Shown: piece by piece, positions 1-34,829 of the stretch
Layout of the letters: each line of letters starts with the position of its first letter
Position numbering within the stretch: the first letter of the stretch is position 1
From: a virus
Reading direction: 5' to 3' (one strand)
IMG/VR virus record: IMGVR_UViG_3300049043_000114
Span: 1 to 34,829 of that record
Length of the DNA: 34,829 nt
The notes under the pieces: generated by a model
Seen by the model: only the letters and a program-made list of their open reading frames with translations
What the model was told of the DNA's origin: nothing
Database searches by the model: none
Made by a program: the position numbers and the translations under genes

Positions 1-1120
1 AACCTATCGGGTGAGAGTGGGCCCTGGCACGGCGCCGGCATGGTGCAGTCTCATGGACTGCCGCAGCGCAGCCCCTGTCAGCGCCCCTGGCGCCGATTCA
101 AGAAGTCCATGCCTCCACGCCCTTCCAGGTCCTCATCCAGGCTGTTGGCGACGACTGTGCCACAACAGTTCTCAGCGAAATTGCCCTCAGCGAGTGTGCG
201 AGCTGTCTCGGCGGCCTTGGCGTTGCTGCTCCTCCTCTGCTGCAGCACCTTTGTCAGCTGGACTACATCATTCCGCTCGCTGGAAGGAGCGCACTGGAAT
301 CCTCACCTGGTCGCCTTGCGGATTATTGCGGTCCTGGCGCTCGGCTGTTCCTGCGCCGCAATGTCAGCGGTGCTGGCTGCGCACTGGCCCCATCCGCGTT
401 TCTTCCACGTCACTGGGCGAGACCGCCGCCGACCACCTGGAAGCCTGTCCTCTCCGCCGGTGCAGGCTCCCTTGCGCAGGGCCGGGCCTCTGCCTGCTCC
501 TGGCCGCCGGCCTCAGGGCACTCCCTGCGCTCCTGTCTCTTGCTCCCCCTCCTCCGCTGGTGGCGGCGGGGGGTGGTTCCCGAGCCGATGGCCTCGGCCC
601 CCCGGGCCCGGCCCGCGCACGCGAGGTAGGGCAGGCCGGGGCAGGGGGCCCTGCGCCCGGAGGGATCGACGGCCAGGACGCGGCGAGCAGGGCGCTCCAG
701 TCGGCCAGCACTGTGCCGCTTCGTCGTGCTGAGGGTGGTGAGCCGGCGGTTCACCACATCGGCGATGCAGCTGGGCACGTCGGACGCAGCGGTCTGTGTA
801 CCTTCTTGCTGGTGCTGGCTGCCCCCACGTGATGTCCTCTTCGCTGGAGGCCGCGGTGGGCAGGCTGCGCCTGGCGGACGCGCGGCCCCACGCCCAGCCC
901 TGGCGAGGAGGGCCTGTCCGTGTTCGTCCTGCTAACCTGGGCCCGTGCTTCACCCCGGCTCTAGTGGGATCGGCTCCTGGAAAAAGTCCAGCGTCACCGA
1001 CCGGCAGGGGCCTCGACGATGGTCCGGTCCGGGCATGCGCTTGGAATTGTGTTGCCTGGTCATTCAATGAATGGGGCGCGCGCCCGTCTGTCTGGGCATG
1101 GAGCAGCGGCTGCTGCGTGA
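1..1120. other. Insert A: GC-rich segment of unknown origin
   Basis: This segment lies left of the first adapter junction and is unrelated in content to the phage insert. It is very GC-rich, with proline/arginine-rich open frames on both strands that resemble shadows of skewed composition. I recognise no protein family, RNA gene or mobile element. Indels probably break any real gene here, because plausible stretches switch frame every 100-200 bases. It may be actinobacterial or other high-GC DNA, which is only an inference from composition. Confidence 0.5.
78..300 (-). CDS. Unidentified partial reading frame in insert A
   Basis: Read on the minus strand, this stretch gives about 70 residues of well-mixed, hydrophilic composition. 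It runs from around ERNDVVQLTKVLQ through AETARTLAEGNFAENCC to GGMDFLNRRQGR and a TGA at 80-78. It looks more protein-like than any other frame in insert A. The upstream part shifts frame near 300-310, so the N-terminus is not defined. I recognise no family and propose no function. It could still be a chance open frame in GC-rich DNA. Confidence 0.25.
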
Positions 1121-1168
1121 GCAATACTGAATGGAACGAAGTACATTGACAAACAGTTACGTATTGCT
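1121..1168. other. Nanopore adapter junction between inserts A and B
   Basis: Positions 1121-1147 read GCAATACTGAATGGAACGAA followed by GTACATT. This matches, with a few indels, the reverse complement of the Oxford Nanopore ligation Y-adapter (GCAATACGTAACTGAACGAA then GTACATT). After six bases, 1154-1168 read CAGTTACGTATTGCT, the exact 3' end of the adapter top strand. This head-to-head arrangement is what arises when the end adapter of one molecule and the start adapter of the next stay in one read. It is technical sequence, not biology. The adapter sequence is recalled from general knowledge. Confidence 0.95.
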
Positions 1169-1445
1169 TTGATGTCTCACTTGGAGTTGTCTTGAATTAT
1201 CGGGGATCATTATGATGCAACGCAGAGTGCGCTGTTCCGAACACTAGTAATGATGCGGCATTCACGGTAGTGGAGATATCCTTTTACGTAATAGCACCTC
1301 CGGAGGGATGATTTTCGGCATTCAGAGTGCCATTTGGCACGTACCACTGCACATTCCCGCACAGTAGGGGATGTTGGCAAGGTCGGAGAAAAAAAACGCC
1401 GGCATTGGTATCTCGGCGAAATCGATTAGGATGTCACGCTGGAAT

Positions 1446-2476
1446 CTAAGCAACGGCAGACGAAGGACACGCCAGGTTGTCTCCTCTCGCGGAGATGGAG
1501 TTTTTTGCGAATACGGGCGCGATATACTTCAACGCTTTCGAAGGAGACACACAGAAAGTCGGCGATCTCTTTCGTATCGAGATTGAGTTTGAGAAGAGAG
1601 CAAATTTTGAGTTCGGTGGAGAAAGACTCCAAACTCGGCACTAAGCTTAGCAATAAACTCTTGATGAAAGTCCGAAAGCTGTTTCGTTACCCCTTCCATT
1701 TGCTCGCCCCCTCGCACATGCTCATCAATAACCCGTAACAGGTCACGTGACACAGTTTGAATTTCATGATGTGTCGAACGTGTGGCGCTAAGCAAACGTT
1801 GCTTGAGAGCCGATATGACTTCATTCTTTCGAGCTAACGCAAAGAGCTGACGCGTTAAGTTCTTTGGCTCTTGGAATCGAGTCGCAGCCGATACTGCTCG
1901 CTCCGCCGCCGCAGCAATCTCTCTGTCGCGCTGAGCTTGGGCAATGTCCACACGTAGTCGAGGGTCTGCACCTGCTTGGAAGCTATCCTGCGACCATGCA
2001 CCGAACGCTCCTGCTGGGCGCGACGTGCGTGGTTCTGAGCTTTTTTTAGGTCGTGTGCACGTTCATAGTGTCGGGGAGAGAAGGTCGTCGTGACCCTGCG
2101 ACTGCAGTAAATGCAACTGATGTTCCTGGCTAAGGCGCAGCGCGGCGCTTAGGGCGCGCACATATTCGGCTTCATGCTTTTTGCCGTGAAGGCTTGCGTG
2201 TGCGTTAAACTGACGAAGGGAGTTTCAGCTTTAATGGATGCGCTGGTTGTCGCGTACGATCACTGTAGCTTATTCCTTGACGAAGTAAGTCGGTTGCAGT
2301 TCTTTTGTTTCTGAAGTCCCGACTCCATCTCGGCGCTCAGACCGGAAACATCGGGCAACGTTGAGATTGTCCTGCACCTCCAAAAAAATCGTCCGTGATT
2401 GCAAACAGTGATCGATCGCTACGCTGTGACGATGTTCTCTGACGATGCAGCTCGGCTAACAGTGAATGAACCTCGA
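1446..2476 (-). CDS. TPR / LuxR-type HTH regulator, 5'-truncated and frame-broken
   Basis: Stitched over several indels, the minus strand encodes the C-terminal part of a cytoplasmic regulator. Order: TPR-like helices (ELHRQ, SVAIDHCLQSRTIFLEVQD, about 2470-2320; SLHGKKHEAEYVRALSAAL, 2195-2130; RHYERAHDLKKAQNHARRA, about 2075-2015), a charged coiled coil (AQAQRDREIAAAAERA), then a conserved tail with FHQEFIAKLSAEF. It ends in a LuxR/GerE helix-turn-helix (TELKICSLLKLNLDTKEIAD, SVEVYRARIRKKLHL) with a stop at 1448-1446. This TPR-coil-LuxR layout is typical of Bacteroidota and relatives, where such proteins are transcription regulators; the signal is unknown. The 5' end is cut off by the adapter at 2477. 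The rest of the insert, 1169-1445, shows no gene I can support. Confidence 0.75.
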
Positions 2477-2514
2477 GCAATACGTAACTGAACGAAAAAC
2501 AGTTACGTATTGCT
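2477..2514. other. Nanopore adapter junction between inserts B and C
   Basis: Positions 2477-2495 read GCAATACGTAACTGAACGA, an exact match to the bottom strand of the ligation adapter. A short A-run follows, then 2500-2514 read CAGTTACGTATTGCT, the exact 3' end of the top strand. The two halves form a near-perfect inverted repeat that would otherwise be easy to misread as a terminator or recombination site. Base composition and gene content change completely across it, from moderate-GC Bacteroidota-like DNA to GC-rich phage DNA. Confidence 0.97.
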
Positions 2515-2829
2515 CCAGCCTTTCCCCCCACGGCGAGAGCCGGGGAGGAAGTCGTGAGACGGCACTGTAGCGCCCTGTGAGGGCCGTGTGGCGGAGTCGA
2601 CGAGCTTCTGGTCAACTCGAGCGCCGGCGTGCCGTCTGGATCGATCCTGTGCGGAGTTTCGCCTGGCGTCGAGGGTCTCGCACATTCCCGCAGGTCAGAG
2701 CCTCATAGCCGTTTTACCGCTAGAGTTGGGGCGTGACTTGCTCCTGGTGCTCAAGCTCTTCGCCCCTCCTCCGTCGTGGTGACGCTCGCTACTGCTCGAG
2801 CCGCTGCCGGTTGGCTGCGCATCGCTCCC
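2515..2829. other. Left end of the phage insert, no gene assigned
   Basis: This stretch is the first phage sequence after the adapter. Short open frames exist on both strands, but none has a recognisable motif or a good ribosome-binding site. If the virion genome is linear with cohesive ends, the packaging site would be expected in this interval or beyond the right end, because terminase genes follow and an HNH gene closes the other end. I could not identify a specific cos motif. Confidence 0.35.
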
Positions 2830-3293
2830 ATGCCGCGCAGCCGAACTGCGCAGCCGTCCTAGGTGGGTCAGGTACGACGCCAACAAGCGCCCATTGACTG
2901 TCGACGACGCACCGGCGTCATCGACCAACCCTTCGACGTGGACCGACTTCGGTGTTGCAGCGGCGGCGGCCGTCGGTGTCGGGTTGGGGTTTGTTCTTAA
3001 CGGCGACGGCATCGCGTGCGTCGATCTCGATCATTGCTCTCGATGGTCGTGGCCGGCTCACACCGTGGGCCGCTGAGCTGCTGGCCGGCTGTCCCGACAC
3101 CTACGTCGAGACGTCTCCGTCGGGCCAAGGTCTCCATGTGTGGGGATTCGGAACGGTCGTGAAGGGTCGCAAGTCGGGCAACGTCGAGGTGTACGGCACG
3201 AGCCGCTATCTCACTGTCACCGCCAGGCGGTGGCGTCACTGCTCGACGACGTTCGCCGATCTTGATGAGTGGATCGGGTCGCTGCCGCTCTAG
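2830..3293 (+). CDS. PrimPol-type N-terminal domain protein
   Basis: Stitched over two indels (near 2860 and 3035), this gives about 150 residues: AELRSRPRWVRYDANKRPL, then STNPSTWTDF, GLGFVLNGDGIACVDLDHC, DTYVETSPSGQGLHVWG and GNVEVYGTSRYLTVTARRW, ending DEWIGSLPL. The order W-x-KRP, STxPxTW, the DxDxC acidic pair, SPSGxGLH and the R-(Y/F)-(L/F)-T-(V/L)-T motif matches the N-terminal domain of phage bifunctional primase-polymerases. The family makes primers or short DNA. Here only this domain is present, without a helicase, and it sits next to terminase rather than in the replication arm. The ATG at 2830 is the nearest plausible start but is out of frame, so the start is uncertain. Confidence 0.7.
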
Positions 3294-3301
3294 GAGCACT
3301 C

Positions 3302-3609
3302 ATGGCCGCTCAGGGTCCGAACGAGAAGGCGGTGCGGGCGACGTTGCGGCAGCTCGAAGTGAGCGTCGTTGACGAGCGCGTTGGGTCGGCTGGCGGTGAC
3401 GTTGGCGAAGGCTCTTGATGCTGATGCGGGGATGGCGACAGGCGGCCATCTCTCGTGAACTACGGGCAACGCTGTCTGAACTGGAGGGCCGCTATGGCGG
3501 CACCGATGACGACGAGCTCACACGTCTCCTCGCCGATCTTGTCCTCCCCGGTGGTCGACGCCAAGAACGGACCGCCCCACGCTCGGTGGGAAGTCGCGCA
3601 GATTGCTGA
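3302..3609 (+). CDS. Terminase small subunit-like protein
   Basis: ATG at 3302 follows an AGGAG with 5-base spacing. After repairing two indels (about 3395 and 3430) the protein reads as a helical N-terminal region, then LAVTLAKALDAD, SRELRATLSELEGRYG and DDDELTRLLADL. Small helical proteins ending in a TxxELxRLLAxL-like segment directly upstream of the large terminase are common in actinobacteriophages and act as terminase small subunits that recognise packaging DNA. Identification rests on that pattern and on position, since the family diverges fast. The last part overlaps the large-subunit start, so the true stop may be earlier than 3609. Confidence 0.6.
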
Positions 3610-4973
3610 GGTCCTTGGCACACCGTTGATGCCGTGGCAGCGCCACGTCGTCGACATCGCCTACGAGATCAACCCTGACACGGGTCGTCTGGTGTACCGG
3701 GAGGTGCGACCTGAACTGGTCTCCTCGCCAGTCGGGCAAGACGACGTTGATGCTGGCGGTGATGACTCATCGCTGTCTGGTGATGGGTGACCGTCAGCGA
3801 GTGTTCTACACCGCGGAGACCGGCAAGGATCGCGCGCCTCAAGTGGGAGGACGAGCACGTCCCGGTGTTGGAGCGGTCCCCGTTCGGGTCGCTCATCAGT
3901 GTTCGGCGCACGAACGGGTCGGAGGCGATCCGTTGGCAGAACGGGTCGTTGTGGTCGCTGCTGGCGACGACGGAGTCTGCCGGTCACGGCGCGCAGGCCG
4001 ACACGGGTGTGCTCGACGAGGCGTTCGCCTATGTCGACGATCGCCTGGAGCAGGCGATGAAACCGGCGATGGTGGCACGTCCGCAGCCGCAGTTGTGGAT
4101 CGTGTCGACGGCCGGCACCGAGGATTCGTTGTATCTGAACGAGAAGATCGACGACGGTCGGATGCGTGCTGCGGCCGAGCAGACGTCGTCGGTCGCCTAT
4201 TTCGAGTGGTCTGCCCCCGAGGACGCTGATCCGGGCGCCGAGGACACCTGGTTCGGTTGTATGCCGGCGCTGGGTCTGACGGTGCCGGTGGATGCGATCC
4301 GGTCGGACTTCGAGTCGATGCGTGAGCCGGAGTTCCCGGAGGGCGTATCTGAATCAACGCCAGGACAGAGCGGCGGCGGCTCCGTGGCAGGTCATCGCCG
4401 AGGAGCCGTGGCGTGAGTGCGCCGATCCTCGATCGCAGATCGCCGATCGTCCGACGATTGCTCTCGATGTGACGCCGTCTCGGGCGATGACGTCGCTGGC
4501 CGCTGCTGGTCGTCGTGACGATGGCCGGCCGCACGTTCGAGGTGATCGGCAACCGTCCTGGCACCTCATGGGTTCTTGATTGGTTTGCCGCCGAGGATCG
4601 TGTCGCCCGCTACCGGTCGGTGGTGATCGACCCGGTGTCGGGTGCGAACAGTCTGGTGCCCGAGTTGCGGGCGATGGGCCTCAAGATCATCGAGGTCGGT
4701 GCCCGTCAGGTTGTTGCCGGCTGCGGCAACTTCTACGACATGGCCACCACCGGCCGACTTCGTCATCTCGACCAGGTGCCGCTGAACGCTGCGGTGGCGG
4801 GGGCGAAGAAACGCAATCTCGGCGACGCGTGGGCGTGGCATCGACGTGACACCAGCGTCGACGTGTCCCCTCTGGTCGCCGCCACCCTTGCCCTCCAGGC
4901 GCACGTCGCGCCGGAGCTGCGGCCTGCTGGCGCACCGCAGATCGTCGACCCTTGGAGCATGACCGATGCGTGA
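3494..4973 (+). CDS. terL: Terminase large subunit
   Basis: This is the packaging motor ATPase and nuclease. ATG at 3494 has GGAGGG with 5-base spacing. The stitched protein (about 490 residues) shows EVLGTPLMPWQRHVVDIAYE, a Walker A-like RQSGKTT at about 3729-3749, and a Walker B TGVLDEAF near 4007-4030. WIVSTAGTEDS follows, the coupling-motif region after Walker B. The C-terminal nuclease half includes TIALDVTPS (first acidic residue) and SVVIDPVSGANSLVPEL. Indels lie near 3715, 3830, 4340 and 4505. The stop overlaps the next ATG. The family translocates DNA into proheads and cuts concatemers; whether packaging is cos or headful is inferred only from the HNH gene at the far end. Confidence 0.93.
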
Positions 4974-5106
4974 TGTCGTCACCACCGTGGTCGAAGTCGC
5001 CGGTCTGGCCGCCATCGTGGTCGGCGTCGGCCTGTTGAGTGTCCCTGCTGCTGTGATCGTCGCTGGTGTCCTGGCGGTCGCCATCTCCTATCTGGTGGCC
5101 CGATGA
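4966..5106 (+). CDS. Small single-pass membrane protein
   Basis: A 46-residue protein starting MRDVVTTVVEVAGLAAIVVG. Residues about 10-42 are almost entirely hydrophobic, enough for one long or two short membrane segments, ending SYLVAR. Its ATG lies inside the terL stop and its TGA overlaps the portal ATG, so it is translationally coupled between two head genes. Tiny membrane ORFs between terminase and portal occur in some actinophages, without a known role. It is short but its frame is clean. Confidence 0.7.
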   Translation: MRDVVTTVVEVAGLAAIVVGVGLLSVPAAVIVAGVLAVAISYLVAR

Positions 5107-6270
5107 GTCTGTTCGCCAAGCGTGCGTTGACCCCTGATCCTGTTCGGACGTCGGTGTGGTTGCCGTCGACGAACTGGTCGGGTGAATCGATCAACGAGTC
5201 GACCGCCCTCGAGGTCACTGCTCTGATGGCGTGTGTGTCGTTGATCGCCGATTCGGTGGCGTCGCTGCCGATCCGGGCTATCCGGCATGTCGGGGATCGC
5301 ACCGAGAGGCTGAGGTTCCCCGAATGGCTCGACAACAGCGGTGAGCACACGCTGTACGAGCTGATCCACATGGTGGTGACGTCGCTGGCGTTGCACGGCA
5401 ACGCCTACCTCTACATCGACCGTGATTCGGCCAAGACGCTGCCGAAGTCGTTGACTCCTCTGCACCCGACCAACGTGCAGGTCAACGTCGTCAACCGCAC
5501 CAGGTACTACACGGTGAACGGTTTGGTGGTGCCGGCCGACAACATGATCCATCTGCGTTGGTGGACTCCTCCGCAGTCGCCGGTCGGTCTGTCACCGATC
5601 GAGATGCAACGCAACACGATCGGCCTTGCTCTCGCCCAGGCGCGCTTCCTCGACCAGTGGTATTCGGAGGGTGCGACGCCGTCGTCGGTCCTCGAGGTCG
5701 AGGGCGACATGACCGCCGAGCAGGCGAAGGTGTTGCAGTCGACGTGGGAGACGTCGCATCGGCGCCGTCGTCGTCCGGCGGTGCTGACCAACGGCATGAA
5801 GTGGAAGCCGATCACGTCATCGGCCCAGGACATGGAGTTGGCCGAGTCCCGTGAGCAGACGATCAACGACATCGCCCGCATCTTCCGGGTTCCGAACTAC
5901 ATGATCGGCGCCCGAGGCGACTCGCAGACCTACCAGAACAACGAGATCAGCCGGTATGCACTTCGTGACCTACACGCTGCTGCCATGGCTGGTGCGCATC
6001 GAACGGGCCCTGTCGACGTTGATGCCCGCTCCGCACGAGTTGAAGTTCGATACGGCGGCGTTCCTGCGAGCCGACACGATCAACCGCTATCGGGCTCATC
6101 AGATCGGCATCATGTCGGGGTTCATCACTCCGAACGAGGCTCGTGCCGTCGAGGGTCTGGAGCCGTATGTCGGCGGGGACGAGTTCGTGATGGCGCTGCC
6201 TGGTTCGCCGATGGCCGGTCCCGGTGTTGATCCGGCGCCAGTCGGCGTCGACGCCAACCCTCCGGTCTGA
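5103..6270 (+). CDS. Portal protein (HK97 family)
   Basis: About 389 residues starting MSLFAKRAL, the ATG overlapping the preceding TGA. The HK97 portal signature is clear: ALEVTALMACVSLIADSVAS, LHGNAYLYIDRD, then HLRWWTPPQSPVGLSPIEMQ, a QARFLDQWYSEGATPSSVLE segment, and the conserved AESREQTINDIARIFRVPNY with the helical stem and lid after it. One indel near 5955 shifts into the frame carrying HFVTYTLLPWLVRIERAL and ending VDANPPV. The portal dodecamer sits at one capsid vertex and is the DNA channel for terminase. Length is usual for the family. Confidence 0.93.
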
Positions 6271-6589
6271 TGCCGGTCCCACCCGCAGGCCGCTCAAGAC
6301 GAAGCGGAACGTGGCCTGACTTGGCGTCGCGAGTTCGGACGTGGCGGAACGGCCGTTGGAATCGCTCGTGCTCGAGACATCTCGAACGGTGTCGATCTCC
6401 CCGAGTCGACGCTGCGGCGGATGCGGTCCTACTTCGCACGCCACGAAGTCGACAAGCAGGGCACCGGCTGGTCGCCCGACGAGGACGGCTACCCGTCGAA
6501 CGGTCGCATCGCCTGGTCCCTGTGGGGAGGTGATCCGGCCCGAACGTGGGTGGAACGCATCCTCGATGAGACGCAGAGGACACACGTGA
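6270..6589 (+). CDS. Head-region protein with RxHEVDK...GYPSxGRIAWxLWGG motif
   Basis: The ATG at 6270 overlaps the portal TGA. One early indel (about 6285) leads into about 100 residues: DEAERGLTWRREFGRGGTA, ARDISNG, LRRMRSYFARHEVDKQG, then GYPSNGRIAWSLWGGDPART. This block is a recurrent phage motif found next to portal or head-protease genes, alone or fused to them. Its biochemical role is not known to me. The conserved tryptophans and the basic helix suggest nucleic-acid or protein binding, which is inference. The stop may be the TGA at 6587 after another indel, overlapping the next GTG. Confidence 0.6.
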
Positions 6590-6918
6590 CCGACGAATCC
6601 CGAGGAATCGACGACGGAATCTACCCGTTCTCCCGATTCAGCGTGATCTCTACGACAAGTTCGAGTCGGTCGTCGAGACCTTCGGGATGTTCGACCAGGG
6701 AACCGGAGCGCAGGGCGCCCACTACATGGCCGACAACCCGTTCGCAGCCGAAGGGCTCGCCTGTTCCAACTGTGCGTTCTACGACGGCCCGAGAGCCTGC
6801 GAGATCGTCGCCGGGGACATCGACCCGGAGGCTGTCTGCAAGTTCTGGATCATTCCTGAGACGTTGCTCACCGGCGAGGCGCAGGGGCCTGCCACTGAAC
6901 CCATGGGAGAACCCATGA
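6586..6918 (+). CDS. Cysteine-cluster head-associated protein
   Basis: A GTG at 6586 begins TDESRGIDDGIYPF. After an indel near 6642 the frame reads DLYDKFESVVETFGMFDQG, GAQGAHYMADNPF, CSNCAFYDGPRACEIVAGDI and EAVCKFWIIPETLL. Four cysteines in the order CxxC, C, C suggest bound zinc or an iron-sulfur cluster. Similar small cysteine-cluster proteins occur just upstream of prohead proteases in other phages. In this sequence no stop separates it from the protease frame, so it could be fused. I prefer two coupled genes, because neighbouring junctions use ATGA overlaps and a TGA at 6916 overlaps the protease ATG in a shifted frame. Confidence 0.55.
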   Translation: MTDESRGIDDGIYPFSRFSVISTTSSSRSSRPSGCSTREPERRAPTTWPTTRSQPKGSPVPTVRSTTAREPARSSPGTSTRRLSASSGSFLRRCSPARRRGLPLNPWENP

Positions 6919-7568
6919 CCGACACCCCTGTCCGCTACGCCGTGCTCGGCGCTGAACAGCGTCGCATCAACGGCCGTGACGTCGAGTTCCGCACCGTCGA
7001 GGTCGGTCCGCTCGAGTTGCGCACCGACGGTGAAGGCGACGGCATGACGTTCCGTGGCTATGCCGCCGTGTTCAACTCGCCGTCGGAGCCGCTGCCATTC
7101 GTCGAGTCGATCGCTCCAGGGGCGTTCCGTCGCTCGCTCAACAGCGGCCGCGAGGTGCGAGCGTTCGTGAACCACGACACCGGCCAGGTGCTGGCCACGA
7201 CCCGCAACGACACGCTGCGGCTCATCGAGGACAGCCGTGGTCTGCTCGTGGAGGCGGATCTGCCCGACACCACCGCCGGTCGTGACCTCGCCGAACTGGT
7301 CCGCACCGGAACGGTTCACTCCATGTCGTTCGGGTTCTCCGTGCCCCGTGGCGGAGATGCCTGGTCCGAGGATCGCACCAGCCGTGAGCTGCGTGAAGTG
7401 ATCCTGCACGAAGTGTCGGTGGTGACCGGCTTCCCCGCCTACCCCGCCACCGAAGGTGCCACCGTGCGCACCGTCGAGAACGACGTCGACGAGACCCCAG
7501 CCGAGGCGCCCATCGGGCCGCCCGTGGCGTTGCGTCGACGCATCCTCGAGCTCAACGCCAAGCGCTGA
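6915..7568 (+). CDS. Prohead maturation protease (HK97 type, U35)
   Basis: A 217-residue protein starting MTDTPVRYAVLGAEQRRING, with a GGAGA about 5 bases upstream of the ATG. The HK97-type serine protease fold is indicated by TFRGYAAVFNSPSEP, GAFRRSL, the histidine in FVNHDTG (about H87) and the serine in HSMSFGFSVP (about S138). These correspond to the family's catalytic His and Ser, followed by LHEVSVVTGFPAYP. It cleaves scaffold and the capsid N-terminal delta domain during head maturation and sits directly upstream of the capsid gene, as usual. No indel is apparent. Confidence 0.92.
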   Translation: MTDTPVRYAVLGAEQRRINGRDVEFRTVEVGPLELRTDGEGDGMTFRGYAAVFNSPSEPLPFVESIAPGAFRRSLNSGREVRAFVNHDTGQVLATTRNDTLRLIEDSRGLLVEADLPDTTAGRDLAELVRTGTVHSMSFGFSVPRGGDAWSEDRTSRELREVILHEVSVVTGFPAYPATEGATVRTVENDVDETPAEAPIGPPVALRRRILELNAKR

Positions 7569-7672
7569 GCCGAACCCCGCAGCCCGGAACCGAGGCCCGG
7601 AGCACCTTCGTGTGTCACCACCCGCCGGTCACCACCTGCATCCCATAACCCCCAACCTCTTAGGAGACTGCC

Positions 7673-8884
7673 ATGAGCGATGAGCTCATCGAGCGGCTCA
7701 CCGAGCAGCGCGCCCGTGCGTGGGAGCAGGCCAAGGGCCTCCTCGACGCGGCCGCTTCGGAGAACCGCGACCTGACCGGCGAGGAGTCCGAGCAGTTCGA
7801 GCGGATCAACGCCGACATCGACGCGATGGATCACCGTCGCAAGTCCATCCTGGACGCCGAGGCCCGTGAGCGGGCCATCGACGAGTCCCGTGCCGCCCTC
7901 GGGTTGCCGGCCGACTTCACCAGCCGCACCGCCCCGGTGCAGGCCGAGAAGTCCGACGCCGACATCATCCGTGAGATCGCACTGGGTGAGCGTCGCAGCT
8001 ACTCGTTCGAGCAGCGCGGGACGTCCTCAAGTCGTCGACCGGTGCCCCGGTCCCGACGTCGTTCTACGACCGTCTGGTCGAGCACCTCGTGGTGCAGGGC
8101 CCGATGCTCGACGGCAACGTCGTCACCATCCTGACCACCAACTCCGGTGAGAACCTCCAGATCCCCCGCACCTCGACCTACTCCGCCCCGGCGGTCACGG
8201 CCGAAGGCACGGCGATCTCCGAGTCCGATCCGACGTTCGGTGCGTTCGTCACCCTCGGTGCGTTCAAGTACGCCGCCACGTTCCAGCTGAGCCGTGAGGT
8301 CGTCGAGGACAGCGGGATCAACCTGCTCGACTTCGTCGCCCGTCAGGCGTCGATCGGCATGGGCACCGCGGTCAACGCCGGCCTCACCGTCGGCACCGGC
8401 ACCGTGCAGCCCACCGGCATCGTCACCGCTGCGTCGTCGGCGGTCACCGGCGGCACCGGCGTGTCCGGCGCCCCGTCGGCCGACAACCTCATCGACCTCG
8501 TCTACACCTGCCCGGCTCCGTACCGGCGCCGGGGTGCGTCGTGGCAGATGCGAGGCTCGACGCTGGCTGCGGTCCGGAAGTTGAAGGACACCACCAACCA
8601 GTACCTGTGGGCCCCTGGCCTTCAGCCCGGACAGCCGGACACCCTGCTCGGCTATCCGGTGTACGAGAACCCGGACATCGTCGCCACGGCGACCGGTGCC
8701 CGCTCGGTCATCTTCGGTGACATGAGCTCGTACTACGTCCGTCAGGTGCGAGGCATCGACTTCGCTCGTGACGACTCGGTCGGGTTCGTCAACGACCTCA
8801 TCACGTTCCGGATCACCTGGCGTGGGGACGGCAACCTGCCCGAGCGCCAACGGCGTCTGGTACTTCAAGGGTGGCGCGTCCTGA
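7673..8884 (+). CDS. Major capsid protein (HK97 fold)
   Basis: About 403 residues, ATG preceded by TAGGAGA. Residues 1-110 form a charged coiled-coil-like delta domain (ELIERLTEQRARAWEQAKGL, EFERINADIDAMDHRRK), expected to be removed by the protease. The mature part contains PVPTSFYDRLVEHLV, NLQIPRTSTYSAPAVTAEGT, FQLSREVVEDSGINLLDFVA, RGASWQMRGSTLAAVRKLKD and LLGYPVYENP, all typical HK97-fold capsid landmarks. Indels lie near 8019 and 8846. The true C-terminus reads ANGVWYFKGGAS with TGA at 8882. A strong hairpin follows. Confidence 0.93.
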
Positions 8885-8912
8885 TCGGACGCATCACCTG
8901 ACACGGGCTTCG

Positions 8913-8959
8913 TCTGGTTGGTGGTCGCCCCTTGCCCGTGGGGCGGCCGGCCGACCAGA
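8913..8959 (+). terminator. Hairpin after the capsid gene
   Basis: A 19-base left arm starting TCTGGTTGGTGG pairs imperfectly with a right arm ending CCGACCAGA around the loop TTGCCCGT. The inner CGCCCC/GGGGCG and outer TCTGGT/ACCAGA parts are perfect. There is no T-run, as is common for terminators in high-GC bacteria. Position just after the capsid stop suggests a partial terminator or mRNA 3'-stabilising element that sets capsid abundance apart from downstream genes. Confidence 0.6.
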
Positions 8960-9015
8960 CAGTCACACGGGTCACCGGCGAGGAGCACACATGGGCAAGA
9001 AAAGAGGCGACGGTC

Positions 9016-9111
9016 ATGTTCGTCGTGATCCGAGGAGCCGAGGTGGAACTACCGGACTATCTGGCGACGTGGATGCTCGAGGCCAGTCTGGCGACGCTCG
9101 TGCCGGAATCG
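9016..9111 (+). CDS. Possible small ORF after the capsid gene
   Basis: An ATG with AGAGG seven bases upstream starts MFVVIRGAEVELPDYLATWM followed by LEASLATLVPE. Very short proteins of this general look (an initial VxGAEVELPDY-like strand and helix) lie after capsid genes in many actinophages. The 3' end is unresolved: the same frame stays open far into the next gene as a shadow, so the stop has probably been lost to an indel around 9100. The end given is only where the protein-like composition stops. Confidence 0.4.
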
Positions 9112-10336
9112 TCTGGCACTCCAACTTCGCAGCGGCCGGCACCGGCTACGGCGTCCAAACTGCCCAAGTCGTCCGGCAGATCAAAGCCACCGGCCGACCG
9201 GTCACGCTCTCGAACAACTACGGCACCCAAGGGTTCATCACCTCGTGGGAAGGCATCGAAGTCCTCCCCACCGGCTTCCACCCTACAGCGCCGACATCCT
9301 CGTCGCTCACTGCAAGTACGCCCAAGAAACGCAAGGTCGACCCGTCGCCCTCGTGACCCTGTTCGACTGCTGGGTGTACGCCGAAGTCGAACGTCGACGA
9401 GATCCCCGTCATCGCGTCGTGGGTCCCGATCGACCACATGCCACCACCCGACGACGTGCTCGCCTGGTGTCGCCGGCCGAATGTCCTTCCGATCGCCATG
9501 GCCAAGTTCGGGTCACAGATGCTCGACAGGGCCGACATCGAGCACATGTACGCCCCTCACGCAGTCGACACCCACACGTTCCGACCGAACGCAACCGTCG
9601 ACGGCGCCACCGGTCGGGACCTGCTCCACATCCCCGACGACGCGTTCGTCGTCGGGGTCGTCGCCGCCAACAAAGGCATGGCACCACTCCGCGAAGCGTG
9701 GGGTGAGAACCTGCTGGCGCTCAGCCAGTTCATGGCCGACCACGACGACGTGTGGGTGTATCTCCACACCGAGAAACGAGGGGCGCAGGGCGGCATCGAC
9801 CTGGTGCGGACTCACCGAGGCGTGCGGCATCCCCGCCGAACGCATCGTGTGGACCGATCAGTGGGCCTACTACGCCGGCCTCGACCCCGAGATCCTCGCC
9901 GTGCTCATGGGGGCGATGGATGTCCACCTGCTCGCCTCCAGAGGCGAAGGGTTCGGTGCCGGTCCTCGAGGCCGCCGCCTGCGGCGTCCCGTCGATCGTC
10001 GCCAACTTCACCGCCCAACCCGAACTCGTCGACGGATACGGATGGTGCGCCTCGGTCCAACCCGACTGGGATGCGGCACAGAAATCGTGGTTCGCCACAC
10101 CGTTGATCCATTCAATCGTCGAGCAGCTCGAAGTCGCCTACGACGACGCCCGCAACTCGCAACGCCGACAAGCGGCCCGTCAGTTCGCTCTCGGCTACGA
10201 CACGATCCGAGTGTTCGACCGCCACCGGCGACCGATCCTCGAAGAGATGGATCGGCGGATGCCCGTGATCGCATGGGAACGCCTGGGAAACGAGCCGAGG
10301 CGCGTTCCGCACCCTCGGCGCACTGCTCCCCGATGA
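9100..10336 (+). CDS. GT4-type glycosyltransferase
   Basis: Stitched over at least four indels (about 9285, 9390, 9810, 9955), the protein runs about 400 residues: GIVWHSNFAAAGTGYGVQTA near the N-terminus (nucleotide-binding glycine loop), FDCWVYA, IASWVPIDHMPPP, GRDLLHIPDDAFVVGVVAAN at the start of the second Rossmann domain, ERIVWTDQWAYYAGL, and the GT4 donor site SRGEGFGVPVLEAAACGVPS followed by IVANFTAQPELV. This family moves a sugar from a nucleotide-sugar to an acceptor. Lying between capsid and connector genes, it probably decorates virion proteins, which is inference. The start is uncertain (GTG at 9100, or ATG at 8991 in the same frame). The stop is also uncertain and overlaps the methyltransferase. 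Confidence 0.85.
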
Positions 10337-10796
10337 GTTCCTGCTCGTCGAGACCGGCACGATCCGTGAACTCGGCAACTGGGAAGGCGACGGCCAGTCC
10401 ACGATCGTCTGGTCGACGTTCGCCGCCGCCAAGGCCGGCGCCGTCATCACCATCGACATCGACCCCATCGGCGCTCAACTCGTCGGACGACTCAGACTGC
10501 CGCACGTCATCGCCTACACCAACGACTCGCTGACGATCCTGCCGACCCTCGCCGGTCCGGTCGACCTGCTCTACCTCGACAGTTTCGACGTCGACTTCGA
10601 GCGCCCGGAACCGGCCGCCAACCATCACCTCGCCGAACTCCACGCCGCCTGGCACCTGCTCAAGCCCGGCAGCGTCGTCGCCGTCGACGACAACCTCGGC
10701 GCCAGCGGCAAGGGCATCAAAGTCGCCGACCGGCTCTTGGCTGAGGGCGCCACCGAAATCGTCAGCGGCTACGTCCGCGCCTGGAGACTGCCATGA
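10273..10796 (+). CDS. Class I SAM-dependent methyltransferase
   Basis: After one missing base near 10281 the frame reads MGTPWETSRGAFRTLGALLP, then FLLVETGTIRELGNWEGDGQ (motif I, cofactor loop), AGAVITIDIDPIGAQLVGRL (acidic residues binding the ribose), GPVDLLYLDSFDVD, HAAWHLLKPGSVVAVDDNLG and a C-terminal YVRAWRLP. It is about 175 residues, the size of a single Rossmann methyltransferase domain of the FkbM/Methyltransf_24 kind. Its start overlaps the glycosyltransferase end and its TGA overlaps the connector ATG, so the pair is co-expressed. Together they may add and then methylate a sugar on the virion; the substrate is not shown by sequence. Confidence 0.78.
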
Positions 10797-11392
10797 GCAT
10801 CACCAACGGCTACTGCACTCTCGCCGACCTCAAGACCGTCCTGCGTATCGCAGACAACGTCGACGACACCATGCTCGAGGCTCGCATCACTGAAGCATCA
10901 CGGGTGATCGACCAGCACTGCGACCGCCGGTTCTACGCCGACACGACCGCCACGGCACGCATCTACGTCGCCGCCGATCACGACCTTGTCATGGTCGACG
11001 ACATCTCCACCACCTCGGGACTGATCGTCAAGACCGACACCGCCGGTGACGGCACCTACGCCACCACCCTCACCTCGGCTCAGTACCAGATCGAACCGCT
11101 CAACGCCGTCGCCAAGGGCGACCCGATTCGAGCGATTCGTGCCATCAACACCCAGTTCACCCGGACCGTCGCCCCGCCTGGGGTGCAGGTGACCGCCAAG
11201 TGGGGGTGGCCGTCGGTCCCGTCGCCGGTCGCCTCGGGCGTGCATCATTCTCGCCGGTCGGCTCGTCAAGCGCGGTGACTCGCTGCTCGGTGTCGCCGGC
11301 TTCGGTGACCTCGGAGCCATCAGTGTCCGCAACATCGACCCTGACGTTGACCGGATGCTGCGCCCCTACCGGAAACCCTGCTGGTGGCGTGA
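10793..11392 (+). CDS. Head-tail connector (adaptor) protein
   Basis: Starts MSITNGYCTLADLKTVLRIA with an ATGA overlap and an upstream GGAGA. LEARITEASRVIDQHCDRRF is the typical helical opening of HK97 gp6/SPP1 gp15-like connectors. A beta-rich middle follows (TARIYVAADHDLVMVDDIST) and then VQVTAKWGWPSVP. After an indel near 11238 the helix CIILAGRLVKRGDSLLGVAG continues to NIDPDVDRMLRPYRK. A second indel near 11377 leads to the TGA at 11390. The family forms the ring under the portal. About 198 residues, slightly long for the family. Confidence 0.8.
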
Positions 11393-11800
11393 TGGCCGGC
11401 AACTCCGCCGACATCCACACTGGACTTCGCAACCGACTCTCCACCATCCAAGGGCTACGGGTCGCCGATCATCTGCCCGAGCAGGTACAGCCGCCGATGG
11501 CGGTCATCCAGTTGCAGTCGGTCACCTATCACCGGGCCATGAGCGGCGGACTGTCCCAATGGGAGTTCGTCGTTTCGTGCGTCGCTGGCCGAATGGGTGA
11601 ACGGTTCTCACAGACGCAGCTCGACGGCTGGATCGCCTACTCGGGCTCACAGTCGGTGCGTGCAGCCATTGAGGCCGACAGAGACCCTCGACGGCGCCGC
11701 CTCAACCCTCATCGTCGCCGACATGGTGTCGGTGCGCCCCCTGTCGCTCGGTGACGCCGCCTACCTGACGTGCGAGTTCACCGTGAACGTCCACGCTTAG
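11392..11800 (+). CDS. Tail terminator / tail completion protein
   Basis: About 135 residues starting MAGNSADIHTGLRNRLSTIQ; the ATG overlaps the connector stop as TGATG. RVADHLPEQVQPPMAVIQLQ, YHRAMSGGLSQWEFVVSCVA and a final beta strand ending LTCEFTVNVHA fit the alpha-beta fold of tail terminator proteins (HK97 gp10 / lambda gpU-like position), which cap the tail tube and join it to the head. One indel at about 11685. Assignment is by gene order (connector, terminator, major tail protein) plus general features. Confidence 0.65.
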
Positions 11801-11808
11801 GAGGCGTC

Positions 11809-11982
11809 GTGACCGTCTACAAGATCGTCGGCCCGCAACGGGTGGCAGGCCACGAACCCGGCTCGACCGTCACTGACGGCGACCTTGCCGGCCTCAACGT
11901 GTCCCACCTCATCGAGGCCGGACACATCGCACCAATCAAGGCCGCCAAGGCCGAACCCGCCCCCACCAACCAGGAGGACTGA
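11809..11982 (+). CDS. Small hypothetical tail-region protein
   Basis: A 57-residue protein from GTG with TAGGAGG five bases upstream. It opens VTVYKIVGPQRVAGHEPGST and includes LNVSHLIEAGHIAPI with an alanine/proline-rich end. Small proteins with this 'VxGPxxVxGxxPG' opening are seen beside capsid or tail genes of actinophages with no assigned role. It may be a minor head or tail decoration or a folding partner. The frame is clean and tightly packed between tail genes. Confidence 0.7.
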   Translation: MTVYKIVGPQRVAGHEPGSTVTDGDLAGLNVSHLIEAGHIAPIKAAKAEPAPTNQED

Positions 11983-11988
11983 GCCGCT

Positions 11989-12393
11989 ATGGCCATCGTC
12001 GTCACCAACGCCAACGTCAGCATCGGTGGTGTGGACCTCTCGTCGCACATCACGAAGGTGACCCTCTCGACCTCGCGCGCCGAGATCGAAACCACCACGT
12101 TCGGCAACACCGCCCGTCGTCGCGTCGCCGGTCTCGGCGACAACAGCGTTGCCATCGACTTCAACCAGGACTTCGCCGCCGCAACTGTCGAGGCGACCCT
12201 GTACCCGCTCATCGGGTCGACCGCTGCGGTCGTCGTGAAGCCGAACGGCACCGCCACCGGCACCGCCAACCCGGCCTACTCGTTCAGCGCCCTCATCACC
12301 GAGTGGATGCCGCTCGATGCTCAGGTCGGCGAGTTGGCCTCGGCCAGCATCACCTGGCCGATCGACGGCACCATCGCCAAGGCCACGGCCTAG
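11989..12393 (+). CDS. Major tail protein
   Basis: A 134-residue protein starting MAIVVTNANVSIGGVDLSSH. The opening VNGVDLS-like strand, TKVTLSTSRAEIETTTFGNT, ARRRVAGLGDNSVAIDFNQD and SFSALITEWMPLDAQVGELA are typical of short siphovirus tail-tube subunits in actinophages, which stack as hexameric rings around the tape measure. It lies directly before the tail assembly chaperone genes. No indel is seen. Confidence 0.85.
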   Translation: MAIVVTNANVSIGGVDLSSHITKVTLSTSRAEIETTTFGNTARRRVAGLGDNSVAIDFNQDFAAATVEATLYPLIGSTAAVVVKPNGTATGTANPAYSFSALITEWMPLDAQVGELASASITWPIDGTIAKATA

Positions 12394-12395
12394 TC

Positions 12396-12668
12396 ATGGC
12401 CCTCATGCGTCTACGGGTCACCCTCCTCGAGGGTGAGCCGTATGAGGTCCCCGTGACACCCAAGGTGATCGTCGCCGCCGAGCGCCAGTTCTCCAAGCCC
12501 ATGACACAACTGTTCGGCGAGTCCGCCTCGTTCGAGGCGATCTCGTGGGCAGCGTGGAAGGGGTCGCAGCAGGTCGGTTGTGTCGTCAAGCCATTCGACG
12601 AGTGGCTCGACGACATCGACTCGATCACGCCAGTTGAGGAGCCACGGGTCCCTTTAGAGACTCGATGA
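12396..12668 (+). CDS. Tail assembly chaperone, short form (gpG-like)
   Basis: Starts MALMRLRVTLLEGEPYEVPV and reads KVIVAAERQFSKPMTQLFGE, then EAISWAAWKGSQQVG and FDEWLDDIDSITPVEEPRVP, ending LETR at TGA 12666. The acidic, tryptophan-bearing 90-residue protein between major tail protein and tape measure is the gpG-type chaperone that coats the tape measure protein during tail assembly. Near its 3' end is a slippery heptamer (12650-12656) that would yield the longer form. Confidence 0.85.
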   Translation: MALMRLRVTLLEGEPYEVPVTPKVIVAAERQFSKPMTQLFGESASFEAISWAAWKGSQQVGCVVKPFDEWLDDIDSITPVEEPRVPLETR

Positions 12669-12796
12669 CGTTGCTGGTGGCGCAGATCGCTGTCGCCACC
12701 GGCATCAGTCCCCTCGACCTGCTGGAGATCCCCCAGGACGTGTTCCTGGCGGTCGTCGCCGTGTTGAAGGAACAGAACCGACAGAACGCGAGGTGA
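12396..12796 (+). CDS. Tail assembly chaperone, -1 frameshift product (gpGT-like)
   Basis: A -1 shift at the heptamer C CCT TTA (12650-12656) joins the short chaperone to an in-register -1 frame encoding RDSMTLLVAQIAVATGISPL, then DLLEIPQDVFLAVVAVLKEQ, to TGA 12794. The extension has the usual gpT-like content (short, helical, LLEIPxDVF). In lambda and most siphoviruses both forms are needed at a fixed ratio. An alternative is a separate coupled ORF from the ATG at 12665, or a read error creating the frame change; the exact phase of the heptamer argues for a programmed event. Confidence 0.78.
12650..12656 (+). promoter_or_regulatory. -1 ribosomal frameshift slippery site CCCTTTA
   Basis: The heptamer fits X XXY YYZ and is in phase: zero-frame codons GTC CCT TTA, sliding to CCC TTT. 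It lies 10 bases before the zero-frame stop (TGA 12666-12668), and the -1 frame continues for 46 more codons. That placement is characteristic of tail-chaperone frameshift signals. No strong pseudoknot was identified downstream by eye. Confidence 0.75.
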
Positions 12797-13396
12797 GTCG
12801 TGCCACGAAGAACTCCGGCGACCCCCTCACTCCAACGCGCCCGGTCGGGGTCGATCCGCAGGGCTTCGACTTGACTCTGTCGCTCTACAACTCGACGAGT
12901 TCAAGAAGAACTCAAGGAGTTCAGCCCCAAGACCCGGAAGGCGATGGACGCCGAGATCAGGGCGCTGTTGCGTCCGATCCTCAACGATGCGAAAGCACTA
13001 CGTCCCGGAGCAGCCGCTGAGCGGCTGGAACTACGGCGACGGCCGCTACCAGCCGTCGAGACTTCCGTTCTGGAATCCTTCAACGAGCCAGAGCCGGCAT
13101 CGAAGATCCGACAGGGCGGTCGACGTCGCACCAGGTTCCGCAGAACAGGCGGCCTGGCGCATCGCCAACCTCGACGGTGCGGCCGCTGCTTACGAGTTGG
13201 CCGGACGGCAGAAGCCGAACGACATCCTCGGGACGTCGCTGCTCAAAGCCGGCCATCGGCAAACCTCGTCGTCTCATCTGGCGCGCCTGGTACGAGGCAC
13301 GAGGATGGAAAACGGCGAACACCAAGATTCGCGAAGTCGTCGCCCGCTACGAGGATCTGCGTCCAGCAGGCCCTCAACGCCCAAGGACCGAAGTAG
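12793..13396 (+). CDS. Tail-region structural protein of unknown exact role
   Basis: GTG at 12793 overlaps the chaperone stop. After at least four indels the stitched protein (about 200 residues) reads TKNSGDPLTPTRPVGVDPQG, LDEFKKELKEFSPKTRKAMD, AEIRALLRPILNDAK, YVPEQPLSGWNYGDGRYQPS, then AAWRIANLDGAAAAYELAGR and a tail of RLIWRAWYEARGWKTANTKI, TAG at 13394. A basic protein with this layout between tail chaperones and tape measure occurs in other actinophages. It may be a minor tail or tail-tip component; the role is inferred from position only. Confidence 0.6.
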
Positions 13397-13407
13397 CAGG
13401 AGATCAG

Positions 13408-15137
13408 ATGTCCGTATTCATCGACGTCATCTCCAAGTTCAACGACGCCGGAATCATCGAAGCGCAGAAAGAGCTCGACAAGCTCGCTGACGCCTCTCGG
13501 CCAAGCCGACGCAGGAATCGCGTCTGGCGTCATGGACGCCGGCAAGTCGCTGACGTTCGGTGTGACGCTCCCCATCGTCGGCGCCGGTGCCGTCGCCACG
13601 AAGTGGGCGTCGGATGCCGCCGAGTCGGCCAACAAGGTCAACGTGGTGTTCGGCGAGCAAGCCGCCACGGTCCTCGGCTGGGCGAAGGACTCCGAGCGGG
13701 CGTTCGGGCTGTCCGAGGGACAGGCCGATAGTTTCTTCGGCTCGGTGGGCACCATGCTCAAGGGGTTCGGCATCGACATGGGTGTCGTGCCGGACATGAG
13801 CAAAGCGGTCCTCGGCCTCGCCGCTGATCTCGGTTCGTTTCACAACGTTGACACCGCCACGGTGCTCGACATGATCTCGGCGTCGTTCCGAGGCGAGTAC
13901 GACTCGATCCAGCGGCTCATCCCGACAATGAGCGCAGCGGAGGTCCAGACCCGAGCGTTGGCGATGACCGGCAAAGAGTCCGCCGATTCGTTGACCGCCC
14001 AAGAGAAGGCGCTGGCCACCTATCAGCTGCTGCTCGAAGGCGCCGGTCCGGCAACCGGTGACTTCGCCCGCACGCAGGACGGGGCGGCGAACTCGACGAG
14101 GATCGCCACCGCTCAGATCAAGTCGGCGGGTGAGCAGATCGGGTCGGTGTTCCTGCCGATCGTGTCGAAGATCGCTGGCAAGATCGCCGAGTGGGCCGAC
14201 AAGTTCCAGGGGCTTGACAAGGGCACGCAGCAGATCATCATCGTCGTGGCCGGCGTGGCCGCCGCCCTCGGCCCCCTGCTCATCGCTCTCGGTGCCGCCG
14301 CCAAGGCGGTGCTGGCCATCAACGCAGCCATGGCGCTGCTGGCCGCCAACCCGGTGGTGCTCGCCATCACGGCGATCGTGCTGGCCGTCGCCGCTCTCGT
14401 GGCTGGCGTCATCTACGCATACAACAACTTCGAGTGGTTCCGCAGTTTCATCGATCAGGCATGGGACGACATCCAGCAGGCGATCACGTTCGCCTGGGAG
14501 AACGTCATCAAGCCGATCTGGAACGCGATCGTCTGGTACATCCAGAACCTGTTGATCCCCTGATTACAAGATGTTGTGGGAGATCGTGAAGTTCGTGTTC
14601 GAGGCGATCGCCGCCTACATCTCGTTCGTGTGGGGCAACATCATCAGCCCCGTGTTCAACTTCATCAGAGCGGGCATCACGACGCTCATCGGAGCGTTCG
14701 TTTCAATCAAGGACGGCATCGGCGGGGCGTTCTCGACGATCTACGACGTCATCACCACACCGTTTCGGGCGGCATTCAACTTCATCGCTGACGCATGGAA
14801 CAACACCGTCGGTCGCATCTCGTTCGAGGTCCCCGGATGGGTGCCCGGTCTCGGCGGCAAAGGGTTCTCCATCCCCAAGATTCCGAAGTTCGCAGCTGGT
14901 GGGATGTTCAACACCCAACTGTCCGGCGGTGCCGGTCTCGCCGTGCTGCACGACAACGAGATGATCCTCAACCCGCAACAGCAGGCCGCCGTGTTCGGAG
15001 GTCGAGGTCTCGGTGGCGGGTCGCCGATCAACATCGTCATCAACACCGTTGCCGGTGATCCGCTGGCCATCGAACGGGTGGTGCTGGATGCCATTGGGCG
15101 GGCTCGGGTGCGTGGCGCCACGACGCTGGTCCCATGA
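13408..15137 (+). CDS. Tape measure protein
   Basis: About 575 residues from MSVFIDVISKFNDAGIIEAQ (AGGAG seven bases upstream). Features: coiled N-terminal part, KSLTFGVTLPIVGAGAVATK, a conserved helical block (VNVVFGEQAATVLGWAKDSE, then DSFFGSVGTMLKGFGID), strongly hydrophobic segments near residues 270-330 (QQIIIVVAGVAAALGPLLIA; VVLAITAIVLAVAALVAGVI), repeated tryptophan-rich helices, and a C-terminal FAAGGMFNTQLSGGAGLAVL segment with the 'FAxGG' and 'HxNEMILN'-like motif usual for tape measures. Indels near 13495 and 14560. At about 1.5 angstrom per residue this suggests a short tail near 85-90 nm, which is an estimate. Confidence 0.9.
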
Positions 15138-16635
15138 GCCTCCCCACGCTCGAGGTCCTGTTCGCACCGTCTGTGGTCGGCGCCGACTTCGGAACCCGAA
15201 TGGTGCTCGACGTGTCGCTGCTCGACACCGGCACGCTCGGCGACGGCGCCCTGTTCTACGACATCACCAACTACGCCCGGTCGATCTCGACGTCACGGGG
15301 CCGGCGGCGGGCGTTGGACCGTTTTGGTACCGGCACCTGCCAGATCACCCTGGACAACCGTGACCGCCGCTTCGATCCGACGAACACCGCCAGCCCTTAC
15401 TACAACTCCACGGTCGGCGTGTCCGGCGTGGTTCCGTCCGTGCCGGTCGTGGTGCGCGCGACATGGAACGGCGTCACCTACCCGGTGTTCCGAGGGTTCA
15501 TCGACTCCTGGTCATTCGCCTACAGCGACGCCGGTGTCGGCGACGCTACCGCCACGATTGCCTGCTCGGACGCCTTCAAGCCGCTCTCCGCAGTGATCGG
15601 TGGCCTGCCGAACTCGACTGCGATCTCCAGCTCGGGAACGACGAAGATCGACGTGGGCGTGTCGGGGACCGTCACGAGCACAGGCGGCGGCCTCGGGTTC
15701 CAGACGGTCGACTACCAGATCATCTACAACGAAGTCCCGACGAACTCCCAGAACGTCTTTGTGTCGAACGGCACCGAAACCACACCGATCATCGGCACCG
15801 CCGGTGATCTGCCCGGCGCGAGGGTCCACACCGATCCTCGACGCCATTTCGTGGCCCGACAATCTGCGATCCATCGACACCGGCAACACCCGCCTTTCAC
15901 CGCAGAACGCCACACAGACCGTCCTCGAGATGCTCCAGGAGATCGCCTCCACAGAGGTCGGCGCCCTGTATGTCGAGGACGACGGGTCGATCGTGTTCGC
16001 CGACCGGTACAGCCTCATTTCCGACACTCGGGCGCTGACCAGTCAGGCCACATACGACACCACGACAATGGGCGGCAAGTGGTTCCGTGACGTCGAGATC
16101 GTCTATGACGACCAGTTGATCCGCAACATCATCAGGGTGACGCGCAAGACCACCGACTCGACGAACGGCGACACCCTGTCGGGTACGACGGTGATGACGT
16201 CGAACATCGAGTCTCAGTCGTTGTACGGGGCCCGACAGTTGGACCTTGAGCTGCCGATTCCGACGACAGTCGACTCGGACAGCAACTACGGCAGTCGCAG
16301 GCGATCGGCATCGCGTTGATGCTGGCCTCGGTCTACGCCAATCCGGAGTTGCGACCGGCGGCCCTTTCGTTCATCGCCCAGTCCGATGAGACGCAGCTGT
16401 ATCCCGAGCTGCTGGGACGACGGATCTTCGATCGAGTGACGGTGAAGTTCAACGTGCCAGGAGGCGGGTCGGCAATCAACCTGGGACTGCTTCATCGAAC
16501 GCATCGATCACACGATCACTCCCGACCGGTGGGAGACGACGTTCGGTCTGGCATCGGCCACCTGACTGCACGGGCTTTTTCATTCTCGACAACGATTCGT
16601 CGGGGCTTCTCGACGGCAACAGACTCGCTTACTGA
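15134..16635 (+). CDS. Minor tail protein (distal tail / tail hub type)
   Basis: About 500 residues, ATG overlapping the tape measure stop. Starts MSLPTLEVLFAPSVVGADFG; SISTSRGRRRALDRFGTGTC followed by ITLDNRDRRFDPTNTASPYY is a hallmark of actinophage minor tail proteins that bind the tail tip. Beta-rich domains follow, including VFRGFIDSWSFAYSDAGVGD, LQEIASTEVGALYVEDDGSI with VFADR, and INLGCFIERIDHTITPDRWE near the end. The last segment, WETTFGLASA, is the usual closing motif; the stop at 16633 follows NRLAY. Indels near 15830, 16295, 16485 and 16560. Confidence 0.85.
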
Positions 16636-16649
16636 GCAGGGAGACACAG

Positions 16650-17323
16650 ATGGGTTCTGGCTACAAGAAACTTCACGGCCGGTTCAGTGCTGACCGCTTC
16701 TGACACCAACAACTATCTGATGACCCAGTCGATCATGTATTTCTCGTCGACGACAGCGAGAGACACTGCGCTCCCTTCGCCGGTCGATGGCATGACGGCT
16801 TACATCGGATCGAACGACGCCAATGAAGGTCTCTGGACTTACAACGGGACGTCGTGGCAGAAGGGGCCGGGCTGGAACGCCCCGTGGGGCGTTGTGACGG
16901 CGACATCGGGAGGCACGAACGGTCGTGGTTACGCAACGACGACCTCTTCGTCGAGCACCACAACCAGCACTACTGATTGGTCAGGTCTGACCGTCACGTT
17001 CACGGCAATCAACAACCGCATTTATCGGACCATCGTGACGGGCAACTTGACGTCCGATAACGCTTCCGGGTCCGACTACGTCCGACTTGTGATTGCGAAC
17101 ATCAGCAACACTGTGTTGGCGTCATCGCAGGCCATCGTGCAGAACGGCGTGACCGAAGGCCGGACTGTTTCCTACGTCGAGGCGGGAATCTCGGGGTCGA
17201 CGGTCCGCAAGGCTCGGGTCAGAGCGGGCTTCGGGTGCAGGCAACGTCTCGGGGTTTGCCAGTTCGACGTTTCCCGCTTCCATCGTCGTTGAGGACATCG
17301 GGCCGTCGGGCGCCCCGACCTGA
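16650..17323 (+). CDS. Minor tail protein
   Basis: ATG at 16650 begins MGSGYK; after an indel near 16670 the frame reads NFTAGSVLTASDTNNYLMTQ, SIMYFSSTTARDTALPSPVD, GMTAYIGSNDANEGLWTYNG and SWQKGPGWNAPWGVV, ending SIVVEDIGPSGAPT. The block 'AGSVLTASDxNNYLMxQxxMxF' with 'GMxxYxxxxxxLxxYNGTxW' is widespread in tail proteins of actinophages, and a long serine/threonine-rich beta region follows (residues 90-220). It probably belongs to the tail tip or fibre base. Its TGA overlaps the endolysin ATG. A second indel lies near 17230. Confidence 0.75.
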
Positions 17324-18090
17324 TGGGTTACTACCTGCTGGACAACCCGCCACGCTCGCCGCAGTTCCACACGTCGAGGGCGAACGCCCCCACTTGGGCG
17401 GTGTCGGTCCACACGTCGGAGGGACAGCGAGACGCCGCAGCGTTGGCAGGGTTCATTGCCCGTCGCACCGATCCGGGTTCGTACGCCACGATCGTCGACG
17501 CCGACACCACGATCGACATGGTGCCGCCCGAGTTCACCACGTTCTCGGTGGCGGCATCGGGCTACAAGCCGCGCACCTATGCGGTGTGCATCGCTGGCCG
17601 GTCCTCGGACCTGTCCGGCGACGATCCGTACACGCTGGCCTGCATCGACCGTCTCGGCCAGGTCATCGCCAACCTGTGGGCGTGGGTCGGCGTGGACGCT
17701 GTCTCGGCGAACCGTTGGGTCGGCACCGACGCCCTCGACGTTCCCGGTCTGTTCTGCCACGGCGACGTGCAGCCGTGGGATCGCTCGGACGCCTGGTCGG
17801 TCCACCCCGACCGTGGGCGTCTCGACGCCCTGCTCGTCGACGCCGTTCGGCGTCACTCAAACCCGGAGGATGAAGTGAAGCAGTCGATCATGTGGGACAA
17901 GCGTGGCGCCGCCTGGCACTGTTGCGGGAACACCCGTGTGGCGTTGACGTCTCCGGCTCAGGTGAACGTCCTCAAGTTCTTCGGTGTCCCCGAGATCGGC
18001 ACGCCGGGTGCGGGTGGCGTCGAGGATGTGGTGTTGGAGACGATGGCGATCGTGCCCGGCAACGGCGGCACGTTCACTCCGGGCCGTTGA
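17323..18090 (+). CDS. Endolysin: N-acetylmuramoyl-L-alanine amidase
   Basis: 255 residues starting MGYYLLDNPPRSPQFHTSRA. An amidase_2/PGRP-like domain is seen: VSVHTSEG (first zinc histidine, H30), a YATIVDADTTIDMVPP strand, SGYKPRTYAVCIAGRSSDLS, and VPGLFCHGDVQPWDRSDAW (second zinc histidine near H146 and distal acidic ligand). It cuts the bond between muramic acid and the peptide in peptidoglycan. The last 60 residues (ALTSPAQVNVLKFFGVPEIG onward) may help wall binding. No signal peptide, so it needs a holin. No indel is seen. Confidence 0.85.
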   Translation: MGYYLLDNPPRSPQFHTSRANAPTWAVSVHTSEGQRDAAALAGFIARRTDPGSYATIVDADTTIDMVPPEFTTFSVAASGYKPRTYAVCIAGRSSDLSGDDPYTLACIDRLGQVIANLWAWVGVDAVSANRWVGTDALDVPGLFCHGDVQPWDRSDAWSVHPDRGRLDALLVDAVRRHSNPEDEVKQSIMWDKRGAAWHCCGNTRVALTSPAQVNVLKFFGVPEIGTPGAGGVEDVVLETMAIVPGNGGTFTPGR

Positions 18091-18091
18091 C

Positions 18092-18361
18092 GTGGACTGG
18101 GGGCCGCTGCTCGTCGGCATCGGTGCGATCCTGACGCCGCTGACTGCGGTGCTGATCGCGGTGTTGCGCTTGTCTCGTGAGAATCGGCGGCAACACGACG
18201 AGAACAAAGAGGCCGCCAACCGTCGGTTCGACGAGTTGCGCGGTGACGTGGCGAACATGGGGTCTCACGTCGACCGGAAGATCGACCGGCTCGAGGACAG
18301 GTTCACCGAGCGCATGGATCGCCACGAGAACATCCATCATCGCGGTCGTCGTCGCTGGTAG
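18092..18361 (+). CDS. Holin-like membrane protein with coiled coil
   Basis: 89 residues from GTG: a single membrane segment near residues 3-27 (WGPLLVGIGAILTPLTAVLI), then a charged coiled coil (RRFDELRGDVANMGSHVDRK, RLEDRFTERMDRHENI) and a basic tail. This topology resembles the small membrane proteins (DUF2746-like) encoded after endolysin genes in mycobacteriophages, which are considered holin or lysis accessory candidates. It starts two bases after the endolysin stop codon. A separate, more typical holin lies at 23470. Confidence 0.6.
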   Translation: MDWGPLLVGIGAILTPLTAVLIAVLRLSRENRRQHDENKEAANRRFDELRGDVANMGSHVDRKIDRLEDRFTERMDRHENIHHRGRRRW

Positions 18362-18391
18362 CCGTATCCGCCCAGGCAGGAGCAGGACTGC

Positions 18392-19210
18392 ATGGCTGAT
18401 CTGCGTCCCCGCACGCACCTCATCATTCCCGACTGTCAGGTGAAGCCCGGCGTGCCGCTGGACTTCCTCGGCTGGATCGGCCAGTACGTCATGGACCGTC
18501 GACCGGACGTGGTCGTGCAGCTCGGCGACTTCGCCGACATGGAGTCGTTGTCGTCCTACGACGTCGGCAAGCGGGTGTTCGAGGGTCGCCGCTACAAGGC
18601 CGACATCGAGGCCGCCAACCGGGGCATGGAGATTCTTTGTGCGCCGATGGCCGCCTACAACGCCGCCAAACGCAAGTGGCGCAAGCCGGGCTACGAGCCC
18701 GAGATGCACCTGATCCTCGGGAACCACGAGGACCGGATCAGCAGGGCGACGAACAACGACCCGAAACTCGACGGCACCATCGGCCTGTTCGACCTCGACT
18801 ATGAGGATCACGGCTGGACGGTGCATCCGTTCTTGAAGCCGGTGGAGATCGACGGCATCTGGTACGCCCACTTCTGGGCCAACGGGATGGGTCGCCCCAT
18901 CGGCGGCGCTGCCGCCACCCGGCTCAAGACGATCGGTCATTCGTTCGTGCAAGGTCATCAGCAGACGTTCGATTACGCCTGCCGGTTCCTCGCCAACGGT
19001 CAACGCCAGTTCGGGTTGATTGCTGGCGCCTGTTACCTCCACGACGAGGACTATCTGGGGTTCCAGGGCAACGCCCACTGGCGCGGTGTGGTGATGCTCC
19101 ACGAAGTCGACGGGCATGGCTCGGCCGATCTCATGCAGGTCAGCCTCGACTACCTGTGCCGCAAGTACGAGGGCGTGACCCTCGACAAGTTCACCGCACG
19201 CATCTACTGA
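18392..19210 (+). CDS. Calcineurin-like metallophosphoesterase
   Basis: 272 intact residues starting MADLRPRTHLIIPDCQVKPG. Metal-site motifs occur in order: HLIIPDCQVK (replacing the usual DxH), VVVQLGDFADMES (GDxxD), MHLILGNHEDRIS (GNHE/D) and FVQGHQQTFDY (GHxH-like). Together these mark a binuclear metal phosphoesterase. Phage members of this family sit in lysis or tail neighbourhoods with unknown substrates; nucleic acid, cyclic nucleotide or phosphodiester targets are all possible. It begins with a GGAGCAGGA leader like several other genes here. Confidence 0.8.
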   Translation: MADLRPRTHLIIPDCQVKPGVPLDFLGWIGQYVMDRRPDVVVQLGDFADMESLSSYDVGKRVFEGRRYKADIEAANRGMEILCAPMAAYNAAKRKWRKPGYEPEMHLILGNHEDRISRATNNDPKLDGTIGLFDLDYEDHGWTVHPFLKPVEIDGIWYAHFWANGMGRPIGGAAATRLKTIGHSFVQGHQQTFDYACRFLANGQRQFGLIAGACYLHDEDYLGFQGNAHWRGVVMLHEVDGHGSADLMQVSLDYLCRKYEGVTLDKFTARIY

Positions 19211-19225
19211 CCGCAGGGGGTCACG

Positions 19226-19581
19226 ATGTCCGACGGCTATTGGCCGAGCGTCGCCCGTGAAGGTGGCGACCTCGTCGCAGGCGCCAGGGCGCTCTCTACG
19301 CCCACCCGTATGACGACTACTCGCAGGTCGTCGAGATCATGGAGGCGATCTGCCCCGATGATCTCGAGGGCACTGTGCTCGGGGCGATCTACCAGATGGT
19401 CGCCGTCAAGTTGTCTCGGCTCCGCACCGGCTTCGACCAGGGTTTCACGCCCGACGTGATGCGGGATCACTTCGTCGACGCCTGTGGCTACCTCGACTGT
19501 CTTTACGGGGCGTTCCTGCGTGAGCACGAGTACGCCACCGACGAGCTGCTGCTCGACGACGAGGACGAGGACGATGAATGA
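19226..19581 (+). CDS. Small acidic protein with MazG-like/DUF6378-like pattern
   Basis: About 117 residues from ATG 19226; one indel near 19290. It reads MSDGYWPSVAREGGDLVAGA, YDDYSQVVEIMEAICPDD, GTVLGAIYQMVAVKLSRLRT, RDHFVDACGYLDCLYGAFLR and ends in a run of acidic residues. The pattern 'YQMVxxKLxRL...D...VDxxGYxxCL' recalls the helical nucleotide-associated DUF6378/MazG-like proteins common in phages. That assignment is tentative because no catalytic motif is certain. ATGA-coupled to the next gene. Confidence 0.5.
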
Positions 19582-19853
19582 ACGACACCGCCTGGGGGTT
19601 CTTGCCGCTCGCAGCCGAACTCGTTGGGCTCGCCGCCATGTGGCTGCTTGTCGGCCGCCGCAGGGCGTGGTGGGGGTGGCTGGTGGTGCTGGCGTTCGTG
19701 TCGGCACCGTGGCTGGTGTTCTCGATCACCACGGCCAGATGGTCGTTCCTGTTGCTTTCGATTCTGTGGGCCGTGGTCCACATCACCAACGCGATCCGAT
19801 GGAGGACCGATGACGACTCCGGCGAACTATCCGCTGACCATACGCATCGGTGA
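19578..19853 (+). CDS. Membrane protein, three predicted segments
   Basis: 91 residues starting MNDTAWGFLPLAAELVGLAA. Hydrophobic stretches lie near residues 7-24, 32-49 and 54-70, the last followed by an RWRTDDD tail. A small multi-spanning protein near the lysis genes could be a holin partner or antiholin. No family motif is visible. The start overlaps the previous stop. The end overlaps the next gene by 44 bases, so the real stop may lie a little earlier and be hidden by an indel. Confidence 0.6.
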   Translation: MNDTAWGFLPLAAELVGLAAMWLLVGRRRAWWGWLVVLAFVSAPWLVFSITTARWSFLLLSILWAVVHITNAIRWRTDDDSGELSADHTHR

Positions 19854-20151
19854 CACCGAGACGGTGAACCTCACGATGCAGGACTCGTCGGGTGCGGCGA
19901 TCAACATCACCGGCCGGACTTACGCCGCGCAGGTTCGGGTCACGCCCGATGCTTCGACGGTTCTGGCCACGTTCGCCTGTTCGATCGTCAACGCTGCTAC
20001 CGGGAAGGTGGCGGCGACTCTGTCGGCGACGACCACCGCTGGACTCACGCCTGGCGGTGCGGTGTGGGATCTTCAGGAAACCAACGGTGCCACCGTCACG
20101 ACGCTGCTGTCCGGTCCGGTCACGATCGTGCAGGACGTCACCCGGTCATGA
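19810..20151 (+). CDS. Phage baseplate/fibre-associated beta protein
   Basis: 113 residues, ATG with GGAGGA three bases upstream. MTTPANYPLTIRIGDTETVN is followed by LTMQDSSGAAINITGRTYAA, VLATFACSIVNAATGKVAAT and LQETNGATVTTLLSGPVTIV. This all-beta pattern is common for small proteins encoded just before collagen-like fibres (upper-baseplate or fibre-attachment domains). It probably joins fibre to tail tip. The next ATG overlaps its stop. Confidence 0.7.
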   Translation: MTTPANYPLTIRIGDTETVNLTMQDSSGAAINITGRTYAAQVRVTPDASTVLATFACSIVNAATGKVAATLSATTTAGLTPGGAVWDLQETNGATVTTLLSGPVTIVQDVTRS

Positions 20152-21347
20152 ACCAGGAGGTGACGATCCGCATCTCCGACGTCACCATCGTGCGCGTCGG
20201 GGACAACATCACTCTCACGCAGTCGCCGTCGAGCGAGATCATCACGGTCGGTTCGGCGGTGTCGGGTCCGGTCGGCCCGCAGGGCGCTACCGGTGCGCAG
20301 GGTTCGCAGGGTGTGACCGGTGCGGCGTCGACTGTTCCTGGTCCGCAGGGCACCCAAGGGGTGCAAGGTTCGCAAGGTTCGGTTGGTGCGCAGGGGTCGG
20401 TCGGTGCGCAGGGTGCTACCGGTGCGCAGGGTTCAGTCGGCGCTCAGGGGGCCGCTGGCGCGCAGGGTGCTGCTGGTCCGCAGGGTTCGGTCGGCGCGCA
20501 AGGCCCGCAGGGGTTCCAGGGTGCGAACGGCGCGCAAGGCTCGGTCGGTGCTCAGGGTGCTGCTGGTGCTCAGGGTGCGGCTGGTGCTCAGGGTGCTGCT
20601 GGTGCGCAAGGCCCGCAGGGGTTTCAGGGTGCGAACAGCAGGCGCAAGGCTCGGTCGGCGCTCAGGGCGCAGCAGGCGCGCAGGGTCCGCGAGGGTCCCA
20701 GGGTGCAGCGGGAGCCGACGGAGCTCAGGGCCGCAGGGCGCACAGGGCGCACAGGGCGCACAAGGTTCAAGTGGAGTTCTGCGTTCAATCAAGACCGTCA
20801 CTTCGTCCACATACACGCTGCTCGCCTCAGGACAAGACGAAGATCGTCTACTTCACGTTCAACGGTGCCGTCACCGTCACCGTGCCGTTCAGTCTCGGGC
20901 CGGTAGGTGGAGTGCAGGATGGCGAACAGTTCATCCTTGCACGCAACCCCGCAACGGTGGGTTCGACTGGCAAGTTGACGCTCGTAGGCCAGTCAGACGT
21001 AGACAACGACATTCTCCATCAACGGGTGCCTCGTCGGTCACGTCATCGACCACATCGGCAAAGACCGTCGTACTCACCGCAGTGGACATTCAAAGCGTCG
21101 GCGGGTCGTATGTCGCGTTCGGTGACCTCGACCGTCATGTGGACGTGAGTGCCGAAGCGTCGACTTCCGTGCCCGCCATCTTTCGCGGTGCGGCGTCCCA
21201 AACCGCCGATCTTCAGCAGTGGGTTGATTCGTCCAACACCGTCTTGGCTCGCATCACCAGCACGGGAAGATTCGTGTCGACGCAGTCAAGCGACGACGAC
21301 GATCAAGCGATCCTCGCATCACAGATCTTTCAGTTCAGGAGCAGGGA
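20148..21347 (+). CDS. Collagen-like tail fibre protein
   Basis: Starts MNQEVTIRISDVTIVRVGDN. Residues about 40-210 are Gly-X-Y triplets (SGPVGPQGATGAQGSQGVTG and onward), rich in GAQ, GPQ, GSV and GAA units. A folded C-terminal part follows: SIKTVTSSTYTLLASGQDKT, KIVYFTFNGAVTVTVPFSLG, VVLTAVDIQSVGGSYVAFGD, ADLQQWVDSSNTVLARITST. Phage collagen-like fibres trimerise and bind host surfaces. Indels near 20635, 20730 and 21015 break the frame. No stop is visible before the next ATG at 21348, so the end is approximate. GAQ-type triplets lack proline hydroxylation, so stability would rely on charge and packing. Confidence 0.85.
20259..20775 (+). repeat. Gly-X-Y codon repeats (collagen-like)
   Basis: Imperfect 9-base units built on GG(T/C)GC(G/T)CAG and GGTTCGGTC code for GAQ and GSV triplets. 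Several longer near-identical blocks occur, such as the repeated GGTGCTCAGGGTGC units at 20550-20600 and the GGGTT(C/T)CAGGGTGCGAAC units at 20513 and 20619. The array is likely to expand or contract by slippage or recombination, and read errors here are probably more frequent. Confidence 0.85.
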
Positions 21348-21713
21348 ATGGCCACGTTCAGCAAGCAGATTCTGTCGGCGTTCGACGGGCGGGCAACCGA
21401 TTTTGGTCACCGCCACCTCGTCGACGGGCACCACAATCCATTCGACGGGAACCTCGTCGTCGGTGCTCGATGAGATCCACCTGTTCGCCTACAACTCGGA
21501 CTCGGCCGCGATCGTCCTGACCATCCAGTTCGGCGGCACCACGTCACCGAACAACGACATCAAACTGTCGATCCCCGCCACGATCGGGCCTGACCTACGT
21601 CGTGCCCGGTCTGATCCTGGCGGGCACGGGTTCAGCAGCACGCACCGTCGCCGCGTTCGCTGCCACAGGCTCGAAGATCACAGATCAGCGGCTACGTCAA
21701 CAGGATCGCCTAA
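21348..21713 (+). CDS. Fibre-region protein, MATFSKQ family
   Basis: ATG directly follows GAGCAGGGA. MATFSKQILSAFDG, then after an indel ILVTATSSTGTTIHSTGTSS, SVLDEIHLFAYNSDSAAIVL, TIQFGGTTSPNNDIKLSIPA, YVVPGLILAGTGSAARTVAA and KITISGYVNRIA with TAA at 21711. Small beta proteins opening MATFSKQ(L/I)LSGS and closing ITxxGYVNRI are very common among phage and prophage tail genes; they are thought to be structural parts of the tail or fibre. About 120 residues. Indels near 21390, 21590 and 21685. Confidence 0.75.
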
Positions 21714-22672
21714 TGGGTCGGTTTCCTGTTCAGTCCCTCACGTCGTCGCAGGTAGCGAACTGGCATCAGATGAATCAGTTGGAATGGATTCCGATTCCAT
21801 CCCGCGGTGGCGCTCGCCCTGTCGTCACGGGCGGCACGCTCACCAGTGACGCCACCTACTACCGAACTTTCACGGGATCGGGCACGTTGGGTGTGGTCGG
21901 GACGCTTGTCGCTGACGTGTTGATCGTCGCTGGCGGCGGTTCGGGTGGTGCCGCGTGTCGAGGCGGTGGCGGTGCAGGCGGTCTGAAAGCGTTGACATCA
22001 CAGACGTACACGACCGATCAAACGGTCACCATTGGCGGTGGCGGCGCAGCGATGACGCGAACTACCAGGCGGCACTGGGCGTTGCAGGCAACAACGGATC
22101 AAACAGCGTGTTTGCCTCAACCACCGCAACGGGCGGCGGTGGCGGCGGTGCTTATCAGAACTCTTGCCGCCAAGACAGGTGGTTCGGGCGGTGGTGCAGC
22201 GGGCTACAACTCGGCAGGAGCGAACAGCACAGGAGCGCAAGTGGCACCAGCGGTGAAGGCAACGCTGGTGGAAACTCCGTGAACGGCGGTTCGGGTGGAG
22301 GCGGTGGCGCGAGCGCCGCAGGAACCAATGGCACCACAGAATGTCGGTGGCGCTGGTGGTGCAGGATCCTCGTACCTACTCGTCGTGGGGATCAGCAACT
22401 TCGACGGGGCAAAATGTGAGTGGCACCTACTGGTATGCAGGCGGCGGCGGAGGAGCCAACTGACGCGAACTCTGGCACCAGGAGGAACGGGTGGAGGCGG
22501 CGGTGGTGCTAACGGCGCAAACGGCGGCAACGGAAACTCTGCCAGCTGCCAACACAGGCGGCGGTGGCGGCGGTGTGCGAAGTCGGCATGATCCACAACC
22601 GTTCACGGCAGGCGCTGGCGGCTCAGGCGTTGTGATTGTTCGCTATACCACGTTCCGCTGTTGGATGGCTGA
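21713..22672 (+). CDS. Glycine-rich tail fibre / adhesin
   Basis: ATG overlaps the previous TAA. MGRFPVQSLTSSQVANWHQM leads into TYYRTFTGSGTLGVVGTLVA, DVLIVAGGGSGGAACRGGGG, and then a long glycine-rich region (GGGGGGAYQNS, NGGSGGGGGASAAGTNGT, GGTGGGGGGANGANGGNGNS), closing GAGGSGVVIVRY. The frame 'YxxFTxxGTLxV...DVLxVAGGG...GGSGVVIVRY' is the usual glycine-rich adhesin domain of phage fibre tips, which forms a polyglycine sandwich for receptor contact. At least six indels break it, mostly in GGC-rich runs. The stop is probably the TGA at 22670. Confidence 0.75.
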
Positions 22673-22936
22673 CGTGGCTCACTTCGCTGAACTCGACGAC
22701 ACCAACACCGTGCTGCGCGTCATCGTCGTCAACAACGACGACTGTCCTTGATCAGAACGGCAACGAGAACGAAGCGATCGGCGCACTGATTCTGCCATCG
22801 ACTGCTCGGCGGACGGTGGGTGCAGACCTCCTACAACGGTCGAATCCGAGGCAAGTACGCCGCCATCGGTGACGTCTACGACGCCGACCTTGACGAGTTC
22901 GTCACGCCGCCGATCCCCGACACGCCTGAACCGTGA
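22665..22936 (+). CDS. Fibre-associated protein with GxWVQTSYNG motif
   Basis: MADVAHFAELDDTNTVLRVI continues VVNNDDCLDQNGNENEAIGA and, after indels near 22745 and 22810, RWVQTSYNGRIRGKYAAIGD, VYDADLDEFVTPPIPDTPEP. The module 'HFAxLDxxNxVxxVIVVNN...WVQTSYNGxIRxxYAxIGxxYD' is found widely in phage tail-fibre regions, including cyanophages, often as the end of fibre genes. Its role is unknown, probably structural. Its stop overlaps the next GTG. Confidence 0.75.
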
Positions 22937-23461
22937 CCGTCATCGTCGGCGTCCAACACGACACCGACGTCACCATCGGCGCCGACTCGGCCGCCGTCGA
23001 CGGCGACGACATCTCTACCAGCGTCCCCAAGGTGTTCCGTCGCGGCGACTATCTCGATCGGTTTCGCCGAGTCGTTTCGGGTGGCGCAGGTGATCCAGTA
23101 CCGGGCCAAGTTCGCCGGCCAGCAGTGCGGCGACGACCTCGAGCACCTGGCGACCGTGTTCGTCGACGAGCTGCGCAAAGTAGTGCGCTCGGCTGGCGCC
23201 ACCGTCAACGGCGAACCCGACGAACTCCTCGGCCCGCTGCTCGTCGGCTACCGCCATCGGCTCTACGCCGTCGACACCGACTACGCCATCCACCCCGCCG
23301 ACGGGTACACGGCGATCGGCTCCGGTGCTCCTTACGCCCTCGGCTCGCTGCACGCCACCGACGGCCTGCCCCACCCACGCTCACGGGTCGAAGCGGCACT
23401 CCACGCCGCCCACACCCACTGCACCTCCGTCCGCCCCCCGTTCACCATCCACGACCTGTAG
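22933..23461 (+). CDS. Ntn-hydrolase (proteasome/HslV-like) protein
   Basis: GTG at 22933 starts MTVIVGVQHDTDVTIGADSA; one indel near 23055. After removal of the first Met a threonine becomes N-terminal, as in HslV and proteasome beta subunits. 'TVIVGVxxDxxVxIGADSAAxxGxxxxxxVPKVFR', then IGFAESFRVAQVIQYRA, DDLEHLATVFVDELRKVVRS, GPLLVGYRHRLYAVDTDYAI, GYTAIGSGAPYALGSLHATD and ALHAAHTHCTSVRPPFTI reproduce the family's strand-helix-helix-strand order, including a lysine in PKVF (the K33-like position) and the GSG before a long helix. About 175 residues. The substrate is unknown; a self-compartmentalised protease is possible. Confidence 0.75.
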
Positions 23462-23469
23462 GAGTCGCC

Positions 23470-23721
23470 GTGTTCACCGGATCGTTCTGGACCGACGCCA
23501 TCGAGCGTGCCGCCAAGACCGTCGCCCAGGCGCTGATCGCCGTGGTCGCCGCCACCAACTTCGACTGGATCTCCGCCGACTGGGCACAGATCGCGTCGAT
23601 CGCCGCCACCGCCGGTGTCCTGTCGCTGCTCACCTCGGTCGCTTCCGACCGGATCGGTGCCAAGGGCACCCCGTCGATCCTGCCCGCACCCGAGGCCCCC
23701 GACCTCCGCAACGTGGCCTGA
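23470..23721 (+). CDS. Holin (r1t-like)
   Basis: GTG with TAGGAG seven bases upstream. 83 residues starting MFTGSFWTDAIERAAKTVAQ, with a first hydrophobic helix ALIAVVAATNF, a turn WISADWAQIASI, a second helix AATAGVLSLLTSVASDRIGA, and a final KGTPSILPAPE. 'FWxDAxERAxKTxAQ...DW...SLLTSVAS...KGTPS' is the signature of phage r1t-type holins, which permeabilise the membrane to release the endolysin. It is the last gene before the terminator at 23819 and lies 5.4 kb from the endolysin. Confidence 0.88.
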   Translation: MFTGSFWTDAIERAAKTVAQALIAVVAATNFDWISADWAQIASIAATAGVLSLLTSVASDRIGAKGTPSILPAPEAPDLRNVA

Positions 23722-23818
23722 GTCCCCCGGCTCGCACGGAGCGCGACCCCTGCCCGCGCTCCGACTCGCACGCACCGCCCCCTGGGCGAGCGCTGACTAC
23801 CAACCGAGCCGGTCACAG

Positions 23819-23855
23819 ACCGCCCCTCTCCCAACAGTTCGGAGGGGGGCGGTTT
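23819..23855. terminator. Bidirectional terminator between convergent genes
   Basis: A 13-base stem (ACCGCCCCTCTCC with GGAGGGGGGCGGT, one G-T pair) encloses a 9-base loop and is followed by TTGCGTT. It sits after the late operon stop and before the minus-strand gene end, so it probably stops transcription from both sides. Confidence 0.8.
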
Positions 23856-23865
23856 GCGTTGACGG

Positions 23866-24122
23866 TCAGCACCTCTCCCGCGGCAACCCGAGTGACGGGG
23901 CCAAAGATATTCCCGCTTCACACTCTCGCCGGTCCCGGTTCGACCTTCTCTTTGTACGAACAGGCCACCGATGGCTCCAACGACCAACACTGCACCCACC
24001 AGGCAAGCAACTATCGCTGTCCTCGACATCGCAAACGTGAACGAGTACCGGCAGGCCGGGCACACCTTTGCGTTCTGCCCGACCTTCGACGCGCACTTCG
24101 GACATTCCTTCGAATCCGCCAT
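23866..24122 (-). CDS. Zinc-ribbon membrane protein
   Basis: The only phage gene I would place on the minus strand. ATG at 24122 has GGAGGAGG four bases upstream. It reads MADSKECPKCASKVGQNAKV, CPACRYSFTF, then a membrane helix TAIVACLVGAVLVVGAIGGL. The two CxxC pairs form a zinc ribbon of the double zinc-ribbon type. The C-terminal half is unresolved: the open frame runs on antisense to the holin, which is unlikely, so an indel near 23960 probably leads to a stop around 23866 before the terminator. A lone divergent gene beside a control region could act in lysogeny or superinfection exclusion, which is inference. Confidence 0.6.
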
Positions 24123-24463
24123 TTATCCTCCTCCGCCGCCTACCCCCCACCATAGGGCTAGGAGGCCGCCACAGGGCCACACGGGGCCAATGCGGGCAAT
24201 GTTCCCTCATGTTCCCACCAACGGAAACGGCACCGCTGTGACGTGGGGAAACGTCACGGACCGCGATCACTGGGTGACCGTGTGCCCACTGCGCGGTCAG
24301 GAAAGCGGCCAGCCCGGTGGTGGTCCCCACCCCGGCCCTTCGCCGCTTCCTTTAGCGCCAGACCGAACGCAATGCGCTGCTCCGGCGTGGACTGTCTACT
24401 CCCGCGCCACACCGGCACGTTACCGCCGATCGCCCTAGGCCATTCCTTGGGTTAGTGGGTAAT
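24123..24463. promoter_or_regulatory. Divergent control region
   Basis: About 340 bases without a convincing gene between the minus-strand zinc-ribbon gene and the early operon. It holds a tandem GTTCCC (24201 and 24211), a perfect 7-base inverted repeat (24238-24257), and the early promoter just downstream. It is the main place where both transcription directions diverge, so it is the expected site of phage repression. I could not identify a repressor gene elsewhere in the insert. Confidence 0.5.
24238..24257. promoter_or_regulatory. Inverted repeat GTGACGT-N6-ACGTCAC
   Basis: Perfect 7-base arms with a 6-base centre GGGGAA. Symmetry and spacing fit a dimeric DNA-binding protein operator. 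It is located in the divergent region, about 230 bases upstream of the early promoter. No second full copy was seen nearby. Confidence 0.45.
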
Positions 24464-24503
24464 CCTTGACATCAAGGAAATACCTTCTGTACGGTACGCC
24501 GCC
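24464..24503 (+). promoter_or_regulatory. Early promoter with overlapping palindrome, probably leaderless
   Basis: TTGACA (24466-24471) and TACGGT (24490-24495) are separated by 18 bases. The palindrome CCTTGA-CA-TCAAGG (24464-24477) covers the -35 box and is a natural operator. The -10 box ends 8 bases before the ATG at 24504 and there is no ribosome-binding site, so transcription would start at or within a base or two of the ATG. Leaderless mRNA is common in actinobacteria. Confidence 0.7.
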
Positions 24504-24713
24504 ATGGACGCACCGCAGGCAACACCGAAGGTCCCCACGGCCCGACTGATCGACTCGGCCGAGCTCGCCGACTGGCTCGGCGTCAGCCCCCGCCAGGTCC
24601 GCAAGTGGGTCGAGACGGGGACGATCCCCGTCACCCGCCTCGACCGACGCATCCGGTTCGACGTCGTCGCCATCGAGAAGTGGCTCAAGCGCCAGACCGC
24701 AGGTGCGGCATGA
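24504..24713 (+). CDS. Excisionase-like HTH (MerR-type) protein
   Basis: 69 residues starting MDAPQATPKVPTARLIDSAE. LADWLGVSPRQVRKWVETGT followed by IPVTRLDRRIRFDVVAIEKW and LKRQ is the helix_turn_helix_17 / excisionase fold: winged helix with 'R-IRF' wing and a final helix. Such proteins either direct integrase to excise or act as small regulators. It is the first gene of the rightward operon, under the best promoter in the window. No integrase gene is found, so a regulatory role is at least as likely. Confidence 0.75.
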   Translation: MDAPQATPKVPTARLIDSAELADWLGVSPRQVRKWVETGTIPVTRLDRRIRFDVVAIEKWLKRQTAGAA

Positions 24714-24847
24714 CCGCCGCCCGCTGCCTCGTCTGCAACATCTGGATCGCCCCGTTCGGCGGCGCCGACATCGCCGCCCTCATCCTCGCCCACCTCGAAA
24801 CCCACCGTCGGCCACCGGCCGCACCGGTCCCGGCAGGTGCAGCATGA
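24710..24847 (+). CDS. Small zinc-finger-like protein
   Basis: 45 residues starting MTAARCLVCNIWIAPFGGAD with HLETH later, giving a CxxC...HxxxH set that could bind one zinc. Start overlaps the previous TGA and the end overlaps the next ATG. Such tiny early zinc proteins in actinophages are usually of unknown function, often host-takeover candidates. Confidence 0.6.
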   Translation: MTAARCLVCNIWIAPFGGADIAALILAHLETHRRPPAAPVPAGAA

Positions 24848-25017
24848 GCGACCGGACCCAAGGACTCCTCGGCATCTTCGGGCTGCTGTTCCTCGCCAGC
24901 CTCGAAGGCCCCGTCGACTGGATCAGCCGCAACCCGTCGGTGCTGCTGTGGCCGACGCTGGTCATCATTCTGGTCAGCGTCGCCGTCGTCATCTTCGAGA
25001 CCGCGAGGCCGCGGTGA
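24844..25017 (+). CDS. Small membrane protein
   Basis: 57 residues starting MSDRTQGLLGIFGLLFLASL, with a second hydrophobic helix (LLWPTLVIILVSVAVVIF) and a short basic end. Two membrane segments are likely. It is coupled on both sides by stop/start overlaps. No family is recognised. Confidence 0.6.
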   Translation: MSDRTQGLLGIFGLLFLASLEGPVDWISRNPSVLLWPTLVIILVSVAVVIFETARPR

Positions 25018-25101
25018 GAGACGCTGCTGCTCGGAGCCGTGCTGTTCGTCATCGGCGTGTTCGCCGCCACCCTCGTGGCCGTCATGGCCGGTGCGCTGTG
25101 A
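25014..25101 (+). CDS. Tiny membrane peptide
   Basis: GTG at 25014 overlaps the preceding TGA. With one extra base near 25020 removed, the frame reads TLLLGAVLFVIGVFAATLVA followed by VMAGAL and a TGA at 25099 that overlaps the next GTG. The peptide of about 28 residues is nearly all hydrophobic. Support comes from the neat overlaps on both sides and the hydrophobic pattern. It could also be the C-terminal helix of the preceding gene. Confidence 0.45.
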
Positions 25102-25433
25102 GCAACCCGTCGAAGGACGAAGGGTCGCGGGCCGAGCGGATGGTCGCGAACTACCTCACGTCACTCGGCATTGCCTGCGAACGCATCCCCGCCGGTGCCA
25201 CCGCGGATCGCGGAGACCTGTGGGTGCCACTGATCGAGTTCCCTTCGATCGACGTGAAAGACCACGCCGCCATGCGACTCGGCGAATGGGTCGATCGCGC
25301 CGCCGAACAGGCCCACAACGCCGGACGACGCGGCGGGATCGTCTGGCACAAACGACGCGGCTTCGTCGATCCGGGCAACTGGTTCGTCACGACCTCGGGC
25401 GAGATGTTCCTGGCACTCATGGAGATCCGATGA
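25098..25433 (+). CDS. Putative Holliday-junction-resolvase-like nuclease
   Basis: 111 residues from GTG: MSNPSKDEGSRAERMVANYL, then LGIACERIPAGATADRGDLW, VPLIEFPSIDVKDHAAMRLG, AAEQAHNAGRRGGIVWHKRR and a final FVTTSGEMFLALMEIR. 'GxxxE...D-GDL...IDVKxH' has the acidic-acidic-x-lysine arrangement of the PD-(D/E)XK fold found in small phage resolvases and Hjc-like enzymes, which cut branched DNA during replication and packaging. Position in the recombination/replication operon agrees. Catalytic residues are proposed from spacing only. Confidence 0.65.
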   Translation: MSNPSKDEGSRAERMVANYLTSLGIACERIPAGATADRGDLWVPLIEFPSIDVKDHAAMRLGEWVDRAAEQAHNAGRRGGIVWHKRRGFVDPGNWFVTTSGEMFLALMEIR

Positions 25434-25621
25434 CCTTCGACCGCACCGCCTCACAGACCCTCTACAACCGGCTGCACACTCAGGTCGCCGACGGCGACAT
25501 CGACGGCGAAACCGTCCTCGACGCCCTCGACCAACTGAACTTCGCATGGGAACGCGTAGCGCAACTCGAGCAGCTCGTCGCCCACCTCGAGAACCAGTGC
25601 CGAACGGTGGGTGCCCTGTGA
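25430..25621 (+). CDS. Small helical protein
   Basis: 63 residues starting MTFDRTASQTLYNRLHTQVA and ending in a predicted coiled coil (FAWERVAQLEQLVAHLENQC). Start and stop overlap neighbouring genes. No family or function is recognised. The coiled coil suggests oligomerisation. Confidence 0.6.
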   Translation: MTFDRTASQTLYNRLHTQVADGDIDGETVLDALDQLNFAWERVAQLEQLVAHLENQCRTVGAL

Positions 25622-26015
25622 CGACCTGGCGGGAGCACGCCGCGTGTCGCGGCATGGAAACCAACCTGTTCTACCCGGCACGCGGCGACTACGAGGCGGT
25701 GCGAGCCGCCAAGGCGGTGTGCGCGTCGTGCCCGGTGTCCGACGAGTGTCTCACCGAAGTGCTCGTCGACACTCGGTCGTACGACAACGCGGGATCTTCG
25801 GCGGGACCACGGCGATCGACCGCCGCCAGTTGCGCCGTCGACTCGGGATCTCCGAGACCAACAACCACAAGCCGGTTCTGCCGTGCGGCACAGCAGCCGC
25901 CTACCAGCGACACATGCGCAAAGGCGAACCGGCGTGTGCCGAGTGTCGGGCAGCGAACTCGCTGCGCAACGCCGAGCGATACGAGCAGCGACCACAAGCA
26001 AAGGCGGGAGCATGA
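25618..26015 (+). CDS. WhiB-family regulator with extra C-terminal cysteine domain
   Basis: GTG overlaps the previous TGA. TTWREHAACRGMETNLFYPA, KAVCASCPVSDECLTEVLVD supply four cysteines (C, CxxC, C) that hold a [4Fe-4S] cluster in WhiB-like proteins; after an indel near 25793 GIFGGTTAIDRRQLRRRLGI matches the turn and basic DNA-contact region. A tail follows: PCGTAAAYQRHMRKGEPACA and ECRAANSLRNAERYEQR, a CG(T/S)xxAYxRHxxxGExxCxxCR module found in other actinobacterial and phage proteins. WhiB proteins occur only in actinobacteria and their phages, which fixes the host phylum. It may modulate host transcription. Confidence 0.88.
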
Positions 26016-26884
26016 CCCTGACAGCACCAGCAACCGAGACTCGACGTGACCGATGGGGCCGGTACCTCGTCGTCCCGCCCGACGGCGGAAAGGCGGTCGG
26101 CTACACGCGGGCCACCACCATCGCCAAGACCCTCGACGACCAGTCGAACCTGATGTTGTGGTCGTCGCGGATGGTGGCCCTCGGCCTCGCCCAGCGGCCC
26201 GACCTGCTGGCGATCGTCGCCACCCTCCCCAACGACGACAAGAAGGCCCTCAACGACGTCTGCGAGCGGGCCAAGGAAGCGGGTGGGGCGACCGTTCGTC
26301 GTGACCTCGGCACCGCGATCCATTCGATGCTGGAGCAGTCGTGGACCGATCCCGGCTACACCGCACCACCGGCGTTCGCCGCCGACATCGACGCAGTGCA
26401 TCGGGCACTGCACCTAGCGGGCCTCACCGTCGTCGGGATGCACGAACGCATCGTCATCAACGACACCCACCAGGTGGCCGGGACGTTCGACCTCATCGTC
26501 GCCGACGCCGACGGCACCCTCTACATCTCCGACGTCAAGACCGGATCGGGCATCGACGCCGGAGCGGTCGGCTATGCGTTGCAACTCGCCATCTACGCCA
26601 CCGCCGATGCCCTCTACACCCAAGGGGCCGCCACTGACGGCTCCGACGACGTGCGTGAACCGATGCCGAACGTCAGTCGGGAACGGGGCGTCATCATCCA
26701 CGTCGAACCGAACAGCGCCCGGTGCGAGTTGCACTGGATCGACCTCACCGTCGGCATCGCCGCCCTCGACCTGGCGATGCAGGTGCGCAACCTGCGCAAA
26801 GCGAAGCCGCTCGCCCCCATCGAGCCGAAACCGGCGATCACCCTGGCGATGGTCGAAGCGATGTTCCCGGCACCGTCGACGTGA
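26012..26884 (+). CDS. RecB/Cas4-like PD-(D/E)XK exonuclease
   Basis: 290 intact residues starting MTLTAPATETRRDRWGRYLV. It contains GYTRATTIAKTLDDQSNLML, RRDLGTAIHSMLEQSWTD (conserved GTxIH), HERIVINDTHQVAGTFDLIV, LYISDVKTGSGIDAGAVGYA, QLAIYATADALY and late IIHVEPNSARCELHWIDL. The set GTxIHxxxE, AGxxDxI and DxKTG...QxxxY is the RecB-family nuclease motif shared with Cas4 and phage recombination exonucleases. No Cys cluster of true Cas4 is evident and no cas genes or repeats are nearby, so a recombination role is preferred. Confidence 0.82.
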   Translation: MTLTAPATETRRDRWGRYLVVPPDGGKAVGYTRATTIAKTLDDQSNLMLWSSRMVALGLAQRPDLLAIVATLPNDDKKALNDVCERAKEAGGATVRRDLGTAIHSMLEQSWTDPGYTAPPAFAADIDAVHRALHLAGLTVVGMHERIVINDTHQVAGTFDLIVADADGTLYISDVKTGSGIDAGAVGYALQLAIYATADALYTQGAATDGSDDVREPMPNVSRERGVIIHVEPNSARCELHWIDLTVGIAALDLAMQVRNLRKAKPLAPIEPKPAITLAMVEAMFPAPST

Positions 26885-27595
26885 CGCCGACCGAGTTGGT
26901 CGACGACGAGTGGCGGCAGTGGATCACCGACCGCATCGGACAGATCGCCGCTGCCGGTCACATCGACGACCTCGCCGCCCGCTGGCCCGCAGACCTGCCC
27001 ACGCTCCGCTCCGGCGACCGGATCACCACCGCTCAGGGCGAGACGATCGCCGCCCTTTGCGCGCAGGTCGAAGCGAAACCACCAGATGCCGTTCGGCGAC
27101 GGCGCACCGGCCAAGCGACACCAGCCCACCGAACGCCCCGAACCACGGCCCGACTACGTCGCCCCCGACGAAGGAGCCACGATCGGCCAGGCCGACGTCA
27201 AGCACATCAACGAGGTGATCGCCACCCTCGACGCCGACGCCCGCCAGTGGCTCGTCGAGATCGTCAAGTCGACCAACGCCGGAGGCCGCGACATTCGCAT
27301 GAGCGGTGCCGGTGCCCGCCGCACCGAACGACGCCTGCGAATCGTCGAAGCCCTCGTCGCCGTCGCACCCCACGCCGACGACGAACTGCTGCGCGCCCTG
27401 CTGTCGATCGCCATTGGCGACGAGGTGCAGCCGGGCCACCACCTGGGCCGCACCGTCGGCTCACTGTCAATCGACGAGGCGACCCGCCTCCGCAAGCTCG
27501 CCGACGCACTCGACGACCTGACCCTCACGATCGCCTACGGCGACGACGGTTCGGTCCGAGTGATCGGTGACATCCAGTCCGCAACCGCGGCCTGA
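26881..27595 (+). CDS. Hypothetical protein in the recombination operon
   Basis: About 238 residues from GTG overlapping the nuclease stop; one indel near 27085. TPTELVDDEWRQWITDRIGQ, IDDLAARWPADLPTLRSGDR, ITTAQGETIAALCAQVEAK, then after the indel YVAPDEGATIGQADVKHINE, ALDADARQWLVEIVKSTN-like helices, and a C-terminal half with EALVAVAPHADDELLRALLS and EATRLRKLADALDDLTLTIA. It is helical and charged. It often pairs with RecB-like nucleases in such operons, so it may be a recombination mediator or annealing partner; no family signature is certain. Confidence 0.55.
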
Positions 27596-27625
27596 CCACG
27601 ACCCACGAAAGAGCAGGGAACCAAC

Positions 27626-28058
27626 ATGAGCATCGACCCGAGCATCTACGAGGATCAGCAGCGAACCGGCGGCAGTTGGGTCAAGTGGTCCGACAAGAAC
27701 GTCGGCGACGTCGTCAAGGTCGTCGTCGAGTCGGCCGTGAAGCGCCAGGCCACCGAGTTCGGCACCAAGTCGCCGCTGACGTGGAAGGACGGGTCGCCGA
27801 AGACAGGAACTGATCATCACCGGCACCGATCCCGACACCGGTGACGCTGTCAACCTCGTCATCAAGTGGTGGGGCAACCAGAAGCGGGCGTTCGTGTCCG
27901 CCATGAACGGCGCTCCCCTCGAGGTCGGCGGGACGTTCGCCCTCCAGTGGACCGGCACCGAGGAGCCGACGTCACCGGGCCTCGCCGGAGCAAAGACCTG
28001 GAAGGCGCAGTGGAAGGCGCCGGCCAAGGCCGCCATCTCCGTCGAGGACCTGATCTGA
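27626..28058 (+). CDS. Putative ssDNA-binding-like phage protein
   Basis: ATG follows the leader CCACGAAAGAGCAGGGAACC. About 143 residues: MSIDPSIYEDQQRTGGSWVK, WSDKNVGDVVKVVVESAVKR, then after an indel near 27805 ELIITGTDPDTGDAVNLVIK, WWGNQKRAFVSAMNGAPLEV and GGTFALQWTGTEEPTSPGLA, ending AAISVEDLI. The beta-rich pattern with aromatic residues and position after the RecB-like nuclease resemble phage single-stranded DNA-binding or OB-fold proteins. The short acidic C-terminus (SVEDLI) fits SSB-like tails. The evidence is pattern level, not a clear motif. Confidence 0.55.
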
Positions 28059-28096
28059 CAGACCTCGCCGCACTGGCCCCCTCCGGTGCGACGACC

Positions 28097-28137
28097 GGCC
28101 CGGCCGACCCAACCCCCGCCCAACGGTCGGCCGGGCC
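28097..28137 (+). terminator. Perfect 13-bp hairpin in intergenic gap
   Basis: GGCCCGGCCGACC (28097-28109) pairs exactly with GGTCGGCCGGGCC (28125-28137) around a 15-base loop. No T-run follows. It is between the SSB-like gene and the next GTG and is stable enough to act as an intrinsic (U-tail-less) terminator, a processing stop or an attenuator inside the early operon. Confidence 0.65.
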
Positions 28138-28170
28138 ACCCCCTCCCACCCACGATCGAAAGGCGTCACC

Positions 28171-28346
28171 GTGGCCCAAGAGCCCCACCTCAACATCATC
28201 AGCGACCGACAAGGACGCCACTACGTCGAGGTGGCCCAAGGCGCCGACCGCATCACCCTCACCCCGCACTCCTGCCCGACGAAGCAGTCCAGGCACTCGC
28301 TCGCATCCGAGCCGCAACCGGACTACCCGTCGGACGCGGCGGCTGA
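28171..28346 (+). CDS. Small hypothetical protein
   Basis: GTG at 28171 starts AQEPHLNIISDRQGRHYVEV, then AQGADRITLTP and, after one indel near 28265, ALLPDEAVQALARIRAATGL with PVGRGG and TGA 28344. It is about 58 residues: a beta strand pair and a helix. The stop overlaps the next ATG. No family recognised. Confidence 0.55.
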
Positions 28347-28744
28347 TGCGTCACTACCCCACCATGGACGAACTCGCCGAACTACTCGACAAGGCCATCG
28401 ACGCACACCAACGCGACGTCGAACGGCGACTCATCGAATCCGAACGACGCAACGGAACACTCGCCGCCGCCGGACGATCCCTCGCCAACGTCGTCCGCAC
28501 CGCTCTACGCCACGGCGACATCACCAACACGTCCGTCGAACCGGCCCGCACCAGCACTCACCCAATGGGACCACGCAGACAAGCGAGCAGCGCCTGGCAC
28601 TGCCGCCGCTGCGACACCCACATCGCCACCGCACTGCCCGCCACCGCCGTCCTGTGCGCCCCTGCACCCGATCTCGAGGAGGAACCCGATGCTGGCATGG
28701 ACCCCGAAGAACCACAGCAGGCGTCGCCGCCTGCGGCGTCCTGA
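28346..28744 (+). CDS. Small hypothetical protein with cysteine pair
   Basis: 132 residues as read, starting MRHYPTMDELAELLDKAIDA and including HQRDVERRLIESERRNGTLA, then WHCRRCDTHIATALPATAVL with CAP after it. The CxxC plus later Cys suggest a zinc site. The tail overlaps the next gene by 56 bases and becomes acidic and proline-rich (DLEEEPDAGMDPEEPQQASP), so the true end is likely near 28690 and hidden by an indel. No family recognised. Confidence 0.5.
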   Translation: MRHYPTMDELAELLDKAIDAHQRDVERRLIESERRNGTLAAAGRSLANVVRTALRHGDITNTSVEPARTSTHPMGPRRQASSAWHCRRCDTHIATALPATAVLCAPAPDLEEEPDAGMDPEEPQQASPPAAS

Positions 28745-29201
28745 TCGCCGCCGCCTTCGCCCTCGGCCGCTGCTCGGCACCCACCGCAGCAGCCGAAGCG
28801 GCACCGATCGAGTTCCACGCCACCTCGTGGGACACCGACGCCGCCACCGCCCACGCCCTGGCGCAGCTCGAAGCGTGGATCGCAGCGACCACCACCACGA
28901 CGACCGTGGCGGCCCGCGTAACGCCCGCCGTCATGCCCACCGGCGACAAGTGGGACCGACTGGCCCAATGCGAGACCCGGTGGCGACTGGCACGAGAACA
29001 CCGGCAACGGGTTCGGCGGCGGGCTCCAGTTCGCCCACGGCCCCGGCTGGTCGACGTGGCCGGGCCTTCGGCGGCACCGAGTTCACCGCCGACCCGTGGG
29101 ACGCCACCCGTGAACAGCAGATCGTCGTCGCCGAACGAGTCCTGGCTCGCTCCGGTTGGGGCGCCTGGCCCGGATGCGCAGCGAAGGAGGGATGGCGGTG
29201 A
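28689..29201 (+). CDS. Rpf-like transglycosylase with membrane anchor
   Basis: ATG at 28689, GAGGA six to eight bases upstream. MLAWTPKN, then after an indel AGVAACGVLIAAAFALGRCS (signal or anchor helix with a possible lipobox-like Cys), linker APTAAAEAAPIEFHATSWD and a threonine-rich stretch AATTTTTTVAAR. The catalytic domain follows: DKWDRLAQCETGGDWHENTG, NGFGGGLQFAHGPGWSTW, FGGTEF and EQQIVVAERVLARSGWGAWP with GCAAK. 'WDxLAQCExGGxW...NxGNGxxGGLQF...REQQIxVAExVLxxxGWGAWPxC' is the resuscitation-promoting-factor domain, whose Glu cuts the glycan backbone. Three frames are used, so at least three indels. It may weaken the wall at entry, lysis or growth. Confidence 0.85.
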   Translation: MLAWTPKNHSRRRRLRRPDRRRLRPRPLLGTHRSSRSGTDRVPRHLVGHRRRHRPRPGAARSVDRSDHHHDDRGGPRNARRHAHRRQVGPTGPMRDPVATGTRTPATGSAAGSSSPTAPAGRRGRAFGGTEFTADPWDATREQQIVVAERVLARSGWGAWPGCAAKEGWR

Positions 29202-29343
29202 ACGAGAGCGACGTGAAGCGGTGCCCGAAATGCGCCCGCTACCTGCCCCTCACCCAGTTCGGACCGCGACCGCCGAACCCGAGACCAGCTCACCGTACCG
29301 CTGCAACGACTGCCGCGGCAAACACCCCCAGGAGGACGTGTGA
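29198..29343 (+). CDS. Small zinc-ribbon protein
   Basis: GTG overlapping the previous TGA, with GGAGG seven bases upstream. NESDVKRCPKCARYLPLTQF then, after an indel near 29270, YRCNDCRGKHPQEDV with TGA at 29341. CPKC and CNDC make a four-cysteine zinc site of about 45 residues, as in HNH-like or recombination endonuclease VII zinc domains and in standalone phage zinc ribbons. The function is unknown. Confidence 0.6.
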
Positions 29344-29574
29344 CGGAATCAAGACGCCGACATCACCGAAGTGCTGCGGACCTGCGCCACCGAACGCAAC
29401 CACGTCGGCACCACCACCGTCGCCGCCGACCTGCTCACCAACGCCGCCGACGAGATCGAGCAGTTGCGGACGGTCATCACCGAATGGTGCGACGCGACCC
29501 GAGCGATCGGAGCGACGACGGCGACCGAACACGCAGTCACATTCACTGCACTCCGCAAGGCGGTCGGGCGATGA
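29340..29574 (+). CDS. Small hypothetical protein
   Basis: GTG overlaps the previous TGA. After an indel near 29347 it reads DADITEVLRTCATERNHVGT, TVAADLLTNAADEIEQLRTV, ITEWCDATRAIGATTATEHA and ends VTFTALRKAVGR. It has a coiled-coil 'ADEIEQLRT' block related in style to the one in the gene at 29775 (DEIERLRTLLGQW). The pattern suggests a family of small helical proteins repeated in this arm. Confidence 0.55.
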
Positions 29575-29778
29575 GCAAGTATGCATGGGTCGGAGACTGG
29601 CGCTACGTCACCCGTGAAGATGCCCAACTGGTTGCGGAAGCGAACGCTCGCTGCCATCAAAGCCGAGTACGGATTCACCGACCTGGTGGCTGTTGTGCAG
29701 GAGTGGGTGGACTTTCCGCTGCCCAAGTTCACAGCAATCGTTCGCACGGAACAGATGGATCAGGCGGTCGGGCGATGA
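29571..29778 (+). CDS. Small hypothetical protein
   Basis: ATG overlaps the previous TGA. MSKYAWVGDWRYVTREDAQL, VAEANAR, then after an indel near 29645 AIKAEYGFTDLVAVVQEWVD, FPLPKFTAIVRTEQMDQAVG and TGA 29776. About 68 residues with no recognised family. It shares the closing '(K/Q)AVGR' with the preceding ORF (RKAVGR and DQAVGR), a hint of duplicated ends or a common RNA signal. Confidence 0.5.
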
Positions 29779-29960
29779 TGTACTCATTCAACCGCGAAGA
29801 GCAGGACAAGATCGACCGTCAAGCGATGGAAGAGATCATCCGAGAGCAGCGCGACGAGATCGAGCGACTGCGGACGCTGCTCGGCCAGTGGTCCGACGCC
29901 GGTCAACTCGCCAACCGGCAACTCGAAGAACTGCTCCACATTGAGGAGCCGCACATATGA
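29775..29960 (+). CDS. Small coiled-coil protein
   Basis: 61 residues starting MMYSFNREEQDKIDRQAMEE and continuing IIREQRDEIERLRTLLGQWS, then GQLANRQLEELLHIEEPHI. It is strongly helical with heptad-like spacing, so it is probably a dimer. The start and stop overlap neighbours. No family recognised. Confidence 0.6.
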   Translation: MMYSFNREEQDKIDRQAMEEIIREQRDEIERLRTLLGQWSDAGQLANRQLEELLHIEEPHI

Positions 29961-30145
29961 GCGTCACGCGCATCGTCAAGCGCAGCCTGCCGGACCACTC
30001 CGGTGAGGACATCGAGGTCATCAACGACTGGTGCCACATCGGCACGCTCACGTTCGACAGCAAAGGCAACAGCACCTGGACCGACGCACCCGGCCAGCAG
30101 CCGCACCGGCGGTGGCCGTTGAAGCGGAAATACCGCAACCGATAA
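29957..30145 (+). CDS. Small hypothetical protein
   Basis: 62 residues starting MSVTRIVKRSLPDHSGEDIE with VINDWCHIGTLTFDSKGNST and a basic end RRWPLKRKYRNR. It looks like a small beta domain with a nucleic-acid-friendly tail. No family recognised. It overlaps the previous stop by four bases and is followed by a 23-base gap with the CCACGAAAGGCAGGGAACCC leader. Confidence 0.6.
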   Translation: MSVTRIVKRSLPDHSGEDIEVINDWCHIGTLTFDSKGNSTWTDAPGQQPHRRWPLKRKYRNR

Positions 30146-30168
30146 CCACGAAAGGCAGGGAACCCGAC

Positions 30169-30537
30169 GTGACCAACCCCAACGACATAATCGACGCCTA
30201 CGAGGAACTCAAGCGGCTCCACGCAATCCTCGGCGGCGACACGCTCCAGCAGCTCATCGACCGCATCGCCATGACGCCTTACGTCATGCCCGTCAACGAA
30301 CCCGAGCCCTCGCCGCCGGTCCGCCTTGTCAGCGAACCCGACAGCACCGACGGCTGCCCCTGGTGCTCCGAGGAAGTCAACGCCCGCAAGCTCTACCGCC
30401 ACGTCATCACCCGCCATCGCGACGACCTCGAAGAGGTCTACGCCGACGACGGCGTGAAAGGCATCCAGGAGACGTTCACACTCAACTACCAGACCGCCTA
30501 CGGATGGGCGCAACGGATGACCGGAGAAGCAGCGTGA
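30169..30537 (+). CDS. Hypothetical protein with C2H2-like zinc finger
   Basis: 122 residues from GTG: TNPNDIIDAYEELKRLHAIL, helical, then DGCPWCSEEVNARKLYRHVI with TRHRDD after it. CPWC...HxxxxH is a C2H2-type finger. The last part, EVYADDGVKGIQETFTLNYQ followed by TAYGWAQRMTGEAA, may be a helix-turn-helix-like end. It is plausibly a DNA-binding regulator of the early arm, which is inference. Confidence 0.6.
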   Translation: MTNPNDIIDAYEELKRLHAILGGDTLQQLIDRIAMTPYVMPVNEPEPSPPVRLVSEPDSTDGCPWCSEEVNARKLYRHVITRHRDDLEEVYADDGVKGIQETFTLNYQTAYGWAQRMTGEAA

Positions 30538-31312
30538 GCGCAACGATTTGGATGAGGCACGCAGGCGAAGCCCGTGACTCGATGGGGAATCCCGTTTCGG
30601 TCCACGCTCGAAGCCGTCGTCGCCGAGCAGTTGGACGTGCTCGGAATCGAATGGGCGTACGAACGAGGTCTTGAGGACTCGATCCAGTACCTCCCGGACT
30701 TCACTATCCTCGGCGAACCCGACCCCGCCTATCAAGCGCCCGCGTGGATTGAGGTGAAACCGGCCGATCTGCTGTATCGGGCACGCGATTACTTCGGAAT
30801 CGCCGAGCGGTTCGACGACGACATCGCTACCGACGCAACGCTTGAGGATTTCAAGCAAATCAACCCCGACCTTGAGCTTGCCGAAGCCGAAGTTCCTTGC
30901 CGAACGAAGCGGACAAAACGTACTGGTCGTCTCTCACATCAACGCGACCAGCCGCTTGTCGATCCTCATGAATGCAACCGGCGCAGTGTTTCGCGGCAGT
31001 CACCCGCTGGTGAACTGGTCAAAGGTCATGAAGGAACGCGAAAGGGCCGACCAGGCCGCACGGTGGCGAGCAGAGCACGAAGAGCGGATAAACGCTGAAC
31101 GTGTGCGTCGATTGGTCGATGAGTGCCGGCGCGAGAGAGAAATCCATGCAACCGCTCTGCGTAATCGTGAAATCTTCCGGTCTGTTGATCATCGTGAGGC
31201 GCAATATTCACAGACGTGTTGCGTTTGCCGCCACGATCAGATCGCAGAGGCATTGCGCGTCTACAACTTCAACGGCAAATGGTTGGCGTGCTGTAAGGCG
31301 CATCTTCGATGA
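30534..31312 (+). CDS. TnsA-like / PD-(D/E)XK nuclease with C-terminal zinc cluster
   Basis: GTG at 30534 overlaps the preceding TGA; the coherent frame is entered near 30574 (TRWGIPFRSTLEAVVAEQLD). FRSTLE, VLGIEWAYERGLEDSIQYLP, DFTILGEP and APAWIEVKPADLLYRARDYF give E...D...ExK, the catalytic set of TnsA-like and other restriction-type endonucleases. After an indel near 30885 NVLVVSHINATSRLSILMNA continues to a long charged coiled coil (KERERADQAARWRAEHEERI) and a CCVCRHDQIAEALRVYNFNG finger closing in CCKAHLR. About 255 residues. It probably degrades or nicks DNA during infection. Confidence 0.68.
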
Positions 31313-33785
31313 CGCCGATCGACCTGGTGCTTGAGCAGCTCGCTGCCTTCGGGCACCCCGCCAAGAAGGTCGGGAACTCGTGGATAGCCAGGTGTCCCAG
31401 CGCACCCTGGACAAGACACCCTAGCCTCTCTATCAATGAAGGCAAGCGACAGACAACGCCGATCCTGCACTGCTACGCCGGCTGCCCCATCGAGGCCGTC
31501 CTTGACCGCTGTCAACCTTGACGTCACGCAACTGTTCACACCCAAAGACAGGACCAGTCAGCGCCCTCGGTGACATCGTCGCTTCCTACGACTACACCGA
31601 CGTCAACGGTAAGCCGCTTCTCCGGGTCAACCGCTTCTACCCCGAAAACGTTTCGACAACAACACTGGAACGGAACCGCCTGGATCAACGGCAAAGGCGG
31701 CGCACCAACCGTCCTTTATCGCCTTCCCAAAGTCCGAGCCGAAGCCGACCGGAACGGCGTCGTCTGGCTCGCCGAAGGCGAGAAGGACGTACACGCCCTC
31801 GAGGCAGCCGGCGTCGTCGGCACCTGCAACGCCGGCGGCGCAGGCAAGTTCAACGCCACTCACGCCACTCAACTTCAAGGCGTCAGTCTCGTCGTCATCG
31901 TCGTCGACAACGACGCACCCGGCTACGACCACGCCCGCAAGGTCGCCGGCGAACTAACTCTCAACAAGATCCCCTACCAGTTCGTCATGGCCGCCGAAGG
32001 CAAAGACGCCGCCGACCATCTCCGCAATCACGGCCTCGACGAGTTCATCACGGTTGCCACCCTTGAAGCCGCCGATCCCGCTGAAACTCAACCCAACCCG
32101 ATCCCACTGGACACGGGGCATCGTCACGGCCCGCCGTTCCCGTTGCACGCCGTACCCGAATGGATCTCCAAGATGTGCACCGAAGTCGAATGGTCCTACC
32201 AGGTGCCCGCCGACCTCCCCGCCATGCTGGCCCTCGGATGCCTGTCCACCCTCACCGCCGGCAAGATCCGCATCAACGTCGAAGGCACCAACTGGACCGA
32301 ACACACCAACCTCTACCTCGTCACCGCCATGCCGCCCGGGTCGGGCAAGATCGCCGGTGTTCGAGGAAATGACCAAAGCGGTCCGTGAGATCAGAGAAGC
32401 GGTCACGCGCCCGGGCAAAGACGATGTCCCACGAGATCGAGGCGAAACGGTCGATGCTCGACAAACGCCGCACCGAGATGCAGAAGTCATCCGATCCGGG
32501 CGACAGCGACCATCCGGGCACTCGCCGAAATCATCGGCCAAATCGACGACCTCGAGCGCCCGTCGGACGGAACCATGGTTGTCGAGGACATCACCCCCGA
32601 AGCCCTCGTCGAATCACTGGCCGAGAACAGCGGGCGCCTGGCACTGCTGTCGTCCGAAGGCGGAGTGTTCGACATGATGGCCGGCCAATACATGGACCGT
32701 GGCAAAGCCACCAACCTCGCCGTTTACCTCCAAGGCTGGTCAGCCGACGAGGTGCGACGCAAACGGCGAGGATCGGCCGACTACATCATCAACGAAGCCA
32801 TCCTCACCATCTGCATCACCACGCAGCCCGGAGTCGTCGCCACCCTCGGAGCCAACGAAGAACTGGTCCGCAAAGGCGTCCCCACCAGATTCATGTATTC
32901 GGTGCCGCCATCACTCGTCGGATACAGGGACCGCAGCAAAGTCCGCACCACCGTCTCCGACCACGTCGACAACCTCTACAACCAGCTCATGGTCCAGATC
33001 GGCGACCGATGCCTCTCCGTTGAACACCCCACCACCCTCCTCCTCGACCACGAGGCGTCCGAGGTGTTCATCGCATGGGACCAGGACCTCGAGGGGCGTC
33101 AACGCCCCAAGGGGGACCTTGCCGACCGGGCCGAATGGGCCGCCAAACTCCGGGCCTCCGTGCTGCGCGTCGCCGGGCTGCTCCACGTCGCCCACAACGC
33201 CGTGGAGGGGCCACGGTCAGCCTACGGCGACATCGGCCTCGCCACCCTCAACGACGCCATCACCATCGGCACCTATTGGCTGGAACACGCCGAGGTGATC
33301 GAACGACTCTGGACCGACGACGCAGACCTCAACCGGGCCGCCCTGCTGCTCGACCTACTCGTCGACCGCGCAGGTGGACGAGTTCACCCTGCGGGACGCC
33401 TACAAGCCTCAAACGGGGCACCTTTCCCACCGCTGCCGAGGCGATCGCCCCGCTACAGATCCTCGTCGACCGCCACTGGGTGATGCCCCACCAGCCCGAA
33501 CCGGTCGCCGGCACCGGCAAAGGCAACCGGTCACAACGCTTCACCCTGCGATCTGACGCAGCGTCAGTTCTTCGCGCAACCGCGCAACCCGCGCAACTCG
33601 ACCCCGAACCCGATGAAGTTGCGCGGGTTGCGCGGGTTGCGCGTAGAAGAACGGGTTTCCACCCACCCACCCATACCCCCGAATCCACGCCCCAAATCAC
33701 CAAAACCCTCGCGCAACCCGCGCAACCCGCGCAACTTCCCGCAACCGGAACCGACGGCGACCCCGACTACCCCGTCTACGTCTAG
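31309..33785 (+). CDS. Primase-helicase: zinc domain, TOPRIM and DUF3987 ATPase
   Basis: About 820 residues after stitching. N-terminal MTPIDLVLEQLAAFGHPAKK with CPS...TPSLSINEGK and HCYAGCPIEAVL, a CHC2-like zinc domain. Next YDYTDVNGKPLLRVNRFYPE and TOPRIM motifs GVVWLAEGEKDVHALEAAGV and VVIVVDNDAPGYDHARKVAG. Then a DUF3987-type region: VPADLPAMLALGCLSTLTAG, Walker A AMPPGSGKS, VVEDITPEALVESLAENSGR, GGVFDMMAGQYMDRGKATNL and LRVAGLLHVAHNA. The C-terminus is a winged helix plus a QPAQPAQL-rich tail. It should prime and unwind at the phage origin. Indels near 31405, 31545, 31655, 32345, 32400, 32505 and 33375. Two genes joined only by errors cannot be excluded. Confidence 0.82.
33574..33735. 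repeat. Three clusters of GCGCAAC iteron-like repeats
   Basis: Each cluster holds three copies of the 7-mer GCGCAAC at 8-9 base steps: direct at 33574, 33582, 33591; inverted (GTTGCGC) at 33618, 33627, 33636; direct again at 33711, 33720, 33729. The first and second, or the second and third, can form a long stem of about 24 bases, so the two hairpins are mutually exclusive. They lie in the 3' end of the primase-helicase gene and encode QPAQ/VARVAR peptide repeats. Phage origins often sit within replication genes (lambda O), so this is a candidate origin. Confidence 0.7.
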
Positions 33786-33797
33786 GAGATCCACACC

Positions 33798-34329
33798 ATG
33801 AACACCTCCGCCCAGCACCTCGAACGATCGACCCTCGAAGCCCTCGCCAGGCTCACCGCCATTCAGCGGGACATCCGTGCCGCCTACCTGGCGCTGCGGG
33901 ACTCGCAGCCGGGCTACCCCACCGCCACCGGCGGCGGAGGCAACAAGCCCAGCCTCGACGCAGCGGGCAACCCGCCAGGACTCGACCGCCACCTCCACGC
34001 CCTCGACCTCGCCGCCACCGACCTGCGCCAACTCGTCGCCCGGTGCGCCAGGTCGGCCCCGTCACCGTGCAGTTGCACGACATCGTCAACCGGTGGGCCC
34101 ACTCGCCCGATGCACCCGACCAGCCTCGACGCCAAGTGTCCGGCGGCGACTGCGTGGCGTGTGGAGCGTTCTGCTCGGGGTGCGGTCAACGACCGGCTTC
34201 GGGCAGGGTTGTGCGTGGCCTGCTACGCACCACCACCGTCGGTGGGCCGTCGAGACGGGTGGCGATCGTGGCGACTGGATGCTGGTGCGACGGCGTGAGC
34301 TCGAGAACGCCGACGAGGGTGCGGCGTGA
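33798..34329 (+). CDS. Hypothetical protein with C-terminal cysteine cluster
   Basis: ATG has TAGGAGA about ten bases upstream. The first 80 residues are MNTSAQHLERSTLEALARLT, IQRDIRAAYLALRDSQPGYP, TATGGGGNKPSLDAAG and LHALDLAATDLRQLVAR, then multiple indels (34040, 34130, 34190, 34230) break the frame. Segments VQLHDIVNRWAHS, GDCVACGAFCSG, NDRLRAGLCVACY and GGDRGDWMLVRRRELENADE can be strung together to TGA 34327. CxxC plus CxxC indicates a zinc ribbon after a helical N-terminal half. Similar small proteins close the replication arms of other actinophages, without assigned function. Confidence 0.5.
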
Positions 34330-34375
34330 ATGGTTGCATGGTTGCATCCCCGATCCCGTTGCCGGTGGGCAATCG

Positions 34376-34405
34376 TTGCGTGACGACACGAAACCGTGGT
34401 ATTTT
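34376..34405 (+). promoter_or_regulatory. Possible promoter before the HNH gene
   Basis: TTGCGT (34376-34381) and TATTTT (34400-34405) are 18 bases apart in the only AT-richer stretch near the right end, about 70 bases before the HNH GTG. A 43-codon ORF (GTG 34326 to TGA 34457) covers the same region but has no recognisable content and is not annotated separately. Confidence 0.4.
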
Positions 34406-34476
34406 CCTGTCATCTTCGGCGTCGCGTGCATCAGCACCGGCGCCGTTTGCGTTCTGAAAAAAGACGGGGGGTAGGG

Positions 34477-34747
34477 GTGGCTTCCAGAAACCCATACGCC
34501 GGCCGATCCACCCGTCAGTGGCACAGGCTTCGTGAGCGAGTCTTGAAAGAATCCGACATCTGCTGGCTGTGCGGTCAGCCAGGTGCCGACACTCTCGATC
34601 ACATCGTTCCGTTGTCGGTGGCTCCGGCACCTTGCCGAGTCGCCGGACAACGTGGCACCCGCCCATCGCTCGTGCAGCAACAGCTCGCGGTGGAGCGCTG
34701 CATGGAGCACTGCGGTGCGGCCGCTGCCGACCTCTGAGGCATGGTGA
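34477..34747 (+). CDS. HNH endonuclease
   Basis: GTG with GGGGGG/GGGG purines just upstream. It begins VASRNPYAGRSTRQWHRLRE, then ESDICWLCGQPGADTLDHIV (CxxC zinc pair and the DH of the HNH site) and PLSV. After an indel near 34630 it continues HLAESPDNVAPAHRSCNSSR (N, H and second zinc Cys) and TGA 34745. Small HNH proteins next to terminase are required for cos cleavage in HK97-type phages. In this linear insert it is at the opposite end from terminase, adjacent only if the ends are joined. Confidence 0.82.
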
Positions 34748-34799
34748 CCTGAGGGCACCCCCCGCCGCCCCGGGTTCCTGTTGCGGCTACAGAGATACA
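34748..34799. other. Right end of the phage insert, no gene
   Basis: Fifty-two bases with a C-run and CCCCGCCGCCCCGGG, possibly one cos flank if the virion DNA ended here. No gene or obvious repeat of the left end (2515 onward) is seen. Confidence 0.4.
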
Positions 34800-34825
34800 G
34801 CAATACGGACCTGAACCAAGGACAT
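34800..34825. other. Degraded nanopore adapter at the right end
   Basis: GCAATACGGACCTGAACCAA followed by GGACAT differs at 4 of 26 positions from the ligation-adapter complement used at 1121 and 2477. A noisy copy is expected at a read end. It marks the right limit of phage insert C and implies the window ends at a molecule end. Confidence 0.85.
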
Positions 34826-34829
34826 CCGC

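Follow-up and report, generated by a model that had tools for sequence, protein, structure and literature searches.

Nanopore ligation adapters at two internal junctions and at the 3' end of a public virus record point to an unsplit read of three molecules

In a passage of PMC7490894, the ligation adapter of Oxford Nanopore Technologies (ONT) is printed with the start sequence AATGTACTTCGTTCAGTTACGTATTGCT and the end sequence GCAATACGTAACTGAACGAAGT. Passages of two other studies (PMC5600009, PMC6156371) give the fast reloading of a pore, left unsplit by the software, as a cause of chimeric reads. In the relevant part of PMC6156371, chimeras are recognised by an adapter in mid-read, and it is argued that the cross-assigned chimeras of that study formed during sequencing. 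According to excerpts of PMC5600009 and PMC13141652, ligation kits also yield some physical chimeras.

The window analyzed in the current study is the whole stretch of 34,829 nucleotides of the IMG/VR record IMGVR_UViG_3300049043_000114, and its features are given in table 1. Positions 1120-1147 matched the reverse complement of AATGTACTTCGTTCAGTTACGTATTGCT at 24 of 28 bases without a gap (score 36), followed at 1154-1168 by an exact copy of adapter bases 14-28 (15/15, score 30). In 100 order-1 simulations, which had the same neighbour-base make-up as the real window and were scored on both strands, the top score was 28 and the mean 20.3. Moreover, the adapter 15-mer was detected, with two or fewer mismatches, at 4 places in the whole window, where 0.01 were expected, and this number was reached by none of 100 shuffles. 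The four mismatches among the 28 adapter bases at 1120-1147 count against the explanation preferred below. The spacer GACAAA at 1148-1153 is either an adapter remnant or a miscall.

These data agree with the first-pass annotation, made from the sequence before this analysis, which had described the segment as the reverse complement of the ligation adapter followed by the exact last 15 bases of its top strand. It had also named an alignment to the published ONT adapter as the check, and in that alignment both copies scored above the simulated maximum. Its span of 1121-1168 was right at the end and one base late at the start, the true start being 1120.

The adapter pair at 2476-2514 was cleaner than the pair at 1120-1168, and separates insert B from the phage insert C. 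Both internal joins share the same layout of trailing adapter, short spacer and leading adapter, and the record closes with one more trailing adapter, which stops four bases before the end of the window. With this degraded adapter at 34799-34829, the record is a read whose 3' end was retained. No recognisable leading adapter was found at the 5' end of the window, unlike in several sister records. This point too counts against the preferred explanation, and the 5' end may have been clipped.

The base calls often run on beyond the printed 22-base end adapter, with ACAT-like calls and then TGACAAA or CCGC(AAA) (1143-1153 and 34822-34829 in the window, and loci L013, L028 and L032). This ACAT-like extension comes either from an oligo longer than the printed one or from systematic miscalling where the strand ends.

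Table 1. Inserts and adapter copies in the window
Feature	Position	Strand	Remarks
Insert A	1-1119		68.9% GC; no family above cut-off, no phage DNA match
Trailing ligation adapter of molecule A	1120-1147	-	24/28 bases of reverse complement
Six-base spacer GACAAA	1148-1153		between two adapters; spacers alike in other records
Leading ligation adapter of molecule B	1154-1168	+	last 15 bases, exact
Insert B	1169-2475		51.0% GC; LuxR/GerE-type HTH on minus strand, broken frames
Trailing adapter of molecule B	2476-2496	-	reverse complement, 21/21
Leading adapter of molecule C	2500-2514	+	15/15
Insert C, tailed-phage genome	2515-34798	+	65.2% GC; 32,284 bases as read; portal protein, S78 prohead protease, HK97-type capsid
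End-of-read adapter of molecule C	34799-34825	-	reverse complement, several errors, score 34

The base composition changes at both joins. The GC step was 0.177 at the A/B junction (flanking 1000-base stretches) and 0.139 at the B/C junction, compared with 0.09 for the largest step inside C (3028 places). Insert A, searched in six frames against Pfam, NCBIfam and PHROGs, gave no family above cut-off, and no match was found between it and phage DNA. A single Pfam row, for a herpes capsid, was at chance level (E=0.52). The matches to 14 plasmid records were short and weak, covered 3 to 7% of A, and were in no case convincing.

Insert B showed the GerE/LuxR HTH domain PF00196 on the minus strand (E=1.9e-5), had no match to phage DNA, and is probably bacterial chromosome. 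Its 140-residue ORF, searched as a pattern in GTDB species genomes, matched 38 stretches, none of which was confirmed. The rows suggesting a SusR-like identity for B were weak and far under the cut-offs, and this candidate was dropped. Neither A nor B had a match in any of the loci compared.

The first-pass annotation had further proposed that gene content changes across 1120-1168 and that two unrelated molecules are joined there. As no recognisable gene was found in A, the change shown is the GC shift of 0.177. The joining of two molecules is upheld by the adapter pair together with the GC step, and composition and adapter suggest that A and B may come from different organisms.

All of 18 relatives of the phage, drawn from 80 loci mostly by size of contig, matched window positions 1-8000 only from 2646 onward, and 1-2514 was untouched by every alignment with five full relatives. 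When the 29 proteins of one relative were compared with the window, 21 matched C, 14 of these in more than one frame, and none matched A or B. The same 29 proteins gave 26 matches in an assembled relative, with only 1 of the 26 in more than one frame. The multi-frame matches (14/21) are as expected if C belongs to an uncorrected read. The claim that synteny between 1-1120 and the remainder is false is thus confirmed by the adapters and their order, and by the fact that none of the 18 relatives matches 1-2514. Two additions to the earlier reading are needed: B does not belong to the phage either, being cut off from it by another junction at 2476-2514, and the record has the appearance of one raw read instead of a contig. 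The real phage genome is 2515-34798 only.

The adapter is not restricted to this record. According to a search of IMG/VR, the adapter 20-mer GCAATACGTAACTGAACGAA was present in 36 stretches, all 36 in dataset 3300049043 (26 records), and the 18-mer AACTGAACGAAGTACATT in 3 stretches, all in the same dataset and adding one record, so that at least 27 of its records carry the ligation adapter. The fused adapter pattern (gap 0-30) was found in six stretches of IMG/VR, all six in dataset 3300049043, and was absent from GTDB species genomes. In five other records of the dataset, the fused signature marked 8 further junctions.

In a selection of 8 junctions, together with the ends of 9 loci and the starts of 6, records of the dataset begin with a poly-T or garbled lead followed by TTCGTTCAGTTACGTATTGCT, and others stop in or just past GCAATACGTAACTGAACGAAG. 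The junction spacers in sister records, TACATCCGCAAA and AATATTGACAAAAAC, resemble the TGACAAA at 1147-1153 of the window. Adapter-like 14-mers (two or fewer mismatches) numbered 134, compared with 8 for a backwards control, in 26 records chosen for already holding an adapter. Up to 22 such sites lie in IMGVR_UViG_3300049043_000188 (L006, L014, L029, L031; 120,672 bases), all within the stretch from about 83 to 112 kb, which indicates that this record is not one large genome. A literature search for dataset 3300049043 found no paper naming it.

A 25-mer of the rapid-kit adapter matched 24 stretches. Dataset 3300045125 held 21 of them, near the locus end (L132-L137, L139-L149, L151-L154), and the other 3 are isolate records, perhaps Mu-like ends.

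The window is almost certainly one raw, untrimmed and unsplit read from a nanopore ligation library, holding the three molecules A, B and C. Three DNA strands would have passed through the same pore in quick succession, and the software would have overlooked the short open-pore gaps and put all three into a single read. As each strand finished, the base-caller would read its 3' adapter in reverse-complement form, followed by the leading adapter of the strand behind it, which gives the order reverse-complement adapter, spacer, adapter seen both at 1120-1168 and at 2476-2514. The adapter of the third strand, at 34799-34825, would then close the read. Rapid pore reloading, and not some other concatenation, is the probable means of joining. 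With an end adapter, internal adapter pairs and frame breaks, the record reads as a raw nanopore read, and the junction is a technical artefact, not biology.

Untrimmed adapters can produce false overlaps, by which an assembler might have joined contigs of different organisms. Such a mis-assembly is nevertheless very unlikely, since an adapter overlap should leave only one adapter copy, whereas the joins of sister records repeatedly hold pairs whose spacers differ, the record closes with an end adapter, and C has read-like frame breaks. The two arms at 2472-2518 are inverted repeats of one another, separated by a short loop, as would be the case for a natural repeat of this kind or a site of recombination (an attachment site or transposon end) resembling the adapter by chance. 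This origin is far less probable still, and in effect refuted, given that the occurrences in IMG/VR are confined to one dataset, that adapter letters stand at record ends as well as internally, and that the fused form is missing from the GTDB species genomes.

It would also be conceivable that ligation in the tube linked inserts, or molecules carrying adapters, to each other, and that the pore read one real molecule. Some physical chimeras are made by ligation kits, as cited above from parts of PMC5600009 and PMC13141652, but insert-to-insert ligation leaves no adapter pair, and here each junction has both a trailing and a leading adapter. The layout is instead like that of the middle-adapter chimeras which a passage of PMC6156371 ascribes to the sequencing step. 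The up to 22 adapter-like sites (14-mer, two or fewer mismatches) in one 120 kb record also speak against joining in the tube, and we consider it as improbable as a mis-assembly.

Reading the window as an unsplit read makes the ends of insert C accessible. When the right end of C is joined to its left end, one alignment with the relative L072, 1062 columns long, spans the joint, indicating that the ends are adjacent in a circular or concatemeric map and that C covers the genome exactly once. On both sides, the contigs of G009 and G007 terminate at the same points as C. Their right ends lie 18 bases past a common CTGT (17 in the error-bearing read C), and their left ends start with CCAGCC, as does C. 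Extrapolated left contig ends fell at 2500-2549, the 50-base bin holding 2515, in 10 of 80 relatives, and at 3200-3249 in 7 of 80, counts which include some repeats (L067 and L068 are probably two assemblies of one virus, as are L081 and L082). Among the seven, L063, L065 and L090 start with CCAGCC.

Ten bases, CCCNNNNCCC, were found between the two ends in 7 of 80 loci, in which the sequence reads through the joint. The regular expression used was composed after the joints of L056, L064, L072, L073 and L095 were known, and those of L062 and L069 were new. In a six-base end test, 6 of 78 loci were positive against a control mean of 0.54, but 5 of 1000 control words did equally well or better, and more weight is therefore given to the shared contig ends and to the ten-base joints. 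C is without the ten bases that are present in the joint of the relatives. In end repair, 5' overhangs are filled in whereas 3' overhangs are cut back, and the simplest reading of the missing CCCNNNNCCC would therefore be a 10-base 3' cos overhang, with its existence suggested by the relatives and its polarity by the chemistry of end repair. C is thus likely to be a complete, end-to-end, cos-ended chromosome which would have lost the 3' overhang CCCNNNNCCC to end repair, in a form conserved in a group of uncultured phages. Both ends of the insert look natural, with the adapters sitting directly on them.

The value of the finding is that of a curation warning. Conclusions on gene content, host links or genome size are false if they combine sequence from the two sides of 1120-1168 or of 2476-2514. 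For correct use, the record should be split at these two places, 34799-34829 discarded, and 2515-34798 retained as phage. Seemingly large or mosaic phages in dataset 3300049043 need to be split beforehand. Moreover, full-length reads, once split, yield physical genome ends, which assembled contigs rarely give.

Cos-ended tailed phages with 3' overhangs include, for example, many actinophages. As in these, the ends of C are fixed, and they lie just upstream of the terminase region, although its putative overhang is deduced from the sequence of its relatives. As for the ONT ligation adapter, all five adapter places in the window are like the sequence printed in the passage of PMC7490894, but the window copies contain read errors, the leading copies are without the first 13 bases, and the ACAT-like extension at 1120-1147 and 34799-34825 goes beyond the 22-base end adapter given there. 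The closest described counterparts are the in-silico chimeric reads of White et al. 2017 (PMC5600009) and of PMC6156371 (2018), which, in the passages concerned, likewise hold at least two molecules per read with an adapter in mid-read. Those passages deal with amplicon libraries and multiplexed libraries of clinical viruses, whereas here an unsplit read entered a public virus catalogue.

Follow-up and report, generated by a model that had tools for sequence, protein, structure and literature searches.

Organization of the record

The window analysed here, i.e., the whole 34,829-nucleotide stretch of IMG/VR record IMGVR_UViG_3300049043_000114, is composed of three unrelated inserts, termed A, B, and C, and of the adapter sequences found at their ends (Table 1). 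The GC content of the inserts is 69%, 51%, and 65%, respectively, and their tetranucleotide distance from C, scored against same-length windows of C, reaches z 4.6-5.9 for A and z 4.4-7.9 for B. The comparison of B with C, which a preliminary description of this DNA had proposed, reveals a clear compositional break at the point where a bacterial regulator gene appears to be fused to a phage.

Table 1. Coordinates of the inserts, adapter copies, and phage termini in the window.
Feature	Position	Strand	Description
Insert A	1-1119		High-GC DNA, unrelated to B and C
First adapter junction	1120-1168	+	Error-bearing bottom strand (1120-1147), then top strand (about 1139-1168)
Insert B	1169-2475	-	GerE/LuxR-type regulator gene fragment, frame-broken, Bacteroidota-like
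AGCAATACGTAACTGAACGAA	2476-2496	+	dA tail and 20 exact bottom-strand adapter bases, closing the insert B read at its 3′ end
AAA spacer	2497-2499		Between the bottom- and top-strand adapter parts
CAGTTACGTATTGCT	2500-2514	+	Final 15 top-strand adapter bases, exact, opening the insert C read at its 5′ end
Insert C	2515-34798	+	Linear cos-ended phage genome, apparently complete; 32,284 bp excluding its 3′ overhangs
Left cos terminus CCAGCC	2515-2520	+	Homologous start in relatives L029/L049 and L063; L043 and L044 within 1-2 bases
Right cos terminus CAGAGATAC	34790-34798	+	Comparison with relative L064
Third adapter copy, bottom strand	34799-34825	+	4 mismatches, score 19; closes the record

For insert A, neither Pfam nor NCBIfam gives a match above noise, no plasmid matches it, and its left end carries no adapter. 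Insert B encodes a GerE/LuxR DNA-binding domain (PF00196, E=1.8e-6); its nearest NCBIfam model is SusR, with a score under the SusR cut-off. The taxonomic search suggested for this flank returned six confirmed relatives among species genomes, all six from Bacteroidota (Chryseosolibacter, three Sphingobacterium, and two Flavobacteriaceae), with 34-63% identity across 41-56 residues. The left flank had been described as a LuxR/TPR regulator of Bacteroidota type: the LuxR domain and the Bacteroidota affiliation are borne out, while the TPR part is not confirmed.

In insert C, matches were obtained to portal, prohead protease, and capsid families, together with the WhiB (PF02467, E=6e-13) and Rpf-like transglycosylase (PF06737, E=8e-11) domains by which the flank to the right of the junction had already been recognised as phage. 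The closest annotated major capsid protein to that of C belongs to Pontimonas phage phiPsal1 (MG835450), at 44% identity; the two genomes are similar in size (31 kb for phiPsal1), but they are not near the same species. The first 25 kb of C has no nucleotide match among phage records. Collagen-like Gly-X-Y repeats with an 18-nt period occupy 20264-20770 within the reading frame 20064-20906, which is broken past the repeat and whose product is probably a tail-fibre or surface protein. Direct and inverted repeats (CCGCGCAACCCGCGCAACT) cluster at 33580-33738, with perfect inverted arms of 29 nt set 66 nt apart.

Adapter sequence at the junctions

The published Oxford Nanopore (ONT) ligation adapter comprises a start sequence, AATGTACTTCGTTCAGTTACGTATTGCT, and an end sequence, GCAATACGTAACTGAACGAAGT (PMC7490894). 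Local alignment identifies the segment between inserts B and C as this adapter, its bottom and top strands lying head to head with scores of 23 and 15, respectively. By comparison, when the whole window was simulated six times with an order-1 Markov model, the best top-strand scores were 11-13. The 15-mer CAGTTACGTATTGCT, present in three copies in the record, is absent from the reversed-sequence control. An exact adapter identity had been anticipated at this position, with 19 bottom-strand and 15 top-strand bases; the top-strand count is correct, and the bottom-strand match, exact as described, is longer by one adapter base and is preceded by the dA tail. The adapter-like stretch also forms an inverted repeat of 19 nt with a 9-nt spacer. 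A natural inverted repeat of this form, such as a terminator or an attachment site, was nevertheless rejected on adapter identity, and its probability is negligible, given the exact match to a commercial product, the two further copies at insert ends, and the restriction of the other copies found in IMG/VR to one dataset.

At the first junction, the two strands score 22 and 17, and the top strand is exact over its last 15 bases. The adapters at this junction and at the record end contain several errors per 27-28 bases. In both junctions of the window, the order is that of the bottom strand ending the previous read, followed by the top strand beginning the next one. Local alignment found no additional adapter scoring above chance in the interior of C. 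A fuzzy regular-expression scan overlooked the error-rich bottom strand of the first junction, which local alignment recovered, and gave 16 chance matches when run on roughly 100 kb of reversed control; for this reason, only adjacent pairs, exact matches, and strand order are relied upon here.

Recurrence of the adapter in IMG/VR

Two exact adapter patterns were scanned across 2.9 million IMG/VR contigs, leaving out the record of the window. Exact matches were confined to dataset 3300049043, to which the window presumably also belongs, and occurred in eight of its other records: 3300049043_000087, _000091, _000096, _000116, _000152, _000188, _000244, and _000256 (L004-L015). The adapters in these sibling records are untrimmed and either internal or terminal; an adapter 12-mer recurs exactly as many as 10 times per record (10 in _000188, which spans 120 kb) and never in the reversed control. 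Wherever adjacent adapter pairs were found at the sibling loci, the bottom strand preceded the top strand (10/10). Some sibling records resemble the window in layout; that of 38,252 bases, for example, has adapter copies from 1069 to 9305, then one long stretch, and a last copy at 38,232. In 3300049043_000091 (L012), positions 1455-2064 hold two further junctions in which an error-ridden bottom strand is followed by an exact or near-exact top strand. Untrimmed adapters in 3300049043 are a dataset-wide artefact.

Native termini of the phage insert

Relatives of C were collected via portal and capsid. Several of these separate contigs share fixed termini. The start of L063 (3300011113_000045), which is 81% identical to C across 7.8 kb, and that of L029 and L049 fall at the base homologous to the start of C; L029 and L049 bear different dataset numbers but begin with identical sequence, and could represent two assemblies of one sample. 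The relative 3300025896_000134 (30,200 bp) has both ends, starting with CCAGCC as C does and finishing at the homologue of position 34798.

Other relatives run across the position where the ends meet. All six of these end-spanning contigs (L022, L024, L030, L034, L064, and L066) show their own right end, 10 extra nucleotides, and then the left end. Comparison of L024 with G001 gives the extra 10 nt as CCCGAGTCCC, which is missing from both ends of G001, and equivalents of it are present in L022, L034, L030, L064, and L066. In L064, for example, the arrangement reads TAGAGATAC-CCCGATGCCC-CCATCC, where the window counterpart ends with CAGAGATAC and starts with CCAGCC. Left of the homologue of the C start, the spanning relatives carry the phage right end and no Bacteroidota-like DNA, and neither insert A nor insert B has a match in any phage relative fetched.

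Taken together, the shared termini and the spanning relatives indicate that the adapters were attached to natural virion DNA ends, and that what belongs to the left of position 2515 is the right end of the phage. Insert C is bounded exactly by native cos termini, whose coincidence with the adapters had escaped the preliminary description. The third adapter copy abuts the right terminus. The 10-nt cos overhang would be of 3′ polarity, since the 10 nt are lost at both ends and end repair removes a 3′ overhang while it fills in a 5′ one. Overhangs of this kind, 10 bases long and 3′, have been described in actinophages, and in cos phages such as Mycobacterium phage Rummer, 10 nt are likewise absent between the ends of the linear molecule (PMC11008113). 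The overhang sequences differ, however, being CCCGAGTCCC in the relatives of C and CGGGTGGTAA in Rummer, and for the lineage of C the polarity is deduced from the loss at both ends.

Sequence quality of the phage insert

Gap totals from nucleotide alignments could not tell sequencing error from divergence, and a tblastn test for frame changes against genes of relatives was used instead. Frame changes affect 9 of 16 matched genes in the comparison with G3, 8 of 20 with G1, and 11 of 20 with G6, as against 0-1 frame-broken genes in each relative-to-relative control. Only these counts were used, the per-kb values of the controls being negative, with empty matches scored as -1. The broken frames fit Nanopore consensus error. 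Insert C, with a tblastn rate near one frame change per kb, is nonetheless low in errors for a raw read. Set against the several errors in the adapters at the first junction and at the record end, this rate suggests that the record is likely a contig with one chimeric read as its backbone, in which other reads had served to polish the phage portion.

Origin of the chimera

All these observations confirm that the apparent bacterium-phage junction is leftover ONT adapter between separate molecules read in succession, with no gene transfer involved. In the proposed and very probable sequence of events, three library molecules, corresponding to A, B, and C, would have followed one another rapidly through the same pore; the software would have left the signal unsplit, such that the trailing bottom strand of one read directly precedes the leading top strand of the next; and the untrimmed chimera would then have been deposited as a single viral contig. 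Fusion would accordingly have taken place at read splitting rather than in the tube, as the bottom-then-top order and its many repeats per record are what is expected of successive unsplit strands. An adapter found mid-read is a known signature of chimeras, and in one controlled study cross-assigned chimeras arose during sequencing and not during library preparation (PMC6156371); under-splitting is also a recognised cause (PMC6596899). The chimeric reads of these reports similarly contain the ligation adapter between unrelated inserts from successive strands that were not separated. The present case differs in that the artefact persisted into a public viral contig and that native phage termini fall at one of the boundaries.

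An improbable alternative is that the molecules were physically ligated through their adapters in the library and then read as one strand, which would equally place adapter between the inserts. A Y adapter is blocked on its forked side, which would not be expected to join to a second adapter. Moreover, the up to 10 adapter copies per record and their fixed bottom-then-top order are better explained by unsplit strands, even if the set-up of the controlled study could not exclude chimera formation during adapter ligation (PMC6156371).

Far less credible still is true horizontal transfer or transduction, in which the phage would carry, or have integrated beside, Bacteroidota DNA. Adjacency alone speaks for it. 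The joint is occupied by synthetic adapter, which leaves no contiguous native DNA across it and led to the rejection of this explanation; in addition, what lies at the joint in relatives is the right end of the phage itself, and insert B is absent from all of those fetched. The warning that such a transfer would be a false discovery thus holds, on the strength of adapter identity, strand order, recurrence in one dataset, the compositional break, and the relatives.

Implications

At least nine IMG/VR viral records are affected, namely that of the window and eight from 3300049043, some with 8-10 exact adapter copies. Any host, auxiliary gene, transfer event, or genome length deduced from such adapter-bearing records would be wrong. 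Because the adapters coincide precisely with the natural ends of the phage, cutting at them yields a better genome than the deposited record. It appears likely that, in addition to dataset 3300049043 being unsafe for claims of gene linkage or transfer, insert C with its adapters excised represents an essentially complete, cos-to-cos genome of an uncultivated phage of actinophage lineage, spanned by a single molecule and with a 10-nt 3′ overhang cos of the CCCGAGTCCC type seen in its relatives.
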